Shown here in pieces: positions 1-64,000 of a stretch of DNA of 64,000 nt; position 1 is the stretch's first letter; each line of letters starts with the position of its first letter. The notes below the pieces were generated by a model that did no database searches, had not been told where the DNA came from, and worked only from the letters and a program-made list of their open reading frames with translations. The stretch spans positions 1 through 64,000 of the forward strand of contig NZ_WGDD01000057.1 in assembly GCF_015493435.1 (NCBI RefSeq), written 5' to 3'. This DNA is from Sulfurovum sp. (GTDB lineage: Bacteria > Campylobacterota > Campylobacteria > Campylobacterales > Sulfurovaceae). Made by a program: the position numbers and the translations under genes.

Positions 1-288
1 ATCGCAAAAAAGAGAGATCATCCCCATCGGGATGCCATACATATAGCCGGATGGGTGAGCCTCTTTCTCATGCATGTCATCTGGCCGTTCCTCTGGATCT
101 GGGCTTATCTTTACAAGCCCGGTGAAGGCTGGGGACTTGAAACGGTCGAGCTCAAAGATTCAACCCTGTCACAGAAAGAGATAACAGAGCTTAAAGAAAG
201 ACTCGAAGCACTTGAAGCCAAACTTTCCGAGGCCTCTGAAGACACGACTGTCCCGCCAGAATCCGATACCCAAATGGAGGTGAAATAG
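1..288 (+). CDS. DUF3302 inner-membrane protein, 5' end cut off
   Basis: The frame is open from the first base of the window, so the gene begins outside it; the first in-window start-like codon (GTG at 55) lies inside the conserved part. Visible sequence begins IAKKRDHPHRDAIHIAGW, followed by a membrane segment ending in IWAYLYKPGEG, then an acidic coiled-coil tail. The HPHRDAI...WPFLWIWAYL pattern is typical of the small DUF3302 family (YiaW/YibI of E. coli), whose members are encoded directly before an HlyD-type adaptor. That is the arrangement here: the stop codon touches the ATG of the next gene. Inference: an inner-membrane accessory of the adaptor; biochemical function is not known. Confidence 0.8.
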   Translation: MAKKRDHPHRDAIHIAGWVSLFLMHVIWPFLWIWAYLYKPGEGWGLETVELKDSTLSQKEITELKERLEALEAKLSEASEDTTVPPESDTQMEVK

Positions 289-1245
289 ATGGAAACACTC
301 ATGATACTCACCTATGCCACTTTCTGCTGGATCATTTTTAAAGTTTTCAAGATACCGGTGAACAAGTGGTCTCTTACCACTGCCGTACTCGGCGGGATCA
401 TCATGCTTTCCGTCATTCTGATGGGCATGGCATACTACCATCCCGGTTCCAGAAGTGCAAGAAGCTATTTTCTCACCACACCTATCGTTTCAAATGTACG
501 GGGAAAAGTTGTTGAAGTAGTGGCACAACCCAATAAACTGGTACACAAAGGAGATGTCCTCATCAAGATCGATGAGACCCCGTTCAAAGCAGCACTCGCA
601 GACCTCGAAGCACAACTTGAATTTGCCAGGAAACGTTTGCAGGACACCATAGAACTCAGACGTGTCGCAGGCGGATCGAAATTTGATATCCACGAGTATG
701 AGAAACAGGTCGGTTCGCTTACTGCACGGGTTGAAAAAGCACAATTCGACCTTGACAGCTGCACCATAAAAGCGGCGACAGACGGTTATGTGACACAGGT
801 CAGGGTACGTCCGGGACAGATGGCTGTTCCTTTTCCGAGTTTTCCGGTACTCACTTTCGTCAATCTTGACTCCATTGCTTTCATTGCCGGATTCTCACAG
901 GAACCGTTGACCAATATCAAAAAAGGAAACCTTGCAGAAGTGATCTTCCCTGCCATACCGGGACGCTCCTTCCAGGCGCATGTCGTACGTGTATTGCCTA
1001 CCATGGCAGAAGGTGAGATCGCCCCTGACCGGAAAATGTTCTCTTTCAATACCCAGCTGCCTGCAGGACAAGTCCCGGTACAGATCAAGATCGATGACAA
1101 TATAAGTACCTATGACCTGCCGCTTGGAACAGATGCCGTCGTTGCAACCTACGATATGTCAAGTCCGTTCTGGTCACATGTTGCGATCATCCGTAAGATC
1201 CTTTTGCGTATGCAAAGCTGGCAGTATTTCCTGCGTTTCCATTAA
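289..1245 (+). CDS. HlyD-family periplasmic adaptor (YiaV/YibH-like)
   Basis: A 318-residue membrane-fusion protein. One N-terminal membrane anchor (about residues 25-47) is followed by a barrel-sandwich half (PIVSNVRGKVVEVVAQPN), an alpha-helical hairpin (about 100-160), the second half of the lipoyl-like domain (IKAATDGYVTQVRVRPGQ) and a beta-barrel. This is the order of HlyD/EmrA adaptors, which link an inner-membrane transporter to an outer-membrane channel. The ATG follows the DUF3302 stop without a gap, and an outer-membrane channel gene follows 19 bp later, so the three form an operon. No inner-membrane pump is visible in the window; it may lie upstream, or the DUF3302 protein may be the only inner-membrane partner. 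Substrate unknown. Confidence 0.88.
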   Translation: METLMILTYATFCWIIFKVFKIPVNKWSLTTAVLGGIIMLSVILMGMAYYHPGSRSARSYFLTTPIVSNVRGKVVEVVAQPNKLVHKGDVLIKIDETPFKAALADLEAQLEFARKRLQDTIELRRVAGGSKFDIHEYEKQVGSLTARVEKAQFDLDSCTIKAATDGYVTQVRVRPGQMAVPFPSFPVLTFVNLDSIAFIAGFSQEPLTNIKKGNLAEVIFPAIPGRSFQAHVVRVLPTMAEGEIAPDRKMFSFNTQLPAGQVPVQIKIDDNISTYDLPLGTDAVVATYDMSSPFWSHVAIIRKILLRMQSWQYFLRFH

Positions 1246-1264
1246 GAAAAAAAGGACAAAACAG

Positions 1265-2647
1265 ATGAAAAAAGTCATATTTTACAGTACATTTGCCCTC
1301 TTTTTTACTGGTTGTGCGCAAAATATTCCTACCCATAATGAAGCAGTCTCAGACATCAAAAAGGGCCCTCATGCCATCAAGCCGAGATCTGCTTTCGCAT
1401 CCCCTCATACCAATGGTGCGGTACAGGATAACTGGCTGAAAACTTTCCGTGATCCTAAACTCAACAAACTCGTCAGAGAGGGCGAGGCGCACAACCCCAA
1501 CCTGAAAGTAGCTGCCTTCAGAGTGGAAAGAGCCGCTGCCCTGACCAAACTGACAGAGTCAGAACTCAAACCCACGATTAATATAGCCGGATTCTATCAT
1601 GACAACAACAATGCCGGTGCCAACGAAGTCTCATTCGGCGGGCTTGGAACCAGTTGGGAACCGGATGTATGGGGCCGTGTAGGCAACCTTGTTTCGGCAG
1701 ATCAAGCATTGACACGGTCACAGATCGCCGATTATGAATTTGCCCGGCAGTCACTTGCCGCACAGATCGCAACAGTATGGTTCCAGCTTAATGCCAACAG
1801 CAAAATATATGAATTTAACAAAGAGATCGTCAAGATCCAGGAAAAAGGTCTCTTTGTCCTGAATAAACGTGAAGAGATCGGCCAGGGAAACAAACGTGAC
1901 GTGCATCTTTCCAAGGCGCTCGTTGCCTCGGCAGAAGACTCGGCACGTGCATCACTGGCGGCCAAAGAGCGTTCCCAGAGAGCACTGGAAGTACTCATAG
2001 GACGCTATCCCTCCGCCAGGATCACAGCAAAATATTTTTACAGAACACTGCCCAAGATCCCTTCCGGACTGCCGGCGCAAATACTCGAGCGCAGACCGGA
2101 CCTCATAGCGGCAGAAGAACGCGTAGCAGCAGCGTTCCACCAGAAAATATCTGCCAAACTGCTGCATCTGCCGAATGTCCGTTTAAAACTGGGTCTTGGG
2201 CCCAACAGTATCAACGACGCCATCACTTCTCTGACAGCGGGTATTTTTGCACCGCTTTACACCGGCGGAGCCATTGAAGCGCAAGTCGCTACAGCCACAG
2301 CAGAGCAGAAAGCGGCTATTGCTTCTTATGCCTGGACCGCCCTGCGCGCATTTCAGGAAGTTGAGGACAGGCTTGCAGCAGAAAAACATATGGCAGTGCG
2401 TTATACCTACATAAGTACTATGGTCAAAGAATACAAGACCGCCTATGATATGACCATTGAAAAATATCGCATCGGCGAAAGTACCGTACTGGATATCCTG
2501 GTCATTCAGGGAAAATGGATCAAAGCAGAGATCGCCAAACTGCAGATCGCCAAAGAACGTCTGATCAACCGTGTCAACCTTCATCTTGCATTGGGAGGGA
2601 GTTTCGATACCAGGCATGCAAACTACAAACTGAAGCAAAGGCAATAA
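1265..2647 (+). CDS. Outer-membrane efflux lipoprotein (TolC/NodT family)
   Basis: A 460-residue OEP-family channel. I place the start at ATG 1265 because it gives a standard lipoprotein signal (MKKVIFYSTFALFFTGC, lipobox FTGC with Cys17); the open frame runs further upstream but overlaps the adaptor gene. The two OEP repeats are visible, including the diagnostic ERRPDLIAAEERVAAA segment around residues 280-295 that marks NodT-type channels. Such proteins form trimeric outer-membrane ducts docking onto HlyD adaptors. It is translated after the adaptor in the same operon. Substrate cannot be read from sequence. Confidence 0.9.
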   Translation: MKKVIFYSTFALFFTGCAQNIPTHNEAVSDIKKGPHAIKPRSAFASPHTNGAVQDNWLKTFRDPKLNKLVREGEAHNPNLKVAAFRVERAAALTKLTESELKPTINIAGFYHDNNNAGANEVSFGGLGTSWEPDVWGRVGNLVSADQALTRSQIADYEFARQSLAAQIATVWFQLNANSKIYEFNKEIVKIQEKGLFVLNKREEIGQGNKRDVHLSKALVASAEDSARASLAAKERSQRALEVLIGRYPSARITAKYFYRTLPKIPSGLPAQILERRPDLIAAEERVAAAFHQKISAKLLHLPNVRLKLGLGPNSINDAITSLTAGIFAPLYTGGAIEAQVATATAEQKAAIASYAWTALRAFQEVEDRLAAEKHMAVRYTYISTMVKEYKTAYDMTIEKYRIGESTVLDILVIQGKWIKAEIAKLQIAKERLINRVNLHLALGGSFDTRHANYKLKQRQ

Positions 2648-2650
2648 AAA

Positions 2651-3892
2651 ATGCATGAACATCTTGTCTTTCTCGGCATAAGTCTTGTCGTTCTGGGCTA
2701 CGGGCTTTTTTCCAATCTTCTTGGAAAATACAATATTTCCGGTCCGATGGTCTTTACAGGTGTAGGGATACTGCTCTCCCCGCCTGTACTGGGAGGCACC
2801 CCTATTCATGCCAATGCAGAAGCCGTACAGATCATCGCAGAGATCACCCTGATACTCGTACTTTTCAGTGATTCTTCTGCCCTGAACCTCTCACAGCTCA
2901 AAGCAAACTGGCAGCTTCCTGCACGTCTGCTTTTTATTGCCATGCCCATCACGATTGTTATTGCAACACTCACAGGCATGTGGTTTTTTCCCCATGAATC
3001 ATTCCTCTACATCCTGCTGCTTGCACTCATACTGGCGCCGACGGATGCTGCACTGGGGAAGATCGTTGTCAGTGACAAGCGTATCCCTTCGGTCGTGCGA
3101 AACACCATCAATGTGGAGAGCGGGCTGAATGACGGTATCGTCTTTCCCGTGCTGCTTACCGTACTTGCCATGATCGTCTCCAACAGCAGTACGGCGGAAA
3201 GCGGCTGGCTCTCCTACATTGCCAGGCAAGTGATCATCGGTGCAGTTGCCGGCGGATTTGTGGGATGGGCAGGGGCAAGCATGATGATGCGGGCTATGAA
3301 AAAAGAATGGATGGAATATCAATACAGCAACCTCGCGCCCATCGCTCTGGCGGTCTTTTCCTTCTATGCCGCTGAATACTTGGGAGGCAACGGCTACATT
3401 GCCGCCTTCTTCTCCGGGCTTTTTCTGGGCAATACCAGTGAAATACTCCGTGAACATGTTGAAAGTTTTGCCGAAAGCGAAGGGGAATTTCTGGTGATGA
3501 TCTCATTTCTGATCTTTGGTTTGGTCTTCATCCCCCTCACGATTGACTACTGGAACCTCAAGGCACTTGCTTTTGCCCTTCTAAGTTTGACCGTGCTGCG
3601 TATGCTGCCGGTCATATTGGGATTCGGTTTCTCCAAAGTCGACTTTTCAACCCGTCTGTTTTACGGATGGTTCGGCCCGAGAGGGATCGCATCGATCCTC
3701 TATATCCTCGTAGCCGTCCATGAAATTGGAGATATTCAGGGACATGAAGAGATCTTCGGTGTCGCATCACTGACCATTTTCCTGAGTATTTTCCTGCATG
3801 GCTTCAGCGCACAACCTCTGGCTGTCGGCTATGCCAAAACCCATCCGATAGCCGAAGAGAAAAACGAAGATAACACACAGCCCCCGGCTTAG
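2651..3892 (+). CDS. Monovalent cation:proton antiporter, CPA1/NhaP-like
   Basis: A 413-residue polytopic membrane protein with about 12 hydrophobic segments. Typical CPA motifs are present: LAPTDAALGKIVVSD and NVESGLNDGIVFPVLL, the latter carrying the Glu-Ser-Gly-Leu-Asn-Asp core of the ion-binding site in NhaP/NHE-type exchangers. Expected role: exchange of Na+ or K+ for H+ across the inner membrane. The ATG is 3 bp after the efflux channel stop, so it is probably co-transcribed with it. Its stop codon overlaps, tail to tail, the stop codon of the convergent gene (TTAG, 3889-3892), leaving no room for a separate terminator. The cation preference is not determinable. Confidence 0.88.
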   Translation: MHEHLVFLGISLVVLGYGLFSNLLGKYNISGPMVFTGVGILLSPPVLGGTPIHANAEAVQIIAEITLILVLFSDSSALNLSQLKANWQLPARLLFIAMPITIVIATLTGMWFFPHESFLYILLLALILAPTDAALGKIVVSDKRIPSVVRNTINVESGLNDGIVFPVLLTVLAMIVSNSSTAESGWLSYIARQVIIGAVAGGFVGWAGASMMMRAMKKEWMEYQYSNLAPIALAVFSFYAAEYLGGNGYIAAFFSGLFLGNTSEILREHVESFAESEGEFLVMISFLIFGLVFIPLTIDYWNLKALAFALLSLTVLRMLPVILGFGFSKVDFSTRLFYGWFGPRGIASILYILVAVHEIGDIQGHEEIFGVASLTIFLSIFLHGFSAQPLAVGYAKTHPIAEEKNEDNTQPPA

Positions 3893-6012
3893 GTTTTTGT
3901 CAGCCTTTCACTGAAATGATCCATTCTGAAAGGAGTGCCTATAAGCTGTTCAAAACGGTATTTCGCCCGCAAAAAGGTAAAACGCGGTTCATTTTTATAG
4001 ATTTTAAACAGCTGTCGTATCATATTTTTACGGTGAAAATCTTCAAAATAAGCTCTTCTTTGTACTGACATCTTCCGCATTTCTCTTTTTTGGGCGCAAT
4101 CTTCCAGGCATTCACATCCATCTACTGCAAGAAACTTGTAGGCAGCCAATTCATAATAGAAAAGGTCACTGGTCTTGATCTTGTCATAGGCAGAATAGCG
4201 GATGATCTGTTTGAGTGCATCCAGAGGAATGATCAACCCATGCCAGAGCAATGTCGTATAGAATTTCACCACATAACTGACATTTTTGATCTTGTTGTGT
4301 TCAAGCAGTGTATGAAAATGTTCCCAAAGTTCCGACGTAACATAACGTGTTCTGAAACGTGCCACTTCTTTGGCAATCCGTCTATGTTCTTCGGGTGATT
4401 CGTTGACGAGCAGCTCCCACTCTCTTGCGAGCACATCTGTACGGTGCACCATTTTCAAAAAAGCGGTATCATCGTTTTTTATCTCGCTCAACTCTTCGGG
4501 GGTCAACTCATTGAGCTGCGTCAAAAGGTCTTTAAAAAGGGTAAGATTGGTCTCATAATTGACAAGAGCAAGCTCTTCTTTGCTCATGACACCATCCCCG
4601 GTATGGATCAGGCCAAGGCCGTACTGCTGTGCCAGCTGCTGGTAACGAAGAATCACAATGATCATCAACAGATTGGATTTGTAAATGCTTTCATCTGCCT
4701 TGAGCATTTCGTAAATGGCAAGATAACGGTTCAACGCTGTATGCACAAAACGGTAGATATCTTCGCTGTTGAAATAATTTCGGTGGTTAGCCAGACCATA
4801 ATGCATAAAAGCGCTCTGCATCAAAAAAAGTATTTGCAGCGTCGGATAGTTCTGCCTGTCTGCAATCTCTTCAAGTTCTGCAGCGATCTCATAAGACTCT
4901 TCCACATAGGCCTGTCTGGAAATTTCATGGTTCTTGAGCAGTGTTTCAAGTGCTTCACTTTTCTTCACATATGAAAGATAGGTCTGATATGCCGATGCAT
5001 CCAGCCGTTCCAATACACTTTTGACGAAAGTATATCCCTGTCGGTACCCTACATCGAAACGTGCCTGTTCGGTATCGACCTGTAAACGCTCGAATTGCAT
5101 TTCAAGGTTTTTCATTGTATCGGAAAGCAGGTTCCACTGTACAGCGATCTTCTCGCTCCGGCCTGCCCCTTTGGCTTGAATATTGTAACTGTTCCGGTGT
5201 TCCATCCCTGCCCAAAGGTTCTCGAACGCTGTATGCAGCTGTATCTCTATGTTGAAAAAATTCCGGAAACGGTCAAGAAGTTCCGTCTGGGACATAGCCG
5301 GGTCGAATATATCAAAAATATCATCTTCCGGCAGCCTGTTTTCCTCAAAATGCGTATCAAAACGCGGATAAAATCGGGTATGGTCACAGTGCAGTCCCCT
5401 GTATCCGCTTTTACGCTTGACACTGTAAAAACCATAGAGCAGATGGTCATCTGTTCGGTGTTCATAGTCAAAAAAGCTGTAAAGTGCCCGTGCCGCCCAC
5501 TCCCGTTCATAGGGACTTGAACAGATAAAGAGCATCCCTATGAGATCGTGCAGTGCTCCGCCTTTAAGAAATATTTTAAGCGGGTCCTCTAAAAGTAAGG
5601 GTTGACGCAGTCCCAGTTTAACCAGTTTTTTGATCACACTGTCTGTATATTTGTACCGTATCTTGATCGTTGTGATCCCCGAATGCTGAAGTACTGCGAT
5701 CTCTTTGTTCCCTGCTGTTTCTTCTTTAAGCGCCTTGAAATAGTGTATCAATCCTTCGGTAAATCTGGGCAGTATTCCCCGGGGTACTACACACCCCTTC
5801 CCCGCTATGACCTCATCGTCGATACCGACAAGACGGTAATAAACCTTCATGCACTCCAGGATCTTTTGTGTGAACGCATCTATTCCCTCTTCACCCAGAA
5901 CAGCTGATGCCCGTTGGTTGCGCATACTCTCTCTTATCACTGGTTCAAGACTATGAACCGGTCTGTATTCCGGAGTGGGTGTAAAATTGAATATTTCTAT
6001 GTATGAGTGCAT
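3889..6012 (-). CDS. Large protein with divergent RelA/SpoT synthetase-like domain
   Basis: A 707-residue protein. Residues about 110-280 contain the signature elements of the (p)ppGpp synthetase fold in order: KIRYKYTDSVIKKL (117-130, cf. the nucleotide-binding R-x-K...S segment), HDLIGM (155-160, with the Mg-binding Asp), KSGYRGLHCD (201-210, cf. NGYRSLH) and EIQLHT...WAGMEHRNSY (256-276, cf. EIQIRT...WA-EH--YK, with the catalytic Glu). Two usually conserved Arg positions differ: the GIR Arg is Leu161 and the QIRT Arg is His260. No HD hydrolase, TGS or ACT domain is seen. The remaining about 400 residues are mostly helical, with a Cys cluster (GCECLEDC) near the C-terminus. It has its own promoter (TATAAT 6046-6051) and an AGGA ribosome site. 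It could be an alarmone synthetase, a tRNA-modifying toxSAS-like enzyme, or inactive. Confidence 0.7.
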   Translation of the reverse strand: MHSYIEIFNFTPTPEYRPVHSLEPVIRESMRNQRASAVLGEEGIDAFTQKILECMKVYYRLVGIDDEVIAGKGCVVPRGILPRFTEGLIHYFKALKEETAGNKEIAVLQHSGITTIKIRYKYTDSVIKKLVKLGLRQPLLLEDPLKIFLKGGALHDLIGMLFICSSPYEREWAARALYSFFDYEHRTDDHLLYGFYSVKRKSGYRGLHCDHTRFYPRFDTHFEENRLPEDDIFDIFDPAMSQTELLDRFRNFFNIEIQLHTAFENLWAGMEHRNSYNIQAKGAGRSEKIAVQWNLLSDTMKNLEMQFERLQVDTEQARFDVGYRQGYTFVKSVLERLDASAYQTYLSYVKKSEALETLLKNHEISRQAYVEESYEIAAELEEIADRQNYPTLQILFLMQSAFMHYGLANHRNYFNSEDIYRFVHTALNRYLAIYEMLKADESIYKSNLLMIIVILRYQQLAQQYGLGLIHTGDGVMSKEELALVNYETNLTLFKDLLTQLNELTPEELSEIKNDDTAFLKMVHRTDVLAREWELLVNESPEEHRRIAKEVARFRTRYVTSELWEHFHTLLEHNKIKNVSYVVKFYTTLLWHGLIIPLDALKQIIRYSAYDKIKTSDLFYYELAAYKFLAVDGCECLEDCAQKREMRKMSVQRRAYFEDFHRKNMIRQLFKIYKNEPRFTFLRAKYRFEQLIGTPFRMDHFSERLTKT

Positions 6013-6045
6013 GGTTGTCCTAAAATAATACTTTTTGTGTGTGAC

Positions 6046-6051
6046 ATTATA
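6046..6051 (-). promoter_or_regulatory. -10 box for the RelA/SpoT-like gene
   Basis: A perfect TATAAT on the minus strand, about 34 bp before the ATG at 6012 and preceded by AAAAGG. No clear -35, which is usual for sigma-70 promoters in Campylobacterota. It lies back to back with the pta promoter. Confidence 0.55.
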
Positions 6052-6069
6052 CCTTTTGATGTTTTATGT

Positions 6070-6075
6070 TAAAAT
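6070..6075 (+). promoter_or_regulatory. -10 box for pta-ackA
   Basis: TAAAAT preceded by TGT (extended -10), about 32 bp before the chosen pta ATG. Divergent from the promoter of the RelA/SpoT-like gene, only about 20 bp away, so one regulator could act on both. Confidence 0.5.
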
Positions 6076-6106
6076 CTTATCACTGCCATGCATCAAAAGG
6101 ATCCGT

Positions 6107-8203
6107 ATGCCACATGCAAGTATTTATATCGCTTCCACAGAAGCACAGTCGGGAGCACTGGTTATTGCCATAGGTTTTATGGAAATGCTGAAAGGGCGCT
6201 ATACCAATGTCGCCTATTTCCGCCCTGTAGTTCCGGAGAAAAAAGAGGATGAAACACATATCGGTTTTATGCTTGAACACTTCGGCTTGAAAATTTCATA
6301 CGATGCCTGTGTCGGATTTACCGAACCGGAAATTGTTCAGGCATTTGCCGACAACAAAGAAGAGGCACTGATGGAAGTGCTCATTGACAAAGTGAACTGG
6401 CTGCAGCAAAATTACGATTTCGTCCTGATCGACGGTTATCCGCGCAACCGGTTTGCATCTACATTTGACTTTGACATCAATCTCAGGATCGCCAAAAACC
6501 TCGGAACGCTCTTTTGTCCTGTACTCAATGCAAAAGGGAAAGACAGCGAAGATATCATCAATGAGATACAGATTGTTTCAGAGACCATCAGCGCAGAGGG
6601 ATGTCGTGAACTCGCTGCCTTTGTAAACCGCTGTCATCCCGATACGATAGAAGCCGTGCGGCAAGATATCAATCGTTTAGAAGACAATCAGCAGGTCTAC
6701 CTGCTTCCTGAAGTAAAAGAGATCGATACCCCCACACTGAGACAGATAGCACAGGTTCTCAATGCAAAAACCGTACTGGGCGACGAAGAACAGTTCAATC
6801 ATCTTGTCACGGGAACCAAGATCGCCGCTATGGGTGTAGCCAATTACCTTACGCGCATCAAGGAAAACCATCTCATTGTCGTCCCTTCGGACAGAAACGA
6901 TATTATTATCGCTTCGCATCTCTCTTACGCAGCCAAGAACCATCCCAATATCGCAGGGATCATCCTCAGCGGCGGCATTCAAACGGATACGTGCATCATA
7001 GAGCTTATTAAAGATTTTCCGGAAGCACCCATTCCCATGCTTTCCGTTCAAAGTGACAGTTATGAAACAGCGATAGCTGTTGAGCAGATACAGGCAAGGA
7101 TCACACCGGAAGAGACACAGAAGATCATACAGGTCAAAGCACTTTTCGACACCCATGTGGATAAAGAGAAGATCGTCGAAGGATTTAAGGCATGCAGAAA
7201 CGACATTGTTACCCCTATGATGTTCGAATATCGTCTGTTTGAACAGGCACGCAGTGAGAAAAAAACGATTTTACTGCCCGAAAGTGAAGATGAACGCATT
7301 CTGAAAGCAGCTTCTATTCTGCTCCAAAGAGATATTGTCGATCTGATCCTCCTGGGAGAAGAAGAGGAGATCAAACACAGATGTGCACAGCTCAGGCTTG
7401 ATATTGCCAAGGCAAAGATCATCGACCCGGCACAGGGCGGACTGTCCGAAAAGTTTGCACAGCAGTTCTACGAACTCAGACGTACCAAGGGCCTCACCCT
7501 TCCGGCTGCCAGGGATGCCATGTCGCATCGTAACTATTTTGCCACGATGATGCTCTATAACCATATGGCAGACGGATTGGTATCCGGTGCTTCACACACG
7601 ACCGCAGACACTGTCCGCCCCGCTCTTCAGATCATCAAAACAACACCGGGCATTTCTATTGTCTCCAGTATCTTTTTTATGCTTCTCGATACCAAAGTAC
7701 TTGTGTATGGTGACTGTGCCGTCAATCTTGATCCTACGGCAGAAGAACTGGCACATATCGCCATCTCCTCTGCCGATACTGCTTCCCGATTCGGTATTGA
7801 ACCCAGAGTTGCTTTACTGTCCTACTCTACAGGCGATTCCGGCAGCGGTCCCGATGTAGAAAAAGTACGCAAAGCAACCAGACTGGCACAGAAACTGAGA
7901 CCTGACCTCCTCATAGAAGGCCCCATACAGTATGATGCCGCCATCGATATGAACGTTGCCAGAAAAAAGCTGCCTGACAGCAAAGTGGCAGGACATGCTA
8001 CGGTATTTGTATTCCCCGATCTCAACACAGGAAACAATACATACAAAGCGGTTCAGCGCTCTACCGGTGCCACGGCTATCGGACCGGTCCTTCAGGGCTT
8101 GAAACTTCCGGTAAATGATCTCAGCAGAGGCTGCCTTGTAGATGATATTGTCAATACGGTGGCAATTACTGCAATACAGGCACAGTACAGGGACAAAGCA
8201 TGA
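6107..8203 (+). CDS. pta: Phosphate acetyltransferase, long form
   Basis: A 698-residue enzyme converting acetyl-CoA and phosphate to acetyl phosphate and CoA. The N-terminal part is a P-loop-like/DRTGG region (residues 1 to about 370, starting MPHASIYIASTEAQSGAL); the C-terminal about 320 residues are the catalytic phosphotransacetylase domain, with MADGLVSGASHTTADTVRP and VALLSYSTGDSGSGPDVEKV. The length fits the long E. coli-type Pta. I choose ATG 6107 because AAAAGG lies just upstream and the protein then begins at the conserved domain; the open frame extends to 6035 without a good ribosome site. The stop overlaps the start of ackA (ATGA), a classic coupled pair for acetate formation or uptake. 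Confidence 0.96.
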   Translation: MPHASIYIASTEAQSGALVIAIGFMEMLKGRYTNVAYFRPVVPEKKEDETHIGFMLEHFGLKISYDACVGFTEPEIVQAFADNKEEALMEVLIDKVNWLQQNYDFVLIDGYPRNRFASTFDFDINLRIAKNLGTLFCPVLNAKGKDSEDIINEIQIVSETISAEGCRELAAFVNRCHPDTIEAVRQDINRLEDNQQVYLLPEVKEIDTPTLRQIAQVLNAKTVLGDEEQFNHLVTGTKIAAMGVANYLTRIKENHLIVVPSDRNDIIIASHLSYAAKNHPNIAGIILSGGIQTDTCIIELIKDFPEAPIPMLSVQSDSYETAIAVEQIQARITPEETQKIIQVKALFDTHVDKEKIVEGFKACRNDIVTPMMFEYRLFEQARSEKKTILLPESEDERILKAASILLQRDIVDLILLGEEEEIKHRCAQLRLDIAKAKIIDPAQGGLSEKFAQQFYELRRTKGLTLPAARDAMSHRNYFATMMLYNHMADGLVSGASHTTADTVRPALQIIKTTPGISIVSSIFFMLLDTKVLVYGDCAVNLDPTAEELAHIAISSADTASRFGIEPRVALLSYSTGDSGSGPDVEKVRKATRLAQKLRPDLLIEGPIQYDAAIDMNVARKKLPDSKVAGHATVFVFPDLNTGNNTYKAVQRSTGATAIGPVLQGLKLPVNDLSRGCLVDDIVNTVAITAIQAQYRDKA

Positions 8204-9390
8204 AAATTCTTGTGCTCAACTCAGGAAGCTCTTCACTGAAATGTCAATATTTTGTCAATGAAAAAAGTATTGCTTCTGTCACTATTGAACGTATCGGCGA
8301 GAAAGAAAGTTACATGACACTGCATTTCAAGGGTCCACCGGTAAAACATACGATAGCCGTCAAAGACCATCATCATGCTATTGTCACACTTTTTGAACGT
8401 CTGAAAAATACCCGGATCATTTCGGATATTGGCGAATTGGATGCTGTGGGGCACCGTGTGGTCCATGGCGGTCCGCATTTTAGTCAGCCTGTGCGCATTA
8501 CCGGTACAGTCATTGAAACCATACGCTCCCTGATACCTCTTGCTCCGCTTCACAATCCGGCCAACCTCGAAGGTATCGAAGTCATTGCCGCACTTTATCC
8601 TGACCTTATCCAGGTTGCTGTCTTCGACACTGCTTTTCACCAGACGATGCCGGACTGTACTGCCTACTATCCTCTTCCCTATCATTTATTCGAGTCGGCA
8701 TCCGTGCGCCGTTACGGTTTCCATGGTACATCTCACGCGTATGTTGCTAAGGAGGCATCCAAAATACTGCATAAACCCCTGAAAGAGTTGAACCTTATTA
8801 CACTGCATCTTGGGAACGGCGCCAGTGCTGCTGCTATCAAAAACGGAATCAGCATTGATACTTCCATGGGTCTGACACCGCTTGAGGGATTAATGATGGG
8901 TACGCGCTCAGGCGACATAGATCCGGCGATCACACCTTACCTCATGCATCAGCTGCATATGACGGCTGAAGAAGTAGACACCATGTTCAACAAAGAAAGC
9001 GGGCTCAAAGGTATCTGCGGAACCAACGATATGCGTGAAGTCATTTCTCATACGGAACAGGGAGATGAAAAGAGCAGGCTTGCCGTAGAAATGTATGCCT
9101 ACCGTATTAAAAAGTATATCGGTGCCTATGCTGCTGCACTGGGAAGGGTGGATGCCATCGTTTTTACCGGCGGTATTGGAGAACATGCATCCAAAATACG
9201 TACACTGGCCTGTGAAGGTTTGGAAAATATATTCGGTATATCTGTTGATGAAGGGAAAAACAGTCTGAACGATCCTGCGATCCAGCAGAAGGACAGCAAG
9301 GTCGCACTCCTGGTGATCACTACCAATGAAGAACTGGAGATCACCAGACAGACCCAGGAGGTCGTCATACATTCTAAAGGGAACCTCTAA
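8200..9390 (+). CDS. ackA: Acetate kinase
   Basis: A 396-residue kinase interconverting acetyl phosphate + ADP and acetate + ATP. All family hallmarks are seen: MKILVLNSGSSSLK at the N-terminus, AVFDTAFHQTMP, RRYGFHGTSHAYV, GNGASAAAI and VFTGGIGEHA. The ATG overlaps the pta stop by 4 bp, so translation is coupled. The stop lies 3 bp from the stop of convergent bamA; the junction carries the short palindrome TCTAAAGTTTAGA and no T-rich terminator. Confidence 0.97.
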   Translation: MKILVLNSGSSSLKCQYFVNEKSIASVTIERIGEKESYMTLHFKGPPVKHTIAVKDHHHAIVTLFERLKNTRIISDIGELDAVGHRVVHGGPHFSQPVRITGTVIETIRSLIPLAPLHNPANLEGIEVIAALYPDLIQVAVFDTAFHQTMPDCTAYYPLPYHLFESASVRRYGFHGTSHAYVAKEASKILHKPLKELNLITLHLGNGASAAAIKNGISIDTSMGLTPLEGLMMGTRSGDIDPAITPYLMHQLHMTAEEVDTMFNKESGLKGICGTNDMREVISHTEQGDEKSRLAVEMYAYRIKKYIGAYAAALGRVDAIVFTGGIGEHASKIRTLACEGLENIFGISVDEGKNSLNDPAIQQKDSKVALLVITTNEELEITRQTQEVVIHSKGNL

Positions 9391-9393
9391 AGT

Positions 9394-11784
9394 TTAGAAC
9401 TGATTCCCCATAGAGAATTCAAATGTAGCTGTATCATCATACTCATCCGGATTGATCGCATACGAGAAGATCAGGTTGATCGCACCGAAAGGTGACTGCC
9501 ACTCGACCACTGCTCCTGTCGATGAACGTACAACGGAAGCACCGTAGTAGGACTGATCAGGATTGTTGAAGTCAATGTATTCAGGCTGTCCGCTCGGCGA
9601 CACACCGCTTCGAACAGGATCTGTACTGATCCGACCGATATCATAGAAGAAGGAAAGTCTCATCTTCGCAGCATCGGATAAAGGGATATTCGCCTCAAAG
9701 GAGGCAGACTCACGCTCCGTACCTCCGATACGGCTTCCTGGATAACCGGGAATACCGCCCTTTCCGATAACATCGGGAGAAAGAGAATACGGATTGTATC
9801 CTCTGACCGATCCGACACCCCCCATAAAAAGTCTTTCCGCAATAGGAATATACTCATCATCCAAAGAGAAGATCTTGGTATACCGTGCTTTGAAACGCAG
9901 GATCAAGTCATAATCAATCAAGTCTTCCATACCGTAAAAAGCACCGAACCGTGCATTCACTTTGGTAAAACTGTCAAATTTGGTATAGCCTCTTTTAAGA
10001 TTCTCCGGTGTCATGTCACCATCCATTTTTGAAAACTCGCCGGCAATCGATGCGATATACCCTTCTCTTGGAAGCAGGTAGTCATCGGTATTGTCAAATT
10101 TCAGACTGGCAAAACCGGATGCTTTTCTATACTGGTCGTTATAGAACTGGTTGGAAATCGAGTTGACACTCTCAAGATAACTTTCACTGTATTCCGACTG
10201 GTTATCCACATAGCCTACACCGACGGAAGCATAGAAATGCCGCCAGAACTCGCGTCCTACGTTCACTGATCCGCCCAGCTGGTCGATCGTATAGCCGTCT
10301 GTCTGGTCATAGTTGTATTCATATTGTCTTTTATAGAGACTCAGTCCCAAACTGTAGCGACTGTCCCAGACCCTCGGGTTCACAAAGGAAAGATTGTAGT
10401 TTTTTGAAACTTTTGAAAATTCAAATCCAAGTGTCGTGTTGATACCTGTTCCAAGGAAGTTCCTGTCAGAGATGGAAGCATTGACCATAAGCCCCTCATA
10501 GGAACCGTACCCGCCTCCTGCAGAGATCGTACCGGTCTGTGTCTCTTTGACTTTGACAAGGAGGTTGACCTTGTCTTCCGAAATTCTCTGTGTCTGAATA
10601 TCTACTTTTTCAAAAAATCCCGTTCTCTTAAGTGCATTGATACTCTCTTTCAGGTCCGTCGAACTGTACAGGTCACCCGGTGCAAGATAGATATAGCGTC
10701 TGATAACCCTGTCTTTCGTTTCATCGTTCCCAGAGATCAGGACATCACCGATCTTTACTTTCTGACCCGGAGTGATTATATACTGGATATCCACGATACC
10801 CTTTTGCGGATCTTTATGCATGTTCGGTGTCACTTTAGCATAAGCATATCCAAGGTCGCCCGCTTTGTTTTCCAGCATTTTGATATCTTTACGCATTTTG
10901 GTAATATTGAAAACTTTTCCGGAACGCAGATCAAGATCGGAAAGGAGGTTGTCAGTTTTGAGTCCCGGGATGCTCTGGGAAATACTGATCTTGCCGAGGC
11001 GATACTGTTTTCCCTCTTTAATCTGGTAATCCACTTCAGCCGTATAGGAGCTGTAGTCTACCCGCATCAGCGGTTTACTGACATACGCATCAAGATACCC
11101 GTGTTCCATATACGTTTCTTTAACCCTGTAGGCATCGTACGGCAGCTGATCCACCTTTACCTCTCCGTTATGGAAAAAGATCGGAATGAATCCGAGTGCA
11201 TCCTCCTGCTGGTTTACAAGGTTATGCTCAAGTTCGCTTTTGCTCAGGGCTTTGGCCCCGATAAAATTGATCTTCTTGATCTTGATCTTTTCACCCTTGT
11301 TGACATCAAAGGTAACGGCTACCGCATGTTTGCCCACCGGCTTTGTTGTCACATCAATGACAGAATCATAATTCCCTTTGGCTTCCAGCGCTGCCTGCAT
11401 CGCTTTTTTAGCCTGTTCAATACGCATGACATCATACAGGTCGCCTTTTTTGATCCCGGCACCCTCAAGCAGTTTTTTACCGTCATCCCCGTATCCGGTC
11501 ACTTTCACCTTTGCGATAGCTCTTTTTTCATTAAAATGATAGATCAGTGTACTGCCCTTCTGCTCTACCCAAACATCCTCAAAATATCCCTGGTCATAAA
11601 AATTCTTGACAGAATCATCTATCTGTTCACCTGTGACATTGTCCCCCGGACGGATACCTGCAACCTCATAGGCAACACTTTTTGAAAGATGCGCCAAACC
11701 TTCAAATTTGATATTGGTAATTTTCTGCGCAAGAAGCAGTGACCCTATTACCATCCAAGAAAGAGCGATTTTCCGTATCATCAT
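9394..11784 (-). CDS. bamA: Outer-membrane protein assembly factor BamA
   Basis: A 796-residue Omp85 protein that inserts beta-barrel proteins into the outer membrane. After a signal peptide (MMIRKIALSWMVIGSLLLAQ) come five POTRA domains (about residues 20-345) and a C-terminal 16-strand barrel, with the loop-6 motif RGYNPYSLSP and a final Phe (MGNQF). The start is ATG at 11784 (or the adjacent ATG at 11781); an upstream in-frame TTG at 11805 is unlikely. The start region is odd: a 14-bp unit containing the ribosome site and an ATG is duplicated in tandem, producing a five-codon reading frame whose stop overlaps the bamA ATG. A weak -10 (TAAAAT) lies at 11825-11830. Confidence 0.95.
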   Translation of the reverse strand: MMIRKIALSWMVIGSLLLAQKITNIKFEGLAHLSKSVAYEVAGIRPGDNVTGEQIDDSVKNFYDQGYFEDVWVEQKGSTLIYHFNEKRAIAKVKVTGYGDDGKKLLEGAGIKKGDLYDVMRIEQAKKAMQAALEAKGNYDSVIDVTTKPVGKHAVAVTFDVNKGEKIKIKKINFIGAKALSKSELEHNLVNQQEDALGFIPIFFHNGEVKVDQLPYDAYRVKETYMEHGYLDAYVSKPLMRVDYSSYTAEVDYQIKEGKQYRLGKISISQSIPGLKTDNLLSDLDLRSGKVFNITKMRKDIKMLENKAGDLGYAYAKVTPNMHKDPQKGIVDIQYIITPGQKVKIGDVLISGNDETKDRVIRRYIYLAPGDLYSSTDLKESINALKRTGFFEKVDIQTQRISEDKVNLLVKVKETQTGTISAGGGYGSYEGLMVNASISDRNFLGTGINTTLGFEFSKVSKNYNLSFVNPRVWDSRYSLGLSLYKRQYEYNYDQTDGYTIDQLGGSVNVGREFWRHFYASVGVGYVDNQSEYSESYLESVNSISNQFYNDQYRKASGFASLKFDNTDDYLLPREGYIASIAGEFSKMDGDMTPENLKRGYTKFDSFTKVNARFGAFYGMEDLIDYDLILRFKARYTKIFSLDDEYIPIAERLFMGGVGSVRGYNPYSLSPDVIGKGGIPGYPGSRIGGTERESASFEANIPLSDAAKMRLSFFYDIGRISTDPVRSGVSPSGQPEYIDFNNPDQSYYGASVVRSSTGAVVEWQSPFGAINLIFSYAINPDEYDDTATFEFSMGNQF

Positions 11785-11809
11785 AAAACAACCTTCATAA
11801 AACAACCTT
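11782..11809 (-). repeat. 14-bp tandem duplication over the bamA start
   Basis: The unit AAGGTTGTTTTATG occurs twice head to tail. Each copy holds a ribosome-binding AAGG and an ATG. The first copy starts a five-codon frame (MKVVL, 11798-11781) whose TGA overlaps the bamA ATG. Confidence 0.85.
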
Positions 11810-11862
11810 GTTCATTTTGCAAATATTTTATCTTTTTTTCAATAAGAGCACAGTTAATATGC

Positions 11863-11868
11863 TATAAT
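11863..11868 (+). promoter_or_regulatory. -10 box for tyrA
   Basis: TATAAT preceded by ATGC, 36 bp before the tyrA ATG at 11905; AT-rich upstream, as usual in Campylobacterota. Confidence 0.55.
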
Positions 11869-11904
11869 CACCCAAAAATCACTTCCTCGTTTCAAAGGGC
11901 ACAA

Positions 11905-12741
11905 ATGACAACAAAAATCGGAATTATAGGACTTGGGCTCATGGGAGGATCGCTTTCGCTTGCACTGAAAAAGTCTTCATCCCAATACCGTTTTATCGGT
12001 CTCGACCACAACAGTAAACACTGCACAGAAGCACTCTCCATAGGATTGGTCGATGAGATCGTCCAGACACTGGATGCGATCAAGGCATGTGATATTATTT
12101 TCCTGACGATTCCGGTGGACGGCATCATCGCTGTAGCCAACCAGATAGGTACACTTGACGAGGCATGTACCGTTATTGACCTGGGAAGTACCAAAGAAAA
12201 AATCTCTGAAAGTATTCCTGAAAATCTGAGAAAAAACTTTGTCACTGCCCACCCCATGACCGGAACAGAAAAATTCGGACCCACTGCTGCCATAGATAAC
12301 CTTTACGAAGGCAAAGTTGTTGTACTCTGCGACATGGAGAAAAGCGGCAGACACCAGCAGCAGGTGGCAGAAAAGCTGTTTTCCGATATAGGGATGAAAC
12401 TTGTCTATATGACGGCAAAAGCCCATGACCGGCATGCTGCATTCATTTCACATATGCCGCATGCACTGAGCTACGCTCTGGCAAACGCTGTTATGAAACA
12501 GGAAGACCCCGAAAGTATTGTTGCCCTTGCCGGCGGAGGCTTTAAAGACATGAGCCGCATCGCCAAATCTTCACCCAATATGTGGGAGGATATTTTCAGG
12601 CAGAATAAAACAAACCTCATTGAAGCGATAGAAGCATTTGAAACTGAGCTCGGACAATGTCGAAAGATGGTTGAAAATGAAGAGTGGACAACACTGCATA
12701 CCTGGATGCAGGAAGCAAATACACTGCATGACATACTGTAA
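11905..12741 (+). CDS. tyrA: Prephenate dehydrogenase
   Basis: A 278-residue NAD(P)-dependent enzyme converting prephenate to 4-hydroxyphenylpyruvate in tyrosine synthesis. The N-terminal Rossmann motif GIIGLGLMGGSLSLAL is clear, followed by DLGSTKE and AHPMTGTEKFG, the conserved prephenate-site segment, and SHMPHALSYALA in the helical C-terminal dimerisation domain. No chorismate mutase or ACT domain is attached, so it is the monofunctional form. It stands alone, divergent from bamA and convergent with the DUF389 gene. The pheA gene for the sister phenylalanine branch is near 52 kb. Confidence 0.93.
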   Translation: MTTKIGIIGLGLMGGSLSLALKKSSSQYRFIGLDHNSKHCTEALSIGLVDEIVQTLDAIKACDIIFLTIPVDGIIAVANQIGTLDEACTVIDLGSTKEKISESIPENLRKNFVTAHPMTGTEKFGPTAAIDNLYEGKVVVLCDMEKSGRHQQQVAEKLFSDIGMKLVYMTAKAHDRHAAFISHMPHALSYALANAVMKQEDPESIVALAGGGFKDMSRIAKSSPNMWEDIFRQNKTNLIEAIEAFETELGQCRKMVENEEWTTLHTWMQEANTLHDIL

Positions 12742-12792
12742 ACACAGGGAACACAACACGATTGGCATATTCTATGCAGTATAAAGAGGATT

Positions 12793-14691
12793 TTATAGCC
12801 GGTATCTAAAGGTAGCGATCACATCTGCTTTTCTGCCGATGGTTTTTTCTATGACTTCTTTAAGCAGCTTTTTCTCTGCCGTGCTTAAACGGCCGCTTGC
12901 GATCACTTCACAGCGTACCTGAAGTTTCCTGCTCTGCTCGATAAGCTGTATATGTGTCAATACGACTTCCTGCGTGTTCAGGGTAAAATGAATATTCGAA
13001 AGACTTTTTTGGATCGCAATATTCTCCTTCATCTGCTCAAACGAGCTGTAAAGCGGAATAGAGACAAAGGCAGCGATCATAAACCATGTCAATATCCCCT
13101 TTTTTGCCACCCGAAGGGGTGAGTATCCCAGTACAACAAAAGTCAGTGCCGCAGCAAGTACGATGCCTATAAGGTTGGTCATAAAAAGCAGAAAAGCCGA
13201 ACTGAACATATGCCACTGTGTCCAGCCCAGTCCGACACCGGCCACTGCGATTGGCGGTACCAATGCTACCGCGATCGCCACGCCCGCAAGCGAACCGGAA
13301 ATCTTTTCATTGCTTTTGGCATAGGCTGCGGCCACACCTGAAGCTATAGCGATAAAAAGGTCCAAGGTTGTGGGAAAGAGCCGTCCGGACATTTCAGAAG
13401 TCAGTTTTTCCATGGGAATGAACCAGGCGATCAGTGCTGCGGTAAGAAGTACCGAAAGGACACCGACAACGATCGTTTTCGCCGAAGAGAGTTCCAGTGC
13501 ACTGTCCTGCCTCAGCACCCCCATACTCAAACTGATAATAGGCTGCATCAGAGGAGCCAGAAGCATAGCACCGATGATCACAGAACTTGAATTGATGAAA
13601 AGACCGAACGTTGCGATCATCGTTGCCAGAATAAGCAGTATCATGAATGTACTGTTCAGCTGCCCCTCTTCCCTCAGACTTGAAAAAAGTGCAGCATACT
13701 GCGCCTGGCTGGCATGGTTGAACAGGGGAATGGCTTTTGCCAGATAGCTTGCACTTTCTTCATCACTTGGCAGGTGGTCGATCTTGAAACTGTTTTTCCC
13801 CTGAACATCCTTGCTCTGTTTTTCCCAAAACATTTTCCCTACACTCAAGCGCAGACTCTCTTTGGTACTTCTCAACAGCACCGGTGTTTCACAGCGTATT
13901 TCAGAGTCAACCAGCACTTCAAGCGGTCTTTCGGTTTTGATCTCCAGTTTGCTGCTGCGTATGTACCCCAGCGATCTTGGCAGCTGTTCCGATTTCCACC
14001 GCGACACCAGTGACCGAAAAAGATAACCCATATACTGAAGCATTGAAAGAGGAGCCAGGATCAGCAAAGAGAGCTTGCCGTCCGCAGCATTGATCTGTGA
14101 AGTAATCAGTTTTGAGGCAAAGGTACCGTTCTGGTATTCTACACCTACCAGACCTACTGCCGAAACTTTGGTCTCCTGTTCATTTTCATCCGTCAGGGTA
14201 ATACGGGTATGACGCAGTTTGCGGACTTTTCTGAGTATATGGAAAAAAAGCTGTATACGATTGAAAATATTCTGCTGTCCCAGGGCAGTATCGTATGTAT
14301 CGAGAGGAGGGGCATCACCGATAACCACTTCCTGAACGACCAGATCATCATTGCAGTAGAGCAGATCGATTTTTTGTTCGGCAGGTATTTTTGCCAGAGT
14401 GATACTTTCTTCGATTTTGGAAGAGAGTGCAAACGTACGTATGAGATTTTTCTGTGTCGGCAGCGGTACGATCCCGACACTCGTTTCATACAGCTGTGCA
14501 AAAGCAAAAACTTCTTTAATCTCTCCAAGTGTACCCGAAACCATAAAATGGGAAAACCTGTCATGCTCCGCAGTATGCATTTCAGAGAGGGGAATGTATG
14601 TAACATGTTCGCCCTCAAGCAGTGTTTTGCATGTGCCAAGGAACGTTTCGTCCACACTCCCGTAAATGTATGCAATCATGGATAGTCCCAT
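12793..14691 (-). CDS. Degenerate lipid-kinase (YegS/LCB5-like) domain fused to DUF389 membrane domain
   Basis: A 632-residue protein. The C-terminal half (about 335-560) has six or seven membrane segments with the DUF389 hallmarks SVIIGAMLLAPLMQPI and ALVPPIAVAGVGLG. The N-terminal half follows the diacylglycerol/sphingosine kinase pattern but with altered active-site motifs: VSGTLGEIKEV (51-61) where GGDGTLNEV is expected, GIVPLPTQKN (73-82) for G-I-I-P-x-G-T-x-N-D, NAADGKLSLLIL (201-212) for the DDGLLD strand and VDSE (261-264) for VDGE. It should therefore bind a ligand or be inactive rather than phosphorylate lipid. It begins 20 bp after the BatD stop and is probably the last gene of the Bat operon. 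An alternative start is ATG 14679. Domain reading is mine; function unknown. Confidence 0.75.
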   Translation of the reverse strand: MGLSMIAYIYGSVDETFLGTCKTLLEGEHVTYIPLSEMHTAEHDRFSHFMVSGTLGEIKEVFAFAQLYETSVGIVPLPTQKNLIRTFALSSKIEESITLAKIPAEQKIDLLYCNDDLVVQEVVIGDAPPLDTYDTALGQQNIFNRIQLFFHILRKVRKLRHTRITLTDENEQETKVSAVGLVGVEYQNGTFASKLITSQINAADGKLSLLILAPLSMLQYMGYLFRSLVSRWKSEQLPRSLGYIRSSKLEIKTERPLEVLVDSEIRCETPVLLRSTKESLRLSVGKMFWEKQSKDVQGKNSFKIDHLPSDEESASYLAKAIPLFNHASQAQYAALFSSLREEGQLNSTFMILLILATMIATFGLFINSSSVIIGAMLLAPLMQPIISLSMGVLRQDSALELSSAKTIVVGVLSVLLTAALIAWFIPMEKLTSEMSGRLFPTTLDLFIAIASGVAAAYAKSNEKISGSLAGVAIAVALVPPIAVAGVGLGWTQWHMFSSAFLLFMTNLIGIVLAAALTFVVLGYSPLRVAKKGILTWFMIAAFVSIPLYSSFEQMKENIAIQKSLSNIHFTLNTQEVVLTHIQLIEQSRKLQVRCEVIASGRLSTAEKKLLKEVIEKTIGRKADVIATFRYRL

Positions 14692-14711
14692 GCCTTTATT
14701 CCTTCGAAAGA

Positions 14712-16217
14712 TCAGCGGACTCTATATTTATCCACCAGTGCTTTCAATTCTTTTTTGTCAATTATAACACTTTTATCTCCATTTTGCTTGGCATAGAGTT
14801 TGCGTACCATTGCTTCGGCTTCTTTGTCATCATTGATATGGGCATAAAGCAGTTTCAGCGCTTCGGACTCTTTGAACGGACTTGGTACTCTGCTTTTAAA
14901 TTTCGGCAGCAGACTTAACAGATACATAGAAAGTGCTCCGGCAAGAAAAGCCAGAACGATCATCCACCAGTTGACACGCACCACTTCCACCTTCTTCACG
15001 ACCGTTTTTTCGGCATTTTGTCCCGGCTGAGGAAGGTTTGTCTGGACTTTTCCCTCATTGCTGCCGGCCGTAGGCACTGCTGCAGTGTGTGCTGCTGCTT
15101 TGACTTTAATATGATAGGCAGGGATGGTCAGGGTAGTGACCGTTTTCTTTTCCGGATCGTATACCGAAATCGTTCTTTTCGGAATGGTGAAATCATGATC
15201 TGAAATAAAGGCAAAACTTTTGACAAATGTACTTTTCAGCCTGTCCCCGGAAAGTTTGCTGTCTATTTTCGCATCATCACTGTAAACAGTCACTCCGTCA
15301 ATTTCATAATCACCCAGATCAAAATCTTCGAGTGAGCCGTTTCCTTCGATACGTACAGTGAGATTGACCGGTTTATTGGCTTTTACCTGCTGATGGTCCA
15401 ACTGGCTTGTCAGCGTGAAATTGCCTACCAGATCCGTATCTTTGGGTTTCGGTTTGACAGTAATATTCAATGTATTTGATACGATAGACTTCCAGTTGGA
15501 ACCGAAGAATCTTCCGAACATGTCCTGTCTGCTTCTATCTATTTCGGAGATTCTGGCAGTAGCCGGCCCTATGGTAAAGTTACCCTCTTTTTGCGGTGTT
15601 AGAATGTATCTCAGTTCCTGAACCTGCTGGTTGCCTTTGATGTAAGATCTGGGTTCATTCACATCTTTGACAAAGAAACCCTTGAATACCGGCTTGGTAT
15701 ACTGCGGGTTGTCAGCCAGTCTGACACCGGTCTTTAAACTGAAATACACTGTTACAACAAGAGGTTCACCTACGATCACCGTTTTTTTGTCCGCACGTAT
15801 GTGCAGCGAATATTTCACACTGCTGCCCATACCGGGAGCAGATGCCTTGACGACTTTGACCGTGATCGGCTTTGTAGTATATGTCTGTCCGTCAACCTTT
15901 ACACTGTAAGAAGGGATCGTCACAGTATGCTGCGGTGCAAAACTCAAAATGAGATTCGTCGTATGCGTCATAGACATTTTTCCGTTAATATAACTGATGG
16001 AATTGTTCTGTCTCTGCGAACGTCCCAGTACTCTGGCATCATCAATCTTCTCTATATGCGGGAAAACGGCTCTTTTACCTTCCGCTTTGATGCGAAGCTG
16101 TACCATATTGCCGGCAACAACTTCTTTTTGGGACACTTCTGCTGTTACGCTTCCTGCATTGGCAAGCGTCAGGAAAAGCCCGAATAGTAATAATAAGTGT
16201 ATATATTTTTTCATCAT
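14712..16217 (-). CDS. batD: BatD-like protein (oxygen-tolerance family)
   Basis: A 501-residue protein with a signal peptide (MMKKYIHLLLLFGLFLTLANA), a long beta-sandwich periplasmic region beginning SVTAEVSQKEVVAGNMVQL, one membrane segment near residue 415 (WWMIVLAFLAGALSMYLLSLL) and a cytoplasmic C-terminal tail. This matches BatD of the Bacteroides aerotolerance operon. It follows BatC by 81 bp. BatD and the VWA proteins BatA/BatB are thought to form an envelope complex with MoxR; the molecular role is not settled. Confidence 0.88.
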   Translation of the reverse strand: MMKKYIHLLLLFGLFLTLANAGSVTAEVSQKEVVAGNMVQLRIKAEGKRAVFPHIEKIDDARVLGRSQRQNNSISYINGKMSMTHTTNLILSFAPQHTVTIPSYSVKVDGQTYTTKPITVKVVKASAPGMGSSVKYSLHIRADKKTVIVGEPLVVTVYFSLKTGVRLADNPQYTKPVFKGFFVKDVNEPRSYIKGNQQVQELRYILTPQKEGNFTIGPATARISEIDRSRQDMFGRFFGSNWKSIVSNTLNITVKPKPKDTDLVGNFTLTSQLDHQQVKANKPVNLTVRIEGNGSLEDFDLGDYEIDGVTVYSDDAKIDSKLSGDRLKSTFVKSFAFISDHDFTIPKRTISVYDPEKKTVTTLTIPAYHIKVKAAAHTAAVPTAGSNEGKVQTNLPQPGQNAEKTVVKKVEVVRVNWWMIVLAFLAGALSMYLLSLLPKFKSRVPSPFKESEALKLLYAHINDDKEAEAMVRKLYAKQNGDKSVIIDKKELKALVDKYRVR

Positions 16218-16298
16218 TTTACTCCATCTAAAATATTTGGTATCGATTGAGACAAGAAAAATGCACCCTGCCCACAGGTATCGGTTGCTTTACGGGTC

Positions 16299-17228
16299 TT
16301 ACCAGGGATTGACATTTTCATTTCGTTTTCCTTTCTTCGGATTGTTCATCTGGTATATCATCGTAGGAGTTTTCTTTTGTCCCATTTTTTTCAACAAACG
16401 TTTTAATTCCTGTGCTTTGAGTTTCTCTTCTTTGCTCATCTTCTGTTTTTTAGGCTGCCCGGAAGCTTCATTGCCTTTTTTATTTTTGGGTTTCTGCTTT
16501 TTCTTTTCATCTGATTTTTTCTTCTCACCAGGTTTCTTTTTGTGACCTTCCTGATCTTTTTTGTTTTTTTGGCCTTTTTCTTTCTGATCTTTTTTCTGGC
16601 CTTTTTGCTTTTTCTTGTTCTGGTCTTTTTTGTTTTTATTCTGGTTCTTTTGCTGCTCTTTTTTCTGATTGTTCTTTTTGTTTTTATTCTGGTTCTTGTT
16701 TTTTTGATCGTTCTTTTTCTTATTTTGGTTCTTATTTTGGTTCTTCTTCTGTTTTTTGTTCTTTTTCTGCTGGTTCTTCTTCTGCTGCTTTTTCTTCTTC
16801 TGTTCCTGCTTTTTCTTCATTTTTTTTGCCAGCTCAAGATTAAATCGTGTGTCTTTGTCTTCTTTGATCTTCAATGCTTTTTCATAACTCTTAATAGCCT
16901 TGTCCCATTTTTTTTCCTGAAAATAGCTATTCCCGATATTATGGTAACGCATTGCATCATCCACACCTCCTGCCTTTTGATACATTTTGATCGCTTCATC
17001 ATATTTTTTGTTCTTGTAGTAGGCATTTCCGATGTCATATTCTTTCTGGGGCACTTCTTTATCCAGGTTATGCAAAAGTGCGGCACTCTTGCCGTATTCT
17101 TTTGCACTGTAAGCCTGTTTTGCAGCCTCAATGGTTTTAAAGTCGGTTATTCCTGCATGCAGAAAAGTAAATAATGCATACTGCATAATAAACAGTGCCA
17201 GTATGCTTTTTTTCATTGTAAATCTCAT
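16299..17228 (-). CDS. batC: BatC-like TPR protein with long Lys/Gln/Asn-rich tract
   Basis: A 309-residue secreted or membrane-anchored protein. After a signal peptide come about three tetratricopeptide repeats (residues 30-115; QKEYDIGNAYYKNKKYDEAI is typical). Residues about 118-255 are an extreme low-complexity tract of Lys, Gln and Asn with very few other residues. The end is conserved-looking (KAQELKRLLKKMGQKK...NENVNPW), as in BatC proteins whose C-terminus ends in Trp. The start is ATG 17228: GGAGG sits 6 bp upstream and the ATG overlaps the BatB stop (ATGA). The low-complexity DNA makes a false 210-codon hydrophobic frame on the other strand. Confidence 0.85.
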   Translation of the reverse strand: MRFTMKKSILALFIMQYALFTFLHAGITDFKTIEAAKQAYSAKEYGKSAALLHNLDKEVPQKEYDIGNAYYKNKKYDEAIKMYQKAGGVDDAMRYHNIGNSYFQEKKWDKAIKSYEKALKIKEDKDTRFNLELAKKMKKKQEQKKKKQQKKNQQKKNKKQKKNQNKNQNKKKNDQKNKNQNKNKKNNQKKEQQKNQNKNKKDQNKKKQKGQKKDQKEKGQKNKKDQEGHKKKPGEKKKSDEKKKQKPKNKKGNEASGQPKKQKMSKEEKLKAQELKRLLKKMGQKKTPTMIYQMNNPKKGKRNENVNPW

Positions 17229-18232
17229 AGTTTGCCTCCCATGCTTCCTGCTTCCTGTTTTCTGCTGCTTTTTAGTCTTGGCAGTGAACTCAAGCCTATC
17301 AAAAGCAAAAACAGTCCCAGCCCAAGCGGATAATAGAAATATTCCACACGCTGCTTGATCTTCACCTGGCCCTGCTCCTGAGCTTTGTATTTGGCATGGA
17401 TCACATTGGCAAGACTCTGCATATCTTTATCGCCGTTCGCAGCTACGACATAGGCACCGTTATTGTCTTTTGCCAGTGTACCGAGCGCATCATTTCGCTG
17501 TGTAATAGCAATCGTACCGTCTTTGAGTGTCATCGGCTTGCCTTTCTTGTCAATCACCGGTGCACCCTTTTTGGTACCGACAAGCACCACATAGAGGTCA
17601 ATATCATTGGCTTTAAGCACATTGGAGAAACCTTCGATCGCTTTTTTGTCTCCGCCGTCCGTGAAAAGTACAAGGATCCTCGGCTTTTTGTCTTTCATCA
17701 GTCTGCCTGCCAATTCCGCCAGAGCCGTAAAATCCGTGGACCCGAAATTGATATAGGAATCATCAACACCTGATACCAGCATTTTGAGCGTTTCTTTGTC
17801 TGACGTGAATGGGGCAAGAACAAAAGGATTGTGTGCAAACGCCACTACTCCGATGTCATCACTCGGCATCGCATCGAAAAATTCGTTCATCTTCTTTTTG
17901 GCAAAGGTCAGCCTGTTCGGGTAGACATCTTTGCTTCTCATGGAACCGGATATATCCAGAGCCGTAAGCAGTGTCAAGCCTTTTACGTCAACCGTCTGAT
18001 CGGCTTTTTCGACTACAGGACGTGCCAGTGCGACGATCATCAGGAAAATAGCCAGAAACATGATGATATTCCGCAGCATGACAGGCATACTCTCATTACC
18101 TGCACTCAAACGTTCGAGTACTTTCTCATCGAATATACGTGAAAGTTTTTCTTTGTTGGTTGAAATCAAAAAGGCGAAGATCATAAAGGGAATGATCATC
18201 AGCCAAAATAGATAAGGATGCATAAATGTCAT
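17225..18232 (-). CDS. batB: BatB-like von Willebrand A membrane protein
   Basis: A 335-residue protein with an N-terminal two-helix BatA-type membrane anchor (MTFMHPYLFWLMIIPFMIFAF and NIIMFLAIFLMIVALARPV), a VWA domain (about 80-270) with an intact metal site starting DISGSMRS and completed by the LVLFTDGGD strand, and a C-terminal membrane helix near 310-328. VWA domains with a metal site bind partner proteins through Mg2+. The ATG lies 2 bp after the BatA stop, and BatC overlaps its end, so the genes are translationally coupled. Confidence 0.87.
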   Translation of the reverse strand: MTFMHPYLFWLMIIPFMIFAFLISTNKEKLSRIFDEKVLERLSAGNESMPVMLRNIIMFLAIFLMIVALARPVVEKADQTVDVKGLTLLTALDISGSMRSKDVYPNRLTFAKKKMNEFFDAMPSDDIGVVAFAHNPFVLAPFTSDKETLKMLVSGVDDSYINFGSTDFTALAELAGRLMKDKKPRILVLFTDGGDKKAIEGFSNVLKANDIDLYVVLVGTKKGAPVIDKKGKPMTLKDGTIAITQRNDALGTLAKDNNGAYVVAANGDKDMQSLANVIHAKYKAQEQGQVKIKQRVEYFYYPLGLGLFLLLIGLSSLPRLKSSRKQEAGSMGGKL

Positions 18233-18234
18233 TT

Positions 18235-19152
18235 TTACACTCCTCTGCTGTTTCTGAAATAAATGAACAGAAGCAGACTCAAAATGGCTAAAAAGAGCGG
18301 ATAAACATACAAATATGTATGCTCCACCACTTTCTTGTTATTGAGCTTTGATGCTTCCAGTTTGTCTATCTCGTCATAAATTTTGCTCAGCATTGCTGCA
18401 TTTCTCGCACCGTATGCCTCGCCTTTTCCCGCTTTGGCCAAAGCCTGCAGATAGGCACCGTTATAATCTCTCGGCGAGCCTATACCGATCGTATAGAGTT
18501 TGATATTGCGTTTTTCTATCATACTTTTGACATCGGCAAACGAAATTTTACTCATATTATCCATCCCGTCCGTCAGTAAAATAACGATCTTCGATTTTGC
18601 TTTGCTTTTGCTCAGCAGATTGTATGCCTGTACCAGTGCATCGTTGATCGCTGTCCGCTTTCCGGCCATACCAAGCTCCTGCATCTCTGTAATGTCGGAA
18701 AGAAATTTTTTCTCAAAGGTCAACGGCGATGCGATGAATGCCACATCTGCAAATGTCACCATCCCGATACGGTCATTCTTTCGTTTCTTGATAAAATCGC
18801 TTACTACTTCTTTGACCACATCAAACTTGTTCTTGTACGGATCGTTCGGGTCAAATCCCATCTGCCGCATAGAATCACTGCTGTCTATCACCAGTACGAT
18901 ATCTCGTCCCTCTTTTTTGGAGTTGGAATAGCTTTTGGTGATGACCGGCGAAGCCAGTGCGATGACCGCAGCAACAATACCGATCCATTTCAGCCAGCTC
19001 AGCAGAGAACTTTTATGTCCTGTTTTGGCGATCAGGGTACCTACATGAGGAAAGAAGATCGCCCTGCTGCGCTCCCTGCACCACTTGGCACAGACAATAA
19101 ACAGTATCAGAACCCCGAATGCCAGAGGATATTCAAAACTAAACTGACTCAT
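18235..19152 (-). CDS. batA: BatA-like von Willebrand A membrane protein
   Basis: A 305-residue paralogue of the next gene, with N-terminal membrane helices (FAFGVLILFIV-type and WLKWIGIVAAVIALASPVI), a VWA domain with metal-site residues DSSDSMRQMG and VILLTDGMDN, and a C-terminal helix (LYVYPLFLAILSLLLFIYF). The start overlaps the end of the DUF4381 gene by 14 bp. Together with BatB it forms the paired VWA proteins of the MoxR-Bat system. Confidence 0.87.
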   Translation of the reverse strand: MSQFSFEYPLAFGVLILFIVCAKWCRERSRAIFFPHVGTLIAKTGHKSSLLSWLKWIGIVAAVIALASPVITKSYSNSKKEGRDIVLVIDSSDSMRQMGFDPNDPYKNKFDVVKEVVSDFIKKRKNDRIGMVTFADVAFIASPLTFEKKFLSDITEMQELGMAGKRTAINDALVQAYNLLSKSKAKSKIVILLTDGMDNMSKISFADVKSMIEKRNIKLYTIGIGSPRDYNGAYLQALAKAGKGEAYGARNAAMLSKIYDEIDKLEASKLNNKKVVEHTYLYVYPLFLAILSLLLFIYFRNSRGV

Positions 19153-19546
19153 CTACCACCTGCACATAGAGGTTAAATTTGTTTTTTGTATCTACATCCA
19201 CGTTCTCTACCTCTTTTTTATATTTGTATTTTTCCAACATTGGTTCAAGTTGGGCAAAAAGCTCTTTTCTTCTTTCATCTGTTGCCAAAAGGCGTGCATA
19301 GTGTGTCGCTTCATACGCTGACTGCTTTGCATCCTTCCAGTCGATCTCTTTGAGTTTTGCCAAATATCCCTTTGCCAGATTGATCTTTCTGTTTTCCCAA
19401 AGTTTTTTAAGGACAAAAAAGAGTATGGCAAGCAACAGCAGCATACCAAAGCCTATCAGACCCCAGTAGATATAGAAACTGTTATCCGGGATATCCAGCA
19501 GCGGTTTGATGTCACGTAACTGGGCTGTTAAATTCTGTTCATTCAT
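19139..19546 (-). CDS. DUF4381-like membrane protein of the Bat operon
   Basis: A 135-residue protein with one membrane segment (residues about 27-48, IYWGLIGFGMLLLLAILFFVLKKL) and a cytoplasmic helical tail. Its position between the DUF58 gene and BatA, and its layout, match the small DUF4381 proteins of MoxR-VWA operons. Function unknown beyond membership of that assembly. Overlaps batA by 14 bp. Confidence 0.75.
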   Translation of the reverse strand: MNEQNLTAQLRDIKPLLDIPDNSFYIYWGLIGFGMLLLLAILFFVLKKLWENRKINLAKGYLAKLKEIDWKDAKQSAYEATHYARLLATDERRKELFAQLEPMLEKYKYKKEVENVDVDTKNKFNLYVQVVDESV

Positions 19547-19599
19547 AGCTCTCTCCTGTCTGTGGTGTCATGAAACTACGGTATCCTGCCGTATTATGC

Positions 19600-19624
19600 A
19601 GCACAGAGTGCTTTCTCCCGACAG
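19600..19624. repeat. Degenerate copy of a dispersed palindromic repeat
   Basis: AGCAC-AGA-GTGCT followed by TTCTCCCGACAG. The same elements, better preserved, occur at 59557-59588 (AGCAC...GTGCTGTCTCCCGACAGCA). It lies in the 113-bp gap between the DUF58 and DUF4381 genes, the only sizeable gap inside the upstream half of the Bat operon. Confidence 0.5.
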
Positions 19625-19659
19625 TACCGATAATAGTTACATTTTCATATCCCATTACC

Positions 19660-20490
19660 CTATCTCCTCATACGCTTCATCAGTTTCAGTGCTCCGTCTT
19701 CATCTGTATACACTTTGGTAAACCGGATGCCGTGTTTTTTGAACTGCTTATAAAGCTTCTCATCATTTTTCAAAAGTGCTTTCTTGTAGCCTTTCAGTGT
19801 CGCACTGTCAATATTGCCTTCAAAACTCTGTTTTGTTTCCATATCGATCAGCCTGAGATACCCAAGTTCACTGGGTTCTTCCTCAAACCTGTCACGTACG
19901 ATCACAGCGAAAACATCATGTTTTTTGCTCAACAGTTTCAAATCGACTTCTCCGACAAAATCGGAAAGAATGAAAAGCAGTGCCTTTTTCTTTAAACGGT
20001 TATTCAAAGTTTCAACCAGTGCCTTAAAGTCACCCTCTTTGCCGATGGGTTCAAAATCAACGATATTTTCCACTGCTCTATGTACAGAAAAAAGCTTTTT
20101 GCTCGGTTTGCTCAGTTCATAGAGCCTGTCCGCAAAAATGATATGGGAGAAAAGATCAGCATTCTTCACTGCCGAAAAGCCCAAAGTACCTGCCACTTCG
20201 GCAATAATGTCAGACTTCTGCTTCACTGTTCCAAAATAGGTAGATCCGCCCAGCATAGAGACAACCACGACATTGAGTTCTCTCTCTTCTTTATATATCT
20301 TGACAAAAGGCTTACCCAGTTTGGCGGTTGTTTTCCAGTCGATTTTACGAACATCATCACCGTAGACATACTCCCTGAGCTCCGCAAACTCAAAGCCTTC
20401 GCCCTGGAACATAGAAGCATTGTTGCCAAGCATATCTCCATAAACCTGCTTTTTGGTTTTAAGGACGATCTTTTTTGCTTTTTTGTTCAC
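19660..20490 (-). CDS. DUF58 protein of the MoxR-Bat operon
   Basis: A 276-residue protein with the DUF58 signature REYVYGDDVRKIDWKTTAK (residues about 39-57) and a following VWA-like fold lacking a full metal site. DUF58 proteins are consistently encoded directly after moxR and before VWA membrane proteins, as here. No membrane segment, so presumably cytoplasmic. The start ATG at 20490 has AAAGG upstream. The moxR-DUF58 gap (118 bp) holds an inverted pair of palindromic repeats. Confidence 0.88.
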   Translation of the reverse strand: MNKKAKKIVLKTKKQVYGDMLGNNASMFQGEGFEFAELREYVYGDDVRKIDWKTTAKLGKPFVKIYKEERELNVVVVSMLGGSTYFGTVKQKSDIIAEVAGTLGFSAVKNADLFSHIIFADRLYELSKPSKKLFSVHRAVENIVDFEPIGKEGDFKALVETLNNRLKKKALLFILSDFVGEVDLKLLSKKHDVFAVIVRDRFEEEPSELGYLRLIDMETKQSFEGNIDSATLKGYKKALLKNDEKLYKQFKKHGIRFTKVYTDEDGALKLMKRMRR

Positions 20491-20530
20491 CTTTATCCTT
20501 TATTTTATTTTTTTGCATAACAAAAGGTAC

Positions 20531-20594
20531 ACACGAGGGGTACCCCCTACGACTTGGATTAACATTCCTCACCGTAGGGGCAATCCCTTGTGGT
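20531..20594. repeat. REPIN-like inverted pair of palindromic repeats
   Basis: Left arm 20531-20551 (ACACGAGGGGTACCCCCTACG) and right arm 20573-20594 (CGTAGGGGCAATCCCTTGTGGT) are imperfect inverted copies of one another around a 21-bp spacer, and each arm is itself partly palindromic. This is the layout of REP doublets. It lies between moxR and the DUF58 gene and could form a hairpin in their mRNA. No RAYT transposase is in the window. Confidence 0.55.
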
Positions 20595-20608
20595 TTCCCT
20601 CCTGCCTG

Positions 20609-21556
20609 CTACGGGATCGGAACCGCCGCCAATATCTTCTCGATAATATAATCCTGCGTAATATCATCTGCCTGTGCTTCGTAGCTCAGGATGATTCTGT
20701 GGCGAAGGATCTCTTTTGCGATATAGGCTATTTCGATAGGCGAAACATAGTCCTGCCCTTTAAGGTAGGCGATCGCGCGGGCCGCTTTGTACATATCGAT
20801 ACTCGCTCTTGGCGAGGCACCGAACTCAATATAGGGTTCAAGCTCCTCAAGACCATAAGCTTTGGGGTCACGCGTCGCCGCTACCAGCTCAATAATATAT
20901 GCTTCGATCTCTTCATCCATATGCACTTCCAGTGCCTCTTGACGGATCTGTTCAAGATCTTCTTTGGTCGCTACCTGCTCAATCTGTTCAAAACTGTTGT
21001 TCGCAACACGTCTTGCGATCTCAAGTTCTTCCTCTTTTGTATTGTAACCCACAACGACTTTCATCATAAACCTGTCAAGCTGTGCTTCGGGAAGCTCATA
21101 GGCTCCCTCCTGTTCAACCGGGTTCTGCGTCGCCATAACAAGGAAAGGAAGGTCTATCTTGAAAGTTTCATCACCGATGGTCACCTGTCTTTCCTGCATG
21201 ACTTCCAGGAGTGCCGACTGCACTTTGGCAGGTGCACGGTTGATCTCATCTGCCAGCATCAGGTTCGTAAAAACCGGCCCCTGTTTAATTTTGAAAGTGT
21301 TGTTGGAGGGATCATATATCTCCGTTCCGATAATATCGGAAGGAAGCAGATCGGGTGTAAACTGTACACGTTTAAAGTTCAGACCAAGTGTTTTGGCCAA
21401 AGCATTGACCGCTGTCGTCTTTGCCAACCCGGGAACACCCTCAAGAAGAATGTGTCCCCGACACAGCAAACCGGCAAGAAGCCCCTCTACCATTTTGTCC
21501 TGACCGACAAGTACTTTTGAAATTTCTGTTCTGATATTCTGTATGATTTGACTCAA
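20609..21556 (-). CDS. moxR: MoxR-family AAA+ ATPase
   Basis: A 315-residue MoxR ATPase with Walker A (EGVPGLAKTT, about residues 38-47), Walker B/sensor region (LMLADEINRAPAKVQSALLE), ATQNPVEQEGAYELPEAQLDRF and the C-terminal lid (FGASPRASIDMYKAARA). MoxR proteins act as chaperones that activate metal-binding VWA partners, here presumably BatA and BatB. It is the first gene of the Bat operon; the leader upstream of 21556 has TTTTATAATC (minus strand, TATAAT-type -10 near 21579). Confidence 0.94.
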   Translation of the reverse strand: MSQIIQNIRTEISKVLVGQDKMVEGLLAGLLCRGHILLEGVPGLAKTTAVNALAKTLGLNFKRVQFTPDLLPSDIIGTEIYDPSNNTFKIKQGPVFTNLMLADEINRAPAKVQSALLEVMQERQVTIGDETFKIDLPFLVMATQNPVEQEGAYELPEAQLDRFMMKVVVGYNTKEEELEIARRVANNSFEQIEQVATKEDLEQIRQEALEVHMDEEIEAYIIELVAATRDPKAYGLEELEPYIEFGASPRASIDMYKAARAIAYLKGQDYVSPIEIAYIAKEILRHRIILSYEAQADDITQDYIIEKILAAVPIP

Positions 21557-21630
21557 GTCTTTCTCCTAAAACTATTTTATAATCATAGTGTACTTGAGCC
21601 AGGTTAACTAAAGTTAAATATAGCCAAAAT

Positions 21631-21650
21631 TCCTGAGAAGCACTCCAGGA
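21631..21650 (-). terminator. Stem-loop after the SH3-protein gene
   Basis: TCCTGGAG-TGCT-TCTCAGGA on the minus strand followed by ATTTT; a weak intrinsic-terminator candidate closing the accessory locus just before the moxR promoter region. Confidence 0.35.
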
Positions 21651-21668
21651 CTATAGCCTCATTCTCAT

Positions 21669-22748
21669 TTATATCGTCCATCTGTCACGCAGCAGTCCGG
21701 CAACATACCATTTCCCCCTATACAGCTCCAAAATCACAACAAGCCCCTGCCAGGAAAAATCCTCCTCTCTTGGCTTATCGTACCACAGCACTTCGTAGCC
21801 CTGACATTCGGCATTTTTGGCACAATGAAACCCCTTAAAGACTTTGAAAGGCTTGATCTCCCGTATAGGTTCAGTGTCATGGGGCAAGAAGGCAAGAAAG
21901 TCATACAGGGTCATATAGACCGCATCTCCCTTGCCATCAGTATATCCCCAGAAGTGCTTATGTTCGCTCAGCACATCAATCTGTCTGATCTGCTCTGCAG
22001 TAAAATGTTTGTCACCCCTGCCAAACACTGTGTAGTAACTCAGAGTGAGTCCGGCTGTCGGGTGCACAAATGCTGCGATCGTTTTCGGTTCCAGACGTGA
22101 AAATATTTTCAAGAACTTTAGTAGTGTTTGGTACGATTCACTCTCTGTTTTAGCGGATAACTGTTTCAAACGTCTGTTTTGCAAATAGTCGTCAATATAG
22201 AAGGCAGAGCTGCATATATCTCCTTCCGGGTTGATTTTCGGATCGGAAGAGGAAGCGCCGAAGCGGCTCTCTCCATGCAGCCTTTTTTTATCGATCCACT
22301 CCGTTTTAAGGTTCTTTATCTCATTGGCATCATCCGTTTCATAGTCAAGTACCCGCTCACATTTATCTGCTTTGCACTGTATGACATAGTCACAGTTCGC
22401 TTTACCATCTACCAGCACATATCCTCTGTCTGAAAATGAGAGATACTTTGCATTTACCCAGCCCTTCTCTTTCATCCCGGAAAAATGTTCATACCACTGC
22501 TGCATCAAAGGGTAGACCTGACACCAGAGAGAAGTCTTGACCTGCCTGCATTTTTCCACACCCACATACCCGCTTGACGGTATCTCTGCGATTTTTCTGG
22601 CTTTATAGTTCGGTTCCACCCGTACATTCAGAGTATCGTCTTCGGCCACATGAATAATTTTTCCAAAAAGCCCTGTCTCCTTTGCAGACAGGACAGAAGC
22701 GGACAATAGCAGCACTATTAAGATTTTTTTCATACAGGCATCTTTCAT
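21669..22748 (-). CDS. Secreted protein with SH3-like domain
   Basis: A 359-residue protein with a signal peptide (MKKILIVLLLSASVLSA). Residues about 25-110 look like a bacterial SH3 domain (VAEDDTLNVRVEPNYKARKIAEIP ... KGWVNAKYLSF, with the usual LNVR and W-V-N/K-Y-L points). The rest is not recognised; it contains several Cys pairs (CDYVIQCKADKC, CAKNAECQGYEV) suggesting disulfides. The ATG at 22748 overlaps the Sel1 gene stop (ATGA) with AAGG 8 bp upstream; ATG 22733 would remove five residues before the signal peptide. Probably co-transcribed with the Sel1 gene. Role unknown; SH3 domains in the envelope often bind cell wall or other proteins. Confidence 0.7.
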   Translation of the reverse strand: MKDACMKKILIVLLLSASVLSAKETGLFGKIIHVAEDDTLNVRVEPNYKARKIAEIPSSGYVGVEKCRQVKTSLWCQVYPLMQQWYEHFSGMKEKGWVNAKYLSFSDRGYVLVDGKANCDYVIQCKADKCERVLDYETDDANEIKNLKTEWIDKKRLHGESRFGASSSDPKINPEGDICSSAFYIDDYLQNRRLKQLSAKTESESYQTLLKFLKIFSRLEPKTIAAFVHPTAGLTLSYYTVFGRGDKHFTAEQIRQIDVLSEHKHFWGYTDGKGDAVYMTLYDFLAFLPHDTEPIREIKPFKVFKGFHCAKNAECQGYEVLWYDKPREEDFSWQGLVVILELYRGKWYVAGLLRDRWTI

Positions 22749-23632
22749 TTGAACGACCTTAACACAGTACAGGCCTCGGCATACCCTTTTTTACAGGCCT
22801 TGTCATAATACTTTTTGCTTATATCCACATCTCGCTTCACCCCTCGTCCGTAACGATAGAGCACGGCAAGGTTGTTGCATCCTCTTTCGCTTCCATTTAA
22901 ATTCTTGCTGCTGCAGGACTTTTCATAATACTGCTTTGCCGTTTTATAACTCTTCCTGACACCATTGCCTTTGTAATAGAGGTTACCCAGTCGGTAACAG
23001 CCTATGGCATTCTCTCCGCTGCATGCCATACCATAGTATTTCCTGGCTTTCACATAGGAATGGGAAATCCCGGATTCTCCGTTGGCATAGGCATCACCCA
23101 AAGCCAGACATTCTTTTCTGTCATTTACACAGGCTTTTTCTCTATATGCCATACTTTTTTGAATGTCTTTCTCTACGTTTATTCCTGACTTGTTAAAATA
23201 GGCCAGTTTACTGCATGCTTCAGCACTGCCTTTGTCACAAGCCAATGTGTAATACTCAAGTGCTGTTTCATTGCTTCCGTTTTTTTTGGAATATTCAAGT
23301 GTCCCCAGCAGATAATATCCGAGTGCCGGATCGATCCCCATGACGCGTTTGTACGCTTTTGCCGCTTTGGAAAGGTTTTTCTTTATTCCTTTTCCATAGT
23401 GGTACATTTGCCCTATTTTCATACAGCTTGGGGCATAACCGTTCTTGCATCCTATTTCATAATAGCGTATAGCTTTCTCCGTATCTGTTCTTCGTTGGAA
23501 ATGTCTGCCCAGTTCATAGCACCCTTTCATTTCACCATGGTGACACGCATCGACGATACTTTCATAAGCTGACATTTTGGCATATCCCTGCACAGTAGAC
23601 ATAAATATCAAACCCAACATCATATTCTTCAT
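22745..23632 (-). CDS. Sel1-repeat cysteine-rich secreted protein (Hcp-like)
   Basis: About 295 residues. After a signal peptide (MKNMMLGLIFMSTVQGYA) it consists of Sel1-type repeats, each near 36 residues with paired Cys (ACDKGSAEACSKLAYF, ACSGENAIGCYRLGNLYYKG, ACKKGYAEACTVL). This is the pattern of Helicobacter cysteine-rich proteins (HcpA-E), in which each repeat is held by a disulfide. Such proteins are periplasmic or secreted and bind partners. I choose ATG 23632; the open frame continues to a TTG at 23650. Function here unknown. It sits downstream of a strong stem-loop (23687-23732), which may separate it from the upstream operon. Confidence 0.85.
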   Translation of the reverse strand: MKNMMLGLIFMSTVQGYAKMSAYESIVDACHHGEMKGCYELGRHFQRRTDTEKAIRYYEIGCKNGYAPSCMKIGQMYHYGKGIKKNLSKAAKAYKRVMGIDPALGYYLLGTLEYSKKNGSNETALEYYTLACDKGSAEACSKLAYFNKSGINVEKDIQKSMAYREKACVNDRKECLALGDAYANGESGISHSYVKARKYYGMACSGENAIGCYRLGNLYYKGNGVRKSYKTAKQYYEKSCSSKNLNGSERGCNNLAVLYRYGRGVKRDVDISKKYYDKACKKGYAEACTVLRSFK

Positions 23633-23686
23633 CTCTTTTTCCCCACTCAAAAAGTTGCCACTGCAAATATATGACCGCAGGGTTTA

Positions 23687-23732
23687 AATATGCTTCAGGG
23701 TACCTCTGTACCCTTCAGTTCCAAAGCATATT
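23687..23732 (-). terminator. Nested inverted repeat at the end of the 138-residue gene
   Basis: Outer arms AATATGCTT / AAGCATATT (9 bp perfect) enclose inner arms AGGGTAC / GTACCCT (7 bp perfect, loop of 4). The outer arm overlaps the TAA stop of the upstream gene. There is no long T tract after it, so it may be a weak terminator or an mRNA-stabilising stem rather than a classic terminator. Confidence 0.5.
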
Positions 23733-24147
23733 ACGGAAACAAGGCTGCAATACTATGCTGACCGTAATGTTCCGGATCATATGCTTTGGTATAGTCTTTT
23801 TCCCTGCATACTTTTCCGTTTTTCATATAGCGAGCATAAGTGTATGCCTTAAAATCACCTGTACCGCCAATATTAAGGCCTCCGTCTTTTCGGTTCGTAC
23901 CGTACATCGTACCTGAAGCAACCACATCTTTCGTACTGTAGCCAATACTCTTGCAATTGAACTTCGGATCCACTATTATCCTCAAACCATGCGTCTTGGC
24001 TTGCTTCATGCTTTTTTTAACCATGGCTTCAGAGAGGTGCTTTGCTATTCTTATCTCTTTATAGTCACTCAGCATCTTGTTAGAAGCAAGCGATATTACA
24101 GAAGTCGATAGTAGCATTAACAGTACAGTTGCATACTTTAGTTTCAT
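23731..24147 (-). CDS. Small secreted protein, CKSxG family member A
   Basis: 138 residues, signal peptide MKLKYATVLLMLLSTSVISLA, no recognised domain. It shares with the next upstream protein the layout: signal peptide, about 60 polar residues, FNCKSIGYSTKDV (cf. LTCKSLGFVKHTKQD), then a stretch of aromatic and polar residues and a second Cys (GKVCREKDY). The two are probably distant paralogues with one disulfide each. The gap to the upstream gene is 9 bp, so they are co-transcribed. Function unknown. Confidence 0.65.
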   Translation of the reverse strand: MKLKYATVLLMLLSTSVISLASNKMLSDYKEIRIAKHLSEAMVKKSMKQAKTHGLRIIVDPKFNCKSIGYSTKDVVASGTMYGTNRKDGGLNIGGTGDFKAYTYARYMKNGKVCREKDYTKAYDPEHYGQHSIAALFP

Positions 24148-24156
24148 GTTGATTTC

Positions 24157-24537
24157 CTAATCGTTTCCATCAACAAGTACGGCAAAATTCTCCGTGCCGC
24201 CTTTATAGATATTTTCATCACAGACTGCTTCAACATCATTCTTTACCATTTTGGTATAGTGATAAAGCACATGATCACCAAAATCCTGTTTTGTATGCTT
24301 CACAAACCCCAGGCTTTTACAGGTCAATGCCGCTTTTTCCATAATCTTATACGGGTTTGACCCCTCGTTGGCAAACTTGGCATTCTTTTTTTCCATTTTT
24401 GTCACAAATGACGGGGTATTTTTATAGATGCTGATCATATCATACTTATCGATATCGATCTTCTCTGCTGTATATGCTGCTGTCGTGACAACCATAGTTA
24501 AACTCATTACCGCTGTTATTCTTTCTTTTCCAAACAT
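24157..24537 (-). CDS. Small secreted protein, CKSxG family member B
   Basis: 126 residues; N-terminal signal-like segment ending TTAAYTAEK, then a polar domain with LTCKSLGFVKHTKQDF and a second Cys (VEAVCDENIY). It resembles the downstream 138-residue protein in Cys placement and in the C-K-S-x-G-aromatic motif. Its ribosome site AAAGGAG lies 7 bp before the ATG. It sits 22 bp after the Met-rich protein gene. No known family recognised. Confidence 0.62.
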   Translation of the reverse strand: MFGKERITAVMSLTMVVTTAAYTAEKIDIDKYDMISIYKNTPSFVTKMEKKNAKFANEGSNPYKIMEKAALTCKSLGFVKHTKQDFGDHVLYHYTKMVKNDVEAVCDENIYKGGTENFAVLVDGND

Positions 24538-24559
24538 TTTGTCTCCTTTATATTTCGGT

Positions 24560-25693
24560 TTATTCTTCTGGCATACACTGCTTCAAAGCTGAAAAAGTTG
24601 CAGCTTTTTTAATGCATGGCAATGATTTTTCAAATGCATCAATCTCTTTAAGGATATCTGACTTTATGGTAGAGTTCCATTGGGTATGATGCACAGGATA
24701 TTCACTGTCTGCTTTTTTTTCACACCTATTGGCTTCTTTTACGGAATTTGCATTTTGAAAACAGGTTTTGACTGCCGGCAAATCGGCAGCATCGTCAAGT
24801 ATCTCTTTTTTGGCACTTGCCAGCATAGCATCTTCACCACCCATAGCAGCCATTGCAGCATCCTGCATTGCTTTTTTTTGTGCCTGTGACGGTTTGGCAT
24901 GGGGATCATTCATATTAAAACCGGACTTTTGCAAGGCACCCATCGCTGCGGCCATTGCTTTCATACCGTTTTGCATCTCTTTGGCTTGCTTGATACTTGC
25001 TTTTTCATCTATTGCACTTAAGTTCTTTCTATCCAAATTCAATTTCTGTCCCATCATATCAACCATTGGATACTCAGGCAATTTAAAGTCATCGTCAGTC
25101 AGTGCAATATTAAAATCTGCTTTGGTAGCAACCTGTACACTTTTCAAGCCCATTATGTTTGACTCGATACGCAGCGGTATCCCTTTATAAATGCACTGTT
25201 TCACTCCCATCAGGTTCCATACATCACAAGTATATCCCAATACTTTGTCTGTACCTGTTTTCTTTCCGCCCATGCTTTTCATCATAGCTTCACCGGTCTG
25301 TTTCATATTTTTCCCGCCACCCATCATTGCATTCATGGCCATAGCCTGGTTTTCCATTCTTACAATGGTTTTTTTCTTGAAATCAACACGATACATCATA
25401 CCCTTATTCATATACATCAATGTATGTGTTTTCTCCACTTTGGCTTGACCGCCGGTCGTCTCTTTTTTTACTTTGTTCTCTTCGGTCAGATCTTTTGTAC
25501 CGTAGTGATCAAAAATAAGCCTTTTCTTCCCTACACCTTTGATCTTGACCATTCCCATTATGTTACCCGACTCTTTAATGCTGTATTCGATCTTGCCACT
25601 TTTGACATCATATCTTTTCATCATATCCGAACCTGCAAAAAGTATGGAACTACCAAACATTATGATTATCGAAATTTTTACTGTTTTTCTCAT
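24560..25693 (-). CDS. Met-rich secreted protein, DUF4412-like N-terminal half
   Basis: 377 residues with a signal peptide (MRKTVKISIIIMFGSSILFAG). About 34 residues (9%) are Met, clustered as MAMNAMMGGG and MKAMAAAMG. The first half (KSGKIEYSIKESGNIMGM ... TLMYMNKGMMYRVDFKKKTIVRM ... VLGYTCDVWNLMGVKQCIYKGIPLRIES) follows the pattern of periplasmic DUF4412-type proteins; this is a tentative match. The second half is helical with a C-terminal four-Cys region (CFQNANSVKEANRCEK ... CIKKA...QCMPEE). Met clusters can bind Cu(I), but nothing here proves that. It starts 9 bp after the VWA gene stop. Confidence 0.65.
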   Translation of the reverse strand: MRKTVKISIIIMFGSSILFAGSDMMKRYDVKSGKIEYSIKESGNIMGMVKIKGVGKKRLIFDHYGTKDLTEENKVKKETTGGQAKVEKTHTLMYMNKGMMYRVDFKKKTIVRMENQAMAMNAMMGGGKNMKQTGEAMMKSMGGKKTGTDKVLGYTCDVWNLMGVKQCIYKGIPLRIESNIMGLKSVQVATKADFNIALTDDDFKLPEYPMVDMMGQKLNLDRKNLSAIDEKASIKQAKEMQNGMKAMAAAMGALQKSGFNMNDPHAKPSQAQKKAMQDAAMAAMGGEDAMLASAKKEILDDAADLPAVKTCFQNANSVKEANRCEKKADSEYPVHHTQWNSTIKSDILKEIDAFEKSLPCIKKAATFSALKQCMPEE

Positions 25694-25702
25694 TTTTTCC
25701 CC

Positions 25703-27937
25703 TTATTTGGTAAACATATCGAGATCTTTGCTCATCTCGTCAAACTCTTTGTCTGCCTTCTCATTCTGGCTGCTCTGTTTTGGTTTTTTCTCTTTATCAA
25801 CTGCTGCACTGTTCCCCTGCATCATACCTCCAAGCATTTGAAGCATGGCAGCTGCTTTCTTAAGATCAGCAGCATTCTTCTCGCTGATCCCTTCTATCTG
25901 TATCTTTTTGTCTCCTATCGTAACGGAGTGTGCATTCGTCTGTGTTGTTGCAGGTTCTGTTTTCTTTGGCTGAACAGGGACAACCACAGTTTCCGAAGAA
26001 TCAGCCTTTATCTCCTCTTCATGGTTAAGATTGGTCAGATCAAGTATCAGTTTAGCCGGTTTGCCTGCACCTACTTCAAACGCTGCCTCTCCCGTACCTC
26101 CGCTGACACTTGCCTCTACACGGTATTTCCCTTCATCGAGTACCATATTCAGCATTTTGGAACAAGGTACCTTTTTATCATAAACAAGTTGTCCGCTGCT
26201 GGCATATATCTCATAAGAAACCTTCTCGCTCCCATTGGAACATTTTGCCCCTATGACAAAAGGAGAGAAAATAACATGTACTTTACTTACCTTTCCAGCA
26301 GTCACTTCAAACGGTGCCTCTTTTTTGAATCTATTGTATTCACACTTGAGAAGATACTTGCCGACTGGCAGTTGCTTGGTACCTGCTTCTTTCTTTCGAG
26401 GTCCTATATACCAGTTATCTGAATCATCTACTTCGCCATCCACTACTTTATAGGCGCGACAGTTTGCATCAATCCACTTGCCACCTTCTTTCTCACTGGC
26501 AGTTACTTCAACCTTTCCGGTCTGTCCCATGACCACATGAAGCTTAGTCGTCTCACCGGCTTTGATCTCTACAGGAATGTCTTTTCTCTTGAATGCATTG
26601 TATTCACAGTTTAAAGTATATTTCCCTACCGGTACCTGTTTGGTCCCTGCCTTTTTCTTCCGGGGACCCACATACCAGCTGTCAGATTTGTCTTCATTGT
26701 AAAGCCTGCAGCCTGCATCGATCCACTTGCCCCCCTCTTTTTCACTGGCAGTTACTTCTACGTTTCCGGTCTGCCTAAAAAACAGGTGAAGTGTTTTTTC
26801 TTCCTTATTCGCAAGGGTGAACTCCGTATGGGCCTTCATGCTGTCGTAAGTCGCTTCGACATAATATTTTCCGATGGGAAGAATACGTTCACAAGCCTTC
26901 TTCTTCGTCGGAACACACCACACTATCTGATCGTCTCTATTGGGTTTTCCGTCAATGATCGGGTAAATATACACAGAACCTTTTACTTTCAGCCCGCCCT
27001 TCTCTTCTGCCAGATCGATAGTCACCTTACCGCTTTTGATCATGATGACAGTATGGTTCTTTGCCTGTGGTTTAAGTACCATATCACCTTCTGCAGACTG
27101 GAGCTCTCCTGTTCGGTCATAAGCTGCTTTTACATGTATTTTACCCACTTTGACATCGACTTTCGGTGCTTCATCGTTACCGCTGTAGAGTACTTTCCCC
27201 TCCTGACTGACTGCCCATTTTACACCTGAGACATTCAGCCCTTTAGGGGACATATTGTAACGCGCAACCAACGTATATTCTGTCTGTGTGAGCACAGGTG
27301 CTTTTGGCTTTTCAACTTTTTTCACAATACTTTTCATCGCTTTGTTCAGGGCAGCAGCATTTTTGGCAGAAAAATACGCCCCTCCTGTCGCATGGGCGAT
27401 ACATTCCAACTGCTTGTCAGTCTTTTTGTCAACATTGAAACCGATCACATGTGTGACAAAGTCTATTCCCTCTTTTTCAAGTTCTTTTGCCGTACCGCAG
27501 GGATCAGGGTCACAAGTCTCTTTCCCGTCGGAGATAAGAATGATCGTTGCTTTCTCTTCTGTGAATTTCAACTCGTTCGCCGCTTTGCGCAAAGAACGGC
27601 TGATAGGTGTTTTACCCTTGGGCTGTATCTTCATGACCGTATCGATGACTTTGTTTTTATCCACCCTGCCTACAGGAATGACAGTCTCGATATCATTACA
27701 ATCTCCTTTCCTGCGATGCCCATAAACGGTAAGTCCCAATTCGACATTGGGATTCCATTCTCTTACTACATTTTTTAATGCCTCCCTGGCTATCGCTATC
27801 TTTGGTTTTCCGTGTATCTGCCCCCACATACTCCCCGATGCATCAAAAATAATGACTGCACGCGGACTCTCTGCTGCCGGCACACTTGTAAACAATGTTG
27901 CCAAAACCAACACAAATCCAAATAGTATTTTTTTCAT
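25703..27937 (-). CDS. Secreted von Willebrand A protein with duplicated beta-domain
   Basis: A 744-residue protein. Signal peptide (1-22); VWA domain (about 25-205) with a complete metal site (DASGS 32-36, ISDGKETCD); a series of PEGA/CarboxypepD-like beta modules; then two nearly identical modules, residues 389-471 and 472-558, each starting QTG-x-VEVTASEKEGGKWIDA and containing WY-x-GPRKK-x-AGTKQ-x-PVGKY. A Lys/Glu-rich C-terminal tail follows. There is no membrane anchor after the signal peptide. GGAGG lies 10 bp before the ATG. It heads a tight four-gene cluster (VWA, Met-rich, two CKSxG proteins). It is not a Bat protein. Likely role: an adhesive or scaffold protein of the envelope (inference). 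Confidence 0.78.
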   Translation of the reverse strand: MKKILFGFVLVLATLFTSVPAAESPRAVIIFDASGSMWGQIHGKPKIAIAREALKNVVREWNPNVELGLTVYGHRRKGDCNDIETVIPVGRVDKNKVIDTVMKIQPKGKTPISRSLRKAANELKFTEEKATIILISDGKETCDPDPCGTAKELEKEGIDFVTHVIGFNVDKKTDKQLECIAHATGGAYFSAKNAAALNKAMKSIVKKVEKPKAPVLTQTEYTLVARYNMSPKGLNVSGVKWAVSQEGKVLYSGNDEAPKVDVKVGKIHVKAAYDRTGELQSAEGDMVLKPQAKNHTVIMIKSGKVTIDLAEEKGGLKVKGSVYIYPIIDGKPNRDDQIVWCVPTKKKACERILPIGKYYVEATYDSMKAHTEFTLANKEEKTLHLFFRQTGNVEVTASEKEGGKWIDAGCRLYNEDKSDSWYVGPRKKKAGTKQVPVGKYTLNCEYNAFKRKDIPVEIKAGETTKLHVVMGQTGKVEVTASEKEGGKWIDANCRAYKVVDGEVDDSDNWYIGPRKKEAGTKQLPVGKYLLKCEYNRFKKEAPFEVTAGKVSKVHVIFSPFVIGAKCSNGSEKVSYEIYASSGQLVYDKKVPCSKMLNMVLDEGKYRVEASVSGGTGEAAFEVGAGKPAKLILDLTNLNHEEEIKADSSETVVVPVQPKKTEPATTQTNAHSVTIGDKKIQIEGISEKNAADLKKAAAMLQMLGGMMQGNSAAVDKEKKPKQSSQNEKADKEFDEMSKDLDMFTK
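26264..26773 (-). repeat. Tandem duplication inside the VWA gene
   Basis: Two adjacent coding repeats of about 249 bp (26525-26773) and 261 bp (26264-26524). Long stretches are almost identical at DNA level as well as protein level, so the duplication looks recent. The second copy has a small insertion (VVDGEV). Confidence 0.8.
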
Positions 27938-27950
27938 TATATTTCTTCCT

Positions 27951-27970
27951 CCCCATTCATCCGCATTAAA
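27951..27970 (-). repeat. 20-bp leader element, copy 2
   Basis: TTTAATGCGGATGAATGGGG on the minus strand, 13 bp before the VWA gene start. It matches 29562-29581 at 17 of 20 positions. Confidence 0.45.
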
Positions 27971-28035
27971 TTGTTTCCGCTACCCAGCGGGAACCTGAAT
28001 CAATGCTGTATTAGAACTGCACAGTCATTCCTGTC

Positions 28036-28734
28036 TTATCGGCACGGATCAACACGGACATCATTGTTAGGATAAAGGTAGATCTCTACTCTTCTGTTAA
28101 GTGCCATATTGCGTTCGGAAGTATTGGGAACCAGTGCTTTCTTATAGGAGCAGCCCGTCACATAACTTGGATTGTTTATCCCCTCGCGATAGAGTCTGTC
28201 AGCTACTGTTTTAGCCCTCTGTCTGGAAAGCCTGTAATTATAGTCATACCCACCTCTGTTATCTGTAAATCCTGCTACCTGTACGATCGTTTGCGGATAT
28301 TCGCGAAGGATCTTGCCCACTTTACCCACTTTGTATGAAGCACTTGACGTCAATCTGGATGAAGCAGTCGGGAACATCATGCGGTCACGAAACATAATCT
28401 TCACGTATTTACCGTTGTTGGAAACGATCAGGTCCTGGTTTGGATCAAGATAGGCAAGCGGATCATTGTTGACACCGGTTCCCAGGGAACGTGCAATATC
28501 ATTGGCTTGCTGATCCAGGCTGTACCCTATCAATCCACCCGCCGCAGTACCGATCGCTGCACCTATCAGTGTCGATTTCGTATTGCCTCCTATCAACTGT
28601 CCGGCCAAAGCACCGGCAGCAGCACCGCCGATCAGGCCATCTGTTGTATTGCTTGTTCCCGTCGAAGCACACCCTGTAAGCAATGCCGCACTGATGGATA
28701 TTGCTGTGACTGATTTCAAAATTTTTACTTTCAT
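28036..28734 (-). CDS. OmpA-family lipoprotein with glycine-zipper segment
   Basis: 232 residues: lipoprotein signal with lipobox LTGC (Cys22), a glycine-zipper hydrophobic segment (GLIGGAAAGALAGQLIGG ... AAIGTAAGGLIGYSL, about 33-75) and a C-terminal OmpA-like peptidoglycan-binding domain (about 110-225; GFTDNRGGYDYNYRLSRQRA is the core motif). This is the layout of YiaD-type outer-membrane lipoproteins that tie the outer membrane to the wall. It has a strong promoter of special structure (28764-28796) shared with two other genes of this locus. The VWA cluster begins 98 bp downstream on the same strand and may be read from the same promoter. Confidence 0.9.
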   Translation of the reverse strand: MKVKILKSVTAISISAALLTGCASTGTSNTTDGLIGGAAAGALAGQLIGGNTKSTLIGAAIGTAAGGLIGYSLDQQANDIARSLGTGVNNDPLAYLDPNQDLIVSNNGKYVKIMFRDRMMFPTASSRLTSSASYKVGKVGKILREYPQTIVQVAGFTDNRGGYDYNYRLSRQRAKTVADRLYREGINNPSYVTGCSYKKALVPNTSERNMALNRRVEIYLYPNNDVRVDPCR

Positions 28735-28763
28735 TATTTCTCCTAAAATTTAAATATACTCTT

Positions 28764-28796
28764 ATTATAGCCATAAAATGTGGCAAAAGTGTGGCA
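28764..28796 (-). promoter_or_regulatory. Activator-type promoter A: two TGCCACA repeats plus -10 (OmpA-like gene)
   Basis: Read on the minus strand: TGCCACA (28796-28790), CTTT, TGCCACA (28785-28779), nine bases TTTTATGGC, then TATAAT (28769-28764). The repeat period is 11 bp. No -35 hexamer is present; the repeats occupy that place. Same geometry as at 29599-29631 and 32118-32150. Confidence 0.85.
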
Positions 28797-28826
28797 TACC
28801 TTGTTTCTTTCTCTCTTTCATCCACC

Positions 28827-29537
28827 TCATTTAAAACTCCTACACTTTTTCTCACTCTTGAAACTCTTTTCACTCACTTGCCTGTCTAAAAGTATAGCTC
28901 CTCTGTTATTCATAATTCTTTGTCTTACAAACAGAGTACAGGCCGGTTCACCACATCCGTCACAATCAGAGAAAGAGAGAACATTACTGCGAAGATTATA
29001 GATAGTTCCCATCTTCCTGTAGCGTATCTTGCCATAGACATCTCCCAACAGCAGCATACTTAGCTCCGCAGGTGTATCGACAGTACCAAGAAATGAAAGA
29101 AGATCCTTTCGTGAGTTAATGGTTTGCACCTTTGAGTGACTGTCAATATAGTGCAGATTGTAAAAACCGGCAACAGCACCATCATTGAAAGAGTATTTCC
29201 AAAATGAATGCTTAGGCTTTTTCGCTCTGGCAGAACGGATCTTCTTTTTATCATTAGTAGAGAGCTTGTTGTAGGCAGCCATATCAAAAGACCACCCAGC
29301 AATATACTCGCCATAAATATTGTACTGTTTAATGTCAAAATACTTCACAGCTTTTGCCAAATGGACATCACTCAGTTTAGCTGACTTCAGAGATGCCGGT
29401 TTTCTGCCTTCATTTGTTTTTAACGGTTTATACTGCTGCCATTGTTTTTTACCCATAGTATGTGACCGGCAATGTGCATTTTCCACCTGAACGCCTAATA
29501 TCAATACTGCCAATAGCATTATTTTAACTATTTTCAT
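28827..29537 (-). CDS. Secreted protein of unknown function under the shared promoter
   Basis: 236 residues with signal peptide (MKIVKIMLLAVLILGVQVENAHC). The mature part is basic and rich in Tyr and Lys (IYGEYIAGWSFDMAAYNKLS, KHSFWKYSFNDGAVAGFYNLH), then a Cys cluster (SDCDGCGEPACTLF) and a final Cys. I do not recognise a family. Start chosen at ATG 29537 because GGAG lies 9 bp upstream; the frame opens at an ATG 30 bp earlier without support. Its promoter has the same two-repeat operator as the response regulator and OmpA-like genes, so it is a likely target of the adjacent two-component system. Confidence 0.7.
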   Translation of the reverse strand: MKIVKIMLLAVLILGVQVENAHCRSHTMGKKQWQQYKPLKTNEGRKPASLKSAKLSDVHLAKAVKYFDIKQYNIYGEYIAGWSFDMAAYNKLSTNDKKKIRSARAKKPKHSFWKYSFNDGAVAGFYNLHYIDSHSKVQTINSRKDLLSFLGTVDTPAELSMLLLGDVYGKIRYRKMGTIYNLRSNVLSFSDCDGCGEPACTLFVRQRIMNNRGAILLDRQVSEKSFKSEKKCRSFK

Positions 29538-29561
29538 TACTGTTTCTCCATTATTATTTCG

Positions 29562-29581
29562 CCCCATTCAAACGCATAAAA
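29562..29581 (-). repeat. 20-bp leader element, copy 1
   Basis: TTTTATGCGTTTGAATGGGG on the minus strand, 25 bp before the start of the unknown secreted protein. 17 of 20 bases match a segment at 27951-27970, just before the VWA gene. Confidence 0.45.
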
Positions 29582-29598
29582 TGCTTATATTATAATTT

Positions 29599-29631
29599 AT
29601 CATAACATTAAAATGTGGCAAAAGTGTGGCA
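29599..29631 (-). promoter_or_regulatory. Activator-type promoter B: two TGCCACA repeats plus -10 (unknown secreted protein)
   Basis: On the minus strand: TGCCACA (29631-29625), CTTT, TGCCACA (29620-29614), nine bases TTTTAATGT, then TATGAT (29604-29599) with TGT before it as an extended -10. It begins 11 bp past the stop of the histidine kinase gene. Confidence 0.85.
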
Positions 29632-29641
29632 AAGGAAACGC

Positions 29642-31426
29642 TTATGTATTTTGATAAAGTTCGATAATAAACCTGGTACCCGGCGAAAGCTGTTCTATAC
29701 GAACAGTACCGCTCATGTGTTTCTCAATAATGATCTTCGTCATATACAGTCCAAGTCCCATGGAATCTTCTTTGGTGGTAAAATAGGGATCAAATACTTT
29801 TTCAATATTTTGGGGGTCAATTCCCTTCCCGTTATCTTCTACAATAATGGTGACAATATGGTTTTTTTGGTTCAATACCACTTTTATTTTACCTTTGACC
29901 GGCAGAGAATCCACCGCATTTTTAATGAGGTTTATCATCACCTGCAAAAATTCATTTTGATACAGAGAATAGGAAACTTCTTCAAGCTGTGTATAAAGCT
30001 GAATATCTTTCTTACGAATAGAACCTTCTACAAATTCTATAGACTTGAGGATCAGTGCTTTGAGATCTTCCACAGAACTCTGGTCTTTGGGCTGATAGAA
30101 TGTTCTGAAATCATCAATCGTCTCTGACATGAACTCTATATTGTTTTCCATATCTTTGTAATAGGCATCCAGTTTGTCACACCCCACCTTTTTATCTACA
30201 TTAAACCGCAGCAGTGCCAAAATAGAAGCGATCTTGTTGATCGGCTGACGCCACTGGTGCGCGATCATGGGGAGGAGTTCACCCAGCAATGCCTGTCTAG
30301 ACTGAAATACAAGTTTTTCATTGGTCTCTTTAAGTCTGGATTCATAATTTTTCAATTTCCGATTCAGGATCGAAGAGAGATAGAGTGACAATAAAATAGA
30401 GATGACCCAGGTAAAGAGCATAAGATAGTAATTGATCTTTATATTTGCTTCCCGTTTCAATTCATTTTGTTTTTTCTGAAAATCACTGTTTTTCTGGATT
30501 GATTTGAGATTTTCCACTGCGGTAATGTACCAGTCATATTCCGGTATATAGTCCGTATATGCCATGTAATGCTTGTCCCGATACAGACCCTTTTGTACAT
30601 AGCGGGCCAAAAAGCCTTTTTTTGTCTCTCCTGAAGTATTGATATCATCAGGAGCATAAATGATCTTGTGTTTAGAGTTTGAAACAAAAAAATATCCGTC
30701 TGTAAATTGATGATTGTCTTTGATATACGTCAAAATATCTTTACGTACATCTCTTTTCATATATTTCAGGTATTCTCCTGCACCAACATACCAGTTGTAA
30801 CAGTCAAGCAGTTTTACATAAGAAATCTTATAATGCATTTCTTTGCGGTCTTCACTGACAATATACCAGTAGTAATCTACAAACCCTTCTCCTTTTTCAC
30901 GCAACACTTTTGTAAATTCCCTGACAATATATTTTCCCTGGACATCCTGTATGTTCATAATGTTCGTACCTACCATTTCCGGATCGATATGCACAAAGAT
31001 ATTCCCCTGCATATCAATAAGGAAAAGATACCCGAGATCACCCTCGAACTTAATCCCTTCAAGTGCACTGATGATCATTTTTTTCAATGCGTTCTCATCC
31101 AGTGTATCTTTATATTTAGCATAGAGATTATTGGTAACATTCACAGCAAGGTTGACAATACTTTTGGCATCTTTTTTGATCTTGTTGCTGCTTTTGCTGT
31201 CATAATAGCGCACAAACTGTACCATGTTTTCCACTCTGTCGCGAAGCCGGTTCCCTTCCATATCCATCAAGGTCTGTTCATACTTTAGCGCCTCTCTTTT
31301 AATCTCTTTACGCTGAGAATAAAAAAAGAAAAGATGTGAAAGTCCTCCATAGAGAAGAAGTGCAACAAGCGGGAACAGTACGATCAGTGTCGTCAAGCGG
31401 AAAGAAGGCTTAACATTCCACCTCAT
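29642..31426 (-). CDS. Sensor histidine kinase with double Cache domain
   Basis: 594 residues. Membrane helix about 12-35; periplasmic region 36-330 with two Cache modules (about 115-215, GYLFLIDMQGNIFVHIDPEMVG ending YNWYVGAGEYL; and about 240-305, GYFFVSNSKHKIIYAP ending YDWYITAVENL); second membrane helix about 333-354; short coiled coil; then kinase core with phospho-acceptor His390 (IAHQWRQPIN), N box Asn503 (NLIKNAVDSL), G1 EDNGKGI, F box FDPYFTTK and G2 MGLGLYMTK. It should sense a small ligand in the periplasm and phosphorylate the regulator whose gene overlaps it by 4 bp. The ligand is unknown. Confidence 0.93.
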   Translation of the reverse strand: MRWNVKPSFRLTTLIVLFPLVALLLYGGLSHLFFFYSQRKEIKREALKYEQTLMDMEGNRLRDRVENMVQFVRYYDSKSSNKIKKDAKSIVNLAVNVTNNLYAKYKDTLDENALKKMIISALEGIKFEGDLGYLFLIDMQGNIFVHIDPEMVGTNIMNIQDVQGKYIVREFTKVLREKGEGFVDYYWYIVSEDRKEMHYKISYVKLLDCYNWYVGAGEYLKYMKRDVRKDILTYIKDNHQFTDGYFFVSNSKHKIIYAPDDINTSGETKKGFLARYVQKGLYRDKHYMAYTDYIPEYDWYITAVENLKSIQKNSDFQKKQNELKREANIKINYYLMLFTWVISILLSLYLSSILNRKLKNYESRLKETNEKLVFQSRQALLGELLPMIAHQWRQPINKIASILALLRFNVDKKVGCDKLDAYYKDMENNIEFMSETIDDFRTFYQPKDQSSVEDLKALILKSIEFVEGSIRKKDIQLYTQLEEVSYSLYQNEFLQVMINLIKNAVDSLPVKGKIKVVLNQKNHIVTIIVEDNGKGIDPQNIEKVFDPYFTTKEDSMGLGLYMTKIIIEKHMSGTVRIEQLSPGTRFIIELYQNT

Positions 31427-32097
31427 CCTCGATCTCTCTCTTTGTAGTACCCTACGGTATTTCTGTTTTTGATCAGATCATCCGGTAGTTTTTTCCTCAA
31501 ATGTTTTATAAATGAACGTATAGCATTTTCTGTGGGCATACCCTCTTCCCATAATGCTATGATTTCATCATACGTTACAATACCTTTTCGTGCGATCACA
31601 GTTAAAAACTTCAACTCTTTCCGGGTCAGAGCATGTTCTATACCATTCGCTCTCAACAATGATTCTTTTGTATAAATGAACACATCACGGTCCAGTTCCA
31701 GGACATTATCTTCCAAAAAATCGCTGTTCAGTGTTTCGAGCAAAAGATGGATCTTTCTGGAAGTAAGCGGTTTTACGATGTATTTGTCCAAATTCAATTC
31801 TATGGATTCCAAAAGATAATCAGTGTTTGTATAAGCAGAGATCACCACCACCGGAAGTTCTTTGTGGGTTTCTCTGATCTTTTTGATCAGTTCAATACCA
31901 TTCATTTTGGGCAGTTCAATATCAACAAGCAGTACATCTATCTCATGCTCCAAAAAGGTCTGATACCCTGTCTCACCATCGGAAGCAGTATAAAATGTTT
32001 TAAAAAAATGACTTAAAAGCTCAGAAATATTTTGAAGAACATCTACTTCATCCTCAATATAAAGTGCCGTTTTATCTTTTAGGGAATCATACATCAC
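31423..32097 (-). CDS. OmpR/PhoB-type response regulator
   Basis: 224 residues. Receiver domain with acidic pair (YIEDEVD, residues 13-19), phospho-acceptor Asp59 (VDIELPKMNG), ISAYTN and Lys109 (IVKPL), followed by a winged-helix output domain (about 150-220; AIRSFIKHLRKKLP is the recognition-helix region, VGYY the wing). It starts at ATG 32097 or the adjacent ATG 32094, after a GGGGGG/AGG-rich ribosome site. The kinase gene overlaps its 3' end. Its own promoter carries the tandem operator (32118-32150), so autoregulation is predicted. Confidence 0.92.
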   Translation of the reverse strand: MMYDSLKDKTALYIEDEVDVLQNISELLSHFFKTFYTASDGETGYQTFLEHEIDVLLVDIELPKMNGIELIKKIRETHKELPVVVISAYTNTDYLLESIELNLDKYIVKPLTSRKIHLLLETLNSDFLEDNVLELDRDVFIYTKESLLRANGIEHALTRKELKFLTVIARKGIVTYDEIIALWEEGMPTENAIRSFIKHLRKKLPDDLIKNRNTVGYYKERDRG

Positions 32098-32117
32098 CTA
32101 CCCCCCTCATTTTCTGA

Positions 32118-32150
32118 ATTATAACATGAAATTGTGGCAAATGTGTGTCA
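32118..32150 (-). promoter_or_regulatory. Activator-type promoter C: TGACACA + TGCCACA repeats plus -10 (response regulator)
   Basis: On the minus strand: TGACACA (32150-32144), CATT, TGCCACA (32139-32133), nine bases ATTTCATGT, then TATAAT (32123-32118) with TGT before it. Same spacing as promoters A and B; the distal repeat has one changed base. Confidence 0.82.
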
Positions 32151-32210
32151 GAAAATATCTTAAATCAGAAAATAAAAATCTGTAGTCGTTGCCGTACTCC
32201 TGTGTAAATG

Positions 32211-35201
32211 TTATTTCCCTTTCAGGTACCCCATTGCCGTTGCAATAATATCATCGTCATCTTTGCTTCCTGATTTGAGTACTACCCGTTCTGTTCCCTC
32301 TTCCCGGAATTCGATGAAAACATTCTCACCGTAGGAAGAAACTTTGGAAATGCCTTGTTCTCTTGCCAGTACTTTCATGACCATGACATCAATGAACTGG
32401 CGGGTGATCGTGTCAAGCTTTCCGAAACGGTCCGCGATCTCAGCTTCAATCTCATAGACTTCACCTGTAGTTTCACACAGGGAAAGCCGGCGGTAGAGTT
32501 CAAGGCGCAGCCTGTCTTCTTCGATAAGTTCCTCACTCAGGTAGGCATCAATAGCCAGTTTCATATCGATATTATGTGCCACTTCCTTATCCTGCCCGGA
32601 AAGTTCGCGTATAGCATCTTCAAGCATACGCAGGTAAAGTGAATAACCGATCTGCTTGATATGCCCGCTCTGCGCTTCACCGATAATGTTCCCGCCGCCG
32701 CGTATTTCAAGGTCATGAAACGCCAGAACGGCACCGGAGCCGAGATCGGAGTGGGACTCGAGTGCAATGAGTCTCTTTCTTGCATTTTCGGTCAGTCTGT
32801 CTTTGTCTGTCACCATAAAATAACAGTACCCTTCCCTGCCGCCGCGGCCGACACGGCCTCTCAGCTGATGCAGATCGGCTATACCGAAATTGTCTGCACC
32901 GTCCACGATCATTGTATTGGCATGGGGCATATGAATACCGGACTCAACAATAGATGTGGAGAGCAGCACATCATACTCCCCATCCTCGAACTTCATCATT
33001 TCATCTTCTGTCTCTTTTGCCGAGATCCTGGAGTGCAGAACGGCAATACGGAGTTTGGGCAAAATATCAAGTAGAGCCTTCTTCTTCTCTTCTATACCTG
33101 CAATGGAATTGAACACATAAAATATCTGTCCTCCGCGGCGCATTTCACGTAAAACAGCTTCTTTAATCACTTTGGTATCGTAACTCTTAACAAACGTACG
33201 CACACCCTGACGTTCTGTCGGCGGGGTAAGTATTTCGGAAAAACTTTTGACTTCGGAGAGTGCCAGGTTCAGAGAACGCGGTATCGGAGTAGCCGACATT
33301 GAAAGCAGATGTACATCAATGGAAATCTCTTTAAGAGCCTCTTTCTGCTTTACCCCGAACTTATGTTCTTCATCAATGACCACCAGTGCAAGATTCTTGA
33401 ACTTTGCTTTGAGCAGCGCATGGGTACCGACCACCACATCAATCGTTCCCTCCTCAAGCCCTCTGAGTATCGCGTTCTTCTCTTTGGCCGTAGAGAACCG
33501 GTCAAGTTTGGCTACGCTGATACCATAGTCATAGAAACGCTCCTTCAGGCTCTTGTAGTGCTGGGAACTGAGCAGGGTCGTAGGCGCGATCATCATTGCC
33601 TGATAACCGTTCTTCACGGACACGAACATTCCGTTCATCGCCACTTCTGTTTTTCCGAACCCTACATCCGCAGAGAGCAGCCGGTCCATCATCCTGCCCG
33701 AACTCATATCATCCAGCATTTCATTGATGGCCTTCTCCTGGTCTTCGGTATGAAGAAATCCTGCTTTAGACATGAAAAGCGTATGCTCTTCCCTGTCTAT
33801 TTTCATCTGGATCCCTTTTTTAAGATGGCGTTGGGCAGAAAGATTGATGATCTGGGAGGCGATAGCGAAAAGCTTTTCCTTCACTTTTCCCTTAAGCTTC
33901 CTGAAACTCGCTTTCCCCAGTCTATCCAGTACCGGAAGAGCACCTCCTTCCGCCACATAACGGTCTATGACTTCAAGACTTGAAACAGGAATGAGCAGCG
34001 AATCCTCATTTTGGTAAAAGATCACCACAAATTCACTGGTCGCACCAAGTACATCACGTTTTTCGATCCCTTTGAATATCCCTACGCCATGATTCTCATG
34101 CACCACATAATCACCTGGTTTGAGCTCATCAAGAATGATCGTCGCTTTTTTGACCCTTTTTTTCTTAAGCGGTTTGTTGAGAGAAATAATGAGTTTGTCA
34201 TCCCCTATGAGATTGACGATACCCTCCTGGTAAACAAAATCAATATTCTCAAAACTGCTTAACTCCGAACCCCGTACAATACTCTCGTTCTTTGCAATAA
34301 CCGTGATCTGTTTGTCTTTATGCATTTCGAGCAGTTTGTTAGGATCGACCGCTTCAAGGTCGCGGTACCGGTTCCCTTCCGGAACAGCCGGAAGCAGAAA
34401 ATCTTTTCTGGGGACCAGAGGTTCTCCCAGTTCATAAATCTCTTTGAGCTCATCATCCAGATTGCTTGCCCATACGGTACTGAACTGGCGAAGCGCGTTT
34501 TCACCGAGATCTTCAAGGTGCCAAAGTCCCAGAGAATCTATATCTTTGACGAACGTATCGTAACTGCTTCTCTCTACTCTGCCTTTGAGCGCCTCAAACT
34601 GTTCTTTGTCAAGTGCAAGAAAAGCCGGGATAAAAACGGCACGCTCCAACTCTTCTTCAAAACGTTTCTGTGTTGTTTCGTCATAATGCTGAATCGATTC
34701 TATTTCATCATCAAAAAGAGATATACGGTACGGTTTTTCAGCATTGGTGGGAAAGATATCGATAATATCTCCACGGAACGATACCTCTCCTCTGCCCGCA
34801 GCAATATCGGTAAAATGGTATCCCCAATGGTACAGTTTTTCTTTCAATTCGTTCAGATCAACAGTATCGCCAAACTCCAGTATATGCCGAGAAAAATACT
34901 CCGGTTTCGCAAACGGCAACAGTACCGTACGGACCGGTGCAACCATTATTTTTCGTTTTTCAGAACGATAATAGGCAGAAAGCTGGGAAAAAAGGACTTG
35001 AATATCTTCTCCATAGGCACGCAGGTCTTCTCCCGTATTGACCCGAAGGTCGGGCAGGACGAAAGTGTCAAACCCGAGCAGTACAGATACATCACGTATC
35101 TGCTCTGCTTCTTTGTCATCTTTGCACAGAAGCAGTTTCTCTTCTTTCAGCTCTTCCAAATATTCGTATATGTTGCTTTGATAGATCACGCTTTTCTCCA
35201 A
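32211..35201 (-). CDS. mfd: Transcription-repair coupling factor
   Basis: A 996-residue Mfd: removes RNA polymerase stalled at lesions and recruits UvrA. Seen in order: UvrB-like N-terminal domains (RGEVSFRGDIIDIFPTNA), RNA polymerase-interacting CarD-like domain (LKPGDYVVHENHGVGIFKG), helicase motor with Walker A (ADVGFGKTEVA), DEEH box (VVIDEEHKFGVKQ), SATPIPRSLNLAL, and LRGRVGRGGREGYCY. Slightly shorter than E. coli Mfd, as is usual for Campylobacterota. It is followed on the same strand by the two-component genes but separated by promoter C. Confidence 0.96.
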   Translation of the reverse strand: MEKSVIYQSNIYEYLEELKEEKLLLCKDDKEAEQIRDVSVLLGFDTFVLPDLRVNTGEDLRAYGEDIQVLFSQLSAYYRSEKRKIMVAPVRTVLLPFAKPEYFSRHILEFGDTVDLNELKEKLYHWGYHFTDIAAGRGEVSFRGDIIDIFPTNAEKPYRISLFDDEIESIQHYDETTQKRFEEELERAVFIPAFLALDKEQFEALKGRVERSSYDTFVKDIDSLGLWHLEDLGENALRQFSTVWASNLDDELKEIYELGEPLVPRKDFLLPAVPEGNRYRDLEAVDPNKLLEMHKDKQITVIAKNESIVRGSELSSFENIDFVYQEGIVNLIGDDKLIISLNKPLKKKRVKKATIILDELKPGDYVVHENHGVGIFKGIEKRDVLGATSEFVVIFYQNEDSLLIPVSSLEVIDRYVAEGGALPVLDRLGKASFRKLKGKVKEKLFAIASQIINLSAQRHLKKGIQMKIDREEHTLFMSKAGFLHTEDQEKAINEMLDDMSSGRMMDRLLSADVGFGKTEVAMNGMFVSVKNGYQAMMIAPTTLLSSQHYKSLKERFYDYGISVAKLDRFSTAKEKNAILRGLEEGTIDVVVGTHALLKAKFKNLALVVIDEEHKFGVKQKEALKEISIDVHLLSMSATPIPRSLNLALSEVKSFSEILTPPTERQGVRTFVKSYDTKVIKEAVLREMRRGGQIFYVFNSIAGIEEKKKALLDILPKLRIAVLHSRISAKETEDEMMKFEDGEYDVLLSTSIVESGIHMPHANTMIVDGADNFGIADLHQLRGRVGRGGREGYCYFMVTDKDRLTENARKRLIALESHSDLGSGAVLAFHDLEIRGGGNIIGEAQSGHIKQIGYSLYLRMLEDAIRELSGQDKEVAHNIDMKLAIDAYLSEELIEEDRLRLELYRRLSLCETTGEVYEIEAEIADRFGKLDTITRQFIDVMVMKVLAREQGISKVSSYGENVFIEFREEGTERVVLKSGSKDDDDIIATAMGYLKGK

Positions 35202-35258
35202 ATTTTACCTTTAAAAGCGGATTGCATCCGCTCTGCAGGATTCCTCACAGGATACGGG

Positions 35259-36464
35259 TTACTCACCATCGTCATATGACTTTAAAAAGGCTTCAACCGT
35301 ATAAAATGATCCAAATACCAGGTAATGTTCTTTTTGATCGATAGTATGCTCGAAATGCCGGTAGGATATGTCAACACGGTTCAATGCTTTTTCTATATTT
35401 TCAAGCGTCGTTGCACGCTGTGAGTCGATCCTGATGATCTCCACTCTTTTCACTTTTGGTTTCAGTATTGTCAAAACTTTTTCATAATCTTTATCATCCA
35501 GAGCGTTGTAAACCAGTACCGTATCCGGCTCCATTGCTTCAGCGACCACTCCGGCCGCCAGAGGATTATGCCCTACATCAATACGGATATTTTTGGCTAG
35601 GGGGTAAAAACGTCCGAAAAGTTCCAACGATGACAAAGTATCCACATTATAGGGAAGTTGCAATATATCAAGTGCCTGAATCGCTACCACAGCATTGTCT
35701 GCAAGATATTTGGGCCAGCCTTTTTGCTTCGCGATATTTTTCAACTTCAGGATATTTTTTCCAAATTCTGCAGGATAGATATCATCCATACTCCGGGCAA
35801 GCACAAGAGATGCCCCTGCCTCAGATACAATCCTTTCTGCCACCTCAACCACCTCTTCATACGGCTGCGGTGCCAATAATACGCTCTTTTGAATACTCCG
35901 TATCTTTGTAGCAGCGATCTCTTCAATGGAATTTCCCAAAAAAGCCTGATGGTCTATGCCTATGGGCGTAATGACGGAAAGTTCCTTGTCGCAGACATTG
36001 CTTGCATCAAATTCCCCGCCAAGACCCGCTTCAAGTACCATAAGGTCACATTTTTCAAACACCACGAATGCCAAAAGGGTCGTATATTCAAAATAGGTGA
36101 GTGCTTCACTCATTTTCTTTCCCAAAATAGCAAAAAGTCTTTGGTGTGCCAATTCCAACACTTCATCTGAAGCATCTTCCCCATTGAGCCAGATGCGTTC
36201 ATTGAAGGTTAAAATATGCGGTGACGTATAATGACCGACCGACGTACCTGTTCCCTGCTTCCTGCTGTCTGCTCCAAAGAAAGCAAGATGGGCGATCATC
36301 CTTCCTGTTGAACCCTTGCCGTTCGTACCGACGACATGAATGGTTCCCGGACGGCTGATGTGCGGTTGAAGCATCCTGTATGCACTCTGTACACGTTCAT
36401 GGTCAATCTCTTTGTAATAGAGCGGTTTTTGTGCTAAAAATTCTATGATTGACAAAATTTCCAC
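35259..36464 (-). CDS. folC: Folylpolyglutamate synthase / dihydrofolate synthase
   Basis: 401 residues. Mur-ligase-like ATP-binding loop GTNGKGSTGRMIAHL (about 46-60), the folate-family segment GHYTSPHILTFNERIWLNG, and LEAGLGGEFDASNV. The enzyme adds glutamate to folates. The start is 3 bp after the lptE stop, in a leuS-lptE-folC-mfd series also found in Campylobacter. Confidence 0.93.
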   Translation of the reverse strand: MEILSIIEFLAQKPLYYKEIDHERVQSAYRMLQPHISRPGTIHVVGTNGKGSTGRMIAHLAFFGADSRKQGTGTSVGHYTSPHILTFNERIWLNGEDASDEVLELAHQRLFAILGKKMSEALTYFEYTTLLAFVVFEKCDLMVLEAGLGGEFDASNVCDKELSVITPIGIDHQAFLGNSIEEIAATKIRSIQKSVLLAPQPYEEVVEVAERIVSEAGASLVLARSMDDIYPAEFGKNILKLKNIAKQKGWPKYLADNAVVAIQALDILQLPYNVDTLSSLELFGRFYPLAKNIRIDVGHNPLAAGVVAEAMEPDTVLVYNALDDKDYEKVLTILKPKVKRVEIIRIDSQRATTLENIEKALNRVDISYRHFEHTIDQKEHYLVFGSFYTVEAFLKSYDDGE

Positions 36465-36466
36465 TG

Positions 36467-37030
36467 CTAACGGGTACCTGCTGCCTGCCCGTTTTCCACC
36501 AGCATGCCTTTCGCACTGGCATAGGCAAGGAATTCATTGAGCGCTTTTCCCAGTCCTTTGCGGATCGCTTCGGTCCTCAGTGCGGAAGAGGTCAGAGAAC
36601 TTTCTTCGATATCCGACTCGAAAATAGAAGAGATTGTTTTGGAAAGTTCACCCTGCTTGGTAACCATATCGAACTTCACCCGTATATTGGCACGGTAGCG
36701 TACCACATAACCATTCTCATAGGCAAGCGGGGTAAATGTACTCCCTTTGTAATCTATACGTATCCGGCTTTCAGCCTGTTCTTTGGGCACAAGATGTCCT
36801 TTAAAACGTGTATAGACAAGCCGGTTCATTTCGTCCTTGACATACGGTGCATTCTCCGGTTCCACCCTGTCTATCACCACTTTGACATATATCTTGTCTG
36901 AAAAAACATGACGGATGAGATGGGAGGAAGGCTTATATCCGCAGGCGGTCAACAGCAGCATCCCTGCTGCTATTAACGTAAATAGTGTCGGTTTGTTTTG
37001 GTGCGCAAAATGATTACTTATTAGATTCAT
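36467..37030 (-). CDS. lptE: LPS-assembly lipoprotein LptE-like
   Basis: 187 residues with a lipoprotein signal (lipobox LTAC, Cys at about residue 31) and the segment CGYKPSSHLIRHVFSDKIYV characteristic of LptE. It would plug and fold the LptD barrel that exports lipopolysaccharide. The location between leuS and folC matches Campylobacter jejuni. The leuS-lptE gap carries two palindromes (37102-37118, 37053-37069). Confidence 0.82.
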   Translation of the reverse strand: MNLISNHFAHQNKPTLFTLIAAGMLLLTACGYKPSSHLIRHVFSDKIYVKVVIDRVEPENAPYVKDEMNRLVYTRFKGHLVPKEQAESRIRIDYKGSTFTPLAYENGYVVRYRANIRVKFDMVTKQGELSKTISSIFESDIEESSLTSSALRTEAIRKGLGKALNEFLAYASAKGMLVENGQAAGTR

Positions 37031-37052
37031 ATTCTTTCTTCTTCATTGAATA

Positions 37053-37118
37053 AAAGCAAAATTTGCTTTACTTTCACTATTCACTCTTAATGATTCACCC
37101 CAAGGGCACTTGTCCCTT
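37053..37118. repeat. Two short palindromes between leuS and lptE
   Basis: AAAGCAAA-A-TTTGCTTT (37053-37069) and AAGGG-CACTTGT-CCCTT (37102-37118). The second resembles the GGG-x-CCCTTGTGG arms of the repeat near 20.58 kb. Either could stabilise or end the leuS message. Confidence 0.4.
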
Positions 37119-37139
37119 CGGTCAGGCGCACTATACCGC

Positions 37140-39581
37140 TTAAGCCGGCTTCACCGCCAGGTTAACCAGCTTACCCGGTACAACGATCTCTTTGACGATC
37201 TGCATTCCCTGAAGCCATTTGCTTCCTGCCTCTTTGGCGGCGGCAAGTATTTCATCTTTGGCAGCAGACGGAGAAACTTCTATCTCGGTCCGTTTTTTAC
37301 CGCCGATCATTACCACATAGAGTATACTTTCCTGAACGAAAACTTCCTCTTTCACTTCAAGCACCGCGTTAAAATTCTTTCTGTTAAAAAGCATTTCACT
37401 CAATTCGGCCGCTGTATGCGGAATGATAGGCTCAAGCAGGTTGAGCATAATGAACATGCCTTCCGTCCAAACCGCTCCGTTGTTCTGCTTGTCCAGTGCA
37501 TTCAATGCTTCCATACAGGCCGCAATCAGTGTATTGAATGCAAAAGTTTTTTCATAGACATCCGTGGATTTCTGCAACGCCTCATACACTTTTACACGTG
37601 CCAGTTTCGATGCTTTGTCCAGACTTTCCTGATCGATATCCGGCAATGTGCTTCCTGTCACTTTCGATTTTCTGTCATACAGTTTTTTAATAAACCGGAA
37701 TGCCCCTTCGACCGCAGAGTCATTCCATTCCAGCTCTTTTTGCGGCGGTGCGGCAAAAAGGATAAAGAGCCGTGCCGTATCGGCACCGTATTTCTCCACC
37801 AGTGCATCCGGATCGACTGTATTGCCTTTGGACTTGCTCATTTTGGCACCGTCCATCAGCACCATTCCCTGTGTCAAAAGCCTGTTGAAAGGCTCATCAA
37901 TGTCATGGTGGCCAAGATCACGCAGCACCTTGGTAAAGAAACGTGCATAGAGCAGGTGAAGGATCGCATGCTCAATACCTCCGATATACTGATCTACTCC
38001 CAACCAGTAATTTGCATCTGCTTTGTCAATGCCCACTTCATTCCATCGCTTCGGATTGGTCGCATAGCGGAACTGATACCAGCTGGACTGTACAAAGGTA
38101 TCGAGGGTATCCGTCTCCCGGACAGCATCCTGCCCGCATTTCGGGCAGGCACAGTACTTCCATGTCGGATGGTTTTCCAGAGGGTTCCCCTCGCCGGTGA
38201 TCTCTACATCTTCGGGCAGTGCAACAGGAAGGTTCTCTCTTTTTTCGGGGACCAGACCGCAGCTGGGACAATGCACAAATGGAATCGGTGCTCCCCAATA
38301 GCGCTGACGGCTGATACCCCAGTTGCGCAGTTTGTAATTGGTCGTTCCTCTGCCCTTGCCCTCTTCTTCCATTATATTTATAATGGCAGTCTTTGCCTCT
38401 TCATTGTCCACACAGGAAAAACGGCCGCTGTCCCTAAGTGTACCCGGACCGGTATAGGGAAGTTCACTGCCGCCCTCGATGACACGTTTTATCGGCAAAG
38501 CATACTTCGTGGCAAATTCAAAATCTCTCTCATCATGCGCCGGTACTGCCATGACAGCACCGCCGCCGTACGAAGCAAGTACAAAGTTGGCAACCCAAAC
38601 CGGGATCTCTTCCCCTGTTTGGGGATGGATCACGGAAATACCGAGCGGATACCCCTCTTTGCCCTGCTGTGCACGCTCCACTTCAGTCATATTGCTGATG
38701 GCTTTGATCTTCTCTGCCGTCCTGGTATCCAACAGTCCATGTTCAAGCATATATTTGGTAATAGGATGTTCGGCCGCCAGCGCTGAATAGGTTATCCCGA
38801 AGAGCGTATCGGGGCGGGTAGTAAAGACTTCATAGCCGTCAAACTTGCCGTTAAGCTTCTTTCGGCTCTCTTCACTCAGTTCAAATCTGAATTCCAGCCC
38901 CTGTGATTTTCCTATCCAGTTGCGCTGCATTGCAATGACCTGCGAAGGCCATTTTCCCTCAAGCTGTTCCAGGTCGTCAAGCAGTTCATCTGCATATCTG
39001 ATGATATCGAGATAATACCCGGGCATCTCTTTAAGCTGCACTTCATTGTCACAGCGCCAGCAGCACCCTTCTTCAACCTGCTCGTTCGCCAGTACCGTAT
39101 GACACGATTCACACCAGTTGACCGTGGTACTCTCACGGTAAAGCAGACCTTTTTCAAACATTTCAATAATAAACTTCTGCTCATGCTTGGTATAGAGCGG
39201 ATCACAGGTCGCGAATTCACGTGTTTTCGAAAAAGAAAGCCCCAGTGAGTTAAGCTCTTTGCGCATATAGTCAATATTGCTGTAAGTCCATTCCCTGGGA
39301 TGTTTTCCGTGTTTGATCGCAGCATTCTCCGCAGGCATACCAAAAGCATCCCAGCCTATGGGGTGCAGCACATTGAAATCCTGTTTTCTGTAATAGCGGG
39401 CGAATGCATCACCGATCGCATAGTTCCTTACATGCCCCATATGCAGACGTCCGCTGGGGAACGGGAACATACTCAAAATATATTTTTTCTTCTGCTCATG
39501 CGAATCGGAGGGCTCGAAAGCCTGTTCCTCTTCCCATATTTTCTGCCACTTTGCTTCAATCTCACCGGGAGTATAACTCAT
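37140..39581 (-). CDS. leuS: Leucyl-tRNA synthetase
   Basis: 813-residue class I synthetase. HIGH motif in [18 protein letters not shown] (about 41-57), zinc-type Cys cluster (CESCHTVL ... CCWRCD), CP1 editing domain ([16 protein letters not shown]), [12 protein letters not shown], and anticodon-binding C-terminal region. It charges tRNA-Leu. Start ATG 39581. The long reading frame on the opposite strand (37110-38786) is a shadow. Confidence 0.97.
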
Positions 39582-39683
39582 AATTTCTCGCTTATGTATA
39601 GTTGTTTAATTGCCAGGATTATAGCAAAGATGGGGTTAGGAGTAGTTGTGTCAACGGTTTGCAGAGTGCAGGCAATGTATACG

Positions 39684-40565
39684 TTATTGAAACGTATTGC
39701 ATTGCCTCATATCGCCGGACTCAAATCCGCGTTTGAACCACGCCACACGCTGTCGGGAACTCCCATGTGTAAAAGTGTCGGGACGCACATGCCCCGTAGC
39801 CTCTTTTTGCAGGGTATCATCACCGATGGACGAAGCGGCACGCAGCGCTTCTTCTGCATCACCGGGTTCAAGCATATGGAATTTTTTCTGCGCATAGTGG
39901 CCCCATATACCGGCATAACAGTCTGCCTGAAGCTCGACTCTTACCTGCAGGGCATTCGCTTTTGCACTGCTGCCTCCCCAACGCTGCTTCAAGCGCTGCA
40001 CTTTGTCAAGCGTACCCTGGATATCCTGGACATGATGGCCGATCTCATGTGCCAGCACATAGGCCTGTGCAAAATCTCCCGGTGCATTGTGACGCTGGGC
40101 AAGCTCATCAAAAAAACCAAGATCAAGATAGACTTTCTTGTCCACAGGACAGTAGAAAGGTCCCATTTGAGACTGTGCACTTCCGCAGCCGCTTCGGGTA
40201 TATCCCCGGTACAGTACCATGACCGGTTTACTGTAGCGCATACCGTACTGCGCCAGCACTTCTGTCCATACATCTTCCGTACTTTTAAGCACTTTTTTAA
40301 TGAATACCGCACGTTTTTCATCTTCTGCTCTGTTGACATGATGAGCAGAAGAACTGCCGACACCAACCAGAGACAGAGGATTGTAACCCATGAGATAGGC
40401 AACTGCAACTGCACCGACGATCAGCAGTCCCAGTTTGGAACGCAGCAGAGGTTTCACTATCGGCCACAGCATCACCATTGTACGCATATCGAGACCACCG
40501 CCTTTTCCGGTCGAAGCACGCCGGTCGTCAACGTTCCTGCTCTCCTCTTCGTTATCCATTCTCAT
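39684..40565 (-). CDS. Neutral zinc metallopeptidase (YpfJ family)
   Basis: 293 residues: cytoplasmic N-terminus, one membrane helix (LLIVGAVAVAYLMG, about 64-80), then a peptidase domain with HEIGHH (about residue 170) and a downstream RVELQADCYAGIWGHY segment supplying the third zinc ligand. It matches the YpfJ / Zn-peptidase-2 family of membrane-anchored putative proteases. Substrate unknown. It is divergent from dnaX and convergent with nothing; leuS lies 102 bp downstream on the same strand. Confidence 0.88.
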   Translation of the reverse strand: MRMDNEEESRNVDDRRASTGKGGGLDMRTMVMLWPIVKPLLRSKLGLLIVGAVAVAYLMGYNPLSLVGVGSSSAHHVNRAEDEKRAVFIKKVLKSTEDVWTEVLAQYGMRYSKPVMVLYRGYTRSGCGSAQSQMGPFYCPVDKKVYLDLGFFDELAQRHNAPGDFAQAYVLAHEIGHHVQDIQGTLDKVQRLKQRWGGSSAKANALQVRVELQADCYAGIWGHYAQKKFHMLEPGDAEEALRAASSIGDDTLQKEATGHVRPDTFTHGSSRQRVAWFKRGFESGDMRQCNTFQ

Positions 40566-40623
40566 CGCTCATCCTTGATGCTTTTTTCTTATCCGATTAT
40601 ACCAACCAAAAGTAAAATTTAAC

Positions 40624-40629
40624 TACAAT
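40624..40629 (+). promoter_or_regulatory. -10 box for dnaX
   Basis: TACAAT, 33 bp before the GTG start at 40657, in an AT-rich region shared with the divergent peptidase gene. Confidence 0.45.
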
Positions 40630-40656
40630 ATATATACTGAAAAATGAGGAGCCTCT

Positions 40657-42624
40657 GTGTCATTAGCCTTAGCAAGAAAATACCGTCCTGCCACCTTTGA
40701 CGACCTGATCGGACAGGATGCAGTCTCTCAGACCCTTTCCCTTGCACTCGACGGGAACAGACTCTCCCATGCCTACCTTTTTTCCGGGCTCAGAGGGAGC
40801 GGAAAGACTTCCACTGCACGTATTTTCGCCAAGGCACTGCTGTGTGAACAGGGTCCGACTTCCCGTCCCTGCGGTACCTGTACCCACTGCATTATGGCTG
40901 CCGAAAACCGGCATATGGATATTATCGAGATGGATGCGGCGTCCAACCGTGGTATCGATGACATCAAAGACCTTATTGAACATACCAAATACAAACCCAG
41001 TTCGGCACGCTACAAGATCTTCATCATCGATGAAGTCCATATGCTGACTTCCCAGGCATTCAATGCCCTGCTGAAAACACTCGAAGAACCGCCGGATTTC
41101 GTCAAATTCATTCTCGCAACCACCGATCCGCTGAAGCTGCCTGCCACCATCCTTTCACGTACACAGCACTTCAGGTTCAAAAAAATCCCACAGAATCTCG
41201 TACTGAACCATCTGGAACATATCCTCAACCTTGAAAAAACAGGGTATGAGAAAGAAGCACTTGAAATCATCGCCCGCTCGGGTGCAGGAAGCCTGAGGGA
41301 CTCACTTACCCTTCTCGACCAGGCCATTGTCTACTCCAAGAATTTTGTGGATGTCGGCACGGTCACCGGTATGCTCGGTATTATTGAACCGAGTCTGCTG
41401 GAAGCCCTGCTTGGCAATATCCTTCAGAAAGACACTGTAAAAATTCTCGAATTCATCAAACTTGCCTCCGATTATGAAGCAGAAATGATCCTTGATGAGC
41501 TGACACTGTACCTTAAAGAACTTCTGCTTACGGGGAACAGCACGCTCAGTCCTATGATCATCGAGCGTTTTTTCCGCATTATTGCCCAGTCCAAAAGTCT
41601 GCTTTCCCTTGGAAGTGACGGAGAGTTCGTCCTTTCACTCGCACTTTTCAAAATGATGGAAGCGCTGGAGATCAGAGATATAGATACAATGATACGCGGC
41701 CTTGAAAAAGAACTCAAAGGTGTTGAAGTCTCGGAGATCATGGTTTCCACACCGGTTCCCGATCTTGCTGCTCCCCCAAAAGTGATCACTATTACTGAAG
41801 AAGAGATTGTAGCGACAATACCCAGATCCGACAGTCGGAATGCCGCATTAAGCGTAAAAGATACAGAAGAAAAAGTACCTGCTGAGGATTTGTCCGCTCA
41901 TGGGCAGGAGCTTAAAACAGTACACAACACAGATTCATCCGCCGATTCCATTGAAACACAGACACATGAAGCAGAAATGCAAACCCGGCCGCTTGTAAAG
42001 ACTGAAGCAAGCAGTCAAAAAGAACATACGCAGAAGGTAGATGGATCCGCCCTGCACGAGACAGAAGAAACAGTCAATACCCAGACTAAAATACAGGAAA
42101 ACATATCTCCGCTCAACACCCAGCGTGCAACACCCAACACGGACAGGTTCAAAGAACTTGTCTCCAAGATCTATGACCGGAACTACGATCTGGGAAGCTG
42201 CTTTGAAAGAAATATCGAATTTGAAAGCTTCGCCGAACACAAGCTGACCTGGAGTTCCACGGCAGAGGAAGAAGAGAAAAAGATGCTCATCAACAATTGG
42301 GGTCTCATCAATATGTTCGTTAAAGATCTCTTCGGATACGAAACCAAAATAGTCAATATCGCTAAAAAAAAAACGATCACCCAAGAAAGCAGTCTCCCGG
42401 TAGAAACACCGCCTGAAAACATACCTGCTGCGTCATGTGGCGAGGACGGCAGCGCCTCGATGATAGAAGATATTGAAATGAAAAGTTCCTGTATCGCCCC
42501 CGAAGCAGGCAGCACTGAGGCGGCCAAAGAGAAAGATCCCTCTTCCCTCCTGGAAGAACCCATGATCAAAGAAGCGATTGCACTCTTCAATCCCAAAAAA
42601 GTCAGAATAAAAAGAAATACATAA
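40657..42624 (+). CDS. dnaX: DNA polymerase III subunit gamma/tau
   Basis: 655-residue clamp-loader ATPase. Walker A SGLRGSGKTSTARIFAKALL, zinc module CGTCTHC, Walker B/DEAH-like IIDEVHMLTSQAFNALLKTLEEPP and sensor ILATTDPLKLPATILSRTQ. Residues about 360-490 are a variable acidic linker, then a tau-type C-terminal domain. The start is GTG, with GAGGAG 6 bp upstream and the protein beginning SLALARKYRP. A run of ten A residues (42364-42373) lies in the coding sequence near the end; slippage there would end the protein within 10-15 codons. Confidence 0.95.
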   Translation: MSLALARKYRPATFDDLIGQDAVSQTLSLALDGNRLSHAYLFSGLRGSGKTSTARIFAKALLCEQGPTSRPCGTCTHCIMAAENRHMDIIEMDAASNRGIDDIKDLIEHTKYKPSSARYKIFIIDEVHMLTSQAFNALLKTLEEPPDFVKFILATTDPLKLPATILSRTQHFRFKKIPQNLVLNHLEHILNLEKTGYEKEALEIIARSGAGSLRDSLTLLDQAIVYSKNFVDVGTVTGMLGIIEPSLLEALLGNILQKDTVKILEFIKLASDYEAEMILDELTLYLKELLLTGNSTLSPMIIERFFRIIAQSKSLLSLGSDGEFVLSLALFKMMEALEIRDIDTMIRGLEKELKGVEVSEIMVSTPVPDLAAPPKVITITEEEIVATIPRSDSRNAALSVKDTEEKVPAEDLSAHGQELKTVHNTDSSADSIETQTHEAEMQTRPLVKTEASSQKEHTQKVDGSALHETEETVNTQTKIQENISPLNTQRATPNTDRFKELVSKIYDRNYDLGSCFERNIEFESFAEHKLTWSSTAEEEEKKMLINNWGLINMFVKDLFGYETKIVNIAKKKTITQESSLPVETPPENIPAASCGEDGSASMIEDIEMKSSCIAPEAGSTEAAKEKDPSSLLEEPMIKEAIALFNPKKVRIKRNT

Positions 42625-42648
42625 AGCATTGGCGGGAAATTACCGGCC

Positions 42649-43461
42649 CTACGCTTCCTGCCAGGCTTGTGTCACTATTTTAGGCTTCTCGTCATAGATC
42701 TTTATCTTCTCTGCTCCGATACAGCGGCCATTCCCATCCAATTCAAAAACAATCATCTGAAAAAGCGATTTGCATGTGTCCGGTACATCAAAATGGCCGC
42801 CTATCCCCGTTAAAAAACGTTTGACCGGTATAGCACTGGACATCCCTATCACACCATCTCTGCATCCTGTCAGACCAACATCAGTCACATAGCAGCAACC
42901 TTCAACCACCTGGAGATCATCTGTACCTACATGGGTATGAGTCCCCAAAACAGCAGAAACATCCTCTTTCAGCATATGCAGAAGTGCCTGTTTTTCACTG
43001 GATGCTTCGGCATGCATATCAATAACAATATGTCTGATACCTTCTTCTTTGAGGGTGCTCACTACAGCTTGGATCATAGTAAAAGGATTATCCACCATCG
43101 GCATTGTGTAGTGCCCCATCAGATTGATCACGGCTATTTCATGACCTGCCTGTCTTATTCTGAAAAGGCCCTCTCCCGGAGTATCGGCCGGATAATTGAT
43201 CGGGCGGATGAGCGGATACTCATCAAAAAGATTCAAAATCTCTTTTTTGTCGAAGCTGTGATTCCCTCCGGTCATGATATCGATACCGTACCCCAACAGT
43301 TCCTCGCAGTTCTTCTGTGTCAACCCGAAACCGTGGGAAGCATTTTCGTAATTGGCGATCGTAACATCAATAAAGTGTTCCTGCTGCAGGCGTTTGAGAT
43401 GCCGTTTGATCATCAAACGTCCGGGTTTACCGACGATATCCCCTATAAATCCTATCTTCAA
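42649..43461 (-). CDS. YmdB-type metallophosphoesterase (TIGR00282 family)
   Basis: 270 residues. I choose the TTG at 43461 (AAGGG 6 bp upstream) because the family begins with KIGFIGDIVGKPG right there; the open frame runs 39 codons further but those residues do not look conserved. Metal-binding motifs: GDIVGKPG, YENASHG, GGNHSFD, VIDMHAEASSEK and GTHTHVGTDD. The family hydrolyses 2',3'-cyclic nucleotides in B. subtilis YmdB and affects RNA turnover; the role here is inferred from family only. Convergent with dnaX. Confidence 0.9.
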   Translation of the reverse strand: MKIGFIGDIVGKPGRLMIKRHLKRLQQEHFIDVTIANYENASHGFGLTQKNCEELLGYGIDIMTGGNHSFDKKEILNLFDEYPLIRPINYPADTPGEGLFRIRQAGHEIAVINLMGHYTMPMVDNPFTMIQAVVSTLKEEGIRHIVIDMHAEASSEKQALLHMLKEDVSAVLGTHTHVGTDDLQVVEGCCYVTDVGLTGCRDGVIGMSSAIPVKRFLTGIGGHFDVPDTCKSLFQMIVFELDGNGRCIGAEKIKIYDEKPKIVTQAWQEA

Positions 43462-43610
43462 AGCATCCCTTTCATATTCTGTCACGGCAAACGCCCTTGA
43501 AAGCGAAGCGATTCGAGAGCCGTGACGATTTTTTGCTTCGTTATTTCTAAAAAAATGAAGAGAGGAACAATGCCTCACTTCAAACGGGAGGTAGGCAAAA
43601 TAAAAATAAG

Positions 43611-44627
43611 TTAAATATTTTCCCCGGCAAAAGGAAGAAGTGCACTTGCCCAGGTGAGTCCGCCGCCAAATGTATCCAGCAGCATTAATTCGCCTTTTTT
43701 GAGCCGTCCTGACTCATAAATATCATTAATAGCCATAGGGATGGATGCTGCGGACGTATTACCGTACTTATGTACCGTCAGTACTACCTGATCCTCACGC
43801 ATATTGAGTGCATCTCCAACAGCTTTGATAATGCGGTAATTCGCCTGATGAGGAATAAAGTGAGGGATGTTTTCTGCATGTATCTCATTTTTTTCGAGAA
43901 TTTCTTTCACATCTTTTGTCAAAGTTTTCACTGCCAGCTTAAAGGTTTCATTTCCCTTCATCCGTACAAAATTCAACCCTTCTTTTATGACTTTCTCACT
44001 GACAGGATTGATCGCTCCGGGTGCAGGAGTTACAAGAAAATCGGCATAAGATCCATCCGCACTTGCATGTACATCGACAAAGGCTTCTTCTTTATTGTCC
44101 GTTGCACAGATCACTGCCGCTCCGGCACCATCGCCAAACAGAATACAGGTACTTCTGTCTGTGTAGTCCACAATGGTAGAGAATTTCTCTGCACCGATGA
44201 TCAGTACATTCTTTTTCATACCCGATTCAATAAAAGCTTTTGCCACAGTAAGCAGATAGACAAACCCGCTGCAGGCGGCAGAAATATCAAAAGCCTGTAC
44301 GTTTTTAATGCCCAGTTTATCGGAAATGATACAGGCAGTTGAAGGCATATTGAAGTAGTCAGGCGTCACCGTTGCACACAGAACAAGATCAATGTCTTCT
44401 GTTTCAAGTCCTGCACGGCTGATGGCAAGTTCTGCCGCTTTGGTACCCATATCACTCGTATATTCATCTTCAGCTGCAATATGCCGTTCTTTGATTCCTG
44501 TACGCTTGACGATCCATTCATCTGTAGTATCTACCATCTTTTCAAGTTCGGTATTGCTTAAAATTTTAGAAGGGACATAAGCGCCGATGGAGCGGAAAGA
44601 GGCATAGAGTGGTTTTGTTTGTGACAT
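43611..44627 (-). CDS. fabH: Beta-ketoacyl-ACP synthase III
   Basis: 338 residues from ATG 44627, chosen because AAGGA precedes it by 6 bp; the frame opens nine codons earlier. Catalytic triad: Cys in [13 protein letters not shown], His in [11 protein letters not shown] and Asn in [10 protein letters not shown]. The enzyme starts fatty acid synthesis from acetyl-CoA and malonyl-ACP. It follows plsX with a 112-bp gap that contains a stem-loop plus T tract and a probable separate promoter. Confidence 0.96.
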
Positions 44628-44684
44628 AACTATCCTTGACAAAATATTGGACATATTTTACCATAATATTCTAATGAGTGCTCT

Positions 44685-44736
44685 AAAAAAAAGTTTTTGG
44701 GAGGGAGAAAGGATTCACTCTGACAGTAAATCCTTT
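44685..44736 (-). terminator. Stem-loop and T tract between plsX and fabH
   Basis: On the minus strand AAAGGATT-T-ACT / AGT-G-AATCCTTT with loop GTCAG (44736-44708), followed 15 bp later by eight T (44692-44685). It begins a few bases after the plsX stop. Probably a partial terminator or attenuator before fabH. Confidence 0.5.
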
Positions 44737-44739
44737 GAA

Positions 44740-45729
44740 TTATTTATTTTTTCCGAGCAGTTCTTCGATCTCTTTGTTCACATCCGACTGGGTATACAGA
44801 ATAGCCTGGAAGATAGCATTCTTGATCGCTTTTGCATTGGAGGCACCGTGGGATACTATGGCACATCCGTCCACCCCGAGAAGCGGTGCTCCGCCATACT
44901 CATCTTTATCAACCTGTCTCTTCATATTGACAAATACTTTTTTCCGCATCATCAAAGCACCGATCTTGGCAGGCAGTGATTTTCGAATATACTGTTTCAT
45001 CAAAGTAAAAACAGTCGTCACAACCCCTTCGCTCGTTTTCAGCAGAATATTTCCCGTAAAGCCGTCACAGACCACAACGTCAACATTGCCGTTAAAGATA
45101 TCTTTCCCTTCGACATTGCCTACAAACCCGCGAAGGTCTTTCAGCAGGCCGAAGGCTTCTTTGGTCAAGGCATTTCCCTTACTCTCTTCCGAACCGTTGG
45201 AGAGCAGACCCACACGGGGATTGCGAATACCGAGTATCTTTTCAACATATGCTTCACCCATGGCACCGAACTCATACAGGTTTTGTGCGTTACAGTCTGT
45301 TACAGCACCAACATCCAGTACCAGTGTTTTGTTCTTGCCCAGACTCGGCATCAATGTAGCCAGAGCAGGTTTTGAAATATATGGCAAACGTCCGATCCGC
45401 AGGGTTGCCAGTGTCATGGTCGCACCGCTGTGTCCCGCAGAAAGCACTGCATCCGCTTCTTTGTTGCGCACGAGTTCAACCGCTTTGTAGATGGATGAAT
45501 CTTTCCGCCTGAGTGCATTGGTGGCATGGTCGCTCATATCTATGACATCTGTCGATTCTACAATCTCTACTTTGTCGATATAGTATTGGGGAAGTAATGA
45601 AAGTATCTCTTCTTTGTCACCTACAAGTATAGGCAAATATTTCTTCTCTTCAAGCGCCTGGACCACACCTTCGATAATAGGTTCGGGACCAAAGTCCCCA
45701 CCCATTGCATCAATTGCAATTTTAATCAT
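44740..45729 (-). CDS. plsX: Phosphate acyltransferase PlsX
   Basis: 329 residues, starting MIKIAIDAMGGDFGPEPIIEG, with LVLDVGAVTDCNAQNL, GLLSNGSEESKGN and VDVVVCDGFTGNILLK. It makes acyl-phosphate from acyl-ACP for phospholipid synthesis. It lies in the conserved yceD-rpmF-plsX-fabH order, 5 bp after the rpmF stop. Confidence 0.96.
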   Translation of the reverse strand: MIKIAIDAMGGDFGPEPIIEGVVQALEEKKYLPILVGDKEEILSLLPQYYIDKVEIVESTDVIDMSDHATNALRRKDSSIYKAVELVRNKEADAVLSAGHSGATMTLATLRIGRLPYISKPALATLMPSLGKNKTLVLDVGAVTDCNAQNLYEFGAMGEAYVEKILGIRNPRVGLLSNGSEESKGNALTKEAFGLLKDLRGFVGNVEGKDIFNGNVDVVVCDGFTGNILLKTSEGVVTTVFTLMKQYIRKSLPAKIGALMMRKKVFVNMKRQVDKDEYGGAPLLGVDGCAIVSHGASNAKAIKNAIFQAILYTQSDVNKEIEELLGKNK

Positions 45730-45734
45730 GGAGA

Positions 45735-45896
45735 TTAAGCTTTTGTTGTTTTGTACTCACCGGTTGTCATGTTCATGTGGTGAGGCATTCTCCATGTTCC
45801 GTCTGCGTCTTTTACAGGCATTGGAAGTGTCAATTTGTAATGTGTTCTTCTTTTTGCTGATCTTGTATGACTCACTCGTCTCTTAGGTACTGCCAT
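45735..45896 (-). CDS. rpmF: Ribosomal protein L32
   Basis: 53 residues read directly from the sequence: it begins [20 protein letters not shown] and ends [10 protein letters not shown]. The first twenty residues are the L32 signature. No zinc-ribbon Cys pairs are present, so it is the Cys-less form. Placement between yceD and plsX is the usual one. Confidence 0.95.
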
Positions 45897-45923
45897 GGTA
45901 TATCCTTTATGTAAATTTTATTA

Positions 45924-46298
45924 TTAATATTCTACCTCAAATTCCTCTTCACTGTCATTGCATGTACTGCAATAGTGATAGGTACCTTTGAGGGCATTTA
46001 TTTCACTTTCGAGAATGTACGTAAGGTCAATTACGCCATCTAAAAATTCAATTATATCCAAATCATCTTTATCTTCTGAAACCATATCGCTCAGTGTAAG
46101 CTTGAGTGCATAATCAGATGGGGCAGCGTATGTCACGCCGCATCTGTCGCAATCGAACTCCATTTTTCCTGATACCTGTGCATCAAGGCATACACGATGA
46201 TAACCGCTTTTCTGTAACGTTCCCGCCATTCTGATCCCCTGAACTTCAAGCTCAAAAGGTTTGGCGGTTGAACCGACCTTCTCAAAAACTATTTTCAA
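45924..46298 (-). CDS. yceD: YceD / DUF177 protein
   Basis: 124 residues with the FDCDRCGVTYAAP motif in the middle and a C-terminal acidic tail with CSTCND. DUF177 (YceD) proteins are encoded directly before rpmF in most bacteria, as here, and are linked to 23S rRNA or ribosome assembly. Exact role unknown. Confidence 0.88.
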   Translation of the reverse strand: MKIVFEKVGSTAKPFELEVQGIRMAGTLQKSGYHRVCLDAQVSGKMEFDCDRCGVTYAAPSDYALKLTLSDMVSEDKDDLDIIEFLDGVIDLTYILESEINALKGTYHYCSTCNDSEEEFEVEY

Positions 46299-46310
46299 GA
46301 ATCGTCTTGA

Positions 46311-46724
46311 TTAGTATATTTCTCTTTGTGCAAAGAAGAAATTGATCTCGATCTCTGCATTTTCAACAGAATCACTTCCGTGAACTGCATTGGCATCGAT
46401 GCTGTCTGCAAAGTCTGCTCTTATCGTACCAGGTGCTGCTTCTGCAGGGTTTGTTGCGCCCATAAGCTCTCTGTTCTTCGCCATAGCATCTTCTCCCTCA
46501 AGCACAGTGACAACGACCGGTCCGGAGATCATAAAATCCACAAGATCCTTAAAGAAAGGTCTTTCGGCGTGAATGGCATAAAATGCTTCCGCATCCACAC
46601 GTGAAAGTCTTGTTTTCTTTGTTGCGGCGATTCTCAGTCCGGCTGCCTCAAATCTCGAAAGGATCTGTCCTACTACGTTCTTTGCTACTGCATCCGGTTT
46701 AATGATTGATAATGTCTGTTCCAT
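46311..46724 (-). CDS. ndk: Nucleoside diphosphate kinase
   Basis: 137 residues: [16 protein letters not shown] at the start and the catalytic His in [12 protein letters not shown]. It balances nucleoside triphosphate pools using ATP. AGGA precedes the ATG; a TATAAT lies at 46784-46789. The gene heads the ndk-yceD-rpmF-plsX series. Confidence 0.97.
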
Positions 46725-46783
46725 ACTTTATTCCTAAGCGATAATTTACTTCTATAGACCTGCTATCAAAGTATTAGGGCGGG

Positions 46784-46789
46784 ATTATA
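46784..46789 (-). promoter_or_regulatory. -10 box for the ndk operon
   Basis: TATAAT on the minus strand preceded by CAG and a T-rich stretch, about 60 bp before the ndk ATG. Confidence 0.55.
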
Positions 46790-46894
46790 CTGAAAAATAT
46801 ATTAAATTTTTATTAAAACAAGATAATTTTGAAGAGTCCGGAACTTCATTGAAGGGAAGCCGATAATAATGTGTCAAGAGATACATGTGGAATA

Positions 46895-46914
46895 CCGGCA
46901 GAAAATCCTGCCGG
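46895..46914. terminator. GC-rich stem-loop after the ferredoxin gene
   Basis: CCGGCAG-AAAATC-CTGCCGG, about 18 bp past the ferredoxin stop. The right arm also forms the 12-bp palindrome CCTGCCGGCAGG. There is no T tract, so termination is only likely, not certain. Confidence 0.45.
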
Positions 46915-46932
46915 CAGGAAGCTAAGCACAGA

Positions 46933-47208
46933 TCAGTCTTCGATGACCGGCTCGCCTTTGGCACCTCTGTTCTCAGAAGCGGGCATTCCCTCTACAGGAT
47001 CATCCCACTGGATACATCCCTCTGTCGGACATGCTTCGGCACATGCCGGTACATCATGATATCCTACACACTCAACACATTTGTCTGGGTATACATAGTA
47101 AATCTCTTCACCCGTTGGGTTATCATCCTCATCTACGATCGCTTCTACCGGACATTCGTCGATACAAGCTGCACAATTGATACAAGTATCTGTAATAATT
47201 ACTGCCAT
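46933..47208 (-). CDS. fdx: 2[4Fe-4S] ferredoxin, Alvin/YfhL type
   Basis: 91 residues with two cluster motifs: Cys9-x2-Cys12-x2-Cys15-x3-Cys19-Pro, and Cys44-x2-Cys47-x8-Cys56-x3-Cys60-Pro. The eight-residue spacing in the second motif and the C-terminal extension are typical of the Allochromatium vinosum-type ferredoxins. It serves as a low-potential electron carrier. The neighbouring ndk matches the ndk-fdxA pairing in Campylobacter. GGAG lies upstream of the ATG. Confidence 0.93.
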   Translation of the reverse strand: MAVIITDTCINCAACIDECPVEAIVDEDDNPTGEEIYYVYPDKCVECVGYHDVPACAEACPTEGCIQWDDPVEGMPASENRGAKGEPVIED

Positions 47209-47351
47209 TTGTTACTCCTTTAATTGAATATGGTCAAACTATATCAAAAGATTTTTAAGAAATCCTTTAATCTCAGGACAAATGATTCATTTCTTTCAAT
47301 TAAAAACAAAACCCCGCACTGCAAGATTTCTCTAATTGATAATGACTATAT

Positions 47352-48512
47352 TTACAGCCCGAGGAATTGCCTGATCTCTTCAGTTTTGTCTGTTCTCTCC
47401 CAGCTGAATCCCATATCTTCTCTTCCAAAATGGCCATAAGCGGCCGTTTTTTTGTAAATGGGTTTGAGCAAGTCAAGAGAGTCAATGATCCCTTTGGGAG
47501 TAAGATCGAAAAGTGCCTCAACGCAGGCAACGATCTTTTCTTCCTCCACATTCGCCGTGCCGTGTGTATCGACATAAATCGAAACCGGCTTTGCCACACC
47601 GATGGCATAGGCCACCTGAAGTGTCGCTTTCTCACAGGCACCGGCAGCTACCAGGTTCTTTGCTACATACCGTGCAGCATACGCGGCAGAACGGTCTACT
47701 TTCGTAGGATCTTTCCCCGAAAATGCTCCTCCGCCGTGAGGACAGCTTCCCCCGTAGGTATCAACAATGATCTTCCTTCCGGTCAGTCCCGCATCTCCCT
47801 GAGGTCCGCCGATGACAAATCGGCCAGTCGGATTGATATGGTACGTGATATCTGTCATATCAATATCATAGTGTGCCAGTACAGGGTCAATGACTTCTTC
47901 TCTGACTGCTTTTTGTACCTGTTCAAGTGAAACGGTTTCATGATGCTGTGTTGAAACAACGATCGTATCCACCGCTACGGGATTTCCATCGATATACTTG
48001 ACAGACACCTGTGCTTTTCCGTCCGGACGCAAAAAAGGTACGGTACCGTTTTTGCGGACTTCTGCCAGTTTTGAAGTAATATGATGTGCCAAAGAAATGG
48101 GCAGAGGCATCAATTCTCTGGTCTCTTTGCAAGCATATCCGAACATCAGTCCCTGGTCTCCTGCACCTATCTCACCACTCTCCTGATCAACCCCCTGGTT
48201 AATGTCCGGAGACTGTTCTCCAATACCGTTGAGCACACCGGCACTTCTGTAGTCAAATCCATAAGCCGCATCGGTATAGCCGATCTCCCTGACAACTTCT
48301 CGCGCAATCTCCTGCATTGGTGCATAGGCGATCGTTTTCAGTTCACCCGCAATAACACAAAAACCATTGCTCAGTAACGTTTCACATGCCACTCTGGCAT
48401 GCGGATCTCTCTCAATAATGTAATCAAGGATCGCATCAGAGATCTGGTCAGCCATTTTGTCAGGGTGACCCTCGGTTACCGATTCACTTGTAAAAATGTA
48501 TTCGTTAGCCAT
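47352..48512 (-). CDS. metK: S-adenosylmethionine synthetase
   Basis: 386 residues: [32 protein letters not shown], and [15 protein letters not shown] are the ATP and methionine binding motifs. It makes S-adenosylmethionine. The 108-bp leader contains no recognisable SAM riboswitch. A weak stem with TTTTGTTTTT follows the stop. Confidence 0.97.
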
Positions 48513-48547
48513 TTTTTATTTCCTTTAATATGTAAGTTCGTCCACTG

Positions 48548-48616
48548 TCACTGAACTTCAATAAACATCTCAAGCAGATATTTATTCAAATCCAGCACCG
48601 GTACGCGGCTGCGCAC
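48548..48616 (-). other. 22-codon reading frame after dxs, possible remnant
   Basis: GTG start with AGG just before it, 22 codons (MRSRVPVLDLNKYLLEMFIEVQ is too long to be chance-proof, hence only VPVLDLNKYLLEMFIEVQ noted as protein-like), then TGA. It lies in the dxs-metK gap, in a different frame from dxs. It may be the tail of a lost gene, a short peptide, or chance. Confidence 0.25.
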
Positions 48617-48620
48617 CCTG

Positions 48621-50450
48621 TTATGATTTTTGTTTTTTGTTTTTTTGGTTCACCCGTGCAGCCAACTGTTCAGGAAGAAGCCCCAGGCTTTCTTCCACCA
48701 GCTTTGTATTGCCGTGGGTGATAAACATATCATCATACTCAAAAGAGGTTAATACTATATCCTGCATCTGTTTCCGGCTCAAAAGTTCAAGAATCGCAGA
48801 CCCCACACCGCCCTGTTTTACAGAATCGGAGAAAATATACCATTGTTTATACTGTTTTCCCAGGGCTTCCAGCATCTCTTCATCCAGAGGCTTGACAAAG
48901 CGAAGGTCAAGTACCGCAGGGGTTTTCTCAAGCAGTTCAGCTACCTTCAGTGCCCTGCCTACACCGTTTCCGTACCCGATCAAAAGCATTTCTTCCCCTT
49001 CCTGAAGGAGGTTGGATCTGCCCAGTTCAAATGCAGGCTCGTCACTGCGGTCATTTGCCAGAAAAGCGCCTCTTGGATACCGGAAAGCACAGGGATGGTC
49101 AAACTCTTTGGCAAAGGCCATACAAAGTTTCATTGTTGTCTCATTGTAGGGTGCGAACAGTGTCATATTCGGTATTGCCCGAAGATACGATATGTCGAAC
49201 ACTCCCTGATGAGTCTCACCGTCTTCCCCTACGATCCCGGCACGATCGAGCGCAAAAGCCACACCCAGATCCATGAGTGCAATATCATGGATCACCTGAT
49301 CATATCCTCTTTGCAGGAATGTAGAATATATAGTACAAAAAGGCTTGAACCCTTCTTTTGCCAATGGGCCCATCGAAGTGACGGCATGCTGTTCCGCTAT
49401 GGCAACGTCCCAGAAACGTTCCGGGTATTTTTCCATTACGGCACTCATTCCCGTTCCACTTGGCATAGCCGCTGTCACACCTACTATTTTCTCATCTTCC
49501 TCTGCCATTTTCACCAGTGTTTCCGAAAAGACTGCTGTAGCGGTTTTGGGCCCGGCCTTCTTTTCAGATACCCCTGTTTCAAGGTCAAAAGCACTGACAC
49601 CATGCCAGTGTTCTTTGGTCCCCTCGGCAATTTCATACCCTTTTCCTTTGGTGGTCTGGGCATGAATGATCACAGGTTTCCCCAGTGTTTTTGCTACTTC
49701 CATCGTCTCTATCAAAGAGTCAATATTATGTCCGTCCACCGGTCCGATATATTCTATACCCATCTCCTCAAACAGAATACCCGGTGTAATGAGTTTAAAA
49801 GAATCTTCAAAACGTTTGGCCATGTAACTTGCACTATCAGGAAAATGATCCAGCATTTTTTCTACTTTTCCTTTGAACTTCTGATAGAAAGAACCCGCCA
49901 TCGTCTGGGAGAGGAGTTTGGAAATTGCACCGATAGGCTTGGCGATACTCATTTCATTGTCATTGAGAATGATCACAACGGGATATTTTCTGTCACCCAG
50001 TTCATTGAGTGCTTCATAAACCATTCCTGCACTCATACTCCCGTCTCCGATGAAAGCTACGGGAATACGGTCTTCTCCTTTGAGCGCAATCGCTTTAGCA
50101 GCCCCGACCGCCAGAGAGATAGAAGTTGAACTGTGGCCGGCTACATAATAGTCATATTCTGATTCTTGGGGTTTTGTATAGCCGCAGATTCCGCCAAACT
50201 TTCTCAATGTATCGAATTTTTCCCATCTGCCGGTCAAAAGTTTGTGTGCATACGCCTGATGGCTCACATCAAAGATAAAAGGATCTTTTCTGACATCAAA
50301 TACTTTGTGCATCGCAACAATCAGATCTACTGCACCCATCGTCGAACTGAGATGTCCGCCGGTTTTACTGACTGTAGCAAGGATCTTTTTCCTGATCTTT
50401 TCAGCCAGGGCGTTGAGTTCTTCCGAACTGTATGTGCTGATATCGGTCAT
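48621..50450 (-). CDS. dxs: 1-deoxy-D-xylulose-5-phosphate synthase
   Basis: 609-residue thiamine-diphosphate enzyme, first step of the MEP isoprenoid pathway. Motifs: THLSS-like SKTGGHLSSTMGAVDL, GDGSMSAGMVYEALNELG with NDNEMSI (cofactor site), and GEDGETHQGVFDISYLR. The ATG overlaps the stop of the 72-codon gene (ATGA). The C-terminus is a Lys/Gln/Asn-rich tail encoded by an A-rich stretch. Confidence 0.97.
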   Translation of the reverse strand: MTDISTYSSEELNALAEKIRKKILATVSKTGGHLSSTMGAVDLIVAMHKVFDVRKDPFIFDVSHQAYAHKLLTGRWEKFDTLRKFGGICGYTKPQESEYDYYVAGHSSTSISLAVGAAKAIALKGEDRIPVAFIGDGSMSAGMVYEALNELGDRKYPVVIILNDNEMSIAKPIGAISKLLSQTMAGSFYQKFKGKVEKMLDHFPDSASYMAKRFEDSFKLITPGILFEEMGIEYIGPVDGHNIDSLIETMEVAKTLGKPVIIHAQTTKGKGYEIAEGTKEHWHGVSAFDLETGVSEKKAGPKTATAVFSETLVKMAEEDEKIVGVTAAMPSGTGMSAVMEKYPERFWDVAIAEQHAVTSMGPLAKEGFKPFCTIYSTFLQRGYDQVIHDIALMDLGVAFALDRAGIVGEDGETHQGVFDISYLRAIPNMTLFAPYNETTMKLCMAFAKEFDHPCAFRYPRGAFLANDRSDEPAFELGRSNLLQEGEEMLLIGYGNGVGRALKVAELLEKTPAVLDLRFVKPLDEEMLEALGKQYKQWYIFSDSVKQGGVGSAILELLSRKQMQDIVLTSFEYDDMFITHGNTKLVEESLGLLPEQLAARVNQKNKKQKS

Positions 50451-50665
50451 ACTGCCTCTTTTTTAATATATGCATTTAGAAGTTTCTTGGCGAAAGCGAT
50501 CTGCGTGTCATCATAAGGCAGACCCAATCCTTCCGCTATTTCTCTTATCTCTTTTTTACTCACCGTCCTTACCGCTCCGGATTGTGCGCGCTCTTCGGTA
50601 AAAGCACTCAGGTCAAGCGGTTTGACCTCTACTTCTTTTGATCGTACCACTTCGACTTTTTTCAA
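50447..50665 (-). CDS. Small protein between hisC and dxs, unknown
   Basis: 72 residues, no signal peptide or membrane segment. A charged N-terminus with [15 protein letters not shown] is followed by helical sequence ([35 protein letters not shown]). It overlaps hisC and dxs by 4 bp on each side, so its translation is coupled to both. In Campylobacter jejuni this spot holds fliF, fliG and fliH. I do not recognise a family; it could be a shortened flagellar remnant or an unrelated small gene. Confidence 0.7.
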
Positions 50666-51756
50666 GAAATAACCTCTGAAAAATGTTTGAAGAAAATATT
50701 ATTCTGGGCTTCAGTACCGATTGTGATACGCAGTGCATTCATTCCGTAAGACGCCAGATTGCGTATAATGACTCCTCTTCTGAGCAGGGCATCTGCAATT
50801 TCGGTCGAATCCATACGGTCATCGAAAAGATACGTGATAAAATTCGTATAACTGTCAATATAGGCAAAACCGTGTTCTTTGGCAAATACTTCATAACGTT
50901 TTATCTGTTCCTGATGCAAAGCGATAGACTTTTCTACGAACGTATTGTCTTTACAGGCTTCAATGGCAACACAGAGCGATAAGGTGGTAATATTAAAAGG
51001 CGGTCTCATTTTGTACAACTCCCCGATAAGCCCCGCGGGTGCGATACCGTACCCCACACGCATACCGCCAAGTCCGTGCGCTTTGGAAAAGGTACCGAGA
51101 TAGATCACATTCTCATAACCCAGAAGATCCTTCGGTGTGATGGCATATTTTGCATCTTTTGCAGCGGCATATTCCATATAGGCACCATCAACAACAACCA
51201 GCGTGTCCTGATCTACTGCCTCGATGATCTTCAATACTTCTTCCCGCTCGGTCGCATCCCCTGTCGGATTGTTCGGGGTACAGATATAAATGATTTTAGG
51301 TTTATGTTCTTCATAGGCTTCTATAAACTCATCATACTTGTGTTCCCAGCTTTTCGTACGTATGACCTGCGCCCCCATCTGTCTGGCATAGATTTCATAC
51401 ATAGCGAAAGTGACAGCGGACATCAGTATGGAAGTCTCTTCGTTCAACAGTGCCCTTGAAATAAATTCAAGTACCTGATCGGATCCTGCACCAATGATGA
51501 TATTCTTCTCTCCGACAGAAAATTTGGCCCCCAATGCCGCTTTGAGTTCAAACATACTGTCATCCGGATAAAGGTGCGCGATATCCGCATTGGATCGTAT
51601 GACTTTGGCTATTGCAGGATTGGTCCCGATCGGATTTTCATTGGAGGCAAGCTTAACGACATCTTTTGCATCGATCCCGAATTCGCGTACGACCAGTTCA
51701 ATGGGTTTGCCCGCTTCATAGGTTCGAATCGTTTCCAAAACTTTGTTGAATTTCAC
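50662..51756 (-). CDS. hisC: Histidinol-phosphate aminotransferase
   Basis: 364 residues, a PLP-dependent aminotransferase. [12 protein letters not shown] at the N-terminus, [13 protein letters not shown], and the PLP lysine in [18 protein letters not shown]. In this operon (lysA, pheA, hisC, small gene, dxs) it may also act on phenylpyruvate or other keto acids, a dual use known for some HisC proteins; that is inference. Confidence 0.93.
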
Positions 51757-51804
51757 TTTTTATTCCTTTTTGGTGGGATAGCCCCACCCTGCGTTGGACT
51801 TCTT

Positions 51805-52863
51805 TTAAATATCGTCCCGTTCTTTGACATAAGATCCGAGTACTTTAATCTCATCTTCGTGTTTTTTCAGTATTTCAGCGATATCTTTGTCATCCTTATG
51901 TCCGTTGAACTCCAGGAAGAATACTGATTTTCCCTCTACAATATGTGATTTTATCTTTGTCAGATTCACTTTGGCTTTTTCAAAATCATTCAGAAAATCA
52001 ACCAAAGCCCCCGGCTTATTGGCAAGCTTGACCAAAATGGATGTCTTATCCTCTCCGGAAGGCTGATTTTCAAAATTGGATACCACAAAAAAACGTGTCC
52101 GGTTATTCGTATCGTCTTCTATATTCTCGAACAGAATCGGAAGTGTATACATTTTGGCCGCCACGGAAGGACAGAGTGCCGCTGTGGTTTCATCTGCCGC
52201 TGCAAGCTTCGCCGCTTTTGCTGTCGATTCGACCGGTACATGTTCTATCTCGTCAAGTCCGAGATCCTGAAGAAATTTCCGGCACTGGCCAAAAGCGATA
52301 TCTTTGGAATAAATCTTTTTGATATTTTTAATATCTTCATTCAAAGTGGCAAAGCAGAGATGCACATCGATTACTACTTCCGCAATGATCTTCAGATCAT
52401 AGGCATCCAGACAGTTGATCGTATCCGTAACGATCCCGTTGGAACTGTTCTCAATGGGGATCACACCAAATTTTGCCGTTCCTTTGCTCACTTCTCTGAA
52501 AACACCGGGAATGGAGCTGATGGGAAGATAGGTACTCAGGGCACCGAACTTGCTCTCCGCAGCCTGATGGGTAAAACTTGCTTCAGGACCGAGAAAAGCA
52601 ACTGCTTCGGGTAGTTCAAGGTTTCTGGCCACTGCAAACATTTCCAAAAAAAGAGCATCTATCGCGCCATTCGTCAGTTTACCGTTGTTTTGTGCTTTAA
52701 GGCGGTTCAGAATTGCCTGTTCGCGTTCAGGCCGATAAATGGGAGCGCCGGTGGTATTTTTCAGTTCGCCTACCTGATGTACCAGATCCATTCGCTCATT
52801 ATATAGCGCCAACAGCGTATCATCGATTTTGTCGATCTTTTTTCTGAGTTCGTCCAAGGCCAT
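51805..52863 (-). CDS. pheA: Chorismate mutase / prephenate dehydratase
   Basis: 352 residues: N-terminal AroQ chorismate mutase (LRKKIDKIDDTLLALYNERM), prephenate dehydratase (AFLGPEASFTHQAA; IPIENSSNGIVTDTINCL; NNRTRFFVVS with the Thr-Arg-Phe motif), and a C-terminal ACT domain (TSILVKLANKPGALVDFL) for feedback by phenylalanine. It makes phenylpyruvate. It lies between lysA upstream and hisC downstream. Confidence 0.96.
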   Translation of the reverse strand: MALDELRKKIDKIDDTLLALYNERMDLVHQVGELKNTTGAPIYRPEREQAILNRLKAQNNGKLTNGAIDALFLEMFAVARNLELPEAVAFLGPEASFTHQAAESKFGALSTYLPISSIPGVFREVSKGTAKFGVIPIENSSNGIVTDTINCLDAYDLKIIAEVVIDVHLCFATLNEDIKNIKKIYSKDIAFGQCRKFLQDLGLDEIEHVPVESTAKAAKLAAADETTAALCPSVAAKMYTLPILFENIEDDTNNRTRFFVVSNFENQPSGEDKTSILVKLANKPGALVDFLNDFEKAKVNLTKIKSHIVEGKSVFFLEFNGHKDDKDIAEILKKHEDEIKVLGSYVKERDDI

Positions 52864-52880
52864 TCATTCTCCCTTTTTAC

Positions 52881-54098
52881 TTATGCGTTCCGCTGTAGGA
52901 ACTCTTTCTCCAGACGTATCTGGTCTTCATATGTTTCACGTCTCCTGATCAGTCTGTCATTCCCCGCTTCCAGGGCAACTTCTGCCGGTTTGGGACGGGT
53001 ATTGTAGTTGCTGGCCATGGTAAACCCGTAGGCACCCGCCGAATGTACCACAATAAGGTCATTGTGCTTCAGCGGCGGAAGCGGTACGTTTTTCCCGAAG
53101 AAGTCACCGCTTTCACATACAGGCCCGACAACATCTGCGAGCGTTTTTTCTCCCTCGACCATTACGGCATCGATCTTGTGATAGGCATTGTAGAGACTCG
53201 GACGGATAAGATCATTCATCCCGCCATCCACAATCACAAACCGTTTGCCGTCATTCACTTTTTCATACAATACACTGGTAAAAAATGCTCCGGCATTGGC
53301 CACCATATAACGGCCCGGTTCACACAGCAGAGTCACATCAAGCCCTTTGGTCGCCTCAAAGATCGTTTCGGCATAGTCACGCACAGGGATCGTCACCTCA
53401 TCACTGTAAACCACACCAATCCCGCCGCCGACATCAAAGAATTTGATATCGATCTTGATCGCTTTGAGCGAACGTACCAGATCAGCGACGATCACCGCTG
53501 CTTCTTTGATGGGTTCGAGCTTGGTCAGCTGAGAACCGATATGAAAATGGATGCCAACCGGATTGAGATATTCGGATTTGTTCGCGTAGATATACATCCG
53601 TTTTGCCATATCGATCTCGACACCGAACTTGTTTTCATGCAAACCGGTTGAAATATACGGATGGGTCTGCGGGTCGATATTCGGATTGACACGGATGGAA
53701 ATACGTGCTTCCCGGCCAAGCTCTTTGGCTACGGTTTCGACACGTTTCATCTCTGCCTCGCTCTCAAGGTTCAACAGCAGAATATCTTTTTGCAGTGCTT
53801 CGCGTATCTCGTCATCACGTTTGCCTACACCCGAAAAAACGATTTTGTATTTATCTATGCCCGCATCCAATGCACGTCTCACTTCTCCGATACTCACACA
53901 GTCCGCTCCTGCACCAAGCTGTGCCAAATGGGCAATGACCGATAAATTCGAGTTTGCTTTTACCGCGTAGTTGATCAGTGATTTTTTTCCGGCAAAGGCC
54001 TCTTTCAGTGTACTGTACCGATTTCCGATATAGTCAAAATCATATACATAGAGTGGCGTGCCGTACTTCTGTGCCAATGCTTTATAATCAATATCCAT
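52881..54098 (-). CDS. lysA: Diaminopimelate decarboxylase
   Basis: 405 residues, fold-III PLP enzyme. PLP lysine in NYAVKANSNL, GGGIGV phosphate-binding loop, HFHIGSQLT and CEPGRYMVANAG; Cys in GPVCESGDFF. It makes lysine from meso-diaminopimelate. It heads the lysA-pheA-hisC-small-dxs operon. The leader has CATATAAAT (about 54125-54133 minus strand) as a possible -10. Confidence 0.96.
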   Translation of the reverse strand: MDIDYKALAQKYGTPLYVYDFDYIGNRYSTLKEAFAGKKSLINYAVKANSNLSVIAHLAQLGAGADCVSIGEVRRALDAGIDKYKIVFSGVGKRDDEIREALQKDILLLNLESEAEMKRVETVAKELGREARISIRVNPNIDPQTHPYISTGLHENKFGVEIDMAKRMYIYANKSEYLNPVGIHFHIGSQLTKLEPIKEAAVIVADLVRSLKAIKIDIKFFDVGGGIGVVYSDEVTIPVRDYAETIFEATKGLDVTLLCEPGRYMVANAGAFFTSVLYEKVNDGKRFVIVDGGMNDLIRPSLYNAYHKIDAVMVEGEKTLADVVGPVCESGDFFGKNVPLPPLKHNDLIVVHSAGAYGFTMASNYNTRPKPAEVALEAGNDRLIRRRETYEDQIRLEKEFLQRNA

Positions 54099-54190
54099 TC
54101 CATTCTCTTTCTGTTTTCATTTGTAATTTATATGGGAATAGCAAAAAAAACCCATACAGTATTTTCAGGTGATTTTATCTAAAAGTCGCT

Positions 54191-54313
54191 AAGAGAGAGA
54201 TAGCCGCTTTCAATACAGTGTTCTGTACAAGGCTGCAAGCAACGCAAATACACTGTTGGCATACTGTTTTGCATGCTTCCCCAAAAGCGGTTTATTTTCT
54301 ATGAAAATCTCTT
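54191..54313. ncRNA. Large imperfect stem structure in the lysA-lptG gap, possible RNA
   Basis: Outer helix AAGAGA (54191-54196) with TCTCTT (54308-54313); second helix AGCCGCTTT (54202-54210) with AAAGCGGTT (54284-54292); inside, ACAGTGT (54215-54221) can pair with ACACTGT (54250-54256), or AGCA-AC-GCAAA with TTTGC-A-TGCT can form another hairpin. No protein frame fits. A long rod with internal loops recalls 6S RNA, but I cannot assign the strand or family. Confidence 0.35.
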
Positions 54314-54326
54314 AAAAAAATATCAC

Positions 54327-55409
54327 TCAGGTGATTTTTCGTTCATCGGTAAAAAAGACATAGATAGCGAAGATCCATAAAATAACGATGGGAGCAATGG
54401 CTGTCAGTTCGGGAACAAGTACCCCGTTCGCACCGATCTGCTCCAGTCCAAAAAGGATCCCCCATACCAGAAAGGTAGCCCCAAGAGAGAGTGCGACAAC
54501 CCCTCCTAAATTCATCATTCTGGCATGGAAAGGAAGTTTAAAAAACAAAATGATGAGCAAGGCAAGGGCAAAGAGCGGGACAATAGCTTTGTCATAGATC
54601 GCTGCACGGATCTTGTCTGAATTGAGATTTTGTTTCCGAAGCAGTTTCCATGTATTGTAGGCATCGATGATATTCAGGGCTTTCCCTTCATAAAGAGATT
54701 CGATGATCTTGGGTTTATATCCGTGCAGCGTAGCAATACGTTCTTTCCTGTCCACACTGTAGCGAATCAGTTTGCCTTTTTTATAGATATGGGTTTTAAC
54801 TGTTGCATCCTGTGCGATCCACTCATCTGAATGAAAAACGGCTACCGGGGCACTGATCGTATAGCGGACCTGGTTGCCGGAAACTTTGAAAATAGTGATC
54901 CCTTCGATCTTTTTTTTCACCGGATCAAGTTTTTTAATGTAAACGAAAGTATCGTTATATTTAAAAAACATATCATTGACATTATAGGCATGGACCTGGT
55001 TATCCAAAAGCATATTCGCTTTGTCTTTTGCATAGGAAAAATCTGTTGTATGCAAATAAAGAAAAAGTGCATAGGTCAGAGATGCTACAACAAAAATGGG
55101 AAGAAAAAGTCTTTTTTTAGTGTAGCCGAATGCATGCAATGCTCCCATGGTATTGTTTTTGACAAGTGCCAGTTTGGTCATGATCACAGCAAAAACGATC
55201 GCCAGAGGATACAGCATACCCAATGCTTCCTGCCACATATAGAAAATATAAAGTATTTTATAGTTGGAAGAAGTATTCAGCTCCTGTGCATACTGAAAAT
55301 AGTCAATCGCTGCAAAAGCGAAAGAGAGGCCGAAGAGAATCGCCAAAAGATTGTTGATATAGTGTTTTGCCAAATAGCGAAAATGCAAAGAAGGGTAAAA
55401 TAACGACAT
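54327..55409 (-). CDS. lptG: LPS export permease, LptF/LptG family
   Basis: 360 residues with three N-terminal and three C-terminal membrane helices around a periplasmic beta-jellyroll (about 125-255), the YjgP/YjgQ layout. LptF and LptG form the membrane part of the LptB2FG transporter that extracts lipopolysaccharide from the inner membrane. I name it lptG from the matching position after pth in Campylobacter; LptF is not ruled out. The ATG is 1 bp after the pth stop. Confidence 0.88.
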   Translation of the reverse strand: MSLFYPSLHFRYLAKHYINNLLAILFGLSFAFAAIDYFQYAQELNTSSNYKILYIFYMWQEALGMLYPLAIVFAVIMTKLALVKNNTMGALHAFGYTKKRLFLPIFVVASLTYALFLYLHTTDFSYAKDKANMLLDNQVHAYNVNDMFFKYNDTFVYIKKLDPVKKKIEGITIFKVSGNQVRYTISAPVAVFHSDEWIAQDATVKTHIYKKGKLIRYSVDRKERIATLHGYKPKIIESLYEGKALNIIDAYNTWKLLRKQNLNSDKIRAAIYDKAIVPLFALALLIILFFKLPFHARMMNLGGVVALSLGATFLVWGILFGLEQIGANGVLVPELTAIAPIVILWIFAIYVFFTDERKIT

Positions 55410-55410
55410 A

Positions 55411-55980
55411 TTACCCCAGTCCTTCTATGGACTTCAGGCTGTATTTCGATTTGACTGTATTAAGCTCTTCCGACAGCAGTGCTTTGCATGCCTGCACCAC
55501 ATGTTCGATGAGTTTTGTCAAATGCAGGTTCTCTTCTGCACTGAAAGGGTGCAGTACATAGTCTGCAACCTGTGACTTATATTCGGGCTTGCCTACTCCG
55601 ACACGTACACGAATATAGTCTTTGCCTATGTGCGTATCCAGGGAACGCAAACCGTTATGTCCGCCGTGTCCGCCGCCTTTTTTGAAACGTACAGCACCGA
55701 ACGGCAGATCGATGTCATCATGGATCACGATAATATCTTCTAGCTCTATCTTGAAAAACTGTTTGACGATCTCAACAGACTTCCCCGAAAGGTTCATAAA
55801 AGTAGCAGGTTTTAAAAAAAAAGTATTAGCAGTACGGTAAAGTGTGCCTTCAAAGGCATTTTTGGAGATGTCTCTGGCGCCAAGCTCATCGACGAGTTTA
55901 TCGATGACCCTGAAGCCGATATTGTGCCGTGTCTCTTCGTATTTCGATCCCGGATTCCCCAGACCTACGAAGAGTGTCAC
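55411..55980 (-). CDS. pth: Peptidyl-tRNA hydrolase
   Basis: 189 residues from GTG 55980. I choose that start because the family begins TLFVGLGNPGSKYEETRHN directly after it and it lies 13 bp past the rplY stop; the open frame extends 15 codons into rplY. Catalytic His in ETRHNIGF, Asp in HDDIDLPFG and the GGHGGHNGLRS loop. It frees tRNA from dropped peptides. Confidence 0.95.
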   Translation of the reverse strand: MTLFVGLGNPGSKYEETRHNIGFRVIDKLVDELGARDISKNAFEGTLYRTANTFFLKPATFMNLSGKSVEIVKQFFKIELEDIIVIHDDIDLPFGAVRFKKGGGHGGHNGLRSLDTHIGKDYIRVRVGVGKPEYKSQVADYVLHPFSAEENLHLTKLIEHVVQACKALLSEELNTVKSKYSLKSIEGLG

Positions 55981-55993
55981 GACGATACTTTCA

Positions 55994-56530
55994 TTATTTG
56001 GATTTAATGACACCGCATACGGCAACGTCCGGTCTGTCCATCATTTTGCAGTCAGACGGAACTTCGATATCTCTTATGAGGATAGAGTCGTCTCTGTTGA
56101 GCGGCTCAACATCCAAGTCAAATTTCGCAGGCATATTTTCAATAGCCCCTCTTACTTTCACTCTTCTTTTAGACATAACCAGTACACCTTTGTTCTTCAA
56201 ACCTACCGGTGTTCCGTGTGTGACAACCGGTACAAGAAAATCTGTCACCTGCCCGGGAACGGTTACTCTAAGGTCTACGTGTACCACTTCTCCGTGAACA
56301 GGGTGCAGTTGATATTCCTGGATCACAACATCCAATTCTTTATCACCGACCTTTACGGGAAATGCAAGGTTCTCCTTATTTCTGACTGCTCTCATAAATT
56401 CACCGCGTTTAAATGCAGCTTGAATGTTCTCTACGCCGTTTGCGTAAAGATTTGCAGTCAGATAACCATCTCTTCTAAGCTTCTTTGCAGTAGTCTTTCC
56501 GATACTCTCTCTAACGATACCTTCTAACAT
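55994..56530 (-). CDS. rplY: Ribosomal protein L25, CTC form
   Basis: 178 residues: N-terminal L25 5S-rRNA-binding domain and C-terminal TL5/CTC domain (VLVMSKRRVKVRGAIENMPAKFDLDVEPL). Longer than E. coli L25 but normal for Campylobacterota. It starts the rplY-pth-lptG operon. Confidence 0.95.
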   Translation of the reverse strand: MLEGIVRESIGKTTAKKLRRDGYLTANLYANGVENIQAAFKRGEFMRAVRNKENLAFPVKVGDKELDVVIQEYQLHPVHGEVVHVDLRVTVPGQVTDFLVPVVTHGTPVGLKNKGVLVMSKRRVKVRGAIENMPAKFDLDVEPLNRDDSILIRDIEVPSDCKMMDRPDVAVCGVIKSK

Positions 56531-56592
56531 GTTTTGTCCTTAAATTAAAATAGAAACGGATTATATCGAAATAATTTTAAGAAAAACTGTGA

Positions 56593-57732
56593 TTACTCTT
56601 CTTCGGATTTGAAATCAAAATATTCATCATTTTGCCGGGCTGCATTGTCATCTACAATTGCACCTTTTCCCACCCCCTGCATTTTCAGTTTCAAGTCTGC
56701 CGGATTTGTGGCATATTCCAGTGCCACTTCATTGCTGATCTCACCTTTTTTAATGAGATCGAGGAGTGCCTGGTCAAACGTTTGTGTTCCATAGATCTCC
56801 TTCCCGTCAAACAGTGCATCCGGAATCTCTGCGTCTCTGTTTTCTGCGATAAGCTGTTCGATCCTTGCTGTCTTTTTCAGGATTTCGATCCCGGCTATCC
56901 TTCCGCCGCGTTTGGTAGGAATAAGTCTCTGGGAGATAACGCCTTCAAGTACCGATGCCAATGACATTCTGATACGGTTCTGCTCTTCATTGCTGAACAT
57001 ACCGACAATTCTGTCGATCGTTTCTTTGGCATCCAGTGTATGCAGTGTCGAGAAAACAAGGTGACCGGTATTGGCTGCATGCAAAGCAATATCGATGGTT
57101 TCAAGGTCCCGCATTTCCCCCACGAGTATAATATCAGGGTCTTCTCTCAGTGCAGCTCTGAGCGCATCGGAGAAAGAGTGGGTATCCTGCCCCACACTTC
57201 TCTGGTTGATCAGACAGCCCTTGTCCCTGTGTACAAATTCTATCGGGTCTTCAATCGTAATAACATGCTTTTTTGTTTCATTGTTTATCTTGTCAAGAAT
57301 AGCGGCGAGGGTCGTTGATTTGCCCGAACCGGTCACGCCTGTTACCAATACAAGACCACGCTGTATCGTTGTAAACGTTTTGATCACTTCGGGAAGTTTG
57401 AGTTCATCGAGAGAAAGGATTTTTACCGGAATCAAACGAAACACAGCACTCAGACCGTCCATCTGGTAGAAAATGTTCACACGAAAGCGATGGTCTTCTC
57501 CCAGTTTGTAACTGAAATCCAGTGTTCTGTCATTGACCAGTCTCTCATATTGCCCTTCCGTTGTGATCTCCCGAACCATTTCATCTACCATGTCGGCAGT
57601 CAAAGTGTCTTTCCCCAATACTTTCAGGACACCGTGAATACGTACTCTTATCTGGGAAGAAGCTTTAATGTGAAGGTCACTCCCTTCATTGCTGATCAGT
57701 GTTCTGAGATAAAGTTTAAGTTTCTCTTCCAT
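56593..57732 (-). CDS. pilT: Type IV pilus retraction ATPase PilT
   Basis: 379 residues. N-terminal PAS-like domain (GSDLHIKASSQIRVRIHG), Walker A VTGVTGSGKSTTLAA, Asp box (TIEDPIEFVH), Walker B (ALREDPDIILVGEMRD) and His box (HAANTGHLVFSTLHT), then AEQRL-type region EGVISQRLIPTKRGG. It drives pilus retraction for twitching, surface attachment or DNA uptake. No other pilus gene is in the window. Between tal and rplY. Confidence 0.92.
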   Translation of the reverse strand: MEEKLKLYLRTLISNEGSDLHIKASSQIRVRIHGVLKVLGKDTLTADMVDEMVREITTEGQYERLVNDRTLDFSYKLGEDHRFRVNIFYQMDGLSAVFRLIPVKILSLDELKLPEVIKTFTTIQRGLVLVTGVTGSGKSTTLAAILDKINNETKKHVITIEDPIEFVHRDKGCLINQRSVGQDTHSFSDALRAALREDPDIILVGEMRDLETIDIALHAANTGHLVFSTLHTLDAKETIDRIVGMFSNEEQNRIRMSLASVLEGVISQRLIPTKRGGRIAGIEILKKTARIEQLIAENRDAEIPDALFDGKEIYGTQTFDQALLDLIKKGEISNEVALEYATNPADLKLKMQGVGKGAIVDDNAARQNDEYFDFKSEEE

Positions 57733-57755
57733 TATGCTGTTTCTCCCAATTGATG

Positions 57756-58751
57756 TTATTCGATACTCTTCAACATGTCCTGAAACGCTTTTTCAAACGC
57801 TTCAAGGCCGTCTTTCAGCAAAGAATCATACACTGCCTGCATATCAAAACCGCAATCTTTCAGCTTGGTAAAGTAGCCGTTGATCTCGGCATCTTCCAGA
57901 GGCAGCTTCGGTGCGGTCGCTTTTTTGGCAAGATAGGCTTCGATCGTTCCGAGCGGTGCCGTATTGACAGAGTGCGGTGCCAAAAGCTCTCTGATATAGT
58001 AATCTGCCGGCAAATTATCCCCCTTTACACCTGTACTGGCAAAAAGCGTTCGAATGTTCGGTGTATAGTTCTTTTCAATAATATTGTAAATCTTTGCCGC
58101 ATTGTAAATACCCGTTTTGGCCACATCCATTCCCTCTTCGGCGAGATCGGCATCGAGCAGTCTGTCAAAGCGGCTGACAAATACAGAAATGACCGCATTG
58201 ACCTTTCCGCCGCCTGTTGCATCATATTCATGCAGACCTGCTGTCATAAACTTTAGACAGCGTCTGGCCTGCTCGGGAGAAAAGATCAGGGTGGCATTGA
58301 CAGATATCCCCATAGAAAGCAGCTCTCTCATGGCTTCATATCCGGCATTGGTCGCCGGTACTTTTATCATCACATTCGGCTCACCGATCGCACGGAAAAG
58401 CCTTTTCCCTTCTTCTATCGTTCCCTTGGTATCATTGGAAAGGAAAGGATCGACCTCTATGGAAATATATCCGTCATTGGCAGTATCGTAGGCATGTCTC
58501 AATGCCTGGGCTGCCGTACGGATATCTTCTATCGCCAGTGCTTCATACTTTTCTTTGGCACTTTTGCCTTGAAGGGATGCCAACTGTTCTCTATAGGCCG
58601 GAGATGTTGTGATTGCCGAAGCAAAAATAGAAGGGTTGCTCGTCGCACCGTTAATAATCCCTTCATCTATCAATTTTGAAAAATCATTTTTAAGAAATTC
58701 TCTTTCCACAAAATCCAGCCATAATGAGAACTTCAATTCTCTGTCTACCAT
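57756..58751 (-). CDS. tal: Transaldolase
   Basis: 331 residues. Schiff-base lysine in NVMIKVPATNAGYEAM, N-terminal LWLDFVERE and GATSNPSIFASAI, all transaldolase hallmarks; length fits the TalA-like form found in Campylobacter. It works in the non-oxidative pentose phosphate pathway. The ATG overlaps the aat stop (AATGGTAG). Confidence 0.95.
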   Translation of the reverse strand: MVDRELKFSLWLDFVEREFLKNDFSKLIDEGIINGATSNPSIFASAITTSPAYREQLASLQGKSAKEKYEALAIEDIRTAAQALRHAYDTANDGYISIEVDPFLSNDTKGTIEEGKRLFRAIGEPNVMIKVPATNAGYEAMRELLSMGISVNATLIFSPEQARRCLKFMTAGLHEYDATGGGKVNAVISVFVSRFDRLLDADLAEEGMDVAKTGIYNAAKIYNIIEKNYTPNIRTLFASTGVKGDNLPADYYIRELLAPHSVNTAPLGTIEAYLAKKATAPKLPLEDAEINGYFTKLKDCGFDMQAVYDSLLKDGLEAFEKAFQDMLKSIE

Positions 58752-59485
58752 TCCTCTTCCTTATAATTCCATGTAAAATGCTGCCAGCTGCCCAGATCAC
58801 TCGGTTTCTGCAGTGCCGCTTCAAGTTCATCGAGATATCTGTCCCGCGGAACAACTTCAGCACCCAGACCGACCATATGATCTGTTTTCATCTGGCAATC
58901 TATAAAATCATAGCCTTTAGCGCCTAAAACATCACTTAGTGCTTTGAAAGCCACTTTGGATGCATCTGAAGCCAAAGAGAACATTGATTCTCCAAAAAAA
59001 ACTTTTCCCATAGCAAGGCCGTAAAGTCCGCCGACAAGTTCTTCTTCCCTGTACACCTCGACACTGTGCGCAAATCCTTCCTCATGCAAGCGTATATAGG
59101 CTTCCTGCATATCGGGAACGATCCACGATCCGCCCTGTCCTTCTCTGGGCACAGTGGCACAGTAACGTATTACTTTTGCAAAAGCATGATCGAATTTTAC
59201 CTTGTATTTTCCGCTCCGCAGTACCCGCCTGAAAGATTTTCGCACTTTGAATTTTCCGGGATAAAGCAACAGACGGGGGTCAGGTGACCACCACAATATA
59301 GGATCACCCTCGTTATACCAGGGAAAAATACCTTTTTTGTAAGCGGTCAGAAGGCGGGAAGAAGAGAGGTCCCCGCCATAGGCCAAAAGACCCTCATCGG
59401 ATGCATAGCGCGGGTTGGGGAAACTGTACGAGTAGTGACTCAATGGAGGGATCAGGTATTCCTCCTCATCGAACATGGAAGCCAT
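58745..59485 (-). CDS. aat: Leucyl/phenylalanyl-tRNA-protein transferase
   Basis: 246 residues with the Aat signatures FPNPRYASDEGLLAYGGDL, KKGIFPWYNEGDPILWWSPDPR and GGLYGLAMGKVFFGESMFS. It adds Leu or Phe to proteins with N-terminal Lys or Arg, marking them for ClpS and ClpAP; both are encoded just upstream, so the N-degron pathway is together. The ATG at 59485 has GGAGG 9 bp upstream, and that site lies in the tip of a small hairpin. Confidence 0.95.
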   Translation of the reverse strand: MASMFDEEEYLIPPLSHYSYSFPNPRYASDEGLLAYGGDLSSSRLLTAYKKGIFPWYNEGDPILWWSPDPRLLLYPGKFKVRKSFRRVLRSGKYKVKFDHAFAKVIRYCATVPREGQGGSWIVPDMQEAYIRLHEEGFAHSVEVYREEELVGGLYGLAMGKVFFGESMFSLASDASKVAFKALSDVLGAKGYDFIDCQMKTDHMVGLGAEVVPRDRYLDELEAALQKPSDLGSWQHFTWNYKEEEW

Positions 59486-59488
59486 ATC

Positions 59489-59509
59489 AAAAATCCTCCA
59501 GGGATTTTT
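59489..59509 (-). promoter_or_regulatory. Hairpin holding the aat ribosome-binding site
   Basis: AAAAATCC-CTGGA-GGATTTTT on the minus strand. The ribosome site GGAGG (59499-59495) is split between loop and stem, so folding could limit aat translation. Confidence 0.45.
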
Positions 59510-59556
59510 GGATGGAGGATGGAGAATTGAGGATTGATGATGACAAGTGCCGGTCC

Positions 59557-59588
59557 AGCACCACGTAGGGTGCTGTCTCCCGACAGCA
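59557..59588. repeat. REP-type palindromic repeat
   Basis: AGCAC...GTGCT followed by TGCTGTC-TCCC-GACAGCA, a perfect 7-bp stem. Lies in the clpA-aat gap; a decayed relative lies at 19600-19624. Confidence 0.55.
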
Positions 59589-59607
59589 TCTTACGGTTTG
59601 AAACATG

Positions 59608-61794
59608 TTACGCTCCAAACACAAAGCTGAGTTTCCCGTTTTTAAAGCCGACCTTGACCAGACCGCCTTTTTTCAATTTTCCAAAAAGGATCTCTTCGGT
59701 CAGTGCCTCTTTGATCTTTTCATCGATGACACGGGCAATATGCCTTGCACCGTAACGCTCGTCATATCCTTCTTTGGCAAGATATTCTTTGGCTTTTTTG
59801 CTGACTTTTACCCTTATTTTTTTAGGTTTCAGCAAAAGATTGAGCTTGCCAACTTCTACCTCTGCAATGGAAACAAGCGTTTTCAGGTCAAGCGTATTGA
59901 ATTCTACCACCGCACTCAGACGGTTCATGAATTCAGGCGCAAAAAAGGCTTTGAGTGCCTTGTCCGTTTTCATGGAAGTGTCTTTGTTGAATCCCATAAC
60001 ATTGGCTTCTTTGGTCCCTATGTTGGAAGTCATGATAAGAATAACATTCTTGAAATCACTCACTACGCCGTTATTGTCCGTCAGCTTGGCACCGTCCATT
60101 ACCTGAAGCAGAATATTCATGATGTCCGGATGCGCCTTTTCTATTTCATCAAGCAGCAATACAGTATGCGGATGTTTCTTGATCATTTCTGTCAATAATC
60201 CGCCCTGTTCATATCCTACATAACCCGGAGGGGCACCAACCAGACGGCTAATGGTATGTGCTTCCATGTATTCACTCATATCAAGACGCTCGAAATGAAC
60301 ATGCAGTGTTTCTGCCAGCTGCGTCGCCAAAGCGGTTTTCCCTACCCCGGTAGGACCTACAAACAGAAAAGAACCTATTGGTCTGTCCGGTGCATTCAGT
60401 CCGGCATAGGAACGTTTGATTGCGGTAGCGAGTTCTTCAATCGCCTGATCCTGCCCGATAATATGTGCCGCCAAGTCTTTTTGCAGTGTTTTGAGTTTCT
60501 TTGTATCATCTGTCCCTATCACCGTGGAAGGAAGTTTCATCATCTTTGCCACACTCGCCTCAATGTCTTTGGGTTTAACCGTTACACCCTCTTTCCCCCG
60601 AAGCATAAAATGGGCACCCACTTCATCGATGATATCCATCGCTTTATCCGGTAAAAACCGGTCATGCAGGTATTTCACCGAAAGGTCAATCGCCGACTGC
60701 AATGCAGCATCGGTAAACTCGATATTGTGGTATGCTTCATATTTATGCTGTATCCCTTTGAGGATGGTAAAGGTATCAGCAATACTCGGTTCTTCCACAT
60801 CGATCTTTGCAAAACGGCGGCTCAATGCCTTGTCTTTGTCAAAAAAGTTTCTGAACTCCTGATAGGTCGTGGCACCAATACACTTGAGATCACCTCTTGC
60901 CAGTGCCGGTTTGAGCAGATTGGAAGCATCCATGCTTCCGCCGCTTGTTGCCCCCGCTCCGACCATTGTATGTATCTCATCGATAAAAAGAATCGCATCA
61001 TCCATGCCGCTCAGTTCTTTAATGATTCCCTTAAGACGTTTTTCAAAATCACCGCGGTATTTCGTTCCTGCGATCAGCGCACCCATATCCAAAGCGAAAA
61101 CTTTGGCATTTTTCAGTACTTCGGGGACTTCTCCTTCGGAAATTTTCAGAGCCAGACCTTCTGCAATAGCTGTTTTTCCGACACCCGGCTCCCCTACAAG
61201 AAGCGGGTTGTTCTTCTTTCGGCGGCAAAGTGTCTGCATGACACGTTCTATCTCATCGGTACGTCCGACCACAGGGTCTATCTTTCCGGTCCCGGCCAAA
61301 GCTACCAGTTCAATGGTGAACTGTTCGAGTACCGTTTCCTCTTTTTTCGGTTTCTCGGCTTCTGTTGCTATCTCTTCATGGCTGTGGCTTATGACTTCAA
61401 GGACATCCACACGTGAGATCCCCTCTTTTTTCATCAGGTACACAGCATAGGAATGTTCTTGCATAAAGATCGCCGCGATCATATCGCCGATACTTGCTTC
61501 TGTACGCCCTGCAGAATGGATATGTGTCATCATATCGTTAATGGCGCGCGAAAGCGCTACGGTTTCAAAAGGTTCTACTGCCTCTTTAAGGGAGGGGATG
61601 GTTTTTTGGATATGCTCCACGATCCCGTCTTCAAGCATTGTTGTATCTGCATCGAGCATAGAAAATATTGCCTGTCCCTCTTCACTTCTGACCACAGAGA
61701 GGAACACGTGTTCCACCGTCAGGTATTCATGCCTGTTTTCTTTGGCATATTTCACTGCATTTTTAAATACATCATTGAGTGCAATACTGATCAT
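59608..61794 (-). CDS. clpA: ATP-dependent Clp protease ATPase subunit ClpA
   Basis: 728 residues: Clp N-terminal double repeat (to about 145), first AAA+ module with LVGEPGVGKTAIAEGLA, second with FVGPTGVGKTALATQLA, and an MGF-type loop (NVMGFNKD) for ClpP docking. It unfolds proteins for ClpP. The gene starts 12 bp after the clpS stop. Confidence 0.96.
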   Translation of the reverse strand: MISIALNDVFKNAVKYAKENRHEYLTVEHVFLSVVRSEEGQAIFSMLDADTTMLEDGIVEHIQKTIPSLKEAVEPFETVALSRAINDMMTHIHSAGRTEASIGDMIAAIFMQEHSYAVYLMKKEGISRVDVLEVISHSHEEIATEAEKPKKEETVLEQFTIELVALAGTGKIDPVVGRTDEIERVMQTLCRRKKNNPLLVGEPGVGKTAIAEGLALKISEGEVPEVLKNAKVFALDMGALIAGTKYRGDFEKRLKGIIKELSGMDDAILFIDEIHTMVGAGATSGGSMDASNLLKPALARGDLKCIGATTYQEFRNFFDKDKALSRRFAKIDVEEPSIADTFTILKGIQHKYEAYHNIEFTDAALQSAIDLSVKYLHDRFLPDKAMDIIDEVGAHFMLRGKEGVTVKPKDIEASVAKMMKLPSTVIGTDDTKKLKTLQKDLAAHIIGQDQAIEELATAIKRSYAGLNAPDRPIGSFLFVGPTGVGKTALATQLAETLHVHFERLDMSEYMEAHTISRLVGAPPGYVGYEQGGLLTEMIKKHPHTVLLLDEIEKAHPDIMNILLQVMDGAKLTDNNGVVSDFKNVILIMTSNIGTKEANVMGFNKDTSMKTDKALKAFFAPEFMNRLSAVVEFNTLDLKTLVSIAEVEVGKLNLLLKPKKIRVKVSKKAKEYLAKEGYDERYGARHIARVIDEKIKEALTEEILFGKLKKGGLVKVGFKNGKLSFVFGA

Positions 61795-61806
61795 CTTGTT
61801 TTTCCT

Positions 61807-62106
61807 TTATGCATCTTCTTCAATTGTCGCCAAAAGGGGAAATTCATTCTTTTTTGCAAGCTGTTTGACCTGTTCCACTTTTGTCTGTGCGATCTCAAAG
61901 CTGTAGATACCGCATACCGCTTTGCCCTTTTCATGCACCTGCAGCATGATCTGAACAGCTTCTTCAGGTGTTTTATGGAAAATGCCTGTGAGTATTTCCA
62001 CCACAAAATCCATACTGGTATAATCGTCATTGTGCAGCAATACCCTGAACATTCTTGGCTCGTCCAACTCCAGTGCTGTTTCAAATTCTTCTTCAAACTT
62101 TGGCAT
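61807..62106 (-). CDS. clpS: Clp adaptor ClpS
   Basis: 99 residues with VLLHNDDYTSMDFVVEIL and MLQVHEKGKAVCGIYSFEIAQTK, the N-degron pocket and ClpA-binding motifs. It delivers N-degron proteins to ClpAP. AAGGA precedes the ATG, and a TATAAT at 62149-62154 serves as the probable -10 of clpS-clpA-aat-tal. Confidence 0.96.
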   Translation of the reverse strand: MPKFEEEFETALELDEPRMFRVLLHNDDYTSMDFVVEILTGIFHKTPEEAVQIMLQVHEKGKAVCGIYSFEIAQTKVEQVKQLAKKNEFPLLATIEEDA

Positions 62107-62148
62107 ATTGTGTTAAGATTCCTTATCAATTATGTTTTTTACTGTTAT

Positions 62149-62154
62149 ATTATA
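62149..62154 (-). promoter_or_regulatory. -10 box for the clpS-clpA operon
   Basis: TATAAT on the minus strand with TG directly before it, 43 bp before the clpS ATG. The divergent bioD start is only 23 bp away on the other side. Confidence 0.5.
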
Positions 62155-62176
62155 CATAAAATTTGGAGATTTTCAA

Positions 62177-62824
62177 GTGTCATCGCTTTTCATTACGGCT
62201 ACGGGTACCAATATAGGCAAAACCCGCACAACCCTCAAACTTATTGAAACACTGGCGGCACAGGGATACAGTGTCGGTGTCTACAAACCTATTGAAACCG
62301 GTGTGACAGACATACCCGCAGATGCCGCTGTCCTTCTTGAAGCCTGCCGGAAGGTCAACAACGCATTTAAAGAACTTACACCCGCAGATATTACAGCGTA
62401 TACGTTCGAACTCCCCGCTGCCCCTTTCTGCGCCGATGAAAACAAACGTATCACCCCTGAAATGCTCATCGAAAAACATAAAGCACTTTCCGGGCTGTGC
62501 GACATCCTGCTTATAGAAGGTGCAGGCGGTCTTATGGTACCGATCACCAAAGAATATCTGATGCTCCACTTCATCAAAGAACTTGACTGCCCTGCACTGC
62601 TCGTTACGCCCAGCCGTCTGGGATGCATCAATGATACACTGCTTTCCATGATGGCGCTTCGGTCATTCGATATCGGTTTTGACTGGTGTGTCAACCTCTA
62701 TGAAGACAAAGAGGATTTTGCCAAAGTCACACAGCCCTACTATGATGCCATTTTCCCGGAGTGGTGGAGTGTCGAAGAAGGACTCGGAGATTTTGCCGCT
62801 TCTTTTACTGTCAATCCGATATAA
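62177..62824 (+). CDS. bioD: Dethiobiotin synthetase
   Basis: 215 residues from GTG 62177, chosen because GGAG lies 8 bp upstream and the family motif FITATGTNIGKT follows at once; the open frame extends to 62132. VGVYKPIETGV and LIEGAGGLMVPI are the substrate and Mg sites. It closes the ureido ring of dethiobiotin. No other biotin gene is in the window. The -10 box of pyrB overlaps its stop codon. Confidence 0.9.
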   Translation: MSSLFITATGTNIGKTRTTLKLIETLAAQGYSVGVYKPIETGVTDIPADAAVLLEACRKVNNAFKELTPADITAYTFELPAAPFCADENKRITPEMLIEKHKALSGLCDILLIEGAGGLMVPITKEYLMLHFIKELDCPALLVTPSRLGCINDTLLSMMALRSFDIGFDWCVNLYEDKEDFAKVTQPYYDAIFPEWWSVEEGLGDFAASFTVNPI

Positions 62825-62825
62825 T
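62820..62825 (+). promoter_or_regulatory. -10 box for pyrB, overlapping the bioD stop
   Basis: TATAAT whose TAA is the bioD stop codon, about 80 bp before the pyrB ATG. The leader holds the small hairpin TGCATC-ATCCGG-GATGCA (62862-62879), a possible control element. Confidence 0.5.
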
Positions 62826-62906
62826 ATGAATTCGGAATAGGCACAAGACAATGATCTTGAATGCATCATCCGGGATGCAACACGTCACACCCCATAGAGG
62901 ATACCC

Positions 62907-63791
62907 ATGCAACACTTGGTAGATACAACCGATTTTTCAGATATTCAAATAGCACAGCTGCTTCATGATGCCAGAACATTCAAGGCACAGCGTCCTCCCC
63001 AGCTTTTGAGGGATAAACTGCTCATTACCCTTTTTTTTGAAGCATCGACACGTACAAGGAGCTCCTTTGAAGTAGCTGCAAAGCGGCTTGGTGCAGCGAT
63101 AGTACATCTTGACCCCAGCAGAAGTTCGACCAAAAAAGGGGAGTCGCTTGAAGATACATTCGCCAACCTCTGTGCCATGGAACCTGACGGGGTCATCATC
63201 AGACATACGGACAATGATGCACCGCAGCAGCTTGCCCAAATGCAAATGACTTCCGTCATCAATGCAGGTGCGGGAAATTATGCCCATCCGACACAGGCAC
63301 TGCTTGATCTTTTTACGCTTACCGAACACTTTAATGGCCAGATAAAAAATAAAACGATCGCCATCGTCGGCGATATCGTCTCCTCCAGAGTCGCCAGTTC
63401 CGGTATCCGTCTGCTGACACGTATGGGGATGAACGTATTGCTCGTAGCCCCGGAACCCTTTATGCCCCAAAGTGATCTGCCGCAGTATGAGCACCTTGAA
63501 GATGTCCTTGACCGGGTAGATGTCATCATGAGCCTTCGTGCACAGCTCGAACGCCATGCCTCTCCCCTGTTTGACGACTATGCAGAATATGCCAAACACT
63601 ACTGCATTACAAAAGAGCGTCTCAAAGAGCGAAATATTCTCATACTCCACCCCGGACCGGTCATGCGCAACATAGATATTTCTGACGAAATGCTTGACGA
63701 TCCCCGGTGCAAAGTACTCGAACAGGTCAGGAACGGTGTCTATATGAGAATGGCTATTTTAAAATTACTGCTGCTTGACAGCAGTCATTAA
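62907..63791 (+). CDS. pyrB: Aspartate carbamoyltransferase catalytic subunit
   Basis: 294 residues with the carbamoyl-phosphate loop FFEASTRTRSSFE, HPTQALLDLFTL and LHPGPVMRNIDI. It forms carbamoyl-aspartate in pyrimidine synthesis. No pyrI follows. AGAGGA lies 6 bp before the ATG. Confidence 0.96.
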   Translation: MQHLVDTTDFSDIQIAQLLHDARTFKAQRPPQLLRDKLLITLFFEASTRTRSSFEVAAKRLGAAIVHLDPSRSSTKKGESLEDTFANLCAMEPDGVIIRHTDNDAPQQLAQMQMTSVINAGAGNYAHPTQALLDLFTLTEHFNGQIKNKTIAIVGDIVSSRVASSGIRLLTRMGMNVLLVAPEPFMPQSDLPQYEHLEDVLDRVDVIMSLRAQLERHASPLFDDYAEYAKHYCITKERLKERNILILHPGPVMRNIDISDEMLDDPRCKVLEQVRNGVYMRMAILKLLLLDSSH

Positions 63792-63814
63792 CACCCCGAC
63801 CTGCAAGGAAACAG

Positions 63815-64000
63815 ATGTCTTGGTTCACAAAAGAGGAGGGCTTTGAACAAATAAATAAATTAGGCCAAGCCAGAACGCCATTCCTCTTCATCATCTCCTA
63901 TGACAAAAAAAAAATATTCGCCCAGCCGTTGGACCGGCTTGATAATGACATCTTCTACAAACTTGAAGCGTGGCGTAACTATCCGGTAAAAAAAAGAGAC
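63815..64000 (+). CDS. pabB: Aminodeoxychorismate synthase component I, N-terminal part
   Basis: Runs off the window after 62 codons. The visible part begins MSWFTKEEGFEQINKLGQAR, then PFLFIISYDKKKIFAQPL and FYKLEAWRNY. This matches the short N-terminal segment of Campylobacterota PabB proteins, which make aminodeoxychorismate for folate. AAGGAA lies 6 bp before the ATG, 23 bp after the pyrB stop. The catalytic part is outside the window, so the call is tentative. Confidence 0.65.
   Translation, partial: MSWFTKEEGFEQINKLGQARTPFLFIISYDKKKIFAQPLDRLDNDIFYKLEAWRNYPVKKRD

Follow-up and report, generated by a model that had tools for sequence, protein, structure and literature searches.

Gene content of the locus

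The stretch of DNA analysed here (64,000 nucleotides of Sulfurovum sp., positions 1 to 64,000 of contig NZ_WGDD01000057.1; in the following, the window) harbours a two-component system next to a series of genes for exported proteins, all on the minus strand. Response regulator RR-A (31423–32097; assigned by Pfam, alignment and tree) combines a receiver domain (PF00072) with a Trans_reg_C winged helix (PF00486), both above the Pfam cut-offs, and the alignment revealed the phospho-acceptor aspartate (LLVDIELP) and the KP motif (YIVKP) to be conserved. The adjoining gene (29642–31426) codes for sensor histidine kinase HK-A with a periplasmic dCache_2 domain and HATPase_c (Pfam); its orthologues adjoin RR-A in other families. 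Overall, about 24 Trans_reg_C proteins were detected in the genome of the window.

The secreted protein encoded by the following gene (28827–29567; likely start at an internal ATG, MKIVKIM...) could not be functionally assigned, and neither Pfam nor a fold search against solved structures returned a match; homologues are located within the clusters of another two-component system, TCS-B (see below), in the genomes G004 and G019. Next are the genes for an OmpA-domain lipoprotein with a glycine zipper (28036–28734; Pfam; 90 % identical to a G004 orthologue located behind an operator) and for a secreted VWA-domain protein (25703–27937; Pfam). Downstream in this ompA-vwa gene run, an exported protein is encoded (24560–25693), for which a structure model and a PDB search predict a LolA-like half-barrel fold. 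The run ends with genes for two small exported proteins (24157–24537 and 23731–24147, together 23731–24537), which are possible members of the regulon described below; a 69 % identical homologue of the 23731 gene adjoins a VWA gene in G061.

Operator-promoter sites

Three sites on the minus strand display a tandem repeat of 7-bp half-sites upstream of a −10 element. The operator-promoter of the RR-kinase operon (32150–32118, i.e. 32118..32150) reads TGACACA-CATT-TGCCACA-ATTTCATGT-TATAAT, with half-sites TGACACA at 32144–32150 and TGCCACA at 32133–32139 and the −10 at 32118–32123. That of the secreted-protein gene (29631–29599) lies about 10 bp past the kinase stop codon and reads TGCCACA-CTTT-TGCCACA-TTTTAATGT-TATGAT (half-sites 29625–29631 and 29614–29620; −10 at 29599–29604), and that of the lipoprotein gene (28796–28764) reads TGCCACA-CTTT-TGCCACA-TTTTATGGC-TATAAT (half-sites 28790–28796 and 28779–28785; −10 at 28764–28769). 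The preliminary description had located these sites correctly to the base; the 11-bp period and the 9-bp gap to the −10 are invariant in all three, and each site precedes the start of the gene it had named (response regulator, secreted protein, OmpA-like lipoprotein). Inspection of the gap sequence in the window revealed no operator belonging to the VWA gene itself, which is therefore probably transcribed from the ompA operator.

In the 2.16-Mb genome, exactly four copies of the repeat pair TGNCACA-N4-TGNCACA were counted versus none of the reversed control pattern, and the same four sites are the sole matches genome-wide when N9-TATRAT is included and up to three mismatches are allowed. The fourth site (G000:C26:39112–39144) is located on another contig before a lemA gene, which is followed by a gene for a large membrane protein; its half-site is TGACACA, not TGCCACA. 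Taken together, the four sites stand before the RR, secreted-protein, ompA and lemA genes. Within the window, the earlier statement that there is no further paired copy stands at 0–1 mismatch. The claim of a purely local regulon requires correction, the fourth site belonging to lemA. Simulating the window with Markov models of order 1 and order 3 led to an expectation of 0.4–0.65 repeat pairs per genome, and the repeat pair together with the −10 was absent from 2 × 10 Mb of simulated sequence. A pattern search across 78 genomes yielded 80 matches versus 9 for the reversed control. Both half-sites carry the same base 3 in 76 of 99 sites (against a permutation mean of 30.7 and a maximum of 46); 65 of these 99 have a G at position 26, and a TGN before the −10 is frequent (often an extended −10).

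Conservation in related genomes

Among the 78 genomes, RR-A was detected at E ≤ 1e-42 only in that of the window. A distant MAG (G078) encodes a 59 % identical RR and possesses TGCCCCA-N4-TGCCACA-N9-TATAAT before its RR-kinase genes, the flanking DNA being unrelated; this MAG has four other sites that deviate from the full 33-bp pattern by at most two mismatches, and each of them is followed by a lipoprotein-like exported gene. The operator layout of window site 32118..32150 recurs at the RR orthologue of L009/L072, and an operator directly 3' of the kinase gene, 2434–2481 nt from the RR start, is shared by the window with seven genomes from another family. Some genomes with RR-A (G196 and G414) contain no clear site at the thresholds used.

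Conservation upstream of orthologues, on which the preliminary description had staked its interpretation, was indeed observed, the operators being kept in related genomes. Congeners without RR-A retain them before orthologous OmpA, VWA, LolA-fold and LemA genes: the ompA orthologue of G004 is preceded by TGTCACA-N4-TGTCACA-N9-TATAAT, VWA orthologues have operators of their own in G004, G061, G020 and G060, and homologues of the LolA-fold protein are located behind operators in G307, G052, G063 and G068. The slot between mfd and ompA is filled in G004 by TCS-B, a different two-component system composed of a 7TM-receptor kinase (7TMR-DISM/HisKA_2) and response regulator RR-B; identities to the window amount to 90 % for mfd, 70 % for folC and 90 % for OmpA versus 24 % for the RR. 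Searching for the regulator of the congeners via similarity to RR-A or its winged helix yielded only paralogues without operators; RR-B beside sites emerged from a search of all Trans_reg_C proteins in four genomes. RR-B is present in 19 of the 78 genomes and was not found in that of the window at E ≤ 1e-40. In 11 of these 19, an operator is located 1.73–1.93 kb from the RR-B start, pointing away from the kinase gene, and genomes with RR-B contain 2.16 sites on average versus 0.60 in those without (Mann-Whitney P = 4e-5). Some site-bearing congeners (e.g. G074, G068 and G026; assemblies 71–86 % complete) revealed neither RR-A nor RR-B at the cut-offs used. A third RR, found in L011, is a hybrid of an A-type receiver and a B-type DNA-binding domain, and in L011 an altered recognition helix coincides with altered operators (TGCAACG-N4-TGCAACG-N9-TATACT).

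The operators are not tied to one regulator, because congeners pair the same operators and targets with another two-component system, and RR-A as their sole regulator throughout the genus was rejected, given its detection at E ≤ 1e-42 in 1 of 78 genomes versus 19 with RR-B. Operators and targets appear to be older than the local RR, as many congeners combine them with TCS-B, which in several cases directly adjoins the targets; in the lineage of the window, TCS-A apparently took over the position of TCS-B.

Proposed regulation and alternative explanations

Since relatives keep the sites before the same envelope genes despite a different sensor–regulator pair, the locus very probably represents a genuine regulon, of a type that is well known and with control genes that were exchanged. 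We consider it likely that this Pho-box-type regulon is driven by HK-A/RR-A, that its targets predate RR-A and that TCS-B was replaced in place; the reading of the operators by RR-A is well supported by the sequence comparisons, though not proved. HK-A would sense a periplasmic signal through its dCache_2 domain and phosphorylate RR-A, which would occupy the two TGNCACA half-sites head to tail, 11 bp apart, at the −35 position. Bound RR-A may then recruit RNA polymerase to the (often extended) −10 in the manner of PhoB at phoA. Besides its own operon, it would thereby drive the secreted-protein gene, the run of ompA, vwa and LolA-fold genes and the distant lemA. We lean, with some reserve, towards a broader view, in which Campylobacterota have retained an envelope regulon with Pho-box-like operators while swapping the two-component system in command of it as a cassette, 7TM-receptor TCS-B having been replaced by dCache TCS-A at the mfd-ompA locus and both having been spliced into a hybrid RR elsewhere. 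If the two-component system is exchangeable in this way, the operator layout would act as a common socket for changing the signal that controls the envelope.

It is rather unlikely that a different RR of the same genome (an orthologue of PhoB, or an RR-B-like protein that has diverged) binds some or all of the sites and that the local RR is a mere neighbour. The lemA, ompA and vwa orthologues located behind the same operators in congeners without RR-A and the resemblance of the half-site to the E. coli Pho box point in this direction, and with about 24 Trans_reg_C proteins in the genome another RR could share the sites. However, the RR-A gene itself is located behind an operator in both the window and G078, seven genomes from another family show operators linked to RR-A kinases, RR-B is missing from the window genome at E ≤ 1e-40, and no phosphate gene lies behind any of the four sites, even though the searched pattern included the Pho box. 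For lemA alone, the half-site TGACACA and the lemA operators of congeners without RR-A mean that this gene could be under an RR other than RR-A. A phosphate (Pho) regulon was rejected despite the Pho-box-like half-site, as the four sites precede RR, secreted-protein, ompA and lemA genes and the sensor domain is dCache_2.

RR-A acting as repressor rather than activator is improbable: an operator overlapping the −35 could block sigma-70, and the OmpR-type ArsR of H. pylori shows negative autoregulation (PMC9449129), but the exact 9-bp phasing, the replacement of the −35 by the operator and the frequent TGN before the −10 correspond to the activated phoA layout. Next to no probability is assigned to sigma-54 promoters, suggested by a superficial match of TGGCACA-N4-TGGCA, the TGG variant of some congeners, to the −24/−12 consensus; the window sites are TGCCACA and lack the GG, and this reading is contradicted by base 3, which is free to vary yet does so in step across both repeats, and by a TATAAT at a fixed distance of 9 bp downstream, for which sigma-54 has no need. 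Equally negligible is the notion that the repeats are coincidental or a generic feature of strong promoters without a dedicated regulator; only three sites are concerned and AT-rich promoters look alike, but a chance origin is ruled out by simulation, genome counts, reversed-pattern controls and conservation before orthologues.

Relation to known regulatory systems

The envelope regulon driven, in the preferred reading, by HK-A/RR-A is new, while its Pho-box kind is already known. To our knowledge, few regulons have been described for Campylobacterota beyond the well-studied pathogens, and a search of a literature collection retrieved papers on DccRS and PceP and none describing this operator family. 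The results assign envelope genes without known function in such Campylobacterota to an operator, a regulator and a set of targets. Moreover, the same promoters and targets are paired with two unrelated sensors, and in addition there are a hybrid regulator and a lineage with a co-changed recognition helix and operator. This natural experiment renders directly testable how a two-component system can be exchanged while its regulon stays as it is, and by which residues base 3 of the half-site is recognized.

In the window promoters, a 7-N4-7 direct repeat replaces the −35 at a fixed distance to the −10, which is the class II layout of the Pho-box type. The phoA promoter of E. coli (TGTCATA-N4-TGTCACG-N9-TATAGT; sequence checked) has identical spacing, and the repeat layout of the Pho box equals that of the window operators (PMC4415409), both having repeats of 7 bp separated by 4 bp, a distance of 9 bp to the −10 and the operator in place of the −35. 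The E. coli half-site TGTCAYA is one variant among the operators found here, whereas the window genome has C or A at base 3. In contrast to E. coli PhoB, the targets are envelope proteins, no phosphate gene being among them in this genome, and the kinase carries a dCache_2 sensor.

DccRS of Campylobacter jejuni recognizes the motif WTTCAC-N6-TTCACW, the period of which is likewise 11 bp, but its half-site differs from that of the window. Its OmpR-type RR, from the same bacterial class, activates a small number of genes, the products of which are putative periplasmic and membrane proteins (PMC9449129). PhoP of Mycobacterium tuberculosis likewise has a strict 7-N4-7 direct repeat, to which the RR binds as a tandem dimer (PMC4832192), but differs in half-site (TCACAGC) and regulon. 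PceP/PceS (TCS2) of Sulfurospirillum resembles the window in being a Campylobacterota system with an OmpR-type RR encoded beside its targets; PceP binds direct repeats, some of which overlap the −35 (PMC7755780), yet the motif is CTATW-N17-CTATW and the targets serve tetrachloroethene respiration.

Operators and genes of the locus

The three tandem-repeat promoters reported in the preliminary description are present in the window exactly as described, and that observation is exact. Throughout the 2.16-Mb genome, TGNCACA-N4-TGNCACA yields 4 matches versus 0 for the reversed control, and extension by N9-TATRAT with up to three mismatches recovers the same four sites and no others. Markov models of the window predict 0.4–0.65 repeat pairs per genome, and pairs with a -10 element were absent from 2 x 10 Mb of simulated sequence. 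The fourth operator, TGACACA-TATT-TGACACA-N9-TATAAT, is located on another contig (G000:C26:39112-39144, L008), upstream of genes for LemA and a large membrane protein. The regulon postulated from the three window sites is therefore not purely local.

The response regulator RR-A is composed of a receiver and a Trans_reg_C domain, and its sensor kinase HK-A of a dCache_2 sensor and HATPase_c (Pfam). Putative targets are an OmpA-domain/glycine-zipper lipoprotein and a VWA protein (both assigned by Pfam), as well as a secreted and a further exported protein, neither of which has a Pfam match. The structure model of the latter predicts a LolA-like half-barrel (pLDDT mostly 82–95 across the barrel strands), and LolA proteins are its commonest PDB matches (best E 8e-7). 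Upstream of vwa in the window, no operator of its own was found; vwa orthologues of relatives possess their own operators.

Operator geometry

The window operators resemble the Pho box, a 7-bp repeat with 4-bp spacer (PMC4415409), and the likewise arranged PhoP site of M. tuberculosis, for which the 4-bp spacer is a strict requirement (PMC4832192). The phoA promoter of E. coli MG1655 reads TGTCATA-AAGT-TGTCACG-GCCGAGACT-TATAGT and has the same 7-4-7-9 spacing. As a promoter, the operator promoter is a new instance of an already known type. The genomes examined provided 99 distinct sites with up to one mismatch, the strongly conserved columns of which are partly built in by the search pattern; the pattern did not constrain base 3 of the half-site or position 26. 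Base 3 varies (A 45, T 23, G 23, C 8) and is identical between both repeats in 76 of the 99 sites, versus a mean of 30.7 and a maximum of 46 upon shuffling (5000 trials), which fits two copies of one protein that would read a direct repeat. At position 26, 65 of the 99 sites have G (extended -10). Another response regulator (400–403 aa; L194, L253) has its own tandem repeat upstream, 9 bp from TATAAT (TGTCACACCAG-TGTCATACGG in L194), suggesting that this layout is common among response regulators of the class.

Association with TCS-A

Comparison of the same promoters in related genomes, advised in the preliminary description, showed operators to recur with RR-A orthologues. Contig L009 of the metagenome-assembled genome G078 encodes an orthologue with 59% identity, preceded (regulator and kinase genes) by TGCCCCA-N4-TGCCACA-N9-TATAAT within flanking DNA unrelated to the window; all 4 other G078 sites (up to two mismatches to the full pattern) precede lipoprotein-like exported genes. 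In a third family, seven genomes (G174, G228, G324, G239, G208, G298, G307) carry an operator directly after the kinase gene, 2434–2481 nt from the regulator start as in the window arrangement. The gene that follows this operator encodes, in most of the seven, a conserved protein of ~70 residues (GKEIAHAIGKTPPAITYMKKQN...; L112:1563-1775, L120, L133, L146, L148), which has no Pfam match and might be a small DNA-binding protein.

Operator variants differ between regulator lineages (the window and G078 have TGC/TGA, both f4 genomes TGC, f6 TGACA(C/T)A and G120 TGTCACT) and recognition helices also vary (TENAIRSF; TSYAIRSF or SQDAIRSF; TDNAIRSF), in a comparison of small numbers. In G120 and G196 (L140, L141), the kinase adjoining the RR-A orthologue resembles HK-A in its C-terminal part only, the sensor domain thus seemingly having been exchanged there too.

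The interpretation as a regulon, with binding and activation proposed by analogy, is well supported. From such analogy we infer binding, phosphorelay and activation by TCS-A: most likely, HK-A would detect a periplasmic ligand and then phosphorylate RR-A, which would bind as a tandem dimer at the place of the -35 element, recruit sigma-70 polymerase and activate its own operon and envelope genes. Within the class, the C. jejuni system DccRS comes closest in function: it activates a few genes whose products are periplasmic or membrane proteins (PMC9449129).

A different two-component system linked to the same operators

RR-A was not detected in the other 77 congeners (E<=1e-42), being otherwise absent from the genus as searched. 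Nevertheless, the operator has 80 matches across the 78 genomes versus 9 for the reversed control, located before orthologues of window-genome targets (OmpA lipoprotein, VWA, LolA-fold, LemA), beta-barrels and lipoproteins. LemA carries it in G041, G026, G060, G002 and G061; together with the window genome, LemA genes of six genomes share the same operator-promoter (L008, L187, L202, L225, L249, L257), providing a lead on the regulation of this poorly understood family.

Searching for Trans_reg_C proteins revealed a different regulator, RR-B, beside sites in G002, G004 and G061, partnered by a 7TMR-DISM/HisKA_2 kinase (TCS-B). Orthologues occur in 19 of the 78 genomes (E<1e-60); at the cut-off applied, the window genome has none. 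Genomes with RR-B average 2.16 sites and those lacking it 0.60 (Mann-Whitney P = 4e-5, or 3e-4 when only assemblies of at least 90% completeness are compared), P values that are optimistic because congeners are related. Eleven of the 19 have an operator 1.73–1.93 kb from the RR-B start, directly upstream of the kinase gene and facing away from it. In G002, operator-like TGACACG-N4-TGACATA-N9-TATAAT (L300:3301-3333) separates two divergent signalling genes, encoding a 518-aa sensor and a 380-aa kinase plus response regulator.

Contig L011 (Sulfurovum MAG 135) harbours a hybrid regulator (5592-6281, + strand) adjoining a TCS-B-like pair. Its receiver is A-type (47–58% identity to RR-A, 27–31% to RR-B) and its winged helix B-type (65% to the neighbouring RR-B, 25–31% to RR-A). 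Both L011 regulators have an altered recognition helix (SRRRSL instead of NTIRTL), and nearby operators are altered with unchanged geometry: TGCAACG-N4-TGCAACG-N9-TATACT and TGCAACG-N4-TGTGACG-N9-TATTCT. Tandem TGCAACG operators stand upstream of the hybrid regulator (5540) and of the next lipoprotein gene (6321). This joint change of helix and operator supports regulator binding at these sites.

Apparent exchange at the mfd-ompA locus

Synteny between G004 and the window covers folC (70% identity) and mfd (90%), a two-component system, and the genes for the OmpA lipoprotein (90%), secreted protein (40%), LolA-fold (30%) and VWA (51%) proteins. Of these, the two-component system alone is of another kind: the regulators are 24% identical, versus 50–60% between the window regulator and those of other genera and families. 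The RR-A tree groups the window with G078 (support 0.87; deeper branches weak). The simplest reading of these sequences is that TCS-A took the place of TCS-B in the window's lineage; replacement in the opposite direction is possible, as are independent insertions of two-component systems beside ompA. That the operators and targets are retained while the two-component system is not the same is unexpected. Between RR-B and mfd of G004, a reading frame judged transposase-like by eye (L298:6760-7272, +) sits where the two-component system departs from the window, possibly a trace of cassette exchange.
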